Shown piece by piece: positions 1-50,685 of a stretch of DNA of 50,685 bases. Origin of the DNA: Acidimicrobiaceae bacterium (GTDB lineage Bacteria > Actinomycetota > Acidimicrobiia > Acidimicrobiales > RAAP-2); the NCBI GenBank assembly GCA_013044265.1, contig JABEUQ010000064.1:1-50685 (forward strand). The letters are read 5' to 3'. Positions within the stretch are counted from its first letter, which is position 1, and every line of letters begins with the position of its first letter. Position numbers and translations under genes: made by a program. The notes beneath the pieces are model-generated. The model made no database searches, was not told the origin of the DNA, and worked only from the letters and a program-made list of their open reading frames with translations.

Positions 1-44
1 CGCGGCGCCGCGCCGTCGCCGACGGTGACTCAGGAGGTAGTGAG

Positions 45-1070
45 TTGAGTGACGCCTTGCTGGAAGCTCGCCACCTGTCGCGTCACTTCGTGGTGCACAC
101 GGGACACGGACTTATTCGACCCAAGAAGATTGTCCGTGCGGTTGACGACGTTTCCTTGAGTCTGAACGCGGGTCGCGTCACGGCGATCGTGGGTGAGAGC
201 GGGTCAGGTAAGTCGGTACTCGCGCGCATGCTCGCGCGCATCGTGACACCGACCTCGGGTGAACTTCTCTTGAGCGGTGTAGCTCTCCCGGTGAAGTCAC
301 CGAGGAATTTGGCCTACGCCTCGGAGGTCCAATTGGTCCTTCAGGACCCCTTCGCCTCGATCAATCCAGTGCATAAGGTGCGTCATTCTCTCGAGCGCCC
401 CCTGTTGATCCACGGCACCCCTCGTAGTGAACTCGAGAGTCGATCGCGCGCGGCACTCACTCGCGTGTCCTTAGATCCGCCCGAACGCTACCTTGATCGC
501 TACCCTCACGAGCTCTCGGGTGGACAACTGCAGCGAGTCTCCATCGCTCGTGCTCTGTGCGTGAATCCTCAGGTGTTGCTCGCCGACGAACCCATTTCGA
601 TGCTCGATGTCTCGGTGCGTCTGGGGGTGCTCAATCTGTTGCGCGGACTATGCGATGACGAGAAACTGGCGGTCCTCTACATCACTCACGACATTGCGTC
701 GGCGCGATACATTGCCGACGAGACCATTGTCATGTACGCGGGCCAAGTCGTTGAGCACTCCGACGCAACGGCACTGATTGATGGACCCACCCATCCCTAC
801 ACCCAATTACTCATCGCCTCGGTACCCGATCCGAGCGATCCACTGCGCCAAGCACCCGAGATTGAAGACCGTGCCGGTCAAGGCCAACTGCCTGCGCAGG
901 GGTGTCGTTTTGCCCCCCGGTGCCCCCACGCGATGGACGTGTGCCGCACGTCGCCGCCGCCGTTATTTGAGGTCGCGGTAGGTCACGAGTCGCGCTGCTG
1001 GCTCCACGAATCGGCAGCCAAAGTGTCCATTCAAGGGCGAGAAAAGGGGGGGATGGCTTCGACGACGTAA
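45..1070 (+). CDS. Oligopeptide/dipeptide-type ABC transporter ATP-binding protein (OppF-like)
   Basis: This is the ATPase subunit of an Opp/Dpp-family importer and acts at the inner face of the membrane. The 341-residue protein shows Walker A GESGSGKS at about 50-57, Q-loop Gln100, signature LSGGQ at 157-161, Walker B VLLADEP at 177-183 and H-loop His215. The C-terminal extension carries the cysteine-rich oligo_HPY segment (CRFAPRCPH, then two later Cys) that is diagnostic of OppD/OppF proteins. The start is TTG, chosen because AGGAGG at 32-37 lies seven bases upstream; the nearby GTG at 40 runs into a stop. Upstream DNA is cut by the window edge and probably holds the OppD partner and permeases. 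The binding protein and a beta-glucosidase follow on the same strand, so the cargo may be a glycoside rather than a peptide (inference). Confidence 0.93.
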   Translation: MSDALLEARHLSRHFVVHTGHGLIRPKKIVRAVDDVSLSLNAGRVTAIVGESGSGKSVLARMLARIVTPTSGELLLSGVALPVKSPRNLAYASEVQLVLQDPFASINPVHKVRHSLERPLLIHGTPRSELESRSRAALTRVSLDPPERYLDRYPHELSGGQLQRVSIARALCVNPQVLLADEPISMLDVSVRLGVLNLLRGLCDDEKLAVLYITHDIASARYIADETIVMYAGQVVEHSDATALIDGPTHPYTQLLIASVPDPSDPLRQAPEIEDRAGQGQLPAQGCRFAPRCPHAMDVCRTSPPPLFEVAVGHESRCWLHESAAKVSIQGREKGGMASTT

Positions 1071-1125
1071 CGTTTTTACTAGATGTCGGTATGGCGGTTG
1101 TCTCTAGGGGATTCCTTGGTGAAAC

Positions 1126-1196
1126 GTCCAGCCGGCCGCGCAGTACCCATCAGGACTTACACGGTCAAAAAAGTAGTCGGCGCTAGCCGGCTGGAC
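1126..1196. repeat. 11-bp inverted repeat in the leader of the binding-protein gene
   Basis: GTCCAGCCGGC at 1126-1136 is the exact reverse complement of GCCGGCTGGAC at 1186-1196, with 49 bases between. The pair ends 16 bases before the ATG at 1213, just ahead of its ribosome site. It could be a two-half operator or the closing stem of a structured 5' leader. The rest of the 1071-1212 gap holds no coding sequence that I can support. Confidence 0.6.
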
Positions 1197-1212
1197 AATT
1201 CAAAGGATACTA

Positions 1213-2877
1213 ATGATTAGAAAGATAGCCATCATCGCCTCGGCGATGTCGTGCTTGACACTGGGCATCATCAGCGCCAACGGCGCCGGTGCCGCCCCAG
1301 CGCAGCACGTGTTAACCGAGGAAGGCAACGTCGGGGTGACTTTCACCCAGAACTTCAACCCGTTCAACTCCAACTCGCTGGCCGCGCAGATGAGCATCAA
1401 GTCGCTCACCTACGAACCGCTCTTCGAGATTGACTTCCTCAAGGCCAACACTTCGTACCCGTGGCTGGCCACGAGTTACAAGTGGACCAACGGGGGACGT
1501 ACCATCACCTTCACCATTCGTAACGGCGTGAAGTGGAGCGACGGCAAGCCGCTGACCCCCGCCGACGTTGCGTATACGTTCAACCTGATTGGTCAGAACC
1601 CCGCCGCCAACTATTCGGGCGTTCCGCAGATGACGAACGCGGCGACCGTCAAGGGTGACACGGTATCGTTGAACTTCGCGTCACCGGCCTATCAGGACAT
1701 CACGGCCATTGCCGGCAGCACGTTGATCGTGCCCGAGCACATCTGGTCTAAGGTGATCAATCCTGCCAAGGCCGCCATCACTAACCCGGTTGGTTCGGGA
1801 CCGTACATCTTAAAGAGCTACTCGTCGCAGCTGGTGTCCTACAAGGTGAACCCGAAGTATTGGGGTGGCACGCCCGCGGCGACGCAGGTGAACATCCCCT
1901 CGTATTCGAGTAACGCCTCGGCGACGACGGCACTGGCTAATGGTCAACTCGACTGGGCGGGTAACGACATCGCCAACATCAATTCGGTGTTCGTCAGCAA
2001 GAATCCCAAGACCAACCACTACTACTTCGCTGGTGGCAACACCGTGACGTTGGAGTTCAACGTCAAGTACGGAGCGTTGAGTGACCCGATTGTTCGTGCC
2101 GCCATTAGCGCAGGCATCAACCGCTCGGCATTGGCCTCCAAGGGTGAGAGTGGTTACGAGACACCGGCGACTTCCTCGAGCGGATTGATTCTGCCGAACC
2201 AGAGTGCCTTCCTCGCCCCTTCGGCGAAGAACGACCTCTTGCCCACGAGCAGCCCGACCAAGGTCGCCACGTTGCTCTCGAGTGACGGCTACACCAAGAA
2301 CGCGAGTGGCATGTGGACCAAGAACGGCCAGGAGATCTCCTTCAACATCGAAGACCCGACGGCCTACTCGGACTACTACGCGGACTCGCAGTTGATCGCC
2401 AGCTCGCTCCAAGCGGTGGGCATCAATGCCACCGTTGACGGGGTGCAGGCTTCGCAGTGGTACACCGACCTTGCTGCTGGCACTTTCCAGAGTGCTATTC
2501 ACTGGGGTGCCGGTGGCGCCAATCCGTTCCAGCAGTACCAGAACTGGTTGGACTACAACACCTTCGTGGCGCCCAATCCGACCAACGCCGCTGGTGACTT
2601 CGGTCGCTACCAGAGCCCCGGCGCCGAGGCGGCGATCAAGAAGCTCGAGACCACTAGCCCACTCGACACCGCGGGCGTCACCAGCGCCGTGCGGACCCTG
2701 GGCAGCATCTTGACGAACCAAGTACCGGTGGCTCCGCTGCTCTACGGTGCGGACTGGAACGTCTACTCGACGGCCCACTTCACTGGTTGGGTGACCGCGG
2801 CGAACCCCTACATGGACCCGTCGCCCTCGGACCCCGCGCTGCCCATTATCTTGATGCACCTCAAGGTGGTGAAGTAG
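1213..2877 (+). CDS. ABC transporter substrate-binding protein, SBP family 5
   Basis: This is an extracytoplasmic solute-binding protein of the peptide/nickel/oligosaccharide class (SBP_bac_5), 554 residues, the usual length. It begins with a signal peptide: basic MIRK, a hydrophobic stretch to about residue 24, then ANGAGAAPA, which looks like a signal peptidase I site. I see no clear lipobox, although Cys14 lies inside the hydrophobic stretch. Family hallmarks include NPFNSNS near the mature N-terminus, YEPLFE, and the block TFTIRNGVKWSDGKPLTPAD. AAAGGA at about 1202-1207 supports the ATG. It follows the OppF-like ATPase and precedes a GH1 beta-glucosidase. Proteins of this fold are known to bind cello- and other oligosaccharides as well as peptides, so glycoside binding is plausible here but unproven. 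Confidence 0.92.
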   Translation: MIRKIAIIASAMSCLTLGIISANGAGAAPAQHVLTEEGNVGVTFTQNFNPFNSNSLAAQMSIKSLTYEPLFEIDFLKANTSYPWLATSYKWTNGGRTITFTIRNGVKWSDGKPLTPADVAYTFNLIGQNPAANYSGVPQMTNAATVKGDTVSLNFASPAYQDITAIAGSTLIVPEHIWSKVINPAKAAITNPVGSGPYILKSYSSQLVSYKVNPKYWGGTPAATQVNIPSYSSNASATTALANGQLDWAGNDIANINSVFVSKNPKTNHYYFAGGNTVTLEFNVKYGALSDPIVRAAISAGINRSALASKGESGYETPATSSSGLILPNQSAFLAPSAKNDLLPTSSPTKVATLLSSDGYTKNASGMWTKNGQEISFNIEDPTAYSDYYADSQLIASSLQAVGINATVDGVQASQWYTDLAAGTFQSAIHWGAGGANPFQQYQNWLDYNTFVAPNPTNAAGDFGRYQSPGAEAAIKKLETTSPLDTAGVTSAVRTLGSILTNQVPVAPLLYGADWNVYSTAHFTGWVTAANPYMDPSPSDPALPIILMHLKVVK

Positions 2878-2887
2878 CACATTCGTA

Positions 2888-2926
2888 GTCCCGGCGGCCT
2901 CTCACCCTTGAGGAGGCCGCCGGGAC
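2888..2926. terminator. 14-bp hairpin after the binding-protein gene
   Basis: Bases 2888-2901 pair perfectly with 2913-2926 around an 11-base loop, starting 11 bases after the stop codon. No T tract follows. It would act as a terminator without a T tract or as an mRNA 3'-end stabiliser that keeps the binding protein more abundant than the genes downstream. Confidence 0.7.
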
Positions 2927-2950
2927 CCGCGAAGAGGAAGAAGTATTTCC

Positions 2951-3010
2951 GTCGTTTCGACGTGCGGCCTCGCGTTCTCCCAACTCAGTGAGGCCGCACG
3001 AAGAAACGAC
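2951..3010. repeat. Long two-part hairpin upstream of the beta-glucosidase
   Basis: CGTGCGGCCTC at 2961-2971 pairs with GAGGCCGCACG at 2990-3000. Outside a 2x2 internal loop, GTCGTTTC at 2951-2958 pairs with GAAACGAC at 3003-3010, giving 19 base pairs in all and an 18-base apical loop. Its GCGGCCTC/GAGGCCGC core is the same as in the hairpin at 2888-2926, so the arms of the two could also pair with each other. It ends 26 bases before the ribosome site of the next gene. Confidence 0.7.
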
Positions 3011-3050
3011 TCCGTAGTACACGACTATCAATCAGTAGGAGATTCTCCCC

Positions 3051-4493
3051 GTGACAAGTTCCACTACCAACGATCGCACTCGACATTTCCCGCCGACGTT
3101 CCTCTGGGGAGCGGCGACGGCGTCGTACCAGATCGAGGGGGCCAGCACTGTTGACGGTCGCGGTCCCTCCATTTGGGATACCTTCAGCCACACCCCCGGA
3201 GCGGTGTGGAACGATGACAATGGTGACGTCGCCTGCGACCACTACCACCGCATGGACGAGGACCTTGATCTCATGGCCGACCTGGACATTGGCGCGTACC
3301 GCTTCTCGGTGGCGTGGCCGAGAATCATCCCCGATGGGACCGGCCAGGTCAATCAGCGCGGTCTGGACTTTTATCGCAGGCTCGTCGACGGGCTGCGCGA
3401 CCGTGATATCGAACCAACGCTGACGCTCTATCACTGGGACCTGCCCCAGCCTCTCGAAGACCGCGGTGGTTGGACGGTGCGCGACACCGCGGAGGCTTTC
3501 GCGGCCTTCGTCGAAGTTGTTGCGCGCACTTTTGGCGACGACGTGGAGCGCTGGATCACTCTGAATGAGCCCTGGTGTTCGTCATGGTTGGGTTACGGCT
3601 CGGGTCACCACGCGCCAGGCATTCGCGACATCGGTATGGCCGCAGCCGCGAATCACCATCTTCTCCTGGCCCACGGCCTCGCGGTGCCAATCCTTCGCGA
3701 GACCATTGCACAAGCCAAGGTGGGTATCACGTTGAACTTGAGCGATCATCGCCCCGGGAGCGAGGACCCGCTCGACGTCGCCGCCGCCCGTCGTGCTGAC
3801 GGCAACTTGAATCGCCTATTTCTCGATCCGATCTTTCATGGCCGCTACCCCGAGGATATGCTCGCGCACTACTCAAAATTCTCACCGGGTTTCTCGGTCG
3901 TCCACGAAGGGGACCTCGAGTTGATCTCGCGCCCCATCGACTTTCTCGGAGTGAACTACTACTCGCCCGTCACCGTTGTGGACGAGTCACGCGCCACTGA
4001 AGCGCGCACGGCTGGCTACATCGTGGCAACGGGCGACCAGTTCCCCGACCTGTGCTTGCGAGGCCTCGAGACGCCCGGACGCGACAGGACTGCCATGGAC
4101 TGGGAAATCCAGGCCGCGGGGCTGACGGCGCTGCTCGTTCACATTCGTGATGAGTACAGCACCCTGCCGATCTACATCACCGAGAACGGCGCTGCTTTCG
4201 ATGACTACGTTGACCCCAACGGGCGCGTTCTCGACTTCAATCGTGTCGCGTACCTTCAAGAACACATCTCGGCGGTCCACGACGCGATTGACGCTGGCGT
4301 CAACGTTCAGGGTTACTTCGTCTGGAGTCTGCTCGATAACTTCGAGTGGGCCTTTGGCTATTCACGACGTTTCGGTATCGTGTGGGTGGATTTTCCTACG
4401 GGCACACGTCTGCCCAAGGAAAGCTTTCACTGGTACCGCGACGCAATCGCGTCGAACACGGTGCAGTACGCTCAGTCGCCCGGAAGTCGTTAA
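3051..4493 (+). CDS. Beta-glucosidase, glycoside hydrolase family 1
   Basis: This retaining GH1 enzyme should release glucose, or a similar sugar, from beta-glycosides in the cytoplasm; no signal peptide is present. The 480 residues match the family length. The N-terminal signature FLWGAATASYQIEGA begins at residue 18, acid/base Glu173 lies in LNEPW and nucleophile Glu378 in ITENGAAF. Conserved YHWDLPQ, GVNYYSP, WSLLDNFEW and GYSRRFGI blocks are intact, so it should be active. The start is GTG with TAGGAGA at 3036-3042. It lies behind an ABC importer on the same strand, which suggests uptake of short beta-glucosides followed by intracellular cleavage. The two hairpins upstream and the one downstream suggest separate control of its message. 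Confidence 0.96.
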   Translation: MTSSTTNDRTRHFPPTFLWGAATASYQIEGASTVDGRGPSIWDTFSHTPGAVWNDDNGDVACDHYHRMDEDLDLMADLDIGAYRFSVAWPRIIPDGTGQVNQRGLDFYRRLVDGLRDRDIEPTLTLYHWDLPQPLEDRGGWTVRDTAEAFAAFVEVVARTFGDDVERWITLNEPWCSSWLGYGSGHHAPGIRDIGMAAAANHHLLLAHGLAVPILRETIAQAKVGITLNLSDHRPGSEDPLDVAAARRADGNLNRLFLDPIFHGRYPEDMLAHYSKFSPGFSVVHEGDLELISRPIDFLGVNYYSPVTVVDESRATEARTAGYIVATGDQFPDLCLRGLETPGRDRTAMDWEIQAAGLTALLVHIRDEYSTLPIYITENGAAFDDYVDPNGRVLDFNRVAYLQEHISAVHDAIDAGVNVQGYFVWSLLDNFEWAFGYSRRFGIVWVDFPTGTRLPKESFHWYRDAIASNTVQYAQSPGSR

Positions 4494-4531
4494 TTCCGTT
4501 GGGTCCGATCTAAGAGCGCAAAGCACGGTGT

Positions 4532-4553
4532 CGCGAAGACGTCAATCTTCGCG
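4532..4553. terminator. Hairpin between the beta-glucosidase and MFS genes
   Basis: CGCGAAGA at 4532-4539 pairs perfectly with TCTTCGCG at 4546-4553 around a 6-base loop. It lies 39 bases after the GH1 stop and 14 bases before the MFS ribosome site, and has no T tract. Confidence 0.5.
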
Positions 4554-4579
4554 CGAAGTATTCAGCCAAGGAGTAATCG

Positions 4580-5833
4580 ATGACACGCCACCGTCGAAGC
4601 GGCTCCGTCGAGCAAGAACCGCTTCGACGGTGGCGTGTCACGTTCGCCGCATTGGGCGTGCGATCGTATCGTCAGTGGTTCTTCAGTCAGATCCTCTCGG
4701 CTTCGGGAACCATGACCCAGATCGTCGCACTTTCGTGGTTAGTCTTGCAATTGACCCACAGTGGGGTAGCTCTTGGCCTCATGACGACGGCGGCACTCTC
4801 GCCGATGCTGATTGCGGGCCCCTTCTCGGGGGCGCTGGTAGATCGGGTGGACCGTCGCGTACTGCTCATTGTGACTCAGAGCCTCTACATCGCACTTTCG
4901 ATGTTGATGGCAATCGTGACCGCGACGGGCACAGTTCGAGTGTGGATGATTTTCGCGATTGCGTTCTGCTCGGGGGTGGTTGGAGCGCCCGACACAGCGG
5001 CGCGTCAGGTGTACGCCAATGACCTCGTTGGTCCCGAACGACTAAATAGCGCAGTCAGCTTGAACGAAGTCGTGATCAATGCGTCGCGCGTGATCGGCCC
5101 GGCTCTCGGCGGCCTGCTACTCGCCACGGCCGGCGTGAGCGCGTGTTGTTGGGCAAACACCCTCTCATTCGTACCGTCCCTGATGGTGCTGGTGACACAT
5201 CGACACGTCGAATTCTCACCGCGGCCGAGAAGTCGGGACCACGATACGCGCTTCGTCGTCGCGTGGCGATACGCATGGCGAAATCCGACCATTCGTATCG
5301 CCTTGCTGCTCGCAGCAGCGTCGGGGATGCTCTTCAACATGAACGTCCCTCTCCCGCTGCTGGCGTCGCGCGTCTTTCACCTCGGCGCGGGGGGGTATGG
5401 GTTGATGATGTCGGCCTTCGGAGTCGGGGGAATCCTCGGGGGCTTGGCCGCCGCGGCATCCCACGCGGCCCCGAGCCGGCGCCGCGTCCTCGTTCTAGCC
5501 TTGACGACGGGAATCATGGTTGTCGTGACGGCTAATGCTCGCAATCTTGGTGAACTCTACGCGGGCCTGGTCGCGACCGGATGTGTGTCGATCTGGTTCG
5601 TCGCACGCGCCAATGCCCTGGTGCAATTCGAAACCGAACTGGCCCTACGGGGACGAGTGATGGCCATGTGGTCGATGGCCCTGCCTGGATGCATGCCCGT
5701 GCTGAGTCCGCTGGTGGGATGGGTGGGTACCGTGCTGGGGGCGCGGGAAAGCTTCGCGTTGTCCGGCGCGACAATGTTGGTCTTGGTGGGTACGAGTTGG
5801 TTCAGCGCTCCGGAACGTTCCCGCTCACACTGA
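4580..5833 (+). CDS. MFS transporter, EntS-like
   Basis: This 417-residue integral membrane protein of the major facilitator superfamily probably has 12 helices and resembles EntS-type exporters (RSYRQWFFSQILSASGTMTQ, and the loop PFSGALVDRVDRR, which is the family's GxLaDRxxRR motif). Its substrate cannot be read from the sequence. AAGGAG at 4568-4573 places the start at ATG 4580. Oddly, a perfect 22-bp inverted repeat (4581-4602 with 4619-4640) begins at the T of the start codon and spans the first 20 codons, so the mRNA would fold on its own initiation site. The gene runs into the convergent PhnZ-like gene with a 32-base overlap of the 3' ends. Confidence 0.9.
   Translation: MTRHRRSGSVEQEPLRRWRVTFAALGVRSYRQWFFSQILSASGTMTQIVALSWLVLQLTHSGVALGLMTTAALSPMLIAGPFSGALVDRVDRRVLLIVTQSLYIALSMLMAIVTATGTVRVWMIFAIAFCSGVVGAPDTAARQVYANDLVGPERLNSAVSLNEVVINASRVIGPALGGLLLATAGVSACCWANTLSFVPSLMVLVTHRHVEFSPRPRSRDHDTRFVVAWRYAWRNPTIRIALLLAAASGMLFNMNVPLPLLASRVFHLGAGGYGLMMSAFGVGGILGGLAAAASHAAPSRRRVLVLALTTGIMVVVTANARNLGELYAGLVATGCVSIWFVARANALVQFETELALRGRVMAMWSMALPGCMPVLSPLVGWVGTVLGARESFALSGATMLVLVGTSWFSAPERSRSH
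4581..4640. repeat. Perfect 22-bp inverted repeat across the MFS start codon
   Basis: Bases 4581-4602 are the exact reverse complement of 4619-4640, with a 16-base loop at 4603-4618. The left arm starts TGACACGCCACC and the right arm ends GGTGGCGTGTCA. The repeat lies wholly in coding sequence, encoding residues 1-20 of the MFS protein. It is a candidate translational switch, a protein-binding site or, less likely, an amplification artefact. Confidence 0.85.
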
Positions 5834-6404
5834 CGCGGGTCGAACGCCACGCCTGGGCGATTTCCTCTGCCATCGAGCGGTAGTGTTCGAGACCACGTGT
5901 TTCGAGACCCGGAATCTTTGCGCGGTCATCCCAGGACCGCAGCGCCATGGCGGTCACGAAACCCGGGTGTGCCTCAAATCGCTCACGCTCGTCGGTGATG
6001 AGGGGACCTCCCTGGGCGACGAAAGTGACCTGGGAAGCCTCGGAGAGCTCATCGTAGTAGTCCGGATCAATGGTGCAACGCCAGCGCTTAGCGGTCACGT
6101 GCAACGCGACTGGTTGGGCGACGTCAGGGCCGAAGAGTGGTGCCAAAACGCGCGCACCCAGGGCCGCGTGGTCGTCACTCACCACCACGTCGTCGTCGGG
6201 CGACTCACTGTCAATCAAGAACCAGCCCACGTCATGAAAGAGTGCGGCGGCGATGAGTTCGCGGGTCGCGCCGTCGTCGAAGGCGAGGGCCGCGCACTGC
6301 AGCGCGTGCTCGAGATCGGTGACGTCGTCGTCGTACTTACGATGACCGTGGTGCTCGTAGAGGGCGAAGAGTTCGTCCAGTGAGGTGGGCTCGGGCAACG
6401 ACAC
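5802..6404 (-). CDS. HD-domain mixed-valent diiron oxygenase, PhnZ-like
   Basis: This 200-residue protein matches the phosphonate-degradation HD family typified by PhnZ, which uses a diiron centre and O2 to cleave 2-amino-1-hydroxyethylphosphonate to glycine and phosphate. Visible hallmarks are EHHGHRKY with Tyr24, an acid at 27, LEHALQ (His33), ALFHDVGW (His57-Asp58), DDHAALGA (His79), LHVTAKRW (His102, Lys106), QGGPL and LRSWDDRAK. Two positions differ from what I recall of PhnZ: Asp instead of Glu at 27, and Trp61 where the motif HDxGH has His. The substrate may therefore be another small aminophosphonate or amine (inference). The start is GTG with no clear ribosome site. No other phosphonate gene is in the window. 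Confidence 0.82.
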   Translation of the reverse strand: MSLPEPTSLDELFALYEHHGHRKYDDDVTDLEHALQCAALAFDDGATRELIAAALFHDVGWFLIDSESPDDDVVVSDDHAALGARVLAPLFGPDVAQPVALHVTAKRWRCTIDPDYYDELSEASQVTFVAQGGPLITDERERFEAHPGFVTAMALRSWDDRAKIPGLETRGLEHYRSMAEEIAQAWRSTRVSVSGNVPER

Positions 6405-6491
6405 TTCAGCGACCCGTGATTGCGGCGGCGATACTCAGCATGGCATCACCCTAGGGAACCCGAGTTAATACGCGGTGTCGGTTCAGTCACG

Positions 6492-6536
6492 ACAACGTAC
6501 TCACGGGTGTCACCTGTGAGTAACCCGGAACGTTGT
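6492..6536. terminator. Nested palindrome closing the sigma-factor operon
   Basis: ACTCAC at 6499-6504 pairs with GTGAGT at 6516-6521, and inside it GGTG/CACC pairs further, making a 23-base near-perfect palindrome. ACAACGT (6492-6498) and ACGTTGT (6530-6536) flank it as an outer pair. It lies 9-53 bases past the stop of the methyltransferase gene on the minus strand, so a terminator role is likely. The rest of the 6405-6544 gap shows nothing further. Confidence 0.45.
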
Positions 6537-6544
6537 CCCCGTTC

Positions 6545-7213
6545 TCACCAGAGGCCCGGCAGCAAACGCCAGCGAACGTGCTGGCGATATCGCGCGTAGG
6601 CCGACGACTCGGTGAGCAGTCGCTCCTCGGCTCGGGCTCGTCCGACATTACAGCCAGTGATGACGACCATCACCATGACGTTGCGCCACGAGATGCTCTG
6701 CAGGACGTAGCCCAGTTGCATCACGACGTACGAAGCGTAGAGCGGATGTCGAACAACCGCGTAGGGTCCGGCGACTTTGAGTCCTCGGTCCGCGGCGGCG
6801 AATCCGAAGGAACGTCCAAGAGTTGCGAAGGACACCACGCAGACGGCGAGTCCCACTGCCTGCAAGAGCGAACCCGTGACGATCCCCCAGTGCGGGTGGG
6901 CACCGTGTGGACGAAAGAGTACGCCACCGAAGGTTCCCGCGAAGGCGAGCGCCCAGTCACTCGTGCGGATGCTCAATCGACGTGCCGGGCGTCGCACTAG
7001 GTAGGCCAGGACGACCCAGAGTTGTTCGCCAAGGAAGCCGGCGCCGATGAGTGAGCGGGTGACTTCGTAGTGCCGATAGCCCGACCACGCGAACCAGCCG
7101 GCGCCGGCGGCCCCCACGACGTTGGCCACACCCCGGCTCACCTGCGTAGTGCGCGGCGAGGTAGGCGACGCGCCACGTGGCGGCGGGCGAAGGTTCGTGG
7201 GCACCGGACTCAC
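6545..7213 (-). CDS. Isoprenylcysteine carboxyl methyltransferase-like membrane protein
   Basis: This is a predicted multi-pass S-adenosylmethionine-dependent methyltransferase of the ICMT/PEMT fold, 222 residues from the GTG at 7213. The C-terminal signature is clear: GPYAVVRHPLYASY, then a hydrophobic helix, then RARAEERLL and YARYRQHVRWRLLP. Bacterial members methylate small or lipid substrates that are mostly unknown, so no reaction is assigned. The GTG overlaps the DoxX stop as GTGA, which fits translational coupling. An ATG at 7246 would add 11 residues and overlap DoxX by 37 bases. It is the last gene of the sigma-factor run and is followed by a palindrome. Confidence 0.8.
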   Translation of the reverse strand: MSPVPTNLRPPPRGASPTSPRTTQVSRGVANVVGAAGAGWFAWSGYRHYEVTRSLIGAGFLGEQLWVVLAYLVRRPARRLSIRTSDWALAFAGTFGGVLFRPHGAHPHWGIVTGSLLQAVGLAVCVVSFATLGRSFGFAAADRGLKVAGPYAVVRHPLYASYVVMQLGYVLQSISWRNVMVMVVITGCNVGRARAEERLLTESSAYARYRQHVRWRLLPGLW

Positions 7214-7743
7214 GGCGTCACCGGGGCCGAGGACGAAGCGGCGCATTGCAGTCGTCGCCCCCACAGGGTGTCGACGCTCAGTCGCCCGGCCCCGAAGATC
7301 ACGACGACCACCGACAAGACGCACAGTGTCAAGTTGAACTCGTAGCCCGGCGTCGTGGAGAGTGAGTTGATCCCGTTGGTCCACGTGACCGTGATCATGG
7401 CCATTATCTGGTCCCCTGCGAGGGCGAGGCCCGCCACCCGCGTCAGGAGCCCGAGCGCCATGGCGCACGCACCGCCGAATTCGATCACGCCACCAAGGAC
7501 CGCGAAGAACATGCCCGGTCGCAGGTGTGCGGTTCCGGCGAAGTACACCGCGGTGCGGTTCAGACCGGGTCCGTGGAACCAACCGAAGAGCTTGCCCGCG
7601 CCGTAGTAGGTGAATATCCACACGAGGGCGACCCGTACTGCCAGAAGAGCGAAGTCGGCGCCCACCGCGCCCGGCGTGGCGCGCAGCAGGGTGCGTGCAA
7701 GCAGGGGCGCACGCTCGCCGCGAGCGGCGGGCGACGTCGCCAC
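7210..7743 (-). CDS. DoxX family membrane protein
   Basis: This 177-residue integral membrane protein has about four hydrophobic helices. It shows DoxX-family features: RVALVWIFTYYGAGKLFGWF in the first helix, PGMFFAVLGGVIEFGGACAMALG and a final helix ending in VDTLWGRR. DoxX proteins include a subunit of archaeal thiosulfate:quinone oxidoreductase and mycobacterial proteins of redox stress, but most have no known function. The GTG start shares one base with the stop of the upstream hydroxylase gene (TAGTG), so the two are probably translated together. Confidence 0.85.
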   Translation of the reverse strand: MATSPAARGERAPLLARTLLRATPGAVGADFALLAVRVALVWIFTYYGAGKLFGWFHGPGLNRTAVYFAGTAHLRPGMFFAVLGGVIEFGGACAMALGLLTRVAGLALAGDQIMAMITVTWTNGINSLSTTPGYEFNLTLCVLSVVVVIFGAGRLSVDTLWGRRLQCAASSSAPVTP

Positions 7744-8735
7744 TAGCGCGTCCCCTCAGGGGACCGGTCGTCATCGAGTCGACGAAAGGGTGCGACGAGT
7801 TGTGCCAGGACGACCACCACGTGCCGAGGCCGATCGCCAGCTTGTTCGACGAGTAGTGGCCGCCCGGGTAGACCGGTGTCGATGCGAATCGTGGCGGAGG
7901 TGGGAAAGACGGCGCGATGTGAGAGTTGATCCCAAATGGTGAGGGCGAAACCAAGATTTACGTCTTGACGGCCCTCGAGTCGGTGGTGGATGCGGTGATA
8001 GTTGGGGCTCACGAAGATTCGTCCCAACGGGCCGAAACTCAAGTTGGTGTTGGAGTGCTCGAAGGCTACGATGGCCGCGTAGGCGACGAGCAGCGCGGTG
8101 GGAACGGCGCCGTTCGCCAGCAGGATGACCCCCGGTACCAAGGTGATGAGGTACGACACGTGGATCAGCGGATGGGTACGAAAGACGGTGAGTACGCTCA
8201 TGTCCTCTTGGGAGTGGTGCAATTCGTGAAAGCGCCAGAGCATCTCGACGCGGTGATTCGCCAAGTGGGCCAACCAATTACATGCGTCCATCGCCACGAA
8301 GATGACGCCAATGACGACCCAGTGCGGAAGGCGCCCCAGACGGGGCGCCACGATCCAGGGTGCGCCACGACGAACCACCTCGGAGAACGATAACGACAGT
8401 GCCACCACGAGGGGGGCGACGAGGGTGGCGTTGAGAACGGTGTAGAGCGCGGCGTGTCGATAACCGCGTGCGAAGACCGGTCGTCGCTGCGCAGGGCGCA
8501 GGCGTTCCACCACGAGGAAGACGCCGAGGGACGCTACCGTCACTGGCCCGACCAGGACGACGCGAAGGTTGGTCATGGTCGCGACGAAACTGGCGCCGCC
8601 CCAGCGATTGGCCGTTCCAACCGCGATGAGCACGATGGCCACGGCGACGATGCTGAACGCGGGGAGGTAGAGATGCGAGTTGTACCACCGTCGACGTGTC
8701 GGCCCCGCTGTTGGACCTCTCGTGGCGGCCCTCAC
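7743..8735 (-). CDS. Sterol desaturase / fatty acid hydroxylase superfamily protein
   Basis: This membrane-bound diiron enzyme, about 330 residues, should hydroxylate or desaturate a lipid. The eight-histidine motif is visible as HLANH, HELHH, a lone His in FEHSNTN and HRIHH, with hydrophobic helices before and between. The start is uncertain. GTG at 8735 leaves 16 bases after the preceding gene; the frame stays open to 8888, but that would overlap the previous gene by 137 bases and add a low-complexity basic stretch. It lies within the sigma-factor run, between a secreted protein and DoxX, which points to envelope or lipid remodelling (inference). Confidence 0.85.
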   Translation of the reverse strand: MRAATRGPTAGPTRRRWYNSHLYLPAFSIVAVAIVLIAVGTANRWGGASFVATMTNLRVVLVGPVTVASLGVFLVVERLRPAQRRPVFARGYRHAALYTVLNATLVAPLVVALSLSFSEVVRRGAPWIVAPRLGRLPHWVVIGVIFVAMDACNWLAHLANHRVEMLWRFHELHHSQEDMSVLTVFRTHPLIHVSYLITLVPGVILLANGAVPTALLVAYAAIVAFEHSNTNLSFGPLGRIFVSPNYHRIHHRLEGRQDVNLGFALTIWDQLSHRAVFPTSATIRIDTGLPGRPLLVEQAGDRPRHVVVVLAQLVAPFRRLDDDRSPEGTR

Positions 8736-8751
8736 GTTGTGGTGTCGCAGG

Positions 8752-9315
8752 TCAAAAACCGATACCACCGGCACCTCCCCCCGCGGTGGCCGTCGAAGTC
8801 GAAGTCGACGTCGTGGTCGGAGTTGATACGCCGCCGTTGGCGGGCTTGACCACGACCACTGACCACTTACCCCACGTATCGCTCTCATTGCCTCTGACCT
8901 GACCGGGAGCGGTGTCCAAGACGAACCAGTAGAGGGGCCTGCCCCCGTAGGTCACTTGGAGTCGTCCCCCCGCACGCTTGATTGTCCCGATCTTCGCGAC
9001 GCTCACGCCACGACCCGCCGTCACCTTGGTCGATCCCTTGGGGAGAAGCACTTCGGGCCAGTAGGAGAGGCATTTTGCAGTACAGGCGATCTTGGAAGGA
9101 GTCAACGTGTACACAGTGCGCGTGCTCTGGAGGATCTCCCCGAAGTTCTTCGTGGTGAGCGTCGAAATCACCAGACCCGCGGGTGAGTGGCCGCTGGCGG
9201 CGCTCGCCGTGGCGCTACCGGCGAGGCCAGCGAGTAATACCGAGAGGCTCGCAATGGTGACGACGATACGATTTCCCTGGGCGCGGGGTGATCGGTGTGC
9301 GGGGGTGATTTTCAT
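8752..9315 (-). CDS. Secreted repeat protein, COG4315/Lipoprotein_15 type
   Basis: This is an exported protein of 187 residues with an N-terminal signal peptide (hydrophobic IVVTIASLSVLLAGLAGSA, then ATASAAS) and no lipobox cysteine. It has the features of the 'secreted repeat of unknown function' family: a two-Cys segment CTAKCLSYWPEV, and GGRPLYWFVLDTAPGQVRG near the end of the domain. A Ser/Thr-rich tail (TPTTTSTSTSTA) ends in a glycine-rich stretch. The family's role is unknown. The start is ATG with AGGAGA about ten bases upstream. Its leader carries the same promoter-like motif as the sigma-factor gene, so it is the best candidate target of that sigma factor. Confidence 0.88.
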   Translation of the reverse strand: MKITPAHRSPRAQGNRIVVTIASLSVLLAGLAGSATASAASGHSPAGLVISTLTTKNFGEILQSTRTVYTLTPSKIACTAKCLSYWPEVLLPKGSTKVTAGRGVSVAKIGTIKRAGGRLQVTYGGRPLYWFVLDTAPGQVRGNESDTWGKWSVVVVKPANGGVSTPTTTSTSTSTATAGGGAGGIGF

Positions 9316-9404
9316 CGAACGGGTCTCCTGTGGTTAAGGGGGTGCTGAACGCAGAGAGGGCGACCCGTGGCACGAGTGCTGGTGGCCTCCCTCACTACTG
9401 AGTT

Positions 9405-9432
9405 GTACGCAGGGCGGACCACGAGGGATCAC
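9405..9432 (-). promoter_or_regulatory. Candidate ECF promoter of the secreted-protein gene
   Basis: Read on the minus strand, GTGATCCCT (9432-9424) is followed after 14 bases by CGTAC (9409-9405). The same two blocks with the same 14-base spacer lie upstream of the sigma-factor gene at 10726-10699. The spacers themselves differ, as expected for a promoter rather than a copied segment. It would give a leader of about 80 bases. Confidence 0.6.
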
Positions 9433-9452
9433 TCCCGAGGGAGAAATTTCTC
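9432..9452. repeat. Two adjoining palindromes at the anti-sigma stop
   Basis: CTCCCGAGGGAG at 9432-9443 and GAGAAATTTCTC at 9441-9452 are both perfect palindromes and share three bases. They lie at the 3' end of the anti-sigma gene, just upstream of the candidate promoter of the next gene, and may end or pause the upstream transcript. Confidence 0.4.
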
Positions 9453-10116
9453 AGGTCGACACCGTGGCCGAGGCGAGCACGTGACCCTTGGCGTCGGTCA
9501 CCCGTGCGCTGCGGACGGCGCTGCTCGCCGCGTTCACCTGTGCGGCCCACGCACCGTAGCCGTGGACCACGTTGAAGACTCCCACGTCGAGGACGTGACC
9601 GTTCTTCAAGGTGACCGTGCACCAGGCGGTGCCTGACCACCCGGCGTCGTCGAAGGACATATAAATCCATGTGGGTGTCCCCGCGCTTAACCAGACCTGC
9701 CCGAGGGTGCGGCCCGCCGACGTGAGAGCTTCGCTAATCGGTGCCGCGGTGCTGAGCGAGGGCGTGTTCGGGCGCTGCGTCGGCGCGTGGTGACCAAGGG
9801 TGAACCCGGCGGCTACGAGTACCACCGCCGCGGCCACGAGTGCGACCCCTCGCAGTGCGCGCACGGGTTGACGCGCCGACTCGCCATGGTAGCGATCGAG
9901 GAGGCGTGACTCGAACCCCACCGGCGGTTCGGCCCGGGGCGCCAACTCAACGAGGCGGTCGCCCACGGCCGAGAGGGCATCGAGTTCGCCGCGGCACTGC
10001 GGACACAACGCCACGTGCGCGAGAACGCGCGAACGCTCGCGACCGGTCAAGATGCCGAGAGCGAATTCGCTCAGGACCGTGCTGACCTCGACGCACTCAG
10101 GGTTCGAATTCGTCAC
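9451..10116 (-). CDS. Zinc-finger anti-sigma factor, RskA-like
   Basis: This is the membrane anti-sigma factor of the adjacent ECF sigma factor, 221 residues. The cytoplasmic N-terminal domain has the ZAS motif His-x3-Cys-x2-Cys (HVALCPQC) preceded by a helix with LSEFALGILTGRE. A single transmembrane helix follows at roughly 100-120 (VALVAAAVVLVAAGFTLG), then an extracytoplasmic domain that resembles the C-terminal part of RskA. The start GTG at 10116 overlaps the sigma-factor stop as GTGA, the usual coupling for a sigma/anti-sigma pair. The open frame extends to 10254, but that overlaps the sigma gene. What signal the outer domain senses is not evident. Confidence 0.9.
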   Translation of the reverse strand: MTNSNPECVEVSTVLSEFALGILTGRERSRVLAHVALCPQCRGELDALSAVGDRLVELAPRAEPPVGFESRLLDRYHGESARQPVRALRGVALVAAAVVLVAAGFTLGHHAPTQRPNTPSLSTAAPISEALTSAGRTLGQVWLSAGTPTWIYMSFDDAGWSGTAWCTVTLKNGHVLDVGVFNVVHGYGAWAAQVNAASSAVRSARVTDAKGHVLASATVST

Positions 10117-10691
10117 GGCATCTCCTCGAAGACGGCGTCGCGCAGGCGTATCATGCCCAAGCGCAGTCGACTCTTGGCGGTTCCGAGAGGGATTGATTCG
10201 CTGGTCGCGATCTCGGCGGCGGTACGACCGTAGACGGCGGCTAGTACCACGCAACGTCGCTGGTCGAGGGGTAGCGAGGTGAGTGCCGTCCAGGCGCGCG
10301 CTGCCTCGTCGGCGTTCGCCGCCACGTCCTCGGGGGGCGTATCACGACTCACCAAGTTCACGAAGACGAGGTCCCCAGGGGCGACGGGCGTTGCCCGACG
10401 TACGCGAAGTGCGTCGATGGCGAGGTTACGGGTGATGGTGAGGACCCAGGTGCTCACCGCGGCGCGGCGCACGTCGTAGACCGCGGCGTGGCGAAAGATG
10501 CGAAGGAAAGCTTCTTGAGCGACGTCTTCAGCGATACCGGGGTCACCCACGATCCCGAGTGCCAGACCGAAGAGGCGACGCTGGTATCGTCGCACGAAGA
10601 GCAACGTCGCCTCGTTGTCACCCAGCGCGATGCCCGAGAGCAGGGTCTCGTCCGAGACCTCGTCGTCAGTGTCGCGTCGTCGTATCACCAC
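10113..10691 (-). CDS. ECF (sigma-70 family, group 4) RNA polymerase sigma factor
   Basis: This 192-residue ECF sigma factor carries region 2 (GIVGDPGIAEDVAQEAFLRI and a WVLTITRNLAID block) and region 4 (LPLDQRRCVVLAAVYGRTAAEIA, then IPLGTAKSRLRLGMIRLRDA). The linker is short and there is no extra C-terminal domain. The start is one of two tandem GTG codons at 10691 and 10688; the frame is open to an ATG at 10778, but that would add about 30 residues not expected in the family and would put the candidate promoter inside the gene. CGTACTAT lies just before the GTGs, so the message is probably leaderless. It is first in a minus-strand run of six genes and is coupled to its anti-sigma factor. 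Confidence 0.9.
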   Translation of the reverse strand: MVIRRRDTDDEVSDETLLSGIALGDNEATLLFVRRYQRRLFGLALGIVGDPGIAEDVAQEAFLRIFRHAAVYDVRRAAVSTWVLTITRNLAIDALRVRRATPVAPGDLVFVNLVSRDTPPEDVAANADEAARAWTALTSLPLDQRRCVVLAAVYGRTAAEIATSESIPLGTAKSRLRLGMIRLRDAVFEEMP

Positions 10692-10698
10692 CCTGATA

Positions 10699-10726
10699 GT
10701 ACGGTGCGGGTCCGGCCAGGGATCAC
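10699..10726 (-). promoter_or_regulatory. Candidate autoregulatory ECF promoter
   Basis: Minus-strand GTGATCCCT (10726-10718), a 14-base spacer and CGTAC (10703-10699) match the arrangement upstream of the secreted-protein gene exactly. The -10 element lies 8-11 bases before the GTG codons, so transcription would begin at or next to the start codon. Autoregulation is common for ECF factors. Confidence 0.6.
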
Positions 10727-10832
10727 TTTCCCCGGGCGCGCGACGTACAAAATCGATCAGTGCCAACGCGCCACGCATCGGCCCCGACGCAATTTCCTGC
10801 GGGGTGAACCAGTGGTTGTCATTGAAGATTCT

Positions 10833-10920
10833 TGGCGGAGGGAGTGGGATTTGAACCCACGGTGGGCAAGCCCACGCCGGTTTTCAAGACCGGTACATTC
10901 GGCCACTCTGTCATCCCTCC
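10833..10920 (-). tRNA. tRNA-Ser (anticodon UGA)
   Basis: The minus strand folds as a class II tRNA. The acceptor GGAGGGA pairs with TCCCTCC, the anticodon loop is CTTGAAA with anticodon TGA, the long variable arm is GC-rich and the T-arm is GTGGGTTCAAATCCCAC. The discriminator is G and CCA is encoded. It lies downstream of typA on the same strand. Confidence 0.96.
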
Positions 10921-10945
10921 GTCGACGATTCTAGACGACGGAGGG
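10915..10945. terminator. typA terminator whose arm overlaps the tRNA 5' end
   Basis: CCCTCCGTCG at 10915-10924 pairs with CGACGGAGGG at 10936-10945 around 11 bases. The stem begins one base after the typA stop codon; its far arm contains the first six bases of the tRNA-Ser acceptor stem. A run of A before the stem on the minus strand comes from the last typA codons. Confidence 0.5.
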
Positions 10946-10946
10946 A

Positions 10947-12767
10947 TTAGCCTTTTTTACCGCGTGCTCGCGCTCGGCCAGCCTGGTCCAAGATCACCTT
11001 GCGCAACCGCACCGACTTGGGTGTGACTTCAACAGCTTCGTCGTCGGCGATGAACTCCAGGGCCTGCTCCAGGGAGAAGACGGTGGCGGGTGTGATGCGC
11101 TCGGTGTGGTCTGAACCCGAGGCGCGCATGTTCGTGAGCTTCTTTTCCTTGGTGGGGTTCACGTTCATCTCGTCAGCGCGCGCGTTCTCACCGACAATCA
11201 TGCCTTCGTAGACCTCCACGCCGGGGCCGACGAACAGCGTGCCACGGGGCTCAAGGTCGATGAGGGCGTTGGCGGTGGTGGGTCCACGGCGGTCCGCGAC
11301 CAGCACACCGCTCTGGCGCAGACGGATGTCGCCGAACCAGGGTTCGTAACCGTCGAAGTTGGTGTGCATCATGCCCGCGCCACGCGTCTCAGTCATGAAG
11401 TCGGTCCGGATGCCTACGAGCCCACGGGCGGGGATACGCCATTCGAGGCGCACCCAGCCAGTGCCGTGGTTGATGAGGTCGGTCATCGTCCCTTTTCGGG
11501 TGGCGAGCAGCGTCGTGATGTTGCCAACGAACTCCTCGGGCGTGTCGATAGTCACGTGCTCGACCGGCTCATTGACCTTGCCGTCTATCAGGCGAGTAAC
11601 GACTTGAGGCTTGCCCACGGTGAGTTCAAAACCTTCGCGGCGCATGGTCTCGATCAATACCGCTAGCTGCAGTTCGCCGCGGCCTTGAACCTCCCAGGCG
11701 TCGGGGCGCTCGGTGGGCAATACACGCAATGACACGTTGCCAACGAGTTCTTTGTCGAGTCGGTCCTTCACTTGACGCGCGGTGAGGAGTTTGCCTTCGG
11801 TTCCGGCGACCGGCGAAGTGTTGATACCAATCGTCATCGAAAGACTGGGTTCGTCCACCTTGAGGGGGGTCAGGGCAACGGGGTTGTCGGGGTCCGCGAG
11901 AGTTTCACCAATGGTGATCTCCTCGAAGCCGGCAACGGCGACGATATCGCCAGGCCCGGCGCTCTCGGCCGGGACACGGTCGAGAGCCTCGGTGATGAAG
12001 AGCTCAGTAATCTTGGCGAATTCGATGGTGCCGTCGATGCGACACCATGCCACGCGTTGGCCGCGGACGAGTTCACCGTTAACGACACGGCAGAGTGCTA
12101 GTCGCCCGAGGTAGGGAGAGGCATCGAGGTTGCAAACGAGAGCCTGGAGACCGTGACCTTCTTCGTAGACAGGGCAGGGGACGTAGTCGGCAATGGTCTG
12201 AAAAAGCGGTGAGAGGTCACCCGATGTGTCATTGATGTCGCTCGAGGCCCAACCCTGGCGCGCCGAGGCGTACAAGATGGGAAAGGAGATCTGGTGCTCG
12301 TCGGCGTCGAGGTCGAGAAATAGGTTTTCGACCTCTTCCACAACTGCTTCGGTGCGGGCGTCGGGTCGGTCCACCTTATTGATCACGAGTACCACGGGTA
12401 GACGCGCCTCGAGAGTCTTGCGCAGAACGAAACGCGTTTGGGGAAGCGGGCCTTCGGCGGCGTCAACGAGCAGAACGACGGCGTCAACCATGGCGAGGCC
12501 ACGCTCCACTTCACCACCGAAGTCGGCGTGACCGGGGGTGTCGATGATATTGATCGTCAGATCGTTCCACTTGACGGCGGTGTTCTTGGCGAGAATGGTG
12601 ATGCCCTTCTCTCGCTCGAGGTCACCGGAGTCCATTATGCGGTCGGTGACCGCTTCGTGGGCGGTGAAGGAACCCGTCTGTCGCAACATGGCGTCCACGA
12701 GTGTGGTCTTTCCATGGTCGACGTGGGCGATAATGGCAATATTTCGGAGGGAGGTGCGCAGAGTCAT
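10947..12767 (-). CDS. typA: Ribosome-associated translational GTPase TypA/BipA
   Basis: TypA is an EF-G-like GTPase that binds the ribosome and helps assembly and growth under stress. The protein has 606 residues, the usual length. G1 is AHVDHGKTT at 14-22, G3 is DTPGHADF, G4 is NKVDRPDA and the switch region contains MDSGDLEREKGITI. C-terminal hallmarks RIPARGLVGIRTDF and TRGAGMMHTNF are intact. The ATG at 12767 has no clear ribosome site; TAGCGT lies nine bases upstream, so a leader of only a few bases is likely. tRNA-Ser follows 26 bases downstream. Confidence 0.97.
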   Translation of the reverse strand: MTLRTSLRNIAIIAHVDHGKTTLVDAMLRQTGSFTAHEAVTDRIMDSGDLEREKGITILAKNTAVKWNDLTINIIDTPGHADFGGEVERGLAMVDAVVLLVDAAEGPLPQTRFVLRKTLEARLPVVLVINKVDRPDARTEAVVEEVENLFLDLDADEHQISFPILYASARQGWASSDINDTSGDLSPLFQTIADYVPCPVYEEGHGLQALVCNLDASPYLGRLALCRVVNGELVRGQRVAWCRIDGTIEFAKITELFITEALDRVPAESAGPGDIVAVAGFEEITIGETLADPDNPVALTPLKVDEPSLSMTIGINTSPVAGTEGKLLTARQVKDRLDKELVGNVSLRVLPTERPDAWEVQGRGELQLAVLIETMRREGFELTVGKPQVVTRLIDGKVNEPVEHVTIDTPEEFVGNITTLLATRKGTMTDLINHGTGWVRLEWRIPARGLVGIRTDFMTETRGAGMMHTNFDGYEPWFGDIRLRQSGVLVADRRGPTTANALIDLEPRGTLFVGPGVEVYEGMIVGENARADEMNVNPTKEKKLTNMRASGSDHTERITPATVFSLEQALEFIADDEAVEVTPKSVRLRKVILDQAGRARARGKKG

Positions 12768-12817
12768 GACCCATCCACGCTACTAGGCGCACCGCCTCCT
12801 TCGATTATTCCACTTTT

Positions 12818-13621
12818 TTAGACCACACGCACGAGGTTGTGACGACGTTGGACAACTGCCGCACGGATGAAGTCTCGCGCTCCCGAGCGCACGTTCTCCA
12901 TTGTCCCCTCGACCCCCAATATCAGGCCCGCGTCGGGCCAGAGGCCCAAGTAACGGCGCGGCGCGAGTCCCTCCGGGTGAGCCAGCGTCTCGACCACGAG
13001 GTCGCTACGAAGCCCAGGACCAGCACTTTTACCCGGACTGCCCGATCGAATTCTCACCACGACGCGCTGTGCGTCGTCGCCGATCACGACGTCGCGGCGA
13101 CCGCGCAGAGTAGTGCGGGCTGCCGCCACGTCGTAGTACACGTCGCTCGCGGGTACCCGCCACGTCACTGAGAGTCCCCTGACGCATTCGAGGGTCTGCG
13201 TGGCCCAATTGACGGCCTCGGCCGTGATGAGTCCGAGTACGGGGTGTGATACACCGGCGAGCCAGTGTCCGAGCGATCCGGAGCGCGCGTAGCCCTTGAC
13301 ACTGCGAAGCAACTGATCAGCGATCTCATCGCGCACTGCATTCAAGATCGTGTCAGGTGTGCGCAGCACCCGACGCAGCGCATTGTTGCCAAGTATGCGC
13401 CGCGCCGTCGCGGGCGACCAGGCGAAGGGACCAGGAGTTCGACCCGCTTGTTCGACCATCCAAGCGTCCAGGCGCCGGTGTTCGGTGTTGGGAACAGCGC
13501 GAAATCGACTGGCCAGACTGGCGCGGTGCTCTTCGTTGATAGTGGTCGATTGCGCCGGTGCCAGTTCAACGAGTTCTCGGAGATCCTCGGTACTGAGGCG
13601 ACGCTGCAGGAGGTCGCTCAC
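12818..13621 (-). CDS. Unrecognised protein, partner of the following gene
   Basis: I do not recognise a named family in this 267-residue soluble protein. It has no signal peptide or membrane helix. A middle segment reads VYYDVAAARTTLRGRRDVVIGD and is followed by a basic run, VVRIRSGSPGKSAGPGLRSD. The C-terminal part is a hydrophobic WPDAGLILGVEG then a basic helix. Its ATG overlaps the stop of the upstream gene as ATGA, so the two are translationally coupled and probably work together. The two proteins share the theme of a central strand-rich core flanked by helices. Confidence 0.75.
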   Translation of the reverse strand: MSDLLQRRLSTEDLRELVELAPAQSTTINEEHRASLASRFRAVPNTEHRRLDAWMVEQAGRTPGPFAWSPATARRILGNNALRRVLRTPDTILNAVRDEIADQLLRSVKGYARSGSLGHWLAGVSHPVLGLITAEAVNWATQTLECVRGLSVTWRVPASDVYYDVAAARTTLRGRRDVVIGDDAQRVVVRIRSGSPGKSAGPGLRSDLVVETLAHPEGLAPRRYLGLWPDAGLILGVEGTMENVRSGARDFIRAAVVQRRHNLVRVV

Positions 13622-14415
13622 GGGGCGTCCTTCACAATCGCCAGGGTGTGGACCAGATCGTCCACGGCGCGCACGAGGAGCTCGTTGTCAACGTCGAGGG
13701 TCCAGAACTCTCCCGTTGCGCTCGAGAAGATCGAAGTGCGTAGAGGCACCACCGAGACGCGCAGCGTCTGCACCAGGGCGTGAAAACGCATGACGCGTTC
13801 CGCCCCCTGTGCGAGCGGCGACGTGGTCACGTCGACCAGGACCACGCTCGCGAGATCACTGTAGGTGGAGCCCACCACCAAGTCCACGACGTCACGAAGT
13901 TGAACGTTGCCTCCTCCGAGCATCTGGTTCGCACGCTGGGACGTGCGCGGCCACCAGTTACTCGAGATGGTCCCGATACCCCGGGCGAGAGTAAGAAAGT
14001 GTGCATCAACGTCGGCACGAAGGCGCGCCGTCTGATCAGCGTCGAGGTGATCGACGGCGCTGAGGAGTTCATCGTTGGGACGCTCGCCACGCCACGCTGC
14101 GAGGGCATCATCGTAAGGATTCTCGACGTGTACTTGCGCGACGAGGAGGCGCAACAGGGTCGAGATGGCGACGCCACGTGCGCGTCCCAGGGAGAAGTCA
14201 GTTGTCGCACGGCTCTGGTCGCCGCGGCACATCGTTGCGCTGCTGATGATCACGCCACGCTCGCGGCGCTCGGACCCGAAGATCTCAAAGACGTAGTCTT
14301 CGAGGACGGCCCGCAATCCGGCGGCGGTGGAGTCGTCGCGGTGGGGTCGTCGCGTTCGGTCGCCGCGTAGTACTTCGGTCAGTAGCCCGGGGCTCGATTC
14401 AGTCAACAACGTCAC
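13618..14415 (-). CDS. Unrecognised protein with a possible degenerate nuclease-like core
   Basis: This 265-residue soluble protein belongs to no family I can name. The C-terminal half has an arrangement like PD-(D/E)XK nucleases: a strand ending in Asp178 (RDVVDLVVGS), then 17 residues later a strand VVLVDVTTS with Asp195, then a helix ERVMRFHALVQTL and a strand VVPLRTSIFS. The usual Lys of the D/E-x-K motif would be Thr197, so it may be inactive or have moved its residues. This is inference from pattern only. The start is GTG; a palindrome, CGTCAACTTTGACG, lies just upstream at 14417-14430. Confidence 0.7.
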   Translation of the reverse strand: MTLLTESSPGLLTEVLRGDRTRRPHRDDSTAAGLRAVLEDYVFEIFGSERRERGVIISSATMCRGDQSRATTDFSLGRARGVAISTLLRLLVAQVHVENPYDDALAAWRGERPNDELLSAVDHLDADQTARLRADVDAHFLTLARGIGTISSNWWPRTSQRANQMLGGGNVQLRDVVDLVVGSTYSDLASVVLVDVTTSPLAQGAERVMRFHALVQTLRVSVVPLRTSIFSSATGEFWTLDVDNELLVRAVDDLVHTLAIVKDAP

Positions 14416-14416
14416 T

Positions 14417-14453
14417 CGTCAACTTTGACGATGCGCTGTGACATCGCTAGCCT
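14417..14453 (+). promoter_or_regulatory. Promoter with palindromic -35 for the 40-residue peptide
   Basis: TTGACG at 14425-14430 and TAGCCT at 14448-14453 are 17 bases apart, a near-ideal housekeeping promoter, and the ATG is six bases after the -10 box. The -35 box is half of the perfect palindrome CGTCAA-CT-TTGACG (14417-14430), which also touches the start of the divergent gene, so one regulator could govern both sides. Confidence 0.6.
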
Positions 14454-14459
14454 GACGAT

Positions 14460-14582
14460 ATGAACGGTGCCGTTTTCTCGCTAGCCTTCGATCTGGTTTT
14501 CGGGTTTTTCGTTGTCGCGATGATTGTCTTAACGGTGTTGACGATTCGCTTCGTTATCCGGCGCGACCGCGAACGGCGCTAG
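14460..14582 (+). CDS. Small membrane peptide, 40 residues
   Basis: ATG at 14460 opens a 40-codon frame ending in TAG. The product has one long hydrophobic helix (residues 5-29, including LVFGFFVVAMIVLTVL) and a basic C-terminus, IRRDRERR, so it should sit in the membrane with its C-terminus in the cytoplasm. It is supported by a well-spaced promoter that places the transcript start on the ATG. Its stop overlaps the stop of the convergent coiled-coil gene by three bases. I know of no family; function is unknown. Confidence 0.6.
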   Translation: MNGAVFSLAFDLVFGFFVVAMIVLTVLTIRFVIRRDRERR

Positions 14583-14815
14583 TCCTTATTATCGAGGCGC
14601 CCCTCGAGTTCCTTCAGTGAGCGATCGAGGTCGGCAATGGCGCGTTCGATGACAGACAGACGTGAGGCTAACGACGCGTCCACGCGCTCATCCACTCGAC
14701 GGTCCACCTGGTCACGTAGGCGAGAGTCGAGCGAATCTACGAGTGGTTGGGCCAGGTTTTTGAGGCGCGCCAATAAGTCCTGGTTCGTCTCGTTGGTGGA
14801 CGTGTCGTCGCTCAT
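14579..14815 (-). CDS. Small coiled-coil protein
   Basis: This 78-residue acidic and basic helical protein has no cysteines. Heptad-like spacing runs from LKNLAQPLVDSLDSRL through VIERAIADLDRSLKELEGRL, so it is predicted to be a coiled coil. The ATG at 14815 has no ribosome site; TAGACT seven bases upstream (14828-14823) suggests a leaderless message, and its TAG is also the stop codon of the upstream secreted-protein gene. Function is unknown. Confidence 0.7.
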   Translation of the reverse strand: MSDDTSTNETNQDLLARLKNLAQPLVDSLDSRLRDQVDRRVDERVDASLASRLSVIERAIADLDRSLKELEGRLDNKD

Positions 14816-14822
14816 GTCGTGA

Positions 14823-14828
14823 AGTCTA
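14823..14828 (-). promoter_or_regulatory. -10 box of the coiled-coil gene, inside the upstream stop codon
   Basis: TAGACT lies seven bases before the ATG at 14815. Its first three bases are the TAG stop of the preceding secreted-protein gene on the same strand. Confidence 0.5.
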
Positions 14829-17099
14829 CGGGGCGCAGTAGACGCCCGCGTTGAACTGCAGCGTGTTGTATTGACCCGACCAAGGTGGGTTCATCAGCGT
14901 CTTCTCCTGCGCGCGTAGCGTGGCGGTGGGCGAACAGACGGCGTTAAAAGCGATGTAGCCCAGGATATTGTGGCCGCTGGAACCGGCGACACGTATTGGG
15001 CCGCCCCCACCGAAGGCGATTGCTTGAAATACGGGCACCGCGGTATTTGTCAGCCCGTAATTACGGTACTCGGACATCGAGGCGTAGACCCCGGGGTGCA
15101 GATTGGGGTCGACGTCGTTCATACCGGTGGCCCATCCGTTGAGCATCGCTGTCCAGTACGTGGCGTGCTTGGCGATGACGGCGTTGGAGGAACCGGCGGG
15201 CGCGTCGAGAGCCGAGTGATTATCGGGGTAGCCCTCGGGGTCGAGAATGACCCAGTTCGGCTTCAAATTCAATCCGCTCAAGTGGTATTTATCGATTTGT
15301 TGGGCTACCCATTGCCCGGCCAGAAAACCGTGGCTGTAATACGACGCCACCGTCTGATCGGCTGGCGTCAAAGGTCCACTGACCGTCCAAAAGGAGAGCC
15401 AGGTCTCGCGCTTCTTCGAGGCAACAATGCTCTGGCCCATCAAGTAATCCGGCGACCGATTAAGAGGGGTCGGTGGGGCGAATCCCACCCAGGGGGCATT
15501 CAAGGTGCCCATTCCGCCGGTCTCGGAGATGATCGGCCACCCGTCGGAAATTGCGCGGCCCCAATCGTTAGAGGGAATGGCGTAGACCCCGACACCGCGC
15601 GCAGAGACGGTGCCCAGTCCCGGAGCGAAGAGTTGCAGGGAAGTCCCATTGAACACACCCGTGACTCCTATGGCAGTCGTAGCGGTCGTGGCTCCCGAGC
15701 TGAGCGAGACGTCATTCGATGTCCAAGTAATCGCGGGCAGAGTGTCGGTGTAATCGTAAATATCGCCCCAATTGGCCGCACGACCAGCCACGTTGATCGA
15801 GGTCGACGTGGCATTCAAGAAGATGGAACCCGTCCACACCGGAGATCCGCTGATGACCGCAGTCAAGTCCCGATATTTCCAGGTCACCGGGAATGTCGCG
15901 ATGTGACTAACTGCACTCTTGGATAGCGACTGTACGTGCGTCGCAGCCACCGCAGCCACCGCAACGGTAGTTGTAGTTGTTGAAGTTGAAATTGAAGTTG
16001 AAATTGAAGTTGAAGTTGAAGTTGTTGATGTTGATGTTGTAGATGTCGAGGTAGTAGGCGTCGAAGTCGAAGTCGAAGTCGAAGTAGGAGGCGTCGCCGC
16101 CGTGGCGCTAGAAGACGAGTTGATAAAGAGTTGGACGTGGCCGGCACTAGAGAGGCTGGCCACGTAAATCGCCGACCCGTTCGTCGATATAGATAATTGT
16201 CCGGTGCTCGGTGGACTCGCTGAGATGTTGGTGACGTCGGTCATGGTCCACTGACCCGATCCCACCACGGGCTGGGAAAAATATTCAACGTGGCCAGCAG
16301 TGCTAGTGGCCGCGAACGCGTTGGTAATCCCGGGCATCGAGACAGGTGTATTCAACAACGTGGGCGAGCTCGTCATTGCGGTGACGTCGCTCGCGGGGCC
16401 CAGTGATGGAGCGATATTCATCTGATGCCACTGCATTGGAAGAACGATGGCGTCGCCCTTGGTTGAAAGATCGAAGATCGCCCCGGACAATCCCGAGACC
16501 GATGCGCTGACTAAGCCCGGGCTCATGGGTATGTGGCTGGCCACCGTGAGGTCAGTGATGCTGAAGAGCGCAGACGCGCCATTAAGGCCCCCCGGACTCG
16601 GAGTCGTGTTGGCAGGCGTCGCATGCGATCTGACGCGTTCTCGGAGACTCGTGTTGCGCGGTGCGAGCACCGCAGTGTGAGGAGTGATGAGGATGAGATG
16701 CCCCACGGTGCTCACGTAAACCATGTCGATATTGCCGAAGGGGTCGAGGAAGACGTTGGGATCCGACGCCGCAGTGGGGGCGTTGGTGAGTGTGGTCATG
16801 TCGTAAAAAGAAGTCGCCGCGTTCGCGTTACGCACGAAGAGGCCGAGGTGGCCATTGTCGAGACGCGCACTCAGTGCAAACTCGCCATCGCCAGTCACTC
16901 CGTGTGCATTGCCAATGATTGAATGGCCAGATAAATCACTAGTGAGCCCCTGGGTACTCCACGCGCCAGCAGGGGTGCTGTCGTATTGATACAGCGGAGC
17001 GGCGCCGTTCGACGCCGTCGCAAAACTGAGACCCACGGTGGGAAGTGTTGCGCCGATGATGACGATATTGGCCACCAAAGTTGCTCGTCGAAACTTCAC
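14826..17099 (-). CDS. Large secreted protein with a C-terminal glycosidase-like domain
   Basis: This 757-residue exported protein starts with a signal peptide (MKFRRATL then a hydrophobic stretch to about residue 32). The N-terminal half has repeated units around 'GH(L/V)xxF' (GHLGLF, GHLILI, GHVEYF, GHVQLF) that resemble blades of a lectin-like beta-propeller. A Ser/Thr linker of about 40 residues follows, mostly TS repeats. The C-terminal 250 residues resemble GH25/DUF1906-type barrels (WVILDPEGYPDN, WATGMN, PGVYASMSEYR), so binding or cleavage of a wall or surface glycan is possible (inference). The start is GTG with AAAGGA six bases upstream. The S53 protease gene lies upstream on the same strand, 78 bases away. 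Confidence 0.75.
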   Translation of the reverse strand: MKFRRATLVANIVIIGATLPTVGLSFATASNGAAPLYQYDSTPAGAWSTQGLTSDLSGHSIIGNAHGVTGDGEFALSARLDNGHLGLFVRNANAATSFYDMTTLTNAPTAASDPNVFLDPFGNIDMVYVSTVGHLILITPHTAVLAPRNTSLRERVRSHATPANTTPSPGGLNGASALFSITDLTVASHIPMSPGLVSASVSGLSGAIFDLSTKGDAIVLPMQWHQMNIAPSLGPASDVTAMTSSPTLLNTPVSMPGITNAFAATSTAGHVEYFSQPVVGSGQWTMTDVTNISASPPSTGQLSISTNGSAIYVASLSSAGHVQLFINSSSSATAATPPTSTSTSTSTPTTSTSTTSTSTTSTSTSISTSISTSTTTTTVAVAAVAATHVQSLSKSAVSHIATFPVTWKYRDLTAVISGSPVWTGSIFLNATSTSINVAGRAANWGDIYDYTDTLPAITWTSNDVSLSSGATTATTAIGVTGVFNGTSLQLFAPGLGTVSARGVGVYAIPSNDWGRAISDGWPIISETGGMGTLNAPWVGFAPPTPLNRSPDYLMGQSIVASKKRETWLSFWTVSGPLTPADQTVASYYSHGFLAGQWVAQQIDKYHLSGLNLKPNWVILDPEGYPDNHSALDAPAGSSNAVIAKHATYWTAMLNGWATGMNDVDPNLHPGVYASMSEYRNYGLTNTAVPVFQAIAFGGGGPIRVAGSSGHNILGYIAFNAVCSPTATLRAQEKTLMNPPWSGQYNTLQFNAGVYCAP
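15968..16090. repeat. TTGAAG/GTCGAA hexanucleotide tract encoding the Ser/Thr linker
   Basis: On the plus strand the tract is built of TTGAAG, TTGAAA, TTGATG and then GTCGAA units; on the minus strand it encodes Thr-Ser repeats. The first half uses AT-rich codons unlike the flanking gene. Near-identical units make slipped-strand length change likely, always in frame. Confidence 0.8.
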
Positions 17100-17177
17100 T
17101 CAGGTCCTTTGACTATGGGGAACGTCCTCGCTAAAACACGTATGTCCAGCCTAGTTGTCGCAATATTTAGAAATGGC

Positions 17178-19535
17178 TTAGCGCAACGTTCTGAAGCGAA
17201 TTGCTCTCGATATCGGGCTGAATCCATTGCCGTTGCGCGCACGGACAATGACGAGGTACCCGTTGGCAGCCTTCAGATTTGTCAGTACGATGCTGGTGGA
17301 ATTCGCCGGGTACGAGTGCCAAGTTCGTCCGCCATCAATGCTGACCTGTATTGCGACGACGAATGGGGTATTCGCGCTCTTCGCCCTTAACGAGATCACC
17401 GCACCTTTAACTCGCGGCGTCACGCCCGTTACCGTAGGCGTCAAGGGCTTCATGAGGGCAAGCGGCACGGCGTGAATCACGACGGTCTTGGTGTAGAGAG
17501 GCACTCCATTCAAATTCACGCTGAGCACGACTGACGTGGGTTCGCTCGCCGTCAGGGTGAAGACTGCGTTACCGTTCGGGTCACTGGTAACCGTGTAGTT
17601 CGATGCGCTTTGGGCCCGAGCACTCGCGGGGTCAGAATTAATAATGATTTTTCCGGCGCTACCTTGGGCTGAGAGGGTGACCACGGTGTTAATTACCGGA
17701 CTGCCACTGGCGTCTCGAAGTGCCACGGTAAAGCGTGAAGGGCTGAGTGCGTACGAGGTCCTAGTCGACGCCACCAGGGTGCTCTGAGTAGGACTGGCTG
17801 GACTCGGGCAGAGGTCGTTGACGAAAGTCGTGTCCGGGCTACCCAGGCCCGAGGCCATGTCGTAACCCACACCCGCGGCGTAGACACCGGTACCGAAGAG
17901 GGCGTTATTGCCGGTGGTGACGTCAACGAAACCCTTACCGCTACGGGCTAGGGAGTAGAGAGTTGGGTTGATGAAGCCTAACCGTGAGACATTGCACACT
18001 TGGGCCGCTGTCGCGACGAGGGCACTGACCAGAGGCGAACCGATAGAGGTACCGCCAATGGCGCACCATCCCTGACAGGAGTTAGCCGTGCTGGTGAAAT
18101 AGTTGATGAATCCGGTGGCGGGATCGGCCATCACCGAGAGGTCCGGCACCATGCGCATGGTCGCGGCGGCGGTAATTCCGGGGGCGTTCTGCCAACTCGG
18201 GCGCGACCAGATCTGGGAGACACCGCCGCCGCCAGCACCACCATTGGCGTTCCACACGGTCTGAGTGACTGGGGAGAGGGAGCTCACGGTCAGTCCGCCC
18301 ACTCCAGTGACGAAGGGCTGCGACGCGGGGTCATCGACGGCAGGTGCATTAGACACGATGCCCGTGCAATCTGAGGATCCATTGTCTCCGGATGCGGCCA
18401 CTACTGTCTGCCCCTGAGCGGCCATCTGTTCAAAAATCACTTGTTCTGCCTGCACCGCACCAGTCGGGTCGATTTCGCAATCACCCCAGGAGGTCGTGAC
18501 AATCGAAGCGGTGTTGTCGTTAGCAATCTTGGCGTAGAGGTCAACGGGACCTGACGAGGCGTTGGGCGCCTGATAGATCTCAATGGCGGCCCCGGGGGCG
18601 AGCGCACCAGCTGCTTCGACGTCCATGGTTGCTTCGTTGCTGAAGCCACCTTGAGCACCGCCATCGACATTGACCGTGGTGGTCGAAGGATTTAGGCCGT
18701 AGCACTGAAAAAAAACTGCGGTGTCGGCAGCTTTGTACTGACCAAGTTCGTAGATAGCAATGGTCTGTCCGACGCCAGTCTTGCCAGCGCTCCACGCCCC
18801 GGTGAGACCGTAGAGTTGGGCCTGCTGCTGCACGGTGTAACCACCGCTGGCGGCACCGGTTGTTGCGCCAGCGCACGTTCCCGGTACTGCCCGAGGCGCG
18901 CTCGTGTGTGGTGACACGACGCTCGACGCGGGTGACCTGACACTCGAAGCGGGTGACACGATTCGCGACGCGGGTGACACGACGCTCGAGAGACCGGCCA
19001 CCGCACTCACGTCGTGAGCAATAGTTGCGGGCAACGTAGCCGCGCGGGCGAATTGGGCGCGCAATGTTCCATTAGCCAGGCGCACGGTTTCTACCGGTGT
19101 GGCAAAGGCTCGCGAGATATCACTCGTGCGACCCGACATCTCTAACAAGGTCCGACTCGTCGTGACTAAGCGGACATGCAGGCCGAATCCCTCCAGGTAT
19201 GAGCGCACCGTGTTCAGCGCGGAAGCACTCGCGCCGTAACGCGCGGCGAATTGGGTGGGAGTGAGGAAGCGGCGGTACTGGGGAGACGATGGAGTGCTCA
19301 GAGCGGTTAAGAAACTGTTCAGACCCGCCGCATCTCGCAGAGTGAGGGCGACATCGAAATTGGCGGTGAGCATTTGCGCGACGACGTGATCTTGCGTCGG
19401 TAGTGCTCCCGAACTGGCCACGACAACGCGCGCGTCGGCGGCGCTCGCGATACTGGTAATGGGCATGGCGAGCGCCACGAAAGCGAGGCTCGCTGCTAAA
19501 AGTGGCGCGATGTAACGGCGCAAAAGTGACGGCAT
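17178..19535 (-). CDS. Secreted S53 (sedolisin/kumamolisin) serine-carboxyl peptidase
   Basis: This acid-acting secreted endopeptidase has 785 residues. In order: signal peptide (1-33); pro-kumamolisin activation domain (about 40-185, with YRRFLTPTQFAARYG); a short repeat linker of SPASSV units (about 185-212); and the catalytic domain. The catalytic set is complete: Glu301 and Asp305 in NEATMDVE, oxyanion Asp384 in ASGDNGSSDC and nucleophile Ser497 in GGTSIGSP. After the C-terminal calcium-site region comes a bacterial Ig-like domain (about 595-690) and an FN3-like domain (about 700-785). The ATG has TAGGCT six bases upstream and no ribosome site, suggesting a leaderless message. Family members work at low pH, which fits an acid habitat. 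Confidence 0.93.
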   Translation of the reverse strand: MPSLLRRYIAPLLAASLAFVALAMPITSIASAADARVVVASSGALPTQDHVVAQMLTANFDVALTLRDAAGLNSFLTALSTPSSPQYRRFLTPTQFAARYGASASALNTVRSYLEGFGLHVRLVTTSRTLLEMSGRTSDISRAFATPVETVRLANGTLRAQFARAATLPATIAHDVSAVAGLSSVVSPASRIVSPASSVRSPASSVVSPHTSAPRAVPGTCAGATTGAASGGYTVQQQAQLYGLTGAWSAGKTGVGQTIAIYELGQYKAADTAVFFQCYGLNPSTTTVNVDGGAQGGFSNEATMDVEAAGALAPGAAIEIYQAPNASSGPVDLYAKIANDNTASIVTTSWGDCEIDPTGAVQAEQVIFEQMAAQGQTVVAASGDNGSSDCTGIVSNAPAVDDPASQPFVTGVGGLTVSSLSPVTQTVWNANGGAGGGGVSQIWSRPSWQNAPGITAAATMRMVPDLSVMADPATGFINYFTSTANSCQGWCAIGGTSIGSPLVSALVATAAQVCNVSRLGFINPTLYSLARSGKGFVDVTTGNNALFGTGVYAAGVGYDMASGLGSPDTTFVNDLCPSPASPTQSTLVASTRTSYALSPSRFTVALRDASGSPVINTVVTLSAQGSAGKIIINSDPASARAQSASNYTVTSDPNGNAVFTLTASEPTSVVLSVNLNGVPLYTKTVVIHAVPLALMKPLTPTVTGVTPRVKGAVISLRAKSANTPFVVAIQVSIDGGRTWHSYPANSTSIVLTNLKAANGYLVIVRARNGNGFSPISRAIRFRTLR
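18906..18989. repeat. Short tandem repeats encoding the protease linker
   Basis: About four copies of a unit containing GCGGGTGAC with ACGA or similar between them encode the SPASxxV heptads between propeptide and catalytic domain. The copies are imperfect. This region probably forms the flexible link that is cut when the zymogen matures. Confidence 0.6.
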
Positions 19536-19541
19536 ACCAAC

Positions 19542-19547
19542 AGCCTA
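19542..19547 (-). promoter_or_regulatory. -10 box of the S53 peptidase gene
   Basis: TAGGCT is followed by six bases and the ATG at 19535, with no Shine-Dalgarno site between. It fits a leaderless transcript. Confidence 0.5.
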
Positions 19548-19607
19548 GGAAACCTGACCACCGACTGCGATCACACGGACCCGTTGGTGCTAAAAGTTAG
19601 TGAAATT

Positions 19608-20120
19608 TTAAGACTTCCCCGCAATGGGATATCCCGCCGCGGCGTAGCGCTTAGAGAGGTCATTGCACTCTTCGCAGATTGTTTCGGGAATTACACCCCA
19701 GCGCATCAACCATCCAAAAGCGGTACAGCCAAGACAAAAGCCGAGAAATCCTTCGAGTGAGGCGGCCGCGACTAGGGGGACAAGGAACCAGCGCGCGAAG
19801 GACCAGCCGACGCTCAGCCACGTGGTCGTGGCCGCGAGAGTCAGTACCGCACCAATACCTTGGGCGAAGCGCTTCGGTGGACCCGGAACGAACTTCTGCC
19901 AACGCATCAGTCGCGGACCGCTGATACGGGTAGCGAACTGTCCGAGGGGTGAGAGAGTCGGCCCGGTTGCGACACGCGCCAAGAAGCCGTAGGTCAACGG
20001 AATGAGAATCCAAGCCCAATTCGTTACGAGAGAAACTAGGCACATGGTCACGACCCCGAGAGCCACGCTGCGCGCTGCCGCGTCGTTCACGGGGTTAGGA
20101 AAGGTGAATAACTTCTTCAT
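19608..20120 (-). CDS. DUF4395 family membrane protein
   Basis: This 170-residue integral membrane protein is recognised by NPVNDAAARSVALGVV near the start, LSPLGQFATRI in the middle, PGPPKRFAQGIG and the Cys-bearing ends FCLGCTAFGWLMRWGVIP and CEECNDLSKRY. The function is unknown; relatives often sit near sulfur or thioredoxin-like genes. The start ATG at 20120 was chosen because TAAGAT lies seven bases upstream and family similarity begins there; the frame is open to 20330 but would overlap the TauE/SafE gene. It follows that permease on the same strand, and the two may act together. Confidence 0.85.
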   Translation of the reverse strand: MKKLFTFPNPVNDAAARSVALGVVTMCLVSLVTNWAWILIPLTYGFLARVATGPTLSPLGQFATRISGPRLMRWQKFVPGPPKRFAQGIGAVLTLAATTTWLSVGWSFARWFLVPLVAAASLEGFLGFCLGCTAFGWLMRWGVIPETICEECNDLSKRYAAAGYPIAGKS

Positions 20121-20127
20121 GCCATAA

Positions 20128-20133
20128 ATCTTA
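20128..20133 (-). promoter_or_regulatory. -10 box of the DUF4395 gene
   Basis: TAAGAT, seven bases, then the ATG at 20120, with no ribosome site. This gives the gene a promoter of its own inside the 46-base gap after the TauE/SafE gene. Confidence 0.5.
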
Positions 20134-20166
20134 GTGAAAAAGTCATCTATTACGCCACTAGGCGGT

Positions 20167-20931
20167 TTACGCCAGGTGAATGGTGGTGAATACACCAATA
20201 CCGACAATGAGTGCGCGCACCGTGCGCGGCGAGAGGCGAGTGATGAGCCACGTGCCAACCACACCCCCGACGAGGGTGCCAGCCAAGAGAGCGAACACCG
20301 CCCAGAGCACCAGGTGCCCACGAATGACAAAGATCAATGCCGCGAAGAGATTGATGATCGTTGACAAGACGCTACGTAGGCCCTGTAGTTCGGCTAATTC
20401 CATTGGGAGAGCGACGGCCATCACGGCCAGCAACAAGATTCCGAGTCCCGCGCCGAAGTAACCCCCGTAGATTGCAATGAGGAATACGCCGACGAGGAGG
20501 AACCAGCGCCTTCCCGGATGCGAGTGGTCAATGTGGGCCAGGCGTCGGGTAATGACGGGCGCGGTCGCAAACAGGAGAGTTCCTGCGCCGATGAGCCAGG
20601 GCACGACGGTACGAAACGTAGTGGCCGGAAAAGCGAATAGCAACGCGCAGCCCAACGCGGCGCCCAGTCCGCACGGGGCCAGCAGTGTGAGCAGCAGATT
20701 ACGGTGTGGGGTGATTTGGCCCCGGAAACGCCACATTCCACCGACGTAACTGGGGCAGACACCCACCGAAGTGGAGACGTTGGCCGCCAGTGGCGCGATA
20801 TTCAGAGCCAGCATTGCGGGAAAAGTGATGAACGAACCCCCGCCCGCGACGCCATTAGAGATGCCTGCCGCAACGCCCACCACCAGCATTAGAGGTAGTC
20901 GCCACGCGAGAGGCAGAGTCGTGGCCCACAT
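20167..20931 (-). CDS. TauE/SafE family sulfite/organosulfur exporter-like permease
   Basis: This 254-residue membrane protein with about eight helices belongs to the TSUP family, whose members move sulfite, sulfoacetate or related anions. The two internal halves each open with a glycine-rich motif: GISNGVAGGGSFITFPAM near the N-terminus and YGGYFGAGLGILLLA in the second half. The start is taken as ATG 20931, where TAGAGT lies seven bases upstream; the frame is open to 21003, which would leave almost no room for promoters before the divergent Nudix gene. The substrate cannot be read from the sequence. Confidence 0.87.
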   Translation of the reverse strand: MWATTLPLAWRLPLMLVVGVAAGISNGVAGGGSFITFPAMLALNIAPLAANVSTSVGVCPSYVGGMWRFRGQITPHRNLLLTLLAPCGLGAALGCALLFAFPATTFRTVVPWLIGAGTLLFATAPVITRRLAHIDHSHPGRRWFLLVGVFLIAIYGGYFGAGLGILLLAVMAVALPMELAELQGLRSVLSTIINLFAALIFVIRGHLVLWAVFALLAGTLVGGVVGTWLITRLSPRTVRALIVGIGVFTTIHLA

Positions 20932-20938
20932 TCTTACT

Positions 20939-20944
20939 ACTCTA
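20939..20944 (-). promoter_or_regulatory. -10 box of the TauE/SafE gene
   Basis: TAGAGT lies seven bases before the ATG at 20931. It decides the start against the longer frame from 21003. Confidence 0.45.
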
Positions 20945-21004
20945 CGAAGGTGAAATCTTCGCAACATTGCTTCGTTAATACCGAGGCGGGCGCCCGCTCT
21001 CATC

Positions 21005-21010
21005 TACCGT
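21005..21010 (+). promoter_or_regulatory. Possible -10 box of the Nudix gene
   Basis: TACCGT is followed by seven bases and a GTG at 21018. If it is used, the earlier GTG at 21009 cannot be the start. Confidence 0.35.
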
Positions 21011-21017
21011 GGGCGAT

Positions 21018-21482
21018 GTGTATCTGATGACTGGCGAATTAATCATCCCCCACGACGCACCGAGCGACCTTATTCGAGCAGCGGGGGGCATTGTTATTCG
21101 TCCGGTCGCTAACGGACGTTTCGAAGTGGCTTGTATCTTTCGCGAGGCTCGCGCCGACTGGACGTTTCCCAAGGGCAAACTCGACCCGGGTGAAACTTTC
21201 GAACAGGCCGCACTGCGTGAGGTCTGGGAGGAAACGGGGATGCATTGCGACGTGATTCGTTTCGCGGGTACCACGAATTACACGCACCGTAAGGGCAAAC
21301 CCAAGATCGTGGCCTATTACCTCATGAGTGTGGCGACCGGTGAATTCGCACCGAACGACGAAGTGGATGAATTGGTGTGGCTTCCCCTTGAGCAGGTGCG
21401 TGAACACCTCACCTGGGACCGTGATCAAGAGCTTTTCGACCTCGTGATGACGATGTCTGAAATTCGAGCTCAGGCGTCATAG
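21018..21482 (+). CDS. Nudix hydrolase (MutT-like)
   Basis: This 154-residue hydrolase of nucleoside diphosphates linked to another moiety has an intact Nudix box, G-x5-E-x7-REVWEET-G, at roughly residues 54-76, preceded by WTFPKGKL. The RAAGGIVIRP strand before it and YYLMSV after it fit the single-domain fold of MutT1/Ap4A-hydrolase-like actinobacterial proteins. The substrate is not determined. Three in-frame starts are possible: GTG 21009, GTG 21018 (fits a leaderless -10 box) and ATG 21027. It is divergent from the TauE/SafE permease. Confidence 0.88.
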   Translation: MYLMTGELIIPHDAPSDLIRAAGGIVIRPVANGRFEVACIFREARADWTFPKGKLDPGETFEQAALREVWEETGMHCDVIRFAGTTNYTHRKGKPKIVAYYLMSVATGEFAPNDEVDELVWLPLEQVREHLTWDRDQELFDLVMTMSEIRAQAS

Positions 21483-21487
21483 GGTAC

Positions 21488-21510
21488 GGGGGGACTTGAT
21501 CAAGTTCCCC
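21488..21510. terminator. Palindromic terminator after the Nudix gene
   Basis: ACTTGATCAAGT is a perfect 12-base palindrome extended by GGGG upstream and CCCC downstream. The hairpin starts about six bases after the stop codon. Confidence 0.55.
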
Positions 21511-21895
21511 GACAGTCTCGCTTACGACCGCCGAACGTGACGGCGCTCAGCGTCCTAGTGGACATCTGGCGCTTTCGCTGGGTATCGCTCGCGCCAGGGC
21601 TAAATTATTGGCATGAAGCGTCGGATAGATGGTTCGATTGAAGGTCCACCAACGACCGCGCGAACTGCCATCTGTCCTCTTCGGAGTGCGATGAGGGGCA
21701 CGCGCTTTCGTGACGCGTGATGTGAGCATGATCCACTGGGCGTGCAGTCAGATTGCTTGAATCGGCCACGACGTGATGGCGTCGGTTGGGTCTCTTGGCG
21801 GACTCGTCAAATAGAACCCATCCTCTGGGTTCGGTGCGACCGGGAAACCGTAGTGAGAAATCTTGAGCAAATTTCTCGTTGTGGGGCCACATGAG
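21511..21895. other. Hairpin-rich non-coding stretch
   Basis: I see no supported gene in these 385 bases. Four spaced inverted repeats are present: CTGGCGC/GCGCCAG (21566-21597), CACGCG/CGCGTG (21699-21719), GAACCCA/TGGGTTC with a 5-base loop (21814-21832) and GAGAAAT/ATTTCTC (21855-21877). It could hold a structured RNA, a long leader of the tRNA, or decayed sequence. No known RNA family is recognisable to me. Confidence 0.4.
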
Positions 21896-21901
21896 TAAGA
21901 T
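21896..21901 (+). promoter_or_regulatory. -10 box of tRNA-Ser(GCU)
   Basis: TAAGAT lies ten bases before the first base of the tRNA, which would give a very short 5' leader. No convincing -35 box was found. Confidence 0.4.
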
Positions 21902-21911
21902 GAAGCCACCT

Positions 21912-22006
<95 letters not shown>

Positions 22007-22035
22007 CAACACCGAGCGCCTAGCGCTCGGTGTTG
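22007..22035. terminator. Terminator hairpin of tRNA-Ser(GCU)
   Basis: CAACACCGAGCGC at 22007-22019 pairs perfectly with GCGCTCGGTGTTG at 22023-22035 around a 3-base loop. It begins one base after the encoded CCA and ends before the rimO ribosome site. Confidence 0.75.
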
Positions 22036-22056
22036 GCGTCTTACGAGGAGAGGCTC

Positions 22057-23361
22057 ATGCGCTACTGGATCGAAACGCTGGGCTGCCCGAAGAACCACGT
22101 CGACTCAGAAAAGCTTGCGGGTTTGCTGGTATCTCAGGGTTATGAACTCGCAGTCTCGGCTGCCGAGGCCGATCTCGTCGTTGCCAACACCTGCGCCTTT
22201 ATCGAGGCCGCTCGCGAAGAGTCCATTGAAACCGTGCTCGAACTTGCGGACGCTAAACGTGTCGGCGCTCGTCTCGTGGTGACGGGTTGCATGGCGGAAC
22301 GATACGGCGAAGAATTGGCCGCCGCTTTACCTGAAGTGGACTTGGTCGCCGGTTTTAATGAGAGTTTGACCGCCCTCGCTCCCGCCACGCCGGTGGCGCT
22401 GCGTAAACGTCCGACCCCAGCTTTCGATCTGCTCAACCTGCCTCGGCCCGCCACCGCCGCGCCCTGGGCCTACGTCAAAATCGCCGAGGGCTGCGATCGT
22501 CGATGTGGGTTTTGCGCGATCCCCACCTTTCGCGGTGACCAACGCTCTCGATCGACCGAGGAGATTCTCGGTGAGGCTCGGGCTCTCGTCGCGGGTGGTG
22601 TGCAGGAAATCGTCCTGATCGCCCAGGACCTGGCGTCGTGGGGCAATGATCGTCGTCGGGCGTCGCTGGGCGAAGCCGTCGAAGTGCTCGATGAGGGTGG
22701 CACTCAGCCGCTGATTGAACTCACCCGCATCTTGTCCAGCGAGGTTGAGCGCGTGCGGTTGCTCTACCTCTACCCTTCGGGGCTCACGTCGGGCTTGATC
22801 GAAACGATACTTGCGACGGGGGTGCCGTATTTTGACCTCTCACTGCAGCACTCCTCACGTCCCATGTTGCGCGCGATGCGTCGCTGGGGTGACGGCGAGC
22901 GGTTCCTGGAGCGTATTGCGGCTATTCGTGCGGTAGATCACGACGCGACCTTTCGCTCGTCGTTCATTCTGGGTTATCCCGGTGAGACCGAAGAGGACCA
23001 GGCGAATCTGTTGGAGTTCATCGAAGAGGCGCAGTTGGACTGGGCCGGCTTCTTCACCTTCTCCGACGAGGACGGTACGTACGCTCACGACCTATCGGGA
23101 CACGTACCCCACGAACTTGCTTTGGAGCGGCTGCGTGAGGTCTCGGAGTTGCAGGATCAGATCACTGCGACGCGACGCGACTCATTGGTGGGAACGCAGC
23201 AGCGCGTTTTGATTGATGCCCCCGGTGTCGGTCGTAGTGTACGAGAGTGTCCAGAAATTGATGGCATTGTGATAGTTGACCCGGCGCTACGCGTCGGGTC
23301 TTTTGCGGAGGTGCAGATCGTGGCGAGCCACGGGACGGATGTGGAGGGGGTGACGCTGTGA
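22057..23361 (+). CDS. rimO: Ribosomal protein uS12 (Asp) methylthiotransferase RimO
   Basis: RimO is a radical-SAM enzyme that methylthiolates an aspartate of ribosomal protein S12. The protein has 434 residues from ATG 22057, supported by GAGGAGAGG at 22045-22053; a longer frame exists but starts inside the tRNA terminator. The N-terminal domain has the auxiliary-cluster cysteines at 10, 46 and 78, the radical-SAM CxxxCxxC lies at 146-153 (CDRRCGFC), and LYLYPSG, LQHSS and GYPGETEED are typical. A TRAM-like domain ends the protein. It heads a coupled run with pgsA (GTGA overlap) and cinA. Confidence 0.96.
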   Translation: MRYWIETLGCPKNHVDSEKLAGLLVSQGYELAVSAAEADLVVANTCAFIEAAREESIETVLELADAKRVGARLVVTGCMAERYGEELAAALPEVDLVAGFNESLTALAPATPVALRKRPTPAFDLLNLPRPATAAPWAYVKIAEGCDRRCGFCAIPTFRGDQRSRSTEEILGEARALVAGGVQEIVLIAQDLASWGNDRRRASLGEAVEVLDEGGTQPLIELTRILSSEVERVRLLYLYPSGLTSGLIETILATGVPYFDLSLQHSSRPMLRAMRRWGDGERFLERIAAIRAVDHDATFRSSFILGYPGETEEDQANLLEFIEEAQLDWAGFFTFSDEDGTYAHDLSGHVPHELALERLREVSELQDQITATRRDSLVGTQQRVLIDAPGVGRSVRECPEIDGIVIVDPALRVGSFAEVQIVASHGTDVEGVTL

Positions 23362-23933
23362 CGACGCGCGAACGAATCTATGGCGAGTCGGCTCTCTTGA
23401 CCCCGGCCAACCTCATGACCATCTTCCGACTGGCAGTTGCACCGGTGTTCATGTACATGATTGTCACGCATCGAATTTCATGGTGGACGACCATCGTCGG
23501 TGCCCTGGCGGCGGTATCGGACTACTTCGACGGAATTGTGGCGCGACGCCATGGCACCACTACGTCCGGGGCGTTCCTCGATCCCCTCGCCGACAAGGTT
23601 GTCGTGCTGGGCGGCCTCTACGCCATCATTATTTCTCGACCTCACGGAGTGGCGAGTTTTATCATTCCCTCCATCATCATCACGTTGCGTGAAGTGTGGA
23701 TGAGCGTGCATCGATCTCGTGCGGCAAAACTCGGTGTGTCAATTCCCGCAGTCAAGATCGCTAAGTGGAAGACCTTCGTGCAGGACTGGGCAATCGCGTT
23801 CTGCGTGATCCCGCTCACCGCACGGCACCTGTGGATTGCTGACGTGACCATTTGGGTCGCGGTGGTGATGACGGTGTACACCGGCTGGCGGTACTACGTC
23901 GATGGCAAAGTTGTGTTCGCTCGTGCGCGTTGA
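23358..23933 (+). CDS. pgsA: CDP-alcohol phosphatidyltransferase (PgsA-type)
   Basis: This membrane enzyme is likely to make phosphatidylglycerophosphate from CDP-diacylglycerol and glycerol-3-phosphate. The 191-residue protein carries the full family motif: Asp55, Asp58-Gly59, Ala62-Arg63, Gly71, Asp75 and Asp79. Several hydrophobic helices follow. The GTG start overlaps the rimO stop as GTGA. The location between rimO and cinA is the usual actinobacterial place for pgsA; other substrates of the family, such as inositol phosphate, are less likely for that reason. Confidence 0.92.
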   Translation: MTTRERIYGESALLTPANLMTIFRLAVAPVFMYMIVTHRISWWTTIVGALAAVSDYFDGIVARRHGTTTSGAFLDPLADKVVVLGGLYAIIISRPHGVASFIIPSIIITLREVWMSVHRSRAAKLGVSIPAVKIAKWKTFVQDWAIAFCVIPLTARHLWIADVTIWVAVVMTVYTGWRYYVDGKVVFARAR

Positions 23934-25182
23934 GATCGTTGCGGTGGGTACGGAGCTTCTGCTCGGTCAGATTCCTGATACAAATTCTCAATGGCTCGGT
24001 GAACGTTTAGCGGCCAACGGCATCGCCTCGCACTTTCACCAGCACGTTGGCGATAATCACGAACGTATTGTCGCGGCGTTTCGTATCGCGTTGAGTCGTA
24101 GCGATGCCGTCATCGTCTGTGGTGGACTCGGCCCCACCCAGGACGACATCACCCGTGCCGCCCTCGCCGAAATCATGGGCGTTGACTTGGTGCGTCACGA
24201 CGACATCGTGGAGAAGATCAGGTCGTTCTTTGATGCGCGTGGACGCACAATGTCGCTCAACAACCTCCTCCAAGCCGACGTGCCCGCGGGTGCCACAATC
24301 ATCGAGCAGGTGCGCGGAACCGCGCCGGGACTCATCTGTCCGGTTGGCGACCAGGTGATGTACGCGGTTCCCGGTGTGCCCTACGAGATGAGCGACATGT
24401 TTGAACGCGCCATCTTGCCCGACCTCCTCAATCGCCAACGCGCCCAGGGCCATACCTCGGTCATCGTGTCGCGCGTGTTGCGCACTTGGGGCGCGAGCGA
24501 GTCTGGTCTCGCCGAGGCCGTGGCTGAGCGCTTTGACGCACTAGTCGATTCTGATCGAGTCACGATTGCCTTCTTGGCCTCGGGTATCGAGGGCATCAAG
24601 GTACGCATCACGGCACGAGGCAACGACCGTGAACACGCCCTGGCGTTACTCGACGAGGAGGAGCAGCTGGTGCGTGCGCTGATTGAGGCGGCCTTCGGCG
24701 ATATCATTTTCGGTCTCGATGATGAGACGATGGAGCACGCCATCGCTCAACGACTTTTGGCTCGTGGCTTAAGTTTAGGACTAGCTGAATCTCTCACCGG
24801 TGGGCTCATCGCGAGTCGTCTGGTCAACGTGCCCGGTGCATCACAGTGGTTCCGTGGCGGGATTGTGAGCTACGCCTCTCAGGTGAAGTTCGATCTCTTG
24901 AATGTCACGCCGGGTCCCGTGGTGAGTGCCTCGGCGGCACAGGAGATGGCGCTGGGCGCTCGCGCGCTCTTAGGCACCGACGTGGCCCTGGCGGTCACCG
25001 GTGTCGCTGGACCGGACGAGCAAGATGGACAGGGTCCGGGCACGGTCTTCGTGGGGTTGGCGATTGGCGACGAGGTTACCCACGTGCAACTTCGCGTTCC
25101 TGGGGACCGCGCACGCGTGCGTTCTTTTAGCGCCATCGGAGCGCTCGACGCATTGCGCCGTGGTCTTGACCGGCTGGCTTGA
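23923..25182 (+). CDS. cinA: CinA family protein with nicotinamide-nucleotide amidase domain
   Basis: The protein has 419 residues with two domains. The N-terminal MoCF/CinA domain begins VEIVAVGTELLLGQIPDTN and has GGLGPTQDD; it is linked to ADP-ribose or NAD-related pyrophosphatase activity in the family. The C-terminal PncC domain contains AESLTGG, GASQWFRGG, VSYAS and AVTGVAGPD, and deamidates nicotinamide mononucleotide in characterised members. GTG 23923 is chosen because the family N-terminus begins there; it overlaps the pgsA end by 11 bases. It lies directly upstream of recA, as in many bacteria, but recA has its own promoter with a LexA site. Confidence 0.94.
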   Translation: MRVEIVAVGTELLLGQIPDTNSQWLGERLAANGIASHFHQHVGDNHERIVAAFRIALSRSDAVIVCGGLGPTQDDITRAALAEIMGVDLVRHDDIVEKIRSFFDARGRTMSLNNLLQADVPAGATIIEQVRGTAPGLICPVGDQVMYAVPGVPYEMSDMFERAILPDLLNRQRAQGHTSVIVSRVLRTWGASESGLAEAVAERFDALVDSDRVTIAFLASGIEGIKVRITARGNDREHALALLDEEEQLVRALIEAAFGDIIFGLDDETMEHAIAQRLLARGLSLGLAESLTGGLIASRLVNVPGASQWFRGGIVSYASQVKFDLLNVTPGPVVSASAAQEMALGARALLGTDVALAVTGVAGPDEQDGQGPGTVFVGLAIGDEVTHVQLRVPGDRARVRSFSAIGALDALRRGLDRLA

Positions 25183-25199
25183 GGTTTTTCAGAGAAATA

Positions 25200-25227
25200 C
25201 GTACTACGAACACTTGTTCGTAGTACG
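25200..25227. promoter_or_regulatory. LexA (SOS) box of recA inside a 28-base palindrome
   Basis: CGAACACTTGTTCG at 25207-25220 matches the Gram-positive/actinobacterial LexA consensus CGAAC-N4-GTTCG. The symmetry continues outward without error to 12-bp arms (25200-25211 with 25216-25227), more than LexA needs. It lies 79 bases before the recA start. Confidence 0.88.
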
Positions 25228-25305
25228 GTTCTTTCTAGCGGAGAGCGACCGATGTGACTAGGGGTCTGTAACGTCCCCCAAGTGACGAAGAACAAGGAGA
25301 CACCA

Positions 25306-26361
25306 ATGGCAACCGACGATCGCGCCAAGGCCCTCGAATCGGCCCTCGGCCAGATTGAGAAGCAGTTCGGCAAAGGTTCAATCATGCGCATGGGTGAGAA
25401 CTTGCACATGAACATCGAATCCATCCCCACTGGCGCTCTCGCCCTGGACATGGCGCTCGGCATTGGTGGTCTGCCCCGGGGGCGCATCGTCGAGCTCTAC
25501 GGCCCCGAGTCGTCGGGTAAGTCGACTCTGGCCATGCACGTGGTCGCCGAGGCGCAGCGCAATGGTGGTGTGTGCGCCTACATTGACGCCGAACACGCGA
25601 TGGATCCGGTCTACGCCCGCGCCATTGGCGTGAATGTGGATGATTTGCTGATTTCTCAGCCCGACACGGGCGAACAGGCGTTAGAGATCTGCGACATGTT
25701 GATTCGCTCAGGCGCTCTCGACGTCATCATCATTGACTCGGTCGCGGCTCTGACACCACGTGCCGAAATCGAAGGTGACATGGGAGATTCTCACGTCGGC
25801 CTACAGGCGCGACTGATGAGTCAGGCGTTGCGCAAACTCACTGGCGGACTATCTAAATCCAATACTGTGGCCGTATTCATCAACCAGCTTCGCGAGAAGA
25901 TTGGCGTCATGTACGGTTCGCCCGAAGTGACTCCCGGTGGTCGCGCCCTCAAGTTCTATGCGAGCGTTCGACTCGACATTCGACGTATTGAGTCGATTAA
26001 GGATGGTACCGAGGTGGTGGGTAATCGTACCCGCGTCAAGGTAGTCAAGAATAAGTGCGCTGCTCCCTTCAAACAGGCTGAATTCGACATCATGTACGGA
26101 CAGGGCATTAGTCGTGAGGGCTCGGTGCTGGACGTTGCGGTGGAACTTGGTTTCGTCAAGAAGGCCGGAGCCTGGTTCACCTACGAGGGTGAGCAGATGG
26201 GTCAGGGTCGCGAGAACGTGAAGGGCTTCCTGCGTGAGAACCCTCAGACGATGGCGGAGATTGACGGTCGGGTGCGTGAGCATATGGCGAATGCGTTGCT
26301 ACCTGACGTGGTAGGGGGCGAGGTCGACATCGATATCGACGCCCCGTTGACGCTGGACTAG
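25306..26361 (+). CDS. recA: DNA recombination and SOS protein RecA
   Basis: RecA forms filaments on single-stranded DNA, drives strand exchange and triggers LexA self-cleavage. The 351-residue protein has Walker [10 protein letters not shown] at 66-74, DSVAAL Walker B, the MAW-like region [12 protein letters not shown] and the [15 protein letters not shown] segment. The C-terminus is acidic ([13 protein letters not shown]). ATG 25306 is chosen for AAGGAG at 25294-25299; a frame open to 25282 lacks a ribosome site. No recX follows: the next gene is an acyltransferase, unlike most actinobacteria. A LexA box controls the promoter. Confidence 0.98.
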
Positions 26362-26365
26362 AGCG

Positions 26366-26391
26366 TCGCACTCGAGGGTCGCACTCGAGGG
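26366..26391. repeat. Tandem 13-base repeat after recA
   Basis: TCGCACTCGAGGG occurs twice in direct tandem, starting four bases after the recA stop. Each copy holds the palindrome CTCGAG, and the two can form a 6-bp hairpin, so it may help end the recA transcript. Confidence 0.5.
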
Positions 26392-26427
26392 TGGAGGTCC
26401 ATTTTCCGCGGAGTTTGACCTCACCAC

Positions 26428-26433
26428 TAGCGT
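26428..26433 (+). promoter_or_regulatory. -10 box of the acyltransferase gene
   Basis: TAGCGT is followed by seven bases and the GTG at 26441, with no ribosome site. Confidence 0.5.
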
Positions 26434-26440
26434 TGGCTCA

Positions 26441-27082
26441 GTGAACTTGAGACTTCGTTACCGTCAGTGGTTGGGTGAGCGCATTCGCGTCGCTCGTCGC
26501 TACGCGAATGAAGTCGCCGCCGTGGCGCCGCATGATTACTATGCACGCCAGTTCTTCTACTTCGGGCGAGGAGCTGGATTGATGGCACCGCAGGGCGTCA
26601 TCTACAACGAGCGCTATCTCTCTATCGGAGATGAGACGCTCGTTGGCCCGAACGTCTGCCTCACCGCTGGTATCAACGGTGATCAAGAGATGCTGCACGC
26701 GCCAGTGGTGAGTATCGGCAAGAAGTGCGTCATCGGACGCGGTTCTCATATCATCGGGCACTGGTCTATCACGCTGGGTGACGAGATCCAGACGGGACCC
26801 TACGTGTACATCACCGATCAGAATCACACGTATTTGGACCCCGACGTGCCCGTGGGCTGGCAAACTCCCGAAGAATCGGCCGTCTCAATCGGATCGGGCA
26901 GTTGGCTGGGGACCAACGTCGTCATACTGCCCGGCACTCATCTCGGACGAAATACCACGGTGGCCGCGGGCGCCGTCGTGCGCGGGACGTTTCCTGATCA
27001 CGTGGTGCTCGGGGGAGTCCCGGCGAGGATCATTCGCCACTTCACGCTCGAGTCGGGTTGGCAGTCTGGTTCGCCCGAGTGA
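26441..27082 (+). CDS. Hexapeptide-repeat (left-handed beta-helix) acyltransferase
   Basis: This 213-residue protein looks like a trimeric left-handed beta-helix O-acetyl or acyltransferase. Repeats of the [LIV]-G-x4 type run from about residue 60 (YLSIGDETLVGPNVCL, VVSIGKKCVIGRGSHIIG) to 195 (VSIGSGSWLGTNVVILPG, LGRNTTVAAGAVV, VVLGGVPARIIR). ITDQNHTY matches the usual active-site loop with a histidine. The acceptor sugar is unknown. The GTG start fits a leaderless message. Its stop overlaps the next gene as GTGA, so the two are coupled. Confidence 0.85.
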   Translation: MNLRLRYRQWLGERIRVARRYANEVAAVAPHDYYARQFFYFGRGAGLMAPQGVIYNERYLSIGDETLVGPNVCLTAGINGDQEMLHAPVVSIGKKCVIGRGSHIIGHWSITLGDEIQTGPYVYITDQNHTYLDPDVPVGWQTPEESAVSIGSGSWLGTNVVILPGTHLGRNTTVAAGAVVRGTFPDHVVLGGVPARIIRHFTLESGWQSGSPE

Positions 27083-28371
27083 AGCAACATATCGGCGTTG
27101 ACCTCGCGCCACTTCGCATCTCGAGGGAATACCGCAGACTCTACGTGGCGGGCTTCATCACTGCTTTGGGATCGCAAGCCACGTACGTCACGATTCCCTA
27201 TCAACTCAAACAGCTCACCCACTCACCCTTCGACGTGGGTGCGTTGGGTCTCTTCGAACTTGTGCCGTTGATCGTTTTCGGCCTCTACGGGGGCGTCCTG
27301 GCAGATCGCATGAATCGCCGCCGCCTCATCATCACCATGGAGGTTCTGTTGATGATCGCGACGGGTATCGTGCTGATGAACGCGTTATTACCTCACCCTC
27401 AAGTCTGGATCCTCTACGCCGATGCGGTCGTGGCCGCCGCGGTGTCGAGTGTGCAGCGTCCGAGCATCGAAGCGCTCAATCAAGCCTTTGTGCCCCATGA
27501 TTTACAACGTGCCGCGTCGGCCCTCGCCAACATCCGCTACACCACGGCGTCCATCATCGGTCCCGCACTCGGCGGATTGGTGGCGGTCAGCGCTGGTCCG
27601 GGCATCGTCTACGGAGCGAACCTGGTGACTTTCGCCCTCTCGCTGTTCTTGTTATCGGGTCTCGCCCAGCAGGTACCACCGGCGCCACACGGCGACAACG
27701 ATCGTGCAGCATTACGGGCAGGTCTCAGCTTCCTGCGTTCGCGACCCGACATCGTGGGCACCTACATCATTGATCTGCTGGCGATGACTTTCGCCTTTCC
27801 CGTCGCGATGCTGCCCTTCGTCGCCGCGCGCTTTCATTCGAGTTACGCACTCTCCCTCCTCTACTGCGGCCTGCCCACTGGGGCTCTGATCTTCACAGTG
27901 CTCTCGGGTTGGACGAGGAGAGTGCGCCACTACGGACGCGGAGTGGTCTTCGCGGCGACCTTGTGGGGTCTGGGTATCGCGCTCTTCGGCTTCTCGTCAT
28001 CGTTGTGGTTAGTACTCGTGGGTCTCGCAATCGCCGGTGGGGCCGACTCACTCAGTGGCATTTTTCGATCGACCATGTGGAACGAGTCGATCCCGTCCGA
28101 CATTCGCGGGCGGATGGCGGGCATGGAGATGATCTCGTATTCCCTAGGTCCGACTGCGGGCCAGTTCCGGGCGGGCGTGATGGCGGCGTGGACGAGTCTG
28201 CGTTTCTCTCTCACCTTTGGTGGGCTCGCGTGTTCGGGCTCAGTGGCGGTCGTGGGCGCGGCTCTGCCATCTCTGTGGCACTTCGACTCGCGTAGCGACG
28301 TCAACGTGGCGATGGTGCGAGAACTGCGTTCGCGCGAGGAGCATCTCGGTGAGTCTGAGGAAACCCCCTAG
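27079..28371 (+). CDS. MFS transporter, EntS-like
   Basis: This 430-residue major facilitator protein has about 12 helices. EYRRLYVAGFITALGSQATYVTIPYQ at the first helix and VLADRMNRRRL at the loop between helices 2 and 3 place it with EntS-type exporters, the same group as the MFS protein at 4.6-5.8 kb. GTG 27079 is chosen because it overlaps the acyltransferase stop as GTGA; a TTG at 27058 would add seven residues. Substrate unknown; coupling with an acyltransferase may mean that it exports the acylated product (inference). Confidence 0.88.
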   Translation: MKQHIGVDLAPLRISREYRRLYVAGFITALGSQATYVTIPYQLKQLTHSPFDVGALGLFELVPLIVFGLYGGVLADRMNRRRLIITMEVLLMIATGIVLMNALLPHPQVWILYADAVVAAAVSSVQRPSIEALNQAFVPHDLQRAASALANIRYTTASIIGPALGGLVAVSAGPGIVYGANLVTFALSLFLLSGLAQQVPPAPHGDNDRAALRAGLSFLRSRPDIVGTYIIDLLAMTFAFPVAMLPFVAARFHSSYALSLLYCGLPTGALIFTVLSGWTRRVRHYGRGVVFAATLWGLGIALFGFSSSLWLVLVGLAIAGGADSLSGIFRSTMWNESIPSDIRGRMAGMEMISYSLGPTAGQFRAGVMAAWTSLRFSLTFGGLACSGSVAVVGAALPSLWHFDSRSDVNVAMVRELRSREEHLGESEETP

Positions 28372-28374
28372 CAT
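28369..28374 (+). promoter_or_regulatory. -10 box of serB, overlapping the upstream stop codon
   Basis: TAGCAT is followed by six bases and the serB GTG. Its first three bases are the TAG stop codon of the MFS gene. Confidence 0.5.
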
Positions 28375-28380
28375 TTAGCC

Positions 28381-29562
28381 GTGTCGCACACTACGTACCT
28401 CGTCACTGTTTCCGGACCCGACCGCGTCGGAGTGGGCGCCGAGCTCTTCGCGGCGCTCGCTCAGGTGAGTACCGAGGGTGGTCAACTCTCGGACGTCGCT
28501 CAGATCACTATTCGCGGCTCCCTGGTGCTGTGCGCTGAGGTGAGCGTGGATGAGTCAGTGAGCGAGGACGATCTTCGCGCCGCGTTAGCCGTGCGCGACA
28601 TTCACCGCGACGGTATTGTCGCGACGGTCGAACGCGTGACGCCTGATCCGGTGCAGGCGGGCGGGCGGTTGTTGGTGACACTGCTCGCGCAACGCATCGG
28701 CGCCGACCAACTCGAGGAAGTTTTTCGGGCAATCGCTTCGGTGCAGGCAACGTGTGAACGAATTGTGCACTTGGCGAGCTACCCGGTCGACTGCTACGAA
28801 CTCGTGGTGCGTGGCAACGATCACGTGGCATTACGCGAAGCTCTGACTGTCGTCGCGCAGGCCAGTGGAGTCGACCTCGCGGTTCAGCGCGCCGGGCTGC
28901 ACCGACGGGCCAAGCACCTCGTCGTTATGGACGCCGACTCGACGTTGCTCCAGGACGAGGTGATTGACCTGCTCGCCGTGGAGGCCCAGTGCGCCGGTGA
29001 GGTCGCCAAGATCACCGAGCGCGCGATGGCCGGAGAGTTGGACTTCGCGGAGTCCCTGCGACGACGTGTCGCCCTGCTGGCGGGTTTGGATGCCAGCGTG
29101 CTCGACCGCGTGCGAGAGAAACTGCGTCTCACACCTGGCGCGCGCACACTGCTACGTACCCTGCATCGACTCGGCTACGTGCCCGCCGTCGTATCGGGTG
29201 GTTTCGTCGAGGTGCTCGCACCGCTGCTGGTAGAACTGCACGTGGACTACCTCGAGGCCAACCGACTTGAGATCGTGGACGGCATCATCACCGGCCGTCT
29301 CGCGGGGCCCATCGTTGACCGTGCCGGCAAGGCACGGGCGCTGGAGCGTTTCGCCGCCGAAGTAGGGGTACCTCTCGCGCAGACGGTCGCGGTGGGCGAC
29401 GGTGCCAATGACATTGACATGATCTCGGTGGCCGGACTCGGCATTGCTTTCAATGCCAAGCCGGTCGTACGCGAGCACGCTGACGCGGCCCTCTCCGTTC
29501 CCTACTTGGACGCGGTCCTTTACTTCCTCGGCATCAGCCGCGAGGAGATAGAGACTGAGTAG
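28381..29562 (+). CDS. serB: Phosphoserine phosphatase with N-terminal ACT domains
   Basis: SerB removes phosphate from O-phosphoserine, the last step of serine synthesis. The 393-residue protein has two ACT-like regulatory domains in residues 1-170, then a HAD phosphatase: nucleophile Asp184 and general acid Asp186 in MDADST (MDVDST in most SerB), motif II Ser in VVSGGF, and motif IV GDGANDIDM. The ACT domains suggest feedback control by serine, as in mycobacterial SerB2. The GTG start fits a leaderless message. It is convergent with pepP across a shared hairpin. Confidence 0.95.
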   Translation: MSHTTYLVTVSGPDRVGVGAELFAALAQVSTEGGQLSDVAQITIRGSLVLCAEVSVDESVSEDDLRAALAVRDIHRDGIVATVERVTPDPVQAGGRLLVTLLAQRIGADQLEEVFRAIASVQATCERIVHLASYPVDCYELVVRGNDHVALREALTVVAQASGVDLAVQRAGLHRRAKHLVVMDADSTLLQDEVIDLLAVEAQCAGEVAKITERAMAGELDFAESLRRRVALLAGLDASVLDRVREKLRLTPGARTLLRTLHRLGYVPAVVSGGFVEVLAPLLVELHVDYLEANRLEIVDGIITGRLAGPIVDRAGKARALERFAAEVGVPLAQTVAVGDGANDIDMISVAGLGIAFNAKPVVREHADAALSVPYLDAVLYFLGISREEIETE

Positions 29563-29567
29563 CGAGA

Positions 29568-29591
29568 GGACTTCAGCGCAGGCTGAGGTCC
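29568..29591. terminator. Bidirectional hairpin between serB and pepP
   Basis: GGACTTCAGC at 29568-29577 pairs with GCTGAGGTCC at 29582-29591 (one G-U) around a 4-base loop. It starts six bases after the serB stop and reaches into the last codons of the convergent pepP. Confidence 0.6.
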
Positions 29592-31069
29592 GTGGGCCCA
29601 CTAGCCCATACTCCGGTCATCCACGCCTCGATCTCGTCGGGGTCGCGAGGTAGCGCCGCCGACAAGTTGCGATGACCATCCGCGGTCACCAGAACATCGT
29701 CCTCGATGCGCACACCGATCCCGCGGTACTCCTCGGGCACGGTGAGGTCGTTGGCTTGAAAGTAGAGTCCCGGCTCGATGGTCAAGACGTAGCCCTCGTG
29801 CAGGACTCCGTGATATTTCTCGTTACGGGCGTTGGCGCAGTCGTGGACGTCGATCCCCAGCATGTGGCTGGTCCCGTGCAGCGTGTAGCGACGAAACAGT
29901 TGTCGGTCGGGACGCAGGGCCTCCTCGGGCGTCTCGCGCAAGATGCCCATATCGAAGAGTCCCTCTGTCATCACCTTCATCGCGACGTGGTGAGGTGTAC
30001 GAAATTCGACACCGGGCCGAACGGCGTCCAAGGCCGCTTGTTGGGCTGCGAGCACTAATTCATAGACCCGCCGTTGCACCGGAGAGAAACGGCCGTTGAC
30101 TGGGATGGTGCGCGTCACGTCGGCGGTGTAGAGCTGGTGGCATTCGACGCCCGCATCGAGCAACAATAAGTCGCCGTCGTGGACATCCCCGTTGTTGCGC
30201 GTCCAGTGCAACACCGTGGCGTGCGTGCCCGTCGCCGCAATGGTGTCGTAACCGACGTCGTTGCCTTCGACGCGCGCGCGCAAGTTGAAAACTCCTTCGA
30301 TGACGCGTTCGCCGCGACCAATCGCTTGGGGGAGCGCGCGCACTACATCTTCGAAGCCCGAGACGGTGTGGCCGATGGCTTCTTCGAGTTGGGCGACTTC
30401 GTAGTCGTCCTTGACGAGGCGCATCTCCGAGAGTTGAGCGCTGAGGCGTTCATCGTCGACGTCGCTCGCAACGAGGGCATCGATGGCGGCGTCGAAGCCG
30501 CGTACGCACAGCACACGGGTCGCCATGAGTGACGCGAGGTCCTTCTCGAGACGATCCAGGGGTGCGGTGTCGATGCCGTAGTAGCTCGCGCACTCACCGA
30601 CGCCGCGCCGCGCGCCAACCCAGAGCTCGCCGTAGCGTGCGTCGGTGAAGAAATCGTGCGTTGAGAAATCACGTCGTGGTGCGACGTAGAGGGTGCAACG
30701 AGGCCCCGCCGCACTTGGTGCGATGACGAGGACCGCATCGGGCTCTTGACATCCAGTGAGGTAGAAGAAGTCGGTGCCGGCACGAAAGCGATAATCCGTG
30801 TCGTTGGCGCGCACCTTGGGATTTCCGGTGGGCACGACCAGGGTACAGTCGCTGAAGTAGCGACCGACCTCATCACGTCGTGCCGCGAAATTGGCTCGTG
30901 CGGGATGCACTTCGGGGCTGGGGTCGAGCGTCGCCCACTGCGAGGTCATGTGCTCAACGAGGACGCGTGGGATGGCGGGGCGGTGATATCCGGCCCAGAC
31001 CCAGTGCTCGGAGACTGGGTGGTCCTCAGAAACGTCGGGTTCGGGTTCGGGGAGGCGAGCGTCAGTCAT
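29573..31069 (-). CDS. pepP: Xaa-Pro aminopeptidase (M24B)
   Basis: This cytosolic metallopeptidase releases an N-terminal residue preceding proline. It has 498 residues from ATG 31069. An N-terminal creatinase-like domain (FFYLTGCQEPDAVLVI) precedes the pita-bread domain. The five metal ligands are visible: Asp in LLLDAGVE, Asp in TADVTRT, His in HGTSHMLGIDVHD, Glu in LTIEPG and Glu in RIEDDVL. The ATG has TAAGTT seven bases upstream and no ribosome site; a TTG three codons earlier would lie within the promoter. Confidence 0.95.
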   Translation of the reverse strand: MTDARLPEPEPDVSEDHPVSEHWVWAGYHRPAIPRVLVEHMTSQWATLDPSPEVHPARANFAARRDEVGRYFSDCTLVVPTGNPKVRANDTDYRFRAGTDFFYLTGCQEPDAVLVIAPSAAGPRCTLYVAPRRDFSTHDFFTDARYGELWVGARRGVGECASYYGIDTAPLDRLEKDLASLMATRVLCVRGFDAAIDALVASDVDDERLSAQLSEMRLVKDDYEVAQLEEAIGHTVSGFEDVVRALPQAIGRGERVIEGVFNLRARVEGNDVGYDTIAATGTHATVLHWTRNNGDVHDGDLLLLDAGVECHQLYTADVTRTIPVNGRFSPVQRRVYELVLAAQQAALDAVRPGVEFRTPHHVAMKVMTEGLFDMGILRETPEEALRPDRQLFRRYTLHGTSHMLGIDVHDCANARNEKYHGVLHEGYVLTIEPGLYFQANDLTVPEEYRGIGVRIEDDVLVTADGHRNLSAALPRDPDEIEAWMTGVWASGPTDLSLR

Positions 31070-31076
31070 GACGTCC

Positions 31077-31082
31077 AACTTA
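31077..31082 (-). promoter_or_regulatory. -10 box of pepP
   Basis: TAAGTT, seven bases, then ATG 31069. It favours that ATG over the TTG at 31078. Confidence 0.5.
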
Positions 31083-31115
31083 CCGTCGAGGTGGTGGCTA
31101 CTCGTCGAGGGTGAA

Positions 31116-31706
31116 TTATTTCCCGGTCGCGCGCGCGACGAAACGCCACGCGCTCGGCAGCGCGACTCCGGCCACGATGGCCTTGGCCAGGTCGAAGATC
31201 AGATAAGGCGTCATGCCAATCGTCACGGCCTTGGCGAGTGACATGTGCAGGTCAATGGCCAGCCACGGTACGCCGATCGCGTAGATGGCGAGCTCGCCAA
31301 TGATGAAGAGGCCGAGCGCACTGACGACGTTGCGGTCGTTGCCCTTGGCAGCGAGCCAACTCATCAGGGTGACTGAGAGGACGAAGCCCAGTAGGTAGCC
31401 GAACAGTAGCGAGGAGTAACCGCTGGCGTGACCGGCGAACCAGGGCAAACCCGCGAGTCCGAGCGCTACGTAGAGAGCCATAGCGCTGAGCGCGCGGCGC
31501 AGGCCGAGCGTGCTGCCCACCAACAGGACTGCGAGAGTCTGGCCGGTGAAGGGCACGACGAAGGGGTGGATGTAGAAGGAGATCTGCGCCATGAGACCAA
31601 CGAAGGCGGCGGCCCCCACGACTAAAAGGGCGTCGGCGAGCAACGACTGGGGGACGACCACGTCGGCCAGTACCGAGCGGCGGGTGGTGACGGCGACAGT
31701 GGACAT
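31116..31706 (-). CDS. bioY: Biotin transporter BioY
   Basis: BioY is the substrate-binding membrane subunit of the biotin ECF importer; some work alone, others recruit an energising module, which is not present here. The 196-residue protein has about six helices with the family features FVVPFTGQTLAVLLVGSTLG, LYVALGLAGLPWFAGHASG and PYLIFDLAKAIVA. ATG 31706 is chosen for GAAGGAG about seven bases upstream; the frame is open further, into the rmlA end. An imperfect palindrome overlapping its promoter suggests repression by a biotin regulator. Confidence 0.93.
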   Translation of the reverse strand: MSTVAVTTRRSVLADVVVPQSLLADALLVVGAAAFVGLMAQISFYIHPFVVPFTGQTLAVLLVGSTLGLRRALSAMALYVALGLAGLPWFAGHASGYSSLLFGYLLGFVLSVTLMSWLAAKGNDRNVVSALGLFIIGELAIYAIGVPWLAIDLHMSLAKAVTIGMTPYLIFDLAKAIVAGVALPSAWRFVARATGK

Positions 31707-31722
31707 GAAATCTCCTTCAGGG

Positions 31723-31741
31723 GTGTCGTGACAACACTGTA
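31723..31741 (-). promoter_or_regulatory. bioY promoter and likely operator
   Basis: Minus-strand TACAGT (31741-31736) looks like a -10 box. It runs directly into GTGTTGTCACGACAC (31737-31723), an inverted repeat with one mismatch per arm centred on C. A repressor bound there would cover the transcription start. I cannot assign it to a known biotin regulator. Confidence 0.4.
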
Positions 31742-31771
31742 GGCGAAGGTTTGTTCCCGGGAGAGCGAAAA

Positions 31772-32563
31772 CTACGCCGAAGCGATCCAACCGTGGTCAC
31801 GGGCAATCTGCTCGGGGTCGCCGATGCGCAGTCCGCTGCGGTGCTGGAGGGTACGAATCAGACCGCCAGCCTCGTAGAGAGACTCGTGGGTACCGGTATC
31901 GAGCCAGGTGGTCGCACGTGAGAGGGTCTGTACGTGGAGCTCGTCGAGCTCGAGATACGCGTTGTTCAGGGCAGTGATCTCGAGCTCGCCGCGGGCGCTC
32001 GGGGTCAGAGTCTTCGCAAGAGCGGAAGCCTTCTCGTCGTAGAAGTACAACCCTGGTATCGCGTAGCGGCTCTTGGGTTCTTTGGGCTTTTCTTCGATCG
32101 AGAGGACTTTGCCATCCTCGGCGAATTCGACTACGCCGTAGGAGGTGGGGTCGGAGACTTCGTACGCGAAAATCAAAGCACCATCAATATTGGTGTTCTC
32201 GCTCAGGTGGCTCCCGAGGCCGGGTCCGTGGAACAAGTTGTCGCCCAGGATGAGGGCGCACTTGTCGCCCGCCAGGAAGTCTTCGCCCAGAATCAGTGCT
32301 TGGGCCAGACCGTTGGGCTCGTGCTGTAGCACCCAGGAGATATTGAGACCCAGGTGCGATCCGTCCCCGAGCAGGCGCTGAAAGGCTGCCTGGTCGTGGG
32401 GAGTGGTGATGAGCAAGATGTCGCGTAACCCGGTCAGCATGAGGGTGCTGAGAGGGTAATAGATCATTGGCTTGTCGTACACCGGAAGCAATTGCTTCGA
32501 CGTAGCGCGGGTAATGGGGTAGAGACGCGTGCCACTACCACCGGCCAGAATGATTCCCTTCAC
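31772..32563 (-). CDS. rmlA: Glucose-1-phosphate thymidylyltransferase
   Basis: RmlA makes dTDP-glucose, the first step towards dTDP-L-rhamnose. The 263-residue protein starts KGIILAGGSGTRLYP, the nucleotidyltransferase signature, with KPMIYYPLS and GDNLFHG following. GTG 32563 is chosen because it matches the family N-terminus and has the perfect -10 TATACT six bases upstream; the frame is open eight codons further. It is divergent from rmlB and rmlC with 50 bases between. Confidence 0.96.
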   Translation of the reverse strand: MKGIILAGGSGTRLYPITRATSKQLLPVYDKPMIYYPLSTLMLTGLRDILLITTPHDQAAFQRLLGDGSHLGLNISWVLQHEPNGLAQALILGEDFLAGDKCALILGDNLFHGPGLGSHLSENTNIDGALIFAYEVSDPTSYGVVEFAEDGKVLSIEEKPKEPKSRYAIPGLYFYDEKASALAKTLTPSARGELEITALNNAYLELDELHVQTLSRATTWLDTGTHESLYEAGGLIRTLQHRSGLRIGDPEQIARDHGWIASA

Positions 32564-32569
32564 TCCATT

Positions 32570-32575
32570 AGTATA
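32570..32575 (-). promoter_or_regulatory. -10 box of rmlA
   Basis: TATACT is followed by six bases and the GTG at 32563, without a ribosome site. It sits in the 50-base divergent gap shared with rmlB. Confidence 0.6.
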
Positions 32576-32613
32576 GAAGTCCGTCAACCCCTAGCTAAGG
32601 CCGAGGTATCGCC

Positions 32614-33585
32614 ATGCGCATTGTGATTACCGGAGCGGCCGGATTTATAGGTTCTCGCTTCGCTGAGATGTTGCTGGAAGCGCAGCACTTGGGTTACGAC
32701 GACATCGTGATTCTTGACGCCCTCACGTATTCGGGCCGGCGCGAGAACATCGAGAGCGTTGTGCGCGACTCGCGCGTCAGTTTCGTACAGGGCGACATTA
32801 CGGACCCCGAAGTGACCGAGGAAGTCCTGCGCGGCGCCCAGGCGGTCGTGCACTTCGCTGCCGAGAGCCACGTGGACCGATCCATCACCGGTGCGCGGAC
32901 TTTCTTTGAGACCAACGTGATTGGTACCCAGACCCTGCTGGAGAGTGCGCGGCGCCACCAAGTCGAACGCTTCGTGCACGTTTCCACCGACGAGGTCTAC
33001 GGTTCGATTGCCGAGGGATCGTGGTCGGAGGACCACATTCTCGAGCCCAACTCGCCCTACTCCTCCTCCAAGGCTGGATCGGACTTGGCAGCGCTCGCCT
33101 ACCACCGCACCTACGGGATGCACGTGTGCGTGACGCGATGCTCGAACAATTACGGTCCTCGACAGTTCCCCGAAAAAGTCATCCCGCTCTTCGTCACCAA
33201 CCTGATGGATGGACTCAAGGTGCCCCTCTACGGCGACGGGCTCAATGTGCGTGACTGGCTGCACGTGGACGATCATTGCCGCGGTATCTTGCTCGTCCTC
33301 GAAGGTGGACGAACGGGCGAGATTTACAACATCGGCGGCGGTACTGAACTCACGAACAAGGAACTCACGTATCGCCTTTTGCAGCTCTGCGACAAGACCG
33401 ACGCCAGCATCGAACCCGTCGCCGACCGGCTCGGTCACGACCGTCGCTACTCGGTTGACTGCTCGAAGATCAGCAATGAACTGGGTTACAGCCCCCAGGT
33501 TCCTTTCGAGGAGGGCCTCGCGGCGGTCGTGCAGTGGTACTTAGACAACGAGACGTGGTGGCGCTCCTTGAAGGAGGCGATGTGA
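32614..33585 (+). CDS. rmlB: dTDP-glucose 4,6-dehydratase
   Basis: RmlB converts dTDP-glucose to dTDP-4-keto-6-deoxyglucose. The 323-residue extended-SDR enzyme has the NAD-binding GAAGFIGS at 7-14, catalytic Thr125-Asp126-Glu127 in STDEVYGS, and Tyr149-x3-Lys153. NNYGPRQFPEKVIP and LNVRDWLHVDDHC are typical. GAGG seven bases before the ATG serves as ribosome site, unlike the divergent leaderless rmlA. rmlC overlaps its stop as GTGA. Confidence 0.97.
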   Translation: MRIVITGAAGFIGSRFAEMLLEAQHLGYDDIVILDALTYSGRRENIESVVRDSRVSFVQGDITDPEVTEEVLRGAQAVVHFAAESHVDRSITGARTFFETNVIGTQTLLESARRHQVERFVHVSTDEVYGSIAEGSWSEDHILEPNSPYSSSKAGSDLAALAYHRTYGMHVCVTRCSNNYGPRQFPEKVIPLFVTNLMDGLKVPLYGDGLNVRDWLHVDDHCRGILLVLEGGRTGEIYNIGGGTELTNKELTYRLLQLCDKTDASIEPVADRLGHDRRYSVDCSKISNELGYSPQVPFEEGLAAVVQWYLDNETWWRSLKEAM

Positions 33586-34145
33586 ACTTGCGCGAACTCG
33601 ATATTGCCGGACTCTTCGTGGCGGAGTCGCGGGTCTTCGCGGACGACCGTGGCTATTTTCGCGAGTGGTTCAAATTGAGCGACTTCACGTCAGTGGGGGT
33701 CGACTTCGCGGCCGAACAGTCCAACCTCTCATTGTCCACTCGCAACGTGGTGCGTGGCTTGCACTACTCCGTGGCTGCGCGGGGACAAGCCAAGGTCGTC
33801 ACCTGCGTGTACGGGACCCTCGACGACGTGATCGTGGACATCCGCGTGGGCTCACCCACCTTCGGTGCCGTGGTGACGGTGTCGCTTGCGGCGGACCAGG
33901 GGACAACCGTTGTTTTGCCCGCGGGCGTGGCGCACGGATTCTGCGTGACTTCTGACACCGCCGCCCTGTCGTATCTCCTGTCCTCCCCCTACGATGCACC
34001 CCACGAGCTCGAAATCTATCCACTCGACCCAGAGATCAACGTGCCGTGGTCACTCAGCGGTGAGGCCATCTTGAGCGAAAAGGACGCTGCCGCGCCGACG
34101 CTGGCGCAGCGCCTGGCGGCCGGTGAATTGCCTATCTATTCCTGA
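33582..34145 (+). CDS. rmlC: dTDP-4-dehydrorhamnose 3,5-epimerase
   Basis: This cupin enzyme acts after RmlB. It has 187 residues from GTG 33582, which overlaps the rmlB stop. Key positions are DDRGYFREWF, the catalytic His61 in RGLHYS, Lys71, Asp86 in DVIVDIRVGSPTFG, and VLPAGVAHGF. No rmlD (the last reductase of the pathway) lies in the window; it may be elsewhere, or the end product may be a different deoxysugar. Confidence 0.94.
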   Translation: MNLRELDIAGLFVAESRVFADDRGYFREWFKLSDFTSVGVDFAAEQSNLSLSTRNVVRGLHYSVAARGQAKVVTCVYGTLDDVIVDIRVGSPTFGAVVTVSLAADQGTTVVLPAGVAHGFCVTSDTAALSYLLSSPYDAPHELEIYPLDPEINVPWSLSGEAILSEKDAAAPTLAQRLAAGELPIYS

Positions 34146-34173
34146 GGGACTGGGCTGGTGGGGTCCACATTGC

Positions 34174-34179
34174 TAGCCT
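34174..34179 (+). promoter_or_regulatory. -10 box of deoC
   Basis: TAGCCT, seven bases, then GTG 34187, with no ribosome site. The same GCTAGCCTGAC string surrounds the -10 box of the 40-residue peptide at 14.4 kb. Confidence 0.55.
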
Positions 34180-34186
34180 GACTTAA

Positions 34187-35179
34187 GTGAGTACGGCACC
34201 TCTTCGGTTGGTTCACGATGGTGAGCGCGGCGTGTTAGTCCCCGCGGTGATCTCGGTCCCGGCCATACACAACGAGGATGAATTGCGACGTTTCGTTCGT
34301 TCCTTCAGTGGGGTGGATGCGGTTGGAGTGGAGAGTCGCGTCGCCAAATTGGGTACGCGCTCGTTGAAGAAGTCGACCAAGATGTCCGCCATCGATATGG
34401 CTATCTCAATGGTGGACCTCACTACTCTCGAAGGTTCGGACACCGAAGGTCGGGTGACTTCCCTATGCACGAAGGCTCGCCGTCCCGATCCCAGTGATCT
34501 CGCGGTGCCGAGTGTGGCGGCAGTGTGCGTGTATCCCGACCTCGTCGCGCACGCGCGTCACGTCCTCGGTGACGCCACCGTGGCGGTGGCGTCGGTGGCG
34601 ACGGCGTTCCCCTCCGGACGCGCATCGCGCAACGTGAAACTTCTCGACGTGGCCGACGCCGTCGGCGCGGGTGCGCACGAAGTCGACATGGTCATTGATC
34701 GTGGAGCGTTTCTGGCTGGTCGCTGGGGACAGGTCTTCGACGAGATCGTTGCGGTTAAGGCGGCGTGTGGTGGGGCTCACCTCAAGGTCATCTTGGAGAC
34801 CGGCGAATTAGTGACGTACGACAACGTGAAACGGGCTAGTTGGATCGCCATGTTGGCCGGAGCCGATTTCATCAAGACCTCGACTGGAAAAGTTGGAGTC
34901 AACGCGACGTTGCCGGTGGCGCTGGTGATGCTGGAGGCGGCGCGAGACTTCGCCGAGCAAACTGGCCAAATGGTGGGCGTCAAGGTGGCCGGCGGCATCC
35001 GCACCACGAAGGATGCGCTCAAGTACTTGGTCGTCGTCAACGAGACGGTGGGCGCATCGTGGCTGACACCTGAGTACTTCCGATTCGGTGCCTCGTCGTT
35101 GTTGAATGACTTGTTGATGCAACGACGCAAGCAACGCACCGGGGCGTACGTGCGACCCGACGAATTCTCAGGGGACTGA
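34187..35179 (+). CDS. deoC: Deoxyribose-phosphate aldolase
   Basis: DeoC splits deoxyribose-5-phosphate into glyceraldehyde-3-phosphate and acetaldehyde. Schiff-base Lys230 lies in FIKTSTGK, the second catalytic Lys266 in VGVKVAGGIR, and Asp167 in HEVDMVID. At 330 residues it is longer than the 220-260 of many DeoC proteins; the extra residues are mainly N-terminal. It opens a tightly packed run deoC-ALDH-ALDH homologue-punA-mutase with gaps or overlaps of a few bases, so one transcript is likely. Confidence 0.95.
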   Translation: MSTAPLRLVHDGERGVLVPAVISVPAIHNEDELRRFVRSFSGVDAVGVESRVAKLGTRSLKKSTKMSAIDMAISMVDLTTLEGSDTEGRVTSLCTKARRPDPSDLAVPSVAAVCVYPDLVAHARHVLGDATVAVASVATAFPSGRASRNVKLLDVADAVGAGAHEVDMVIDRGAFLAGRWGQVFDEIVAVKAACGGAHLKVILETGELVTYDNVKRASWIAMLAGADFIKTSTGKVGVNATLPVALVMLEAARDFAEQTGQMVGVKVAGGIRTTKDALKYLVVVNETVGASWLTPEYFRFGASSLLNDLLMQRRKQRTGAYVRPDEFSGD

Positions 35180-35180
35180 C

Positions 35181-36644
35181 ATGACCGACAACTCACTCAC
35201 CTCAGAACTCGGCGCGCTTGGTTACGATGCGGCTCTCGAATCAGCATCCCTCGCGCGTCTGCAACCCAGTTACGGTCTCTTCATTGACGGACAGTTCACT
35301 GAGCCGTCGCGCCACCAGCAGTTCACCTCTATCAATCCGGCGACCGAGGAGACGATTGCCACCGTAGCGATGGCGAGTTCGAGCGACGTTGACGTCGCCG
35401 TGGCATCCGCTCGCCGCGCCTACAACAAGGTCTGGTCCAAAACGTCGGGGGCCGAACGTGCCAAATACCTCTACCGCATCGCGCGACTCATCCAAGAGCG
35501 CTCGCGTGAGCTCGCCGTGGTGGAAACGCTTGATAACGGCAAGCCCATCCGAGAGACGCGTGACATCGATGTTCCCCTAGCGGCGGCCTATTTCTTCTAC
35601 TACGCCGGTTGGGCCGACAAACTCGAATACGCCGGCTACGGGCCGAACCCCCAACCCGTTGGGGTGGCGGGTCAGATCATCCCCTGGAACTTCCCCCTCT
35701 TGATGGCGGCGTGGAAGTTGGCGCCGGCCCTCGCGGCGGGCAACACCTGCGTGTTAAAGCCGGCCGAGACGACACCCCTCTCTGCACTGATTCTGGCGGA
35801 GATCCTTCAACAGGCGGGACTGCCCGAGGGTGTCGTCAACATTGTGACCGGAGACGGCACCACGGGTGCGGCGTTAGTGGATCACCCGGGTGTCGACAAG
35901 ATCGCCTTCACGGGATCAACCGAGGTAGGTCGCTTAATCCAAGAGCGCGTGGCCCCGACGTCGAAACGTTTGACCTTAGAGCTAGGTGGCAAGGGAGCCA
36001 ACATCGTCTTCGACGATGCCCCTATTGATGAGGTGATCGAGGGCATCATCGACGGCATCTTCTACAACCAGGGGCACGTGTGCTGCGCGGGGTCGCGACT
36101 CTTGGTGCAGGAATCGGTGGCGGACGAGGTGCTGCGTCGACTCCTTCGTCGCGTCGACCAATTGCGTGTGGGCAATCCCATGGACAAGAACACCGACGTC
36201 GGGGCGATCAACTCCGCTGCGCAGCTCGAGCGCATTCGCGAACTCTCCAATTGGGGCGAGCAAGAAGGCGCGACTCGCTACACCAGTTCGTGCGATTTGC
36301 CCGCCAAGGGATATTGGTTCGCTCCGACAGTTTTCGCCAACGTGGCCCAGAGCCACCGCATTGCCCGTGAGGAGATCTTCGGTCCAGTGCTCTCCGTGCT
36401 GACTTTTCGTACGCCCGAAGAAGCCATCGCCAAAGCGAACAACTCGAAGTACGGTTTGGCCTGCGGTGTATGGAGTGAGAAGGGTAGTCGCACTCTGTGG
36501 GTCGCTCAGCGACTACGCGCCGGAGTGATTTGGGCTAATACGTACAACAAGTTCGATCCCACCAGCCCCTTCGGCGGTGTACGTGAATCGGGATTTGGCC
36601 GCGAGGGCGGTCGTCACGGACTGGAGGCGTACCTCGATGTCTGA
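35181..36644 (+). CDS. Aldehyde dehydrogenase
   Basis: This NAD(P)-dependent aldehyde dehydrogenase has 487 residues with all catalytic residues: Asn170 in IPWNFP, Lys193 in KPAETTP, Glu267 in LELGGKGAN and the nucleophile Cys301 or Cys302 in GHVCCAGSR. Its position one base after deoC suggests that it oxidises the acetaldehyde DeoC releases, and so pulls deoxyribose breakdown forward (inference from context). The C-terminus contains the SPFGGVRESGFGREGG block. Its last 8 bases overlap the next, shorter homologue. Confidence 0.94.
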   Translation: MTDNSLTSELGALGYDAALESASLARLQPSYGLFIDGQFTEPSRHQQFTSINPATEETIATVAMASSSDVDVAVASARRAYNKVWSKTSGAERAKYLYRIARLIQERSRELAVVETLDNGKPIRETRDIDVPLAAAYFFYYAGWADKLEYAGYGPNPQPVGVAGQIIPWNFPLLMAAWKLAPALAAGNTCVLKPAETTPLSALILAEILQQAGLPEGVVNIVTGDGTTGAALVDHPGVDKIAFTGSTEVGRLIQERVAPTSKRLTLELGGKGANIVFDDAPIDEVIEGIIDGIFYNQGHVCCAGSRLLVQESVADEVLRRLLRRVDQLRVGNPMDKNTDVGAINSAAQLERIRELSNWGEQEGATRYTSSCDLPAKGYWFAPTVFANVAQSHRIAREEIFGPVLSVLTFRTPEEAIAKANNSKYGLACGVWSEKGSRTLWVAQRLRAGVIWANTYNKFDPTSPFGGVRESGFGREGGRHGLEAYLDV

Positions 36645-37488
36645 GCGACTCGATGTCAAGAAGACCTACAAGCTGGTGGTCAATGGCGCTTTTCCGCGCT
36701 CGGAGTCCGGGCGCAGCTACGAGGTCATGACGGCGGACGGGAAATTTCTGGCCAACGTGGCTCAAGCTTCGCGCAAGGACCTGCGCGAAGCCGTGGTGGC
36801 GGCGCGCAGTGCCCAGGTCAAGTGGTGGAACGCCACGGCCTATAACCGTGGACAGGTCATGTATCGCTGGGCCGAGATGGCTGAGGGCCGTCGGGCTGAA
36901 CTCGTCGAACATGTTCAGTTGGCGGAGGGTGTGAAGAAGAGTGAGGCGCAACGCAGCGTCGCGCGCGCCATTGACCGCATCGTCTGGTACGCCGGTTGGA
37001 CCGACAAGGCGACTCAAGTGCTCGGGGGTGCGAATCCCGTAGCCGGGCCATTTTTCAACTTCTCGTTGCCCATCCCGAGCGGGGTCATTGGGGTGATCGC
37101 CCCCCAAGAGTCGTCACTCGAAGGCTTCGTCGAGGCCGTCGCCGCACCGATCTGCGTGGGCAATGCGGTGGTGGCGCTGGCGAGTGAACGCCGGCCTACT
37201 CCGGCGGTGGTACTCGCTGAGATGACGGCGACCGCGGACTTTCCGGGTGGAGTCCTCAACGTGTTAACGGGATGTACGAGTGAGTTGGCGCCGCACCTGG
37301 CCACCCACGAAGACGTCGACGGCCTCGACGTGAGCGGCGGCGCGGAATTAGGTGACGAACTCGCCCTCCTCGCCGCTGGATCAATAAAGCGCGTGTACCG
37401 TCCACGCGTGAACGACGTGGGAAATTCTCTTCGTCGACTGCGGACCTTTGTCGAGACCTCCACGGTCTGGCACACGATTGGACAATGA
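36637..37488 (+). CDS. Short, catalytically dead aldehyde dehydrogenase homologue
   Basis: This 283-residue protein resembles the first half of an aldehyde dehydrogenase (LVVNGAFPRSESGRSYEV, AAVAA-rich helices, IPSGVIGVIAP, PGGVLNVLTG) but lacks the catalytic domain. At the Asn position of IPWN it has APQE; at the Lys position of KPAE it has ASER; no Glu/Cys pair follows. After about residue 245 it ends in a 35-residue tail, NDVGNSLRRLRTFVETSTVWH, that may be an oligomerisation arm. punA starts within its stop codon, so there is no room for a lost half and no frameshift. It is probably a stable partner or regulator of the full-length enzyme. Confidence 0.85.
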   Translation: MSERLDVKKTYKLVVNGAFPRSESGRSYEVMTADGKFLANVAQASRKDLREAVVAARSAQVKWWNATAYNRGQVMYRWAEMAEGRRAELVEHVQLAEGVKKSEAQRSVARAIDRIVWYAGWTDKATQVLGGANPVAGPFFNFSLPIPSGVIGVIAPQESSLEGFVEAVAAPICVGNAVVALASERRPTPAVVLAEMTATADFPGGVLNVLTGCTSELAPHLATHEDVDGLDVSGGAELGDELALLAAGSIKRVYRPRVNDVGNSLRRLRTFVETSTVWHTIGQ

Positions 37489-38306
37489 TGACGCATCCCT
37501 ACCAACTCGCGACCGAGGCGGCCGACGAACTACGCGTGCGCAGCGGGGTCGACTCCTACGATGTCGCCATCGTGCTGGGCTCGGGCTGGAAGGAAGGTGC
37601 CCGGGCGTTGGGGACACCCTTCGCCGAGGTGGCAACGGGGACGCTGCGTGGTTTCGTGGCCCCCACCGTGGTGGGTCACGCTGGTCAGATTTTTTCGCTG
37701 GACGTCAACGGGGTCAAGGTGGCGTTGGTGTCGGGTCGCGTGCACCTCTATGAGGGATACACAGCTGATCAGGTGGCACATCCGGTGCGTACGGTGATAG
37801 CCGCAGGAGCGCGCAAGGTGGTTCTCACCAACGCGTGCGGTGGTATCGACCCGACCAAAGGTCCCGGTTCGGTCGTAGTCATCAAGGACCACATCAATCT
37901 CACCGCTACGTCGCCAATGGAAGGTGACGTCCCACCAGCGCCCTACGGTTCGCGCTTCGTTGATCTGACGGATCTCTACTCACGCCGATTGCGCTCGGCG
38001 GTCCTTGAAGCGGCTCCGGAACTCAGTGAAGGCGTCTACGTGGGTTTTCGAGGACCGCACTACGAGACACCCGCCGAAATTGCGATGGCCCGCACAATGG
38101 GCGGTACGTTGGTGGGGATGTCGACGGTACTCGAAGCAATCGCCGCTCGCCACATGGGAGCGGAGGTTCTGGGCCTCTGTCTCGTGTCGAACTTCGCGGC
38201 GGGCGTGGCCGATGCACCATTGAGTCACTTGGAGGTTCTCGAAGCGGGTCAAGCGGCGACCTCATCGTTAGGTGAGTTACTCGCGCGACTGATGCCAGTG
38301 CTATGA
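37485..38306 (+). CDS. punA: Purine-nucleoside phosphorylase, trimeric type
   Basis: This enzyme phosphorolyses purine (deoxy)nucleosides to base and (deoxy)ribose-1-phosphate. The 273-residue protein has family blocks VLGSGWKEGA, GRVHLYEGYT, TNACGGI, GPHYETPAEI and GMSTVLEAIAARH; the base-binding Asn lies in VSNFAAGV. The ATG overlaps the stop of the upstream gene (ATGA), and its own stop overlaps the mutase start in the same way, so all are translationally coupled. Confidence 0.95.
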   Translation: MMTHPYQLATEAADELRVRSGVDSYDVAIVLGSGWKEGARALGTPFAEVATGTLRGFVAPTVVGHAGQIFSLDVNGVKVALVSGRVHLYEGYTADQVAHPVRTVIAAGARKVVLTNACGGIDPTKGPGSVVVIKDHINLTATSPMEGDVPPAPYGSRFVDLTDLYSRRLRSAVLEAAPELSEGVYVGFRGPHYETPAEIAMARTMGGTLVGMSTVLEAIAARHMGAEVLGLCLVSNFAAGVADAPLSHLEVLEAGQAATSSLGELLARLMPVL

Positions 38307-39961
38307 ACGACGAGTTTTTGTCCTGCGTGGGAGCCTGGCTAGCGGTCGACCCTGACGAGAACGACCGCGCCACGATCGAGAAGTTACTGGACGATCGTAA
38401 CGAGGACGAGTTACGTCGTCGCTTCGATCCACCGCTGACCTTCGGCACCGCGGGCTTGCGGGGCCCCATGATGTCAGGACCGGCTGGGATGAACCGTTGC
38501 ACAGTACGTCGTGCGACGCAAGGAGTCATCGCCTGGTTAGACGAGATTGGCGTGGACCGCGAGCGCGGTGTGGTGGTTGGCCGCGACGCGCGATTCGGCT
38601 CTGAAGTCTTTAACGATGAGGTAGTGGGCATCTTGTTGGGCGCGGGAGTGCGCGTGTACGAGATGCCCCGTCCCCTCCCGACACCACTGACGGCGTTCGC
38701 TCTACAGGCGCTGGGGGCGGCGGCGGCGATCATGATCACCGCGAGTCACAATCCGCCGGCGGACAACGGCTACAAGCTCTATGGGCCCGATGGTTCTCAG
38801 ATCATTGCCCCTCACGACGCGACGGTGGAGCGCCACGCGAACATTGCGGGCGAAGCTCATTTGGCTGATCGCACTTCACTCCTGCACCAGGTAGTCGACG
38901 AGGGCATTCTCGAGAGCTACCGAGAACATATGGCGGGTCGTTTCGGTGTTCTCGCGAGCCCTCTGTCGATTGCCTATACGCCCCTGCACGGGGTGGGTGG
39001 CGAGACCATGGCCGAATTGTTCTCGCGTTCGGGATTCGTGAATGTGGCCATCGTCGACGGACAGTTTCTTCCGAACCCCGAATTTCCGGGCCTGCCATTT
39101 CCTAATCCCGAGGAACCAGGGGTGCTTGACGCGGGCATCGCGTGCGCCAACGAAGTCGGCGCGGACTTGCTGCTGGCCAATGACCCTGATGCCGACCGAA
39201 TGGCGGCGGCGGTGCGACGTCGCGATGGCTCGTGGCGGGTCCTACGTGGTGACGAGATTGGATGGCTACTGGGATCCGAAGCCCTCGCTGCTGCGCAGGA
39301 TGACGACGTCGTGGCGACGACCATCGTATCGTCGTCGATGCTCGAAAAGATGGCCTCGCGCGCGGGCGTGGCCTACGCTACGACGCTGACGGGCTTTAAG
39401 TGGATTACGAAGGCGGCGCCCGGTAAACGATTGGCCTTCGCCTACGAGGAGGCCTTGGGCTTCGCGGTGGACCCGTGCGTGGCCGACAAGGATGGCGTGT
39501 CGGCGGCCCTGGCCCTGGCACGATTAGCTCACGACCTTTCCCTTCACGGACTGACCCTGCTGGACCGAATCGACGAGCTCGAGGCGCGCTACGGCGTACA
39601 CGCGGGCTCGCAGTTGTCACTGCGCGTGAGTTCTGGGCACGGGCGCGAGGTCCTGACCACGGTGATGCAAAAGGTGCGCGCCACTCCACCTGAGGTCCTG
39701 GGCGGGGTAGGGGTCAGCGAGGTCGTGGACCTCGAAGCGGGCTGGAATGGCCTTGCTCGCACCCAAGGGCTGATCTGGCGACTGGGTACGACCGGGCGCG
39801 TTGTGGTGCGCCCCTCGGGCACCGAGCCCAAGCTCAAGGCCTATATCGAGGTGGTGGGCAATTCTGGTGTCGAGGACCTACCCGAGGAGCGAGAGCGCTG
39901 CACGGCGATTCTGAACGCCGTGCGTAACGATCTCGCGAGGATTTTGGCCCTCGAGGTCTGA
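38303..39961 (+). CDS. Phosphohexomutase/phosphopentomutase family protein
   Basis: This alpha-D-phosphohexomutase has 552 residues, the length of the PGM2-like group that includes phosphopentomutases. The phosphoserine is Ser148 in ITASHNPP, the Mg2+ loop is DPDADR at about 294-299, the sugar-binding loop contains EEALGF and the phosphate loop is PSGTEPKLK. Its place directly behind punA suggests conversion of (deoxy)ribose-1-phosphate to the 5-phosphate, feeding DeoC, instead of a classical DeoB, which I do not see (inference). Confidence 0.93.
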   Translation: MNDEFLSCVGAWLAVDPDENDRATIEKLLDDRNEDELRRRFDPPLTFGTAGLRGPMMSGPAGMNRCTVRRATQGVIAWLDEIGVDRERGVVVGRDARFGSEVFNDEVVGILLGAGVRVYEMPRPLPTPLTAFALQALGAAAAIMITASHNPPADNGYKLYGPDGSQIIAPHDATVERHANIAGEAHLADRTSLLHQVVDEGILESYREHMAGRFGVLASPLSIAYTPLHGVGGETMAELFSRSGFVNVAIVDGQFLPNPEFPGLPFPNPEEPGVLDAGIACANEVGADLLLANDPDADRMAAAVRRRDGSWRVLRGDEIGWLLGSEALAAAQDDDVVATTIVSSSMLEKMASRAGVAYATTLTGFKWITKAAPGKRLAFAYEEALGFAVDPCVADKDGVSAALALARLAHDLSLHGLTLLDRIDELEARYGVHAGSQLSLRVSSGHGREVLTTVMQKVRATPPEVLGGVGVSEVVDLEAGWNGLARTQGLIWRLGTTGRVVVRPSGTEPKLKAYIEVVGNSGVEDLPEERERCTAILNAVRNDLARILALEV

Positions 39962-39974
39962 TCAGCATTGTTTT

Positions 39975-40010
39975 CCCGTCTCGGGGTTGCTGCGGTGCGC
40001 TCGAGACGGG
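39975..40010. terminator. Bidirectional hairpin between the mutase and add genes
   Basis: CCCGTCTCG at 39975-39983 pairs perfectly with CGAGACGGG at 40002-40010; the loop is 18 bases. TTTT precedes it on the plus strand. It lies between convergent genes. Confidence 0.55.
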
Positions 40011-40052
40011 TGCGCCGTCGGGCCCTGGGTCGAGCGAGACTGCGATGTCGAC

Positions 40053-41150
40053 CTAAATCGCGCCGTCGCGCAGCGCGGCGTAGCCCGGCTTGATCACAGT
40101 GTTGATCAGCGCGAGGCGCTGGTCAAACTGAAAAAACGAACTCTTGGCGGCATTCAACGTGAGCCACTCCATGTCCTCGAGCGTCCAGCCGAAGGCATCG
40201 CTGCAGGCGGCAAATTCACTCGAGAGGGTAATACCGCTCATGAGACGATTGTCAGTATTAAGGGTCACGCGAAAACGCAACTGACGCAGCAACTCAATGG
40301 GGTGCTCGGCGAGTGAGGCGGCGGCTCCGGTATGCACGTTCGACGTGGGACAGACCTCGAGGGGGATGCGACGATCTCGCACGTAGCTCGCGAGTCGTCC
40401 CAGGCGATATTCGTCACCCACGCGTTCGATGTCGTCGATGATGCGTACGCCGTGACCCAATCTTTCGGCGTCGCAGAACTGCACGGCCTCCCAAATCGAC
40501 GGTAGGCCGAAGGCCTCGCCCGCGTGAATGGTCATATGGAAATTCTCGCGTTGAATGAGGTGAAAAGCGGGCAGGTGCTCGGTGGGAGGGAATCCATCCT
40601 CGGGTCCGGCGATGTCGAAGCCGCACACGCCGGCGTCGCGGAATCGTACGGCCAGGGCCGCCATCTCCGCGCTACGGTGAGCTTGGCGCATGGCCGAGAT
40701 CAGCGTCCGTACGATGATGACCTTGCCGAGTGCGCGAGCTTGCGCCGTACCGTGCGCGAAGCCAGCCAGTACCGCCTCGACGACCTCATCGAGGCTGAGC
40801 CCTCGCTCCAGGTGTAACTCAGGAGCGAAACGGATCTCGGCGTAGACCACACCATCGAGTGCGAGATCGTAGGCCGTCTCGGAAGCGACGCGCTCAATCT
40901 GATCCTTGGTCTGCATGACTGCGGTGGTGTGGGCGAAGCCCTCGAGGTAGCGCACCAGGTCGCTGCCGGGTGCGTCGGCGACGAACCACCGCGACAACTC
41001 GTCGACGTCGCTAGTGGGAAGACCCTTGTAACCGATCTCGCGGGCGAGTTCGAGCACCGTGGAGGGTCGCAACCCCCCGTCGAGGTGGTCGTGGAGGAGG
41101 ACTTTCGGGGCGGCTTTGATGCGGGCGGGGCTTAATGGCGTCGTTGACAT
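40053..41150 (-). CDS. add: Adenosine deaminase
   Basis: This zinc enzyme deaminates adenosine and deoxyadenosine to inosine forms for phosphorolysis. The 365-residue protein shows the metal ligands His20 and His22 in HDHLDGG, the catalytic His-Ala-Gly-Glu (HAGE), ERLGHGVR and Asp in TLNTDNRLMSG. The motif style is actinobacterial. ATG 41150 has TAGCCT six bases upstream and a TTTAGA 17 bases further, with no ribosome site. It follows deoA on the same strand, with its own promoter. Confidence 0.96.
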   Translation of the reverse strand: MSTTPLSPARIKAAPKVLLHDHLDGGLRPSTVLELAREIGYKGLPTSDVDELSRWFVADAPGSDLVRYLEGFAHTTAVMQTKDQIERVASETAYDLALDGVVYAEIRFAPELHLERGLSLDEVVEAVLAGFAHGTAQARALGKVIIVRTLISAMRQAHRSAEMAALAVRFRDAGVCGFDIAGPEDGFPPTEHLPAFHLIQRENFHMTIHAGEAFGLPSIWEAVQFCDAERLGHGVRIIDDIERVGDEYRLGRLASYVRDRRIPLEVCPTSNVHTGAAASLAEHPIELLRQLRFRVTLNTDNRLMSGITLSSEFAACSDAFGWTLEDMEWLTLNAAKSSFFQFDQRLALINTVIKPGYAALRDGAI

Positions 41151-41156
41151 GGGTCA

Positions 41157-41162
41157 AGGCTA
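41157..41162 (-). promoter_or_regulatory. -10 box of add
   Basis: TAGCCT is followed by six bases and ATG 41150. TTTAGA at 41185-41180, with a 17-base spacer, is a fair -35 box and overlaps the deoA stop codon. Confidence 0.55.
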
Positions 41163-41180
41163 GCCAACAGCCTCGCGGGT

Positions 41181-42461
41181 CTAAATGGAAATACGTTCGA
41201 TGAGGATCGCCTCGGCCGGAGCAGCCTGGTCACCCAGCGTGACGGTGTTCTCGATAGTCGCCATGCCGCGTTGGAGATGCTCTTCATCGTCGGCGTACAG
41301 TTCGAAAAGGGGCTGGTGGGCCACGACGTAATCGCCCTCGCGCACGAGACACTTCACGCCCGCACCGGCGCTGACCGGATCTTCCTTGCGGGCGCGTCCG
41401 GCGCCCAAACGCCAAGCGGCCACCCCAACGCCCAGCGCGTCGACTGATTGGATGATGCCATCGTGGGGGGCACTCACCACGTGGTGGTGCCTCGCAATCG
41501 GCAGTATGGCCGTGGGATCACCACCTTGAGCTTCGATCATGCGACAGTAGACCTCGTAGGCCGTGCCATCATCGAGTTTTGTTGCGGGGTCGACGTCAAT
41601 ACCCACGAGCTCCAGCATGGTTCGCGCCAGGGACAAGGTAAGTTCTCGTACGTCCTCGGGGCCGGCTCCGCGCAACACATCGACCGATTCGCTGACTTCG
41701 AGGGCGTTGCCCACCGCGATACCTAGGGGCTGGTTCATCGCCGTGAGCTGGGCGACGGTGGCAACCCCGTGCGAGTGTCCGAGCCCCACCATCGTGGTGG
41801 CCAGTTCGCGTGCGCGCTCGAGAGTTTTGATGAAGGCACCTCGCCCGACCTTGACGTCTAAGACGAGCGCCTGGGTGCCTTCGGCGATCTTCTTGCTCAT
41901 GATGGATGATGAGATGAGGGGGATCGATTCGACGGTTCCGGTCACGTCACGCAACGCGTAGAGCTTGCGGTCCACGGGGGCGAGTCCCGCGCCCGCGGCA
42001 CATATCACGGCGCCCACGCTCTCGAGCTGCTCGATCGCCTCCTCGTTGCTCAGGGTGGCTCGCCACCCGGGGATTGACTCGAGCTTGTCCAGAGTGCCAC
42101 CGGTGTGGCCGAGACCGCGTCCGGAAAGTTGGGGGACTGCGGCTCCGCACGCAGCGACCAGGGGAGCCAGGATGAGCGATATCTTGTCGCCGACGCCGCC
42201 CGTCGAGTGCTTGTCCACAGTGGGTCGAGAGAGCCGAGAGAGATCGAGACGCTCACCCGAAGCAATCATGACGTCGGTCCAGCGTTTGAGTTCACGCGCC
42301 GAGAGACCCTGAAAGAAGATGGCCATCAGCAGTGCTGAGACCTGCTCGTCAGCGACGGTGCCCGCAACGTAGGAGTTGAGCATCCACTCAATGGCCTCGT
42401 CGCTCAGGACCCCGCCATCGCGCTTGGTGGTGATGATGTCAACGGCGGAATGGATGCTCAT
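41181..42461 (-). CDS. deoA: Thymidine/pyrimidine-nucleoside phosphorylase
   Basis: This dimeric enzyme phosphorolyses thymidine, deoxyuridine and perhaps uridine. The 426 residues match the family, with the phosphate-binding KHSTGGVGDK starting at residue 84, TGGTLDKLE, and LISSSIMSKKIAEG. The C-terminal domain contains GAGRARKEDPV and VREGDYV. Its ATG overlaps the cdd stop (ATGA), so deamination by Cdd and cleavage by DeoA are coupled. Confidence 0.96.
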   Translation of the reverse strand: MSIHSAVDIITTKRDGGVLSDEAIEWMLNSYVAGTVADEQVSALLMAIFFQGLSARELKRWTDVMIASGERLDLSRLSRPTVDKHSTGGVGDKISLILAPLVAACGAAVPQLSGRGLGHTGGTLDKLESIPGWRATLSNEEAIEQLESVGAVICAAGAGLAPVDRKLYALRDVTGTVESIPLISSSIMSKKIAEGTQALVLDVKVGRGAFIKTLERARELATTMVGLGHSHGVATVAQLTAMNQPLGIAVGNALEVSESVDVLRGAGPEDVRELTLSLARTMLELVGIDVDPATKLDDGTAYEVYCRMIEAQGGDPTAILPIARHHHVVSAPHDGIIQSVDALGVGVAAWRLGAGRARKEDPVSAGAGVKCLVREGDYVVAHQPLFELYADDEEHLQRGMATIENTVTLGDQAAPAEAILIERISI

Positions 42462-42877
42462 AGCGTGCTCCTGGTGGGTAGGTCGTCGGGTCCAAAGGCG
42501 TGCGGCAGTAGGGCACCCAGCGTGAGCACAGCGTGACCCTCACCTTGATCGATCTCGAGAGCGGCGCCGGCGTGTTCATAGAGCACCTGGCGACAACGTC
42601 CACACGGAGCGAGTGGTTCTCCGTCACCGGCCACTACCGCCAACGCTCGTAGGCGGCCGCCACCTTGTCGCACGAGGTCACTCACGAGGGAGCATTCCGC
42701 GCACAGCGTCAGGCCGTAGCTGGCATTCTCGACATTGGATCCCACCACGAAGGTTCCCTCGGTGGTGAGGGCGGCGGCGCCCACCAGGACGTTCGAATAG
42801 GGCGCGTAGGAACGACGTGTTGCCTCACGGGCCAGGGCGCGCAGTTGAGACCAGGGGACGTCGGCTCGATCGCTCAC
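42458..42877 (-). CDS. cdd: Cytidine deaminase
   Basis: Cdd deaminates cytidine and deoxycytidine. The 139-residue protein has zinc ligands Cys59 (with Glu61 in CAECS), Cys92 and Cys95 (PCGRC), and SYAPYSNVLVGAA near the start. GTG 42877 is chosen: family similarity begins there and TACTCT lies six bases upstream, without a ribosome site. The frame stays open another 127 codons, but this overlaps the CDF gene and is only low-complexity arginine-rich sequence. Confidence 0.95.
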   Translation of the reverse strand: MSDRADVPWSQLRALAREATRRSYAPYSNVLVGAAALTTEGTFVVGSNVENASYGLTLCAECSLVSDLVRQGGGRLRALAVVAGDGEPLAPCGRCRQVLYEHAGAALEIDQGEGHAVLTLGALLPHAFGPDDLPTRSTL

Positions 42878-42883
42878 CTTCCA

Positions 42884-42889
42884 AGAGTA
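42884..42889 (-). promoter_or_regulatory. -10 box of cdd
   Basis: TACTCT, six bases, then GTG 42877. It fixes the cdd start. Confidence 0.5.
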
Positions 42890-42933
42890 TCCCTCAACCT
42901 CGGCGGCTCTTTTCGAGAGCTGCTCACGCTCTA

Positions 42934-43563
42934 CTACGCTTCGCACTCCCAAGCCTCGCGTCCTTCGCGCAGTGCGAAATACACGACCGCCAAACTCGCC
43001 ACGGCGTCGGCCCACCACCAGTGTCGCCACGCGAGCGAGACGCCGATTAACGTGCTCACGGCCAAGAGTGAGCACAGCGCAGTTTCGGCGGCGTCGGCGA
43101 GCAGTAGGCGCGAGAGCGACGCGAGACCGTGCTCGCTTAAACGGTGCGCCGTCGTACGTTTCGACCACGCCAGAAGCGGCATGGCGACTGCGGAAAAAAT
43201 ACTGACTGCGATACCCAAGACATTTTCGTGGGGGTGGTGGCGACCGAGGATCGACCACCCTGCACTCACCACGACGTAGAGCGCCAAGGTATAGAACAAT
43301 ACGGCGAGAAATCGATGTGAGCGGTGCTCGTTCCAGCGTTTCGCACTGCGATTTTGTGCCAGAGTCAGCAGTTGGCCGAGTACGACGAATCCGCTGATCG
43401 TCTCAATGACGGAGTCCGCGCCAAAGGCCACGAGGGCCACTGATCCGGCGAGGATTCCACTGATGAGAGCCACCAGAGCCTCGCCCACGGCCACGACGAG
43501 CGTCAGGTATTCCAGGCGCACCGCGGAATGTGCCGTGGCCAGACGCTGTGCCTCGAGGTCCAT
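42934..43563 (-). CDS. Cation diffusion facilitator family transporter
   Basis: This 209-residue membrane protein has about six helices and CDF features: GSVALVAFGADSVIE with Asp50 in helix 2, and LLADAAETALC with Asp in helix 5, the positions that bind the ion. The usual cytoplasmic C-terminal domain is missing, as in small single-domain CDF proteins. The ion is unknown. It sits inside the nucleoside island but nothing ties it functionally to it. The ATG has TAGGCT six bases upstream. Confidence 0.85.
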   Translation of the reverse strand: MDLEAQRLATAHSAVRLEYLTLVVAVGEALVALISGILAGSVALVAFGADSVIETISGFVVLGQLLTLAQNRSAKRWNEHRSHRFLAVLFYTLALYVVVSAGWSILGRHHPHENVLGIAVSIFSAVAMPLLAWSKRTTAHRLSEHGLASLSRLLLADAAETALCSLLAVSTLIGVSLAWRHWWWADAVASLAVVYFALREGREAWECEA

Positions 43564-43569
43564 TACTCC

Positions 43570-43575
43570 AGCCTA
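43570..43575 (-). promoter_or_regulatory. -10 box of the CDF transporter gene
   Basis: TAGGCT, six bases, then ATG 43563. GGAG falls within those six bases but is too close to the start to act as a ribosome site. Confidence 0.45.
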
Positions 43576-43621
43576 GGGATAAGGGGTCACGAGTCGGGTC
43601 TAGCAGGAGTCCGCGTGGAAC

Positions 43622-43627
43622 TACACT
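43622..43627 (+). promoter_or_regulatory. -10 box of psuG
   Basis: TACACT lies nine bases before the ATG at 43637, so the leader would be only two or three bases. Confidence 0.4.
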
Positions 43628-43636
43628 GCGGCCATT

Positions 43637-44563
43637 ATGACTTCACTCCCCCTCACCCACCTGTCCCTGAACGACGAAGTGGCGACTGCCCTGAGTGAGG
43701 GCCGTGCCGTGGTCGCCCTCGAAACAACCATTGTGGTCCACGGTCTACCCGCGCCGCAGAATCTTGAAGTGGCCGCTCAGTGCGAAGCGGTTATTCGTGC
43801 GGCCGGCGCGGTGCCCGCGACCATTGGCGTCATCGATGGGGTGATTCGAGTTGGCATGGAGCCTTCGACCCTGGCCGATCTCGCTGATCCGAGTCGGCAC
43901 TGCGCCAAGCTGTCCGCGCGTGATCTGGGTTTTGCGATTGCGCATAAGTCCAGTGGTGCCACCACCGTTGCCGGTACTATTGCCGCCGCACATTACGCCG
44001 GGATCTCCGTCATGGCGACCGGTGGACTCGGTGGCGTGCACCGCGGCGCCAACGTCACGTACGACGAATCGGCGGATCTGAGTGCCCTGTCTCGTATCCC
44101 CGTCCTCGTGGTGGCTTCGGGGGTCAAGTCCATTCTCAACATCGGTGCCACGTTGGAGCGTCTTGACTCCCTTGGCGTTCCCGTCACCGGGTATCGAACC
44201 TCGAACTTCCCCGGCTTCTATCTCGCGGACTCTGGTTTTCGCCTGGACTGGCGAGTGGAATCACCGGCCCTCGCGGCGGCGGCGTTTGCCGCACATCGAC
44301 ACTGGTCATCATCTGGATTTTTGGTAGCCAACCCCGTGCGGGAGGACTTGCAACTCGACGCCACGCTGCACGATGAGGCCCTCACCGCCGCTCTCTCGCA
44401 CGCCGCCGCGTCGGGTGCCGTCGGCAAGGACGTGACCCCAGTGATTCTGGCCGAGTTCGCCCGATTTACTGGTGGTGCCAGCGTCCAAGTGAACCGTGAC
44501 CTCGTTGTCGCCAACGCCGCCTTGTCCGGACAGATCGCCGTGGAACTCGCTCAACTCTCGTGA
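43637..44563 (+). CDS. psuG: Pseudouridine-5'-phosphate glycosidase
   Basis: PsuG cleaves the C-C bond of pseudouridine-5'-phosphate to uracil and ribose-5-phosphate. The 308-residue protein is recognised by VALETTIVVHGLPAPQN, TIGVIDG, KSSGATTVAGT, MATGGLGGVHRG, VTGYRTSNFPGFY and FTGGASVQVN. The next gene, a PfkB-type kinase, starts inside its stop (GTGA) and would supply the phosphorylated substrate, as in characterised psuG-psuK pairs. Confidence 0.95.
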   Translation: MTSLPLTHLSLNDEVATALSEGRAVVALETTIVVHGLPAPQNLEVAAQCEAVIRAAGAVPATIGVIDGVIRVGMEPSTLADLADPSRHCAKLSARDLGFAIAHKSSGATTVAGTIAAAHYAGISVMATGGLGGVHRGANVTYDESADLSALSRIPVLVVASGVKSILNIGATLERLDSLGVPVTGYRTSNFPGFYLADSGFRLDWRVESPALAAAAFAAHRHWSSSGFLVANPVREDLQLDATLHDEALTAALSHAAASGAVGKDVTPVILAEFARFTGGASVQVNRDLVVANAALSGQIAVELAQLS

Positions 44564-45456
44564 CCCGACGTATCCTTCTGGTTGGTGACGCCATGCTCGA
44601 CGTCGTGGTGCAACCTCTCACGGCTGTGGCATCGACCAGTGACACACCTTCACGTGTGCGCGTCGCCCGCGGTGGTTCGAGCGCGAACCTCGCGGTGGCC
44701 CTACGCTCAGTCGTCGATGAATCGTTTGAAGTGTCTTTCGCGGGCGTCGTGGGAAGCGACGCTGCCGCGTACCTCGTACGCGAGGATTTGGAGCGTTCGC
44801 ATGTAGAGGCGCGTCTGAGTGAAGTGACTGGCGCCACGGGGGTCGTTGTCGCTCTGGTCGGTGAGCAGGGTCAACGGGCCATGATGACCGATCGTGGCGT
44901 CAATCCCACCCTTCGCTACGAGCACGTGGCGGCGTGGATGGATGAATCTCTGGTACACCTGCACGTGTCGGGGTACACGATCCTCGACTCTCGAACGCGC
45001 TCCATGGTGCCGCGCCTTCTTGATTTGGCCACTACGTTGGGCGCTACGACATCTGTCGATGTCTGTTCCGTTGAGCCCTTGCGTCAGATGGGCGTTCGAG
45101 ACTTCATTGTCGCGGCGCACGGTGCCACGATGATTTTCGCCAATGAGGAGGAGGCACTCGTCCTCGCAATGGAGAATGACGTCGACGTGGCCCTCGAAGT
45201 CCTCGCTCGGAGTTGGCCCGAAGTTGTGGTGACGCGCGGCGCACGGGGTGCTTTGGTGCGCCATGAAGGACGTGTGTACGCGGCGCGAGCGCACGCTCAG
45301 GTGGTCGTCGACACGACGGGAGCTGGTGATGGCGCAACCGGAACGTACTTGGGTGATCGCCTGAATCACCTCGACGTGCAGTCGGCGCTCGAGCACGCGA
45401 TGGTTGCCGCCGCTCGAGTTGTCCAGGGACTGGGCAGTCGTGGCGTGAAGGATTAG
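44560..45456 (+). CDS. psuK: PfkB-family carbohydrate kinase, probable pseudouridine kinase
   Basis: This 298-residue ribokinase-family protein starts ILLVGDAMLDVVVQP, has RVARGGSSANLAVAL for sugar binding, and ends with DTTGAGDGATGTYLGD, whose Asp is the catalytic base. Coupling to psuG by a GTGA overlap makes pseudouridine the likely substrate, though ribose or another nucleoside cannot be excluded from sequence. Its stop overlaps the stop of the convergent permease gene by four bases. Confidence 0.85.
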   Translation: MTRRILLVGDAMLDVVVQPLTAVASTSDTPSRVRVARGGSSANLAVALRSVVDESFEVSFAGVVGSDAAAYLVREDLERSHVEARLSEVTGATGVVVALVGEQGQRAMMTDRGVNPTLRYEHVAAWMDESLVHLHVSGYTILDSRTRSMVPRLLDLATTLGATTSVDVCSVEPLRQMGVRDFIVAAHGATMIFANEEEALVLAMENDVDVALEVLARSWPEVVVTRGARGALVRHEGRVYAARAHAQVVVDTTGAGDGATGTYLGDRLNHLDVQSALEHAMVAAARVVQGLGSRGVKD

Positions 45457-46757
45457 TCGCGCTTGTAGGGCACGCCGTCGCTCGCCGGTGGGCGAACGCG
45501 ACCGATCAGACCGGCCACCACCGCGATAGTCACGAGGTAAGGGAACATGGTCATGAACTCGGTGGGAATTGGCACGTTCTCGTTCTGGAGTGCGTCGACG
45601 AGGTAGGCCGACACGCCGAAAAGGAGAGAAGCGACCACGGCACCCGAAGGTTTCCATTTTCCGAAGATCATCGCGGCCAGGGCGATGTAGCCATATCCCG
45701 AAGTAATTCCGGGTTGGAACTGCCCCTGAACGGCAATGAAGGCTACTCCGCCGAGTCCGGCCACGGCACCGCCCAAGATCACCGTTGAGTAGCGCACTCG
45801 CGCCACGCTGATACCGACGGATTCGGCAGCCTTCGGGTGCTCTCCGACCGAACGGACGCGTAGTCCCCAGCGCGTACGAAACAGACCAAAGCTGATGAGA
45901 GCCACTAAAACGATTGCGGCGTAGAAGAACATCGTTTCGTTAAAGAGCGCGGGGCCGACGATGGGAATCTTCGAGATGAGCGGGATGGCTACGTTCGAAG
46001 CATTGTTCCCTACGTTGAGGTTTGGATAGGGGGCGAGGACTTGGATGTTGAGGTAACTCGAGATCGAGCCCATCAGTGTCACGATGACCACGCCAATGAT
46101 GATTTGGTCGGCGACGTAGCGTACGGCCAGCAGCGCGAGGAGCCACCCGATAAGGGCACCGACGAGAATTCCTACCAGGGCGGCCAGCCAGAAGCTGTTG
46201 GTCACTGAATCAATCATCGCGCCAGCCAGAGCCCCACCGATGAACTGACCCTCGATGGCGATGTTGACGACGCCCGCACGTTCACAGAGAACGCCCGAGA
46301 GCGATCCGTAGATGAGGACCATGGCAATGGAGAGCGAGCCGATGAGTACCGAAGTGAAGTTGAGCGAGCTCACCGGTGCGGGACCAGGCTGGCGACAGGA
46401 CCACAGCAACAGGGCAATGAAGAACAGCACCCCACCCACGCCGAAGCGGACGAGTGCGCCCGCCGGACGGCGGACCCACGTCTCCACGCCAACGAGGATC
46501 GTGATGAGACCGAGGACTATGTTCGACCACCGAGTCAGCAACGTGAGCGGCGCGAGGTGCCACGGCGCGCCCGACGAAGTGTTGACCGGGGTGAAGGTGA
46601 ATTGCGAGTGGGCTCCCGCGGCGGAGCCCACTCCAAAGGCGAGCAAGATGAAAAGACCAAGGATGACGGTCAGAATGCCAATAATTCGACGCCGGCCAAC
46701 GGGTTCGCGGAGCTTCGGGGTGCTGGTGATCGCTGTCGTGGTGTCGAGGGTAGTCAT
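45453..46757 (-). CDS. Nucleoside ABC transporter permease (BmpC/YufQ-type)
   Basis: This permease subunit of the BMP-type nucleoside importer has 434 residues and about ten helices. The BPD_transp_2 core is seen in LSGVLCERAGVVNIAIEGQFIGGALAG and GVAFIAVQGQFQPGITSGYGYIALAAMIFGKW. The N-terminal 150 residues hold extra helices not found in the shortest homologues. ATG 46757 overlaps the stop of the other permease (ATGA), which decides the start; the frame stays open far upstream inside that gene. Confidence 0.92.
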   Translation of the reverse strand: MTTLDTTTAITSTPKLREPVGRRRIIGILTVILGLFILLAFGVGSAAGAHSQFTFTPVNTSSGAPWHLAPLTLLTRWSNIVLGLITILVGVETWVRRPAGALVRFGVGGVLFFIALLLWSCRQPGPAPVSSLNFTSVLIGSLSIAMVLIYGSLSGVLCERAGVVNIAIEGQFIGGALAGAMIDSVTNSFWLAALVGILVGALIGWLLALLAVRYVADQIIIGVVIVTLMGSISSYLNIQVLAPYPNLNVGNNASNVAIPLISKIPIVGPALFNETMFFYAAIVLVALISFGLFRTRWGLRVRSVGEHPKAAESVGISVARVRYSTVILGGAVAGLGGVAFIAVQGQFQPGITSGYGYIALAAMIFGKWKPSGAVVASLLFGVSAYLVDALQNENVPIPTEFMTMFPYLVTIAVVAGLIGRVRPPASDGVPYKRD

Positions 46758-48055
46758 GAACCCCATCCCTTGTTCGCCAACTGGAAGGATTCGGCACTGG
46801 AGCGCAGTCGGAAGATTTCGGTGATCAAGACCGGACTCGCGACGAAGAGCACGACGACGGATTGAATAATTGTCGCTAAGTCGAGTGGAATACCCGTGGC
46901 AGCCTGCATGGCTCGCCCGCCCACGCCCAGAGCGGCGAAGAGCAGTGAGCCCCACACAATACCGATGGGTTGGAGACGTCCGAGGAGTGCAATGGTGATT
47001 GCCGTGAAACCAATACCCGCGGAACCGATCAGGAAACCACCATCGATGTAGTGCGTGGTGCTGGCTGCTTGCACGATGCCCGCCAAGCCAGAAAGGCCAC
47101 CCGAGACCAAGAAGACCGTTAGGACGATGGTCTTGGGATTGATGCCCGACGCACGGGCAGCATTGGGGTTAGCCCCGGTGATGCGGAAGTCGAACCCGAG
47201 TGAGGAACGCTTGAGGAACCAGATGGCGAAAATGACGACTGCCGCGGCCACGAATATCCCGTAGCTGACACGAAGTCCTGATTTCGTCCCGAAGAGGGGA
47301 TTGAGTGTTGCGGTCGAATCAAAATTACGTGAAATGTCATTTGATTGACCGGGGAGCTGCAGCGCAGTTGACGTCAAGACGTAAATCAAGATGGCGTTGA
47401 CGACGTAGTTGAACATTAGAGTCACGATGACTTCGTGGGCTCCGGTGTAAGCCTTGAGCACGCCCGGCACCATGCCACAGACTGCTCCGCCGAGGATGCC
47501 GGCTATCAAGGTGAGGGGCAGGTGCACGATCATCGGTAGATGAATCATTGACGCCATTGCAGTACCCGCAATGGCCCCCAGGATTGCCTGGCCGTTCGCC
47601 CCGATATTGAAGATGCCCGTCTGGAAGGCAATGCCGACACCAATGCTGGCGATTACGAGCGGAGTGGCGTATGTCAACGTCTCGGAGATGGGTGTGAGAG
47701 TCTGGTCCCAGCCCTGTCCCGTGGAGATTGAGTGAAAGAACAAGGTGGGGTCAATGATCGAACCGGTCACCATGGCGCGGTAGGCCGCGGCGACCGTATC
47801 GAAGGTCAATTTGAGAGTGCTACCAATTGATCCGAGGTGGTGAAAGCTGTATCGCCAGGAATCGAGAATCGGTGCGGACGTCACCATGATGATGAACGCG
47901 CCAATCACCACACCAAGAATGAGTGCCAAGACGGTGAGGGTGATTGGGCTGGTGGAGGAATATCGAGCCCACCAACCTCTGGTGGCGGGCGTGCTGACAT
48001 CGCGTGCCACGTCGACAGGGGTGTCGGTGGGTGACGCGGCGGGTTCGTTAGTCAT
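46754..48055 (-). CDS. Nucleoside ABC transporter permease (BmpB/YufP-type)
   Basis: This second permease subunit has 433 residues. A polar N-terminal 35 residues precede about ten helices. Typical blocks are GIAFQTGIFNIGANGQAILGAI, AYTGAHEVIVTLMFNYV, RASGINPKTIVLTVFLVSGGLSGLAG and GIGFTAITIALLGRLQPIGIVWGS. Its start overlaps the ATPase stop by eight bases. It should form a heterodimer with the following permease. Confidence 0.93.
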   Translation of the reverse strand: MTNEPAASPTDTPVDVARDVSTPATRGWWARYSSTSPITLTVLALILGVVIGAFIIMVTSAPILDSWRYSFHHLGSIGSTLKLTFDTVAAAYRAMVTGSIIDPTLFFHSISTGQGWDQTLTPISETLTYATPLVIASIGVGIAFQTGIFNIGANGQAILGAIAGTAMASMIHLPMIVHLPLTLIAGILGGAVCGMVPGVLKAYTGAHEVIVTLMFNYVVNAILIYVLTSTALQLPGQSNDISRNFDSTATLNPLFGTKSGLRVSYGIFVAAAVVIFAIWFLKRSSLGFDFRITGANPNAARASGINPKTIVLTVFLVSGGLSGLAGIVQAASTTHYIDGGFLIGSAGIGFTAITIALLGRLQPIGIVWGSLLFAALGVGGRAMQAATGIPLDLATIIQSVVVLFVASPVLITEIFRLRSSAESFQLANKGWGS

Positions 48056-49559
48056 GGGTCCCTACGGTCGATCCGGCCATTAGCAGTCCAATGTCCTCGC
48101 GATTCGTCGAAGGGTCGACAATGCCGGTAATTTGGCCCGCGTACATTACGGCGATACGGTCGCCGAGGGCCACGACCTCGTCGAGTTCCGAGGAGATAAT
48201 GAAGATGCCGAGTCCTTCATTGCGTTGATTGACTATCTGGCGATGGACGTATTCAATGGAGCCAACGTCGAGGCCGCGGGTTGGTTGCGAAGCCATGAAA
48301 CAAGTGAGCGGTCGCGAGAGTTCGCGTGCGACGATGACTTTTTGCTGGTTACCCCCTGAGAGTGAGCCAGCGTTCGCGTCGATACCCGTGGTGCGTATGT
48401 CGAAGCGTTCGACCAGCACGGTGGCGTTGTCGTCGACGGCGCCGAGGTTACGTGTACCGCGTCGCGCGAAGGGAGCGCGTCGCGGTGTGTTCAGCACGAG
48501 GTTGTCAGCCAGACTCATCGAGAGCACGAGCCCGTCGCGTTGGCGATCCTCGGGGACGTGTCCGAGTCCGGCGTCCAGGATTTGGCGCGGGGTGTGGTTG
48601 GTGATGTCGTGCCCGCGCAAAGAAATTGTGCCCGATTCCACGTGACGGAGGCCGGAGATGGCCTCAGCGAGCTCGGTTTGACCATTGCCTTGGACTCCCG
48701 CGAGGGCAACAATCTCACCGGCGTGCACGTCGAGCGAGACACCGTTGACGACCGCCAGACCTCGGTCGTCACGTACGACAACGTCTTTGAGTTCGAGTAC
48801 GACATCGCCGAGTTCGGTGGACTCCTTGTGCACGATCAAATTCACCTCTCGCCCGACCATCAAGGCGGCGAGCTGGTTCTCCGTCTCGGTGGGCGCCACG
48901 GAGTCGATGATTCGACCCTGGCGGATGACGGTGATGACGTCGGCCACCGCACGGACCTCTTTGAGTTTGTGGGTGATGAAGAGGATTGACTTGCCATCGC
49001 GGGCCAGTGAGCGCATGATCTCCATCAGGGCGTCGATCTCCTGGGGTGTCAGCACGGCAGTGGGCTCGTCCAGGATGAGTAGCTCAGCGTCGTGGCTGAG
49101 GGCTTTAAGGATTTCGACGCGTTGCTGAAGTCCGATAGGTAGATTCTCGACAACGGCGTCGGGGTCGACGTCGAGACCGAACTTCTTTGAGAGTTCCAGG
49201 ATCTTCGCGCTGGCGGTCTTATGGTCGAGGCGGTTAAAGGACTTGGTTGGCTCAAAACCCAGCACGACGTTCTCGGCGGCGGTGAAGACGGGTACGAGCA
49301 TGAAGTGCTGGTGCACCATACCAATACCGTGACGCACCGCTTCACCAGAGTTAGCGAAGCGAACCGGCTCGCCGTTGACAAGGATTTCACCTTCTTCGGC
49401 GTGCAAGAGACCGAAGAGTACGTTCATCAACGTCGACTTCCCCGCACCATTCTCACCGAGCAAACAATGAATCTGACCAGGTTCGACCACGAGATCGATC
49501 TGGTGGTTCGCGGTGAAGGAGCCGAATCTTTTCGTGATCCCCTTCAGTTCTACACGCAT
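48048..49559 (-). CDS. Nucleoside ABC transporter ATPase with two ABC domains
   Basis: This 503-residue RbsA/MglA-type ATPase belongs to the BMP nucleoside system. The first ABC domain has Walker A GENGAGKS at 35-42, a non-standard signature (LPIGLQQ) and Walker B LLILDEP. The second has a degenerate Walker A (GVQGNGQTEL) but a good LSGGNQQ signature, so only one composite site is likely to be fully active, as usual in the family. ATG 49559 is preceded by GGAG and by TACGAT eight bases upstream, so it probably has its own promoter after the terminator. Confidence 0.95.
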   Translation of the reverse strand: MRVELKGITKRFGSFTANHQIDLVVEPGQIHCLLGENGAGKSTLMNVLFGLLHAEEGEILVNGEPVRFANSGEAVRHGIGMVHQHFMLVPVFTAAENVVLGFEPTKSFNRLDHKTASAKILELSKKFGLDVDPDAVVENLPIGLQQRVEILKALSHDAELLILDEPTAVLTPQEIDALMEIMRSLARDGKSILFITHKLKEVRAVADVITVIRQGRIIDSVAPTETENQLAALMVGREVNLIVHKESTELGDVVLELKDVVVRDDRGLAVVNGVSLDVHAGEIVALAGVQGNGQTELAEAISGLRHVESGTISLRGHDITNHTPRQILDAGLGHVPEDRQRDGLVLSMSLADNLVLNTPRRAPFARRGTRNLGAVDDNATVLVERFDIRTTGIDANAGSLSGGNQQKVIVARELSRPLTCFMASQPTRGLDVGSIEYVHRQIVNQRNEGLGIFIISSELDEVVALGDRIAVMYAGQITGIVDPSTNREDIGLLMAGSTVGTHD

Positions 49560-49567
49560 GAGTCTCC

Positions 49568-49573
49568 ATCGTA
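49568..49573 (-). promoter_or_regulatory. -10 box of the transporter ATPase gene
   Basis: TACGAT lies eight bases before ATG 49559 and just after the strong hairpin that follows the binding-protein gene, so the ATPase and permeases may be transcribed apart from it. Confidence 0.4.
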
Positions 49574-49578
49574 GCCAG

Positions 49579-49616
49579 CACAAAGGCCCGGGTCGCGAAC
49601 GACCCGGGCCTTTGTG
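49579..49616. terminator. 17-bp terminator or attenuator between the BMP and ATPase genes
   Basis: Bases 49579-49595 pair perfectly with 49600-49616 around a 4-base loop that reads TTCG on the transcribed minus strand. It starts 25 bases after the BMP-gene stop. This is the strongest terminator-like hairpin in the window and would lower transporter subunits relative to the binding protein. Confidence 0.8.
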
Positions 49617-49641
49617 ACGTCCCGCGTGAGCGGTACGTAAA

Positions 49642-50685
49642 TTACTTCGGTGTCGCCGGGTACGAGTTCGGGTTGACCGAAATCGTACCGCTTTCGATGC
49701 CGGCCGTGATCTTGGTCAGCTTGGCCTTCAACGTCGCCGAGGCGCTCGAAGTGTTGAATTCCAGCAGGGTGCCAGCGTTCTTCAGAGTGCCCGAGTAGGT
49801 ACCACCCTTGAAGGTGCCCTTGGCGGCTGACAGGATGGCGGCGGCCACGGAAGGCTCAACACCCTTGGCAACCGTGGCGTTGTACCACTTGCATTCGGTC
49901 GGGTCAGTCGAGCAACCGTTGGAGTCCACCCACGTGATCTGGTGGCCCGCACCGGCCTGCTTAGCGGCGACGACGGAGCCGAGGCCTACTGATCCAGCGA
50001 CCGGGAACACGAAGTCCGCGCCCTGGGCAAAGAAGCCCGCGGCGATGGTCTTACCGTCAGTCTGTGAAGTGAAGTTACCAACGAAGGTACCGGTGCCGGG
50101 GCAGTTGGACAGGGTGCAGGCACCCTTACCAGGGGTGAAGCCCAAGACCTTAACTTTCGACTTGGTCGTCTGATCGTAGTAGCGAACACCAGCGACGAAG
50201 CCACTTTCGTACATGGACACCGACGGGAAGTTCATGCCACCGTAGGTGGCGACCACGTGTGTCTTAGAGGTCGCGGCGTCGAGGTACCCACCGAGGAAAG
50301 CGGCCTGGTTGGTCTGGTACTGCAGAGCCAGGACATTCTTCGACTTGGTGGTCGGGGCGTCGTCAACGATCGCGAACTTCTGCTTCAAATTAGCGTTAGC
50401 TGCTGCCGCGGTTGCCGCGTCCATGTTGAAACCGACGGTCACGATGATGCCGCAACCCTGGTTCTCGAATGTGGTGATGTTCGGCGCGTAGTCGGTCGAC
50501 GAGGTAGAAGTCAGGTACGACGGCGCAATGTTCGAGTCGGCCTTCTGCGCGTCGAGCGCTCCCTGCCACGCGGACTGGTTAAAGGACTTGTCCTTCACAC
50601 CACCGGTGTCAATGACGATGCACGCCTTGAACTTGCTTGCCGCTGTCGCGCTAGTCGCGGCAACGCCAATCGTCACGGTTCCTAG
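49642..50685 (-). CDS. BMP-family nucleoside-binding protein (5' end cut by the window edge)
   Basis: This is the extracytoplasmic nucleoside-binding protein of the ABC importer encoded just downstream. About 347 codons are present; the frame remains open at the window edge, and residues before ATSATAASKFKAC look like the end of a signal peptide, so the true start lies beyond 50685. Family blocks are DTGGVKDKSFNQSAWQG, GCGIIVTVGF, AAFLGGYLDA, VATYGGMNFPSV, and FVFPVAGSVGLG. The final 30 residues include the conserved GIESGTISVNPNSY. BMP proteins bind nucleosides, which agrees with the salvage genes nearby. Confidence 0.93.
   Translation of the reverse strand, partial: LGTVTIGVAATSATAASKFKACIVIDTGGVKDKSFNQSAWQGALDAQKADSNIAPSYLTSTSSTDYAPNITTFENQGCGIIVTVGFNMDAATAAAANANLKQKFAIVDDAPTTKSKNVLALQYQTNQAAFLGGYLDAATSKTHVVATYGGMNFPSVSMYESGFVAGVRYYDQTTKSKVKVLGFTPGKGACTLSNCPGTGTFVGNFTSQTDGKTIAAGFFAQGADFVFPVAGSVGLGSVVAAKQAGAGHQITWVDSNGCSTDPTECKWYNATVAKGVEPSVAAAILSAAKGTFKGGTYSGTLKNAGTLLEFNTSSASATLKAKLTKITAGIESGTISVNPNSYPATPK

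Follow-up and report, generated by a model that had tools for sequence, protein, structure and literature searches.

Promoters with a TGATC block and a CGTA block have been described for proteobacterial ECF sigma factors of the RpoE/ChrR type. Those of Shewanella RpoE2 consist of TGATCC and CGTATT, transcription starts having been mapped for rpoE2 and pgpD, and the N17 spacing of the core TGATC-N17-CGTA is seen in the table entries of that study (PMC4336711). For the sigmaE/ChrR system of Vibrio the pattern is given as TGATC-N16-18-CGTAW (PMC5241685), and in Pseudomonas PSPTO_1043 was linked by ChIP to TGATCC-N16-CGTA, with a peak upstream of its own gene (PMC5507510). The targets named in two of these sources for such ECF11 systems are a photolyase/cfa set (PMC4336711, PMC5507510). 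Two other ECF sigma factors are pertinent here: SigK of actinobacteria (SigK/RskA, ECF18/ECF19), for which autoregulation and control of the antigen genes mpt70/mpt83 have been reported (PMC7509140), and SigU of Streptomyces, in whose regulon SCO0930 is listed (PMC6295645).

The locus studied here belongs to a soil actinobacterium and lies in a window of 50,685 nucleotides (the whole stretch of DNA analysed, contig C194 of a draft genome of 2,796,923 bases in 246 contigs, 90.4% complete). Read along the minus strand, it is composed of a first promoter-like site, an ECF sigma gene, an anti-sigma gene, a second site, and the genes of a Lipoprotein_15 protein, an FA_hydroxylase family protein, a DoxX-family protein and a PEMT-bearing frame (Table 1). 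The two sites are copies of the motif GTGATCCCT-N14-CGTAC that the first-pass annotation had singled out, and both were recovered where it had placed them, with 0 mismatches and with spacers that differ. The conserved core of the motif in related genomes is TGATC-N17-CGTA, and the outer letters (the G before, CCT and C after) are weaker preferences. This core is the published RpoE/ChrR-type promoter, TGATCC-N16-CGTA, in another notation, and the two sites of the window agree with this ECF11 sequence. The suggestion that the sigma factor may have its own specificity was borne out in part: the left block is not the common GGAAC and is distinctive with respect to the closest sister sigmas (see below), but it is not new as a promoter type, because TGATC..CGTA is already in print for RpoE/ChrR-type sigmas. 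A tRNA-Ser gene (tga, 10833-10920) is found on the same strand just upstream of the sigma operon; a TypA/BipA gene (by Pfam) is also located upstream.

Table 1. Features of the sigma locus (positions in the window; all on the minus strand)
Feature	Position	Strand	Remarks
Site 1, putative autoregulatory promoter	10699..10726	-	TGATC 10725-10721, CGTA 10703-10700, N17; exact match
ECF sigma gene	10113..10691	-	Pfam Sigma70_r2 and r4_2; start GTG 10691
Recognition-helix codons	10158..10172	-	Ser 10172-10170 (a) and Leu 10160-10158 (b) of GTAK[S]RLR[L]
Anti-sigma gene	9451..10116	-	N-terminal zf-HC2 (Hx3Cx2C), Pfam E 9e-7; C-terminal domain
Site 2, putative target promoter	9405..9432	-	TGATC 9431-9427, CGTA 9409-9406; exact match, same place in relatives
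Target leader, untranslated	9316..9404	-	89 nt; Shine-Dalgarno-like AGGAG before ATG 9315
Secreted Lipoprotein_15 (COG4315-type) protein	8752..9315	-	Pfam E 3.6e-10; predicted primary target
FA_hydroxylase family protein	7743..8888	-	Pfam E 3e-22; ORF maximum, true start probably downstream
DoxX-family membrane protein	7210..7743	-	Pfam DoxX E 5e-14
PEMT/ICMT-type methyltransferase-bearing frame	6545..7210	-	Pfam PEMT E 1e-7

The sigma protein has sigma regions 2 and 4 only (Pfam r2 at residues 61-128, r4_2 at 163-212), joined by a short linker, as in ECF (group IV) sigma factors; besides related region 4 models no further family was matched at E 0.001. Its longest open reading frame begins at ATG 10778 and would cover site 1. 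We have therefore relied on the agreement of frame and length with relatives, which places the start at GTG 10691, 7 nt after CGTAC; the length from this codon to the stop is the same as in the related loci L141 and L143, and in relatives such as L140-L143 an ATG is possible 9 nt after the -10 block. With the start so corrected, the motif does lie immediately upstream of the sigma gene, as had been claimed. The sigma mRNA is probably nearly or fully leaderless, given the usual distance between an ECF -10 element and its transcription start.

The anti-sigma is co-encoded with the sigma factor, another common feature of ECF systems, its start (GTG 10116) overlapping the sigma stop. It has one hydrophobic segment (topology read by eye), which suggests a membrane anchor, and zinc motifs are reported to be common among membrane-bound anti-sigmas (about 48%; PMC7406223). 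Site 2 starts 18 nt after its stop. The assignment of the next gene to Lipoprotein_15 (PF03640) is above the gathering cut-off (39.6 against 24.4 bits), and a search of the organism's own genome matched this family at that gene only. The protein is 34-59% identical to 14 relatives, among which C78, C82 and W86 are invariant. Of the 14 loci from the same genus (L140-L153), which include truncated ones, 11 encode an FA_hydroxylase relative. The FA_hydroxylase and DoxX genes are probable members of an operon headed by site 2, and the PEMT/ICMT-type frame is a possible one.

In the whole draft genome the exact motif occurs twice, both times inside the window, whereas under a first-order model one would expect 0.0004 exact copies for the window and 0.022 for the genome. 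The scan allowing one mismatch that the first-pass annotation had recommended added a single site; another 15 have two mismatches. Only exact copies are informative, because matches with three mismatches are no commoner in the window than expected (4 versus 4.9). Motif copies scattered through coding DNA would have spoken against promoters. For the full motif there is no such scatter, as both exact copies are placed as promoters, but the bare core TGATC-N17-CGTA does show it: two of its 21 matches in the genome are the known sites, and 16 of the other 19 fall inside (crudely called) coding DNA. With 17.7 matches expected (a control with the pattern reversed gave 4), the bare core is not specific on its own. 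Among its matches, one (L264) overlaps the start of a frame and another (C32:9583-9608, L254) is followed, after 76 nt, by a called frame that has a hydrophobic stretch, a possible third target in this genome. The last of the 19, a third genomic copy, TGATCTCT..CGTA at C122:23140, sits between convergent genes with no called gene downstream and was taken as background. Further targets may be missing, since the draft is 90% complete.

A way to separate promoters from a fortuitous repeat is to look at the same places in other genomes. Among 100 related genomes, that of the window counted, 29 contain relatives of the sigma factor (E 1e-20), and those with names include Acidimicrobiaceae MAGs from bog and palsa. 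In 19 aligned loci (the window and 18 others), a site with at most three mismatches precedes the sigma gene in 17 and follows the anti-sigma gene in 15. L144 and L054 gave no second site after the anti-sigma gene. For L153 and L050, one of the two places has a best-matching string that is unlikely to be the site, and better ones were seen in other comparisons; the second site of L150 has four mismatches with its full core intact. The resulting site table holds 18 first and 17 second sites (L054 appears in neither set, L144 only in the first). Its sites were chosen by ATC and CGTA, so that these letters prove nothing by themselves, and the second sites were selected by the whole motif. The TG before ATC, free of the selection at the first sites, is present in 18 of 18. 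That the two copies arose by chance, or by recent duplication of one short segment, would agree with the existence of just two exact copies. Their spacers differ, however, such a motif is hardly expected even once per genome, and both placements are conserved across species, on which ground the chance repeat was rejected; we give this explanation practically no credence.

The sites also follow the sigma gene from genome to genome. In 62 genomes of the genus the string TGATCYCT-N14-CGTA has 28 exact matches (1 for the reversed-pattern control), of which 6 lie before a sigma gene, 11 before the Lipoprotein_15 gene of the operon, 3 before other Lipoprotein_15 paralogs and 8 elsewhere. Fifteen of the 62 genomes have a close sigma ortholog (at least 62% identity), and 14 of these contain a match, as do 5 of the 47 others (p 5e-9), where the 47 include one genome outside the sigma search (G100) and four that carry a more distant version of the sigma factor. 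Counting the core within 900 nt upstream of the domain, 19 of 24 Lipoprotein_15 genes in the 15 sigma genomes have it, versus 0 of 21 in genomes without the sigma factor (p 3e-8), although for one of the 21 (L314), located at the edge of its contig, a site would have escaped notice. The sigma-less set is made up of 30 of the 41 genus genomes without a sigma match. Repeated copies of the domain within a frame were removed before counting (2 rows from the sigma genomes, 10 from the sigma-less ones), as were, from the sigma-less ones, two distinct Lipoprotein_15 genes without a locus.

We have compared recognition helices and -35 bases in 93 distinct orthologous sigma sequences, a few of them weak. 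ATC-N17-CGTA is found over the sigma start in 66 of the 93 and in none when a stretch of equal size within the gene is searched. Read on its opposite strand, the upstream stretch has it in 23, owing, where examined, to divergent targets, and among distant ECF loci, with a wider window, in 1 of 61 (L067). The strict site is absent at the sigma gene in the remaining 27 orthologs, including rows with Ser/Leu or Gly/Leu (L201, L204, L250). In the 66 with a site, the residue at position b of the helix and the base before ATC agree without exception: Leu or Met goes with G in 24 of 24, and other residues with a base other than G in 42 of 42. Position a and the first base agree nearly as well, Ser or Gly going with T in 19 of 20 and other residues with T in 0 of 46; the sole exception is L054 (Ser/Met), which has AG rather than TG. 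In the window's clade the site TG-ATC goes together with the helix GTAK[S]RIR[L], whereas the sister sigmas have GTAK[T]RIR[A/T/S/N/D/Q] and CA-ATC (CC or AC in four). The mixed combinations are found too, Thr with Leu together with AG-ATC (L064, L217, L226, L233) and Gly with Leu together with TG-ATC (L029, L231 and the outlying L067). Four genomes of the window's genus (G003, G010, G011 and G045; loci L154-L157) have a more distant sigma (48-54%) with sites of the CAATC type.

How many times these changes took place independently was estimated on a tree built with the helix columns removed. On the best tree the second position has six changes of residue, six of base and six independent pairs, all of which agree, because the table for this position has no exception. 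Restricting the count to well-supported branches leaves two independent pairs, too few for significance, and the first position, with two changes only, has one supported pair, which is ambiguous. The phylogenetic independence of the changes is therefore modest. We propose from this association that the two bases preceding ATC would be recognized by Ser (a) and Leu (b), residues 174 and 178 counted from GTG 10691. In a printed alignment, R. sphaeroides RpoE has Ser and Leu at these positions of its helix, PLGTIKSRIRLALDRLR. The positions correspond to residues of E. coli sigmaE that are close to the -35 DNA, and a covariation study of 2020 reportedly set out an ECF promoter code.

The covariation bears directly on another explanation, that the repeat is an operator, with some transcription factor binding both sites and the ECF sigma a bystander. 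A short dyad, GGGAGTGATCCC, does overlap the left block at site 2, but its left arm is not conserved in relatives. An operator would also leave unexplained the recurrence of the ATC-N17-CGTA spacing in those 66 orthologs, the identity with a published RpoE/ChrR-type promoter and a left block that varies with the recognition helix of the sigma factor. We consider it very improbable.

We found 59 Lipoprotein_15 or cupredoxin genes near these sigmas, and in 51 of them the 600 nt preceding the domain contain ATC-N17-CGTA. The proportion is inflated, since proteins first noticed beside a site contributed to the search profiles; at the same time, misses lower it, among them L041 and L066, in which a separate examination of the loci does show sites. 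The bias in the search leaves the base before ATC unaffected. At these target promoters (counted from the listing) it is G in 23 of 23 cases at Leu/Met loci, one of which (the second gene of L050) rests on a doubtful site 512 nt away, and in 0 of 28 at the others. The rule also holds in L218 (Thr/Leu), where the sigma gene lacks a site and the target promoter has AG.

In L056, L063, L041, L210-L213, L215, L216, L220 and others, a divergent copy of the promoter faces a gene for a secreted cupredoxin or Lipoprotein_15 protein. These loci, in other actinobacterial families, apparently represent the same regulon with a different layout. We examined 18 of 23 divergent loci, and 14 had a clean exported frame at first pass. 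By Pfam, 4 of these are Lipoprotein_15 and 10 cupredoxin-like, 7 of the latter above the Cupredoxin_1 cut-off and three (L211, L213, L216) below it. In the other four, profile searches identified cupredoxin relatives (L057, L206) and Lipoprotein_15 relatives (L043, L065).

With promoter, helix and targets at hand, the relationship to ECF11 can be weighed. If the sigma factor were a true ECF11 member (RpoE/ChrR) with a singlet-oxygen regulon, nothing in the system would be lineage-specific. It has the same promoter as RpoE/ChrR-type sigmas, and its best match of solved structure is R. sphaeroides RpoE (E 2.8e-17), with M. tuberculosis SigK (4nqw, 3.6e-17) a close second. In a quick tree made from 32 of the 93 orthologs together with 13 distant ECFs and two solved sigmas, however, RpoE falls outside the actinobacterial clade of 28 rows (starred in the tree) that holds both the window's sigma and its CAATC sisters, although RpoE has a long branch there and is the one ECF11 sequence, so that the placement is weak. 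In the promoters of the nearest sisters the left block is CAATC. The anti-sigma also differs from ChrR, with 18.7 bits against a cut-off of 124.5 for the ChrR model and zf-HC2 as the only Pfam match, without a match to a cupin-like domain. Lastly, the targets found here are Lipoprotein_15, FA_hydroxylase and DoxX genes, and cupredoxin genes elsewhere, in place of the photolyase/cfa set. The sigma factor of the window is probably not an ECF11 member, and we regard ECF11 membership with such a regulon as unlikely.

The best NCBIfam sigma model is that of SigK, with a score (110 bits) below its curated cut-off (226), which does not place the protein in that family, and the anti-sigma gave no match to the RskA family in Pfam (E 0.001) or NCBIfam (E 0.01). 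SigK has CCATCC as its -35 element. Our literature search found no paper joining CCATCC with SigK or COG4315 with a sigma factor, and, in the 10 of 11 papers covered, no occurrence of CAATCC/GCAATC, results that describe the search and do not show absence from print. The listing of SCO0930 under SigU is a parallel, as SCO0930 too is a Lipoprotein_15/COG4315-type exported protein under an ECF sigma, but SigU is a different sigma factor. The target protein of the window matched the SCO0930 model and no other in NCBIfam, at 57 bits, below the cut-off of 275.

Taken together, the placement of the sites, their co-occurrence with the sigma gene, the sites at extra Lipoprotein_15 paralogs and the covariation with the helix support what had been proposed at the outset from the two copies, namely an ECF sigma factor that would read its own promoter and that of one target operon. 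Judging from these sequence comparisons, both motifs are very probably promoters of the ECF sigma encoded at 10113-10691, one autoregulatory and the other serving the Lipoprotein_15 operon, with a -35 element set by the recognition helix. The zinc-type anti-sigma, presumably anchored in the membrane, would hold the sigma factor inactive until an extracytoplasmic signal frees it. The freed sigma would then transcribe its own sigma/anti-sigma operon from site 1 and, from site 2, the operon of Lipoprotein_15, FA_hydroxylase, DoxX and perhaps the methyltransferase. TGATC would act as the -35 and CGTA, 17 nt away, as the -10 element, and the Ser and Leu of the sigma4.2 helix GTAK[S]RLR[L] would determine the T and G with which the -35 element begins.

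The likeliest job of this circuit, proposed tentatively, would be a response to extracytoplasmic redox or metal stress, because the target of the same sigma in other families is a secreted cupredoxin. One regulator with either a cupredoxin or a Lipoprotein_15 target suggests a shared extracytoplasmic redox/metal role for the two. The DoxX neighbor points the same way with its match to the NCBIfam model of HvfX (copper-peptide maturation), at 43.5 bits, below the cut-off of 80. The predicted structure of the Lipoprotein_15 protein has a mean pLDDT of 57 and matched no PDB fold at an E of 0.001 or lower. This low-confidence model without a fold match is a point against such a role, and nothing further was concluded from it; by sequence, no relative of solved structure was found up to E 1.

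On a broader view, we see about an even chance that the following picture holds as a whole: a small regulon in one actinobacterial sigma family would have been recoded several times at the -35 element (CAATC, AGATC, TGATC), the switches accompanying exchanges in the helix (Thr, Ser or Gly, and Leu/Met or not), with one lineage arriving at the proteobacterial RpoE/ChrR promoter, and with a constant output of one exported redox-type protein, either a cupredoxin or the unstudied Lipoprotein_15. The promoter type is already known; the co-switching within one ortholog family and the exchange of cupredoxin and Lipoprotein_15 may be worth testing. They offer a natural case in which a sigma factor and its promoters shift specificity jointly, with two candidate residues and two candidate bases, and in which co-evolution can be tracked promoter by promoter because the regulon seems so small. 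They also link Lipoprotein_15 proteins with secreted cupredoxins, either of which the one regulator seems to have as its target, and this is a lead to the role of the functionally unknown Lipoprotein_15 family.

Two minor observations were made in the course of the comparisons. Six loci (L147, L182, L194, L180, L175 and L052) share a leader stretch with GAAACGAA shortly after the -10 element of the Lipoprotein_15 promoter, possibly a 5'-UTR element or a sign of simple relatedness. The sigma locus of a sequence labelled Acidobacteria bacterium REEB96 (L048, JAGXBH010000005.1) is the same as L020/L140 (G031:C28), from the window's genus, and the Acidobacteria label looks wrong.
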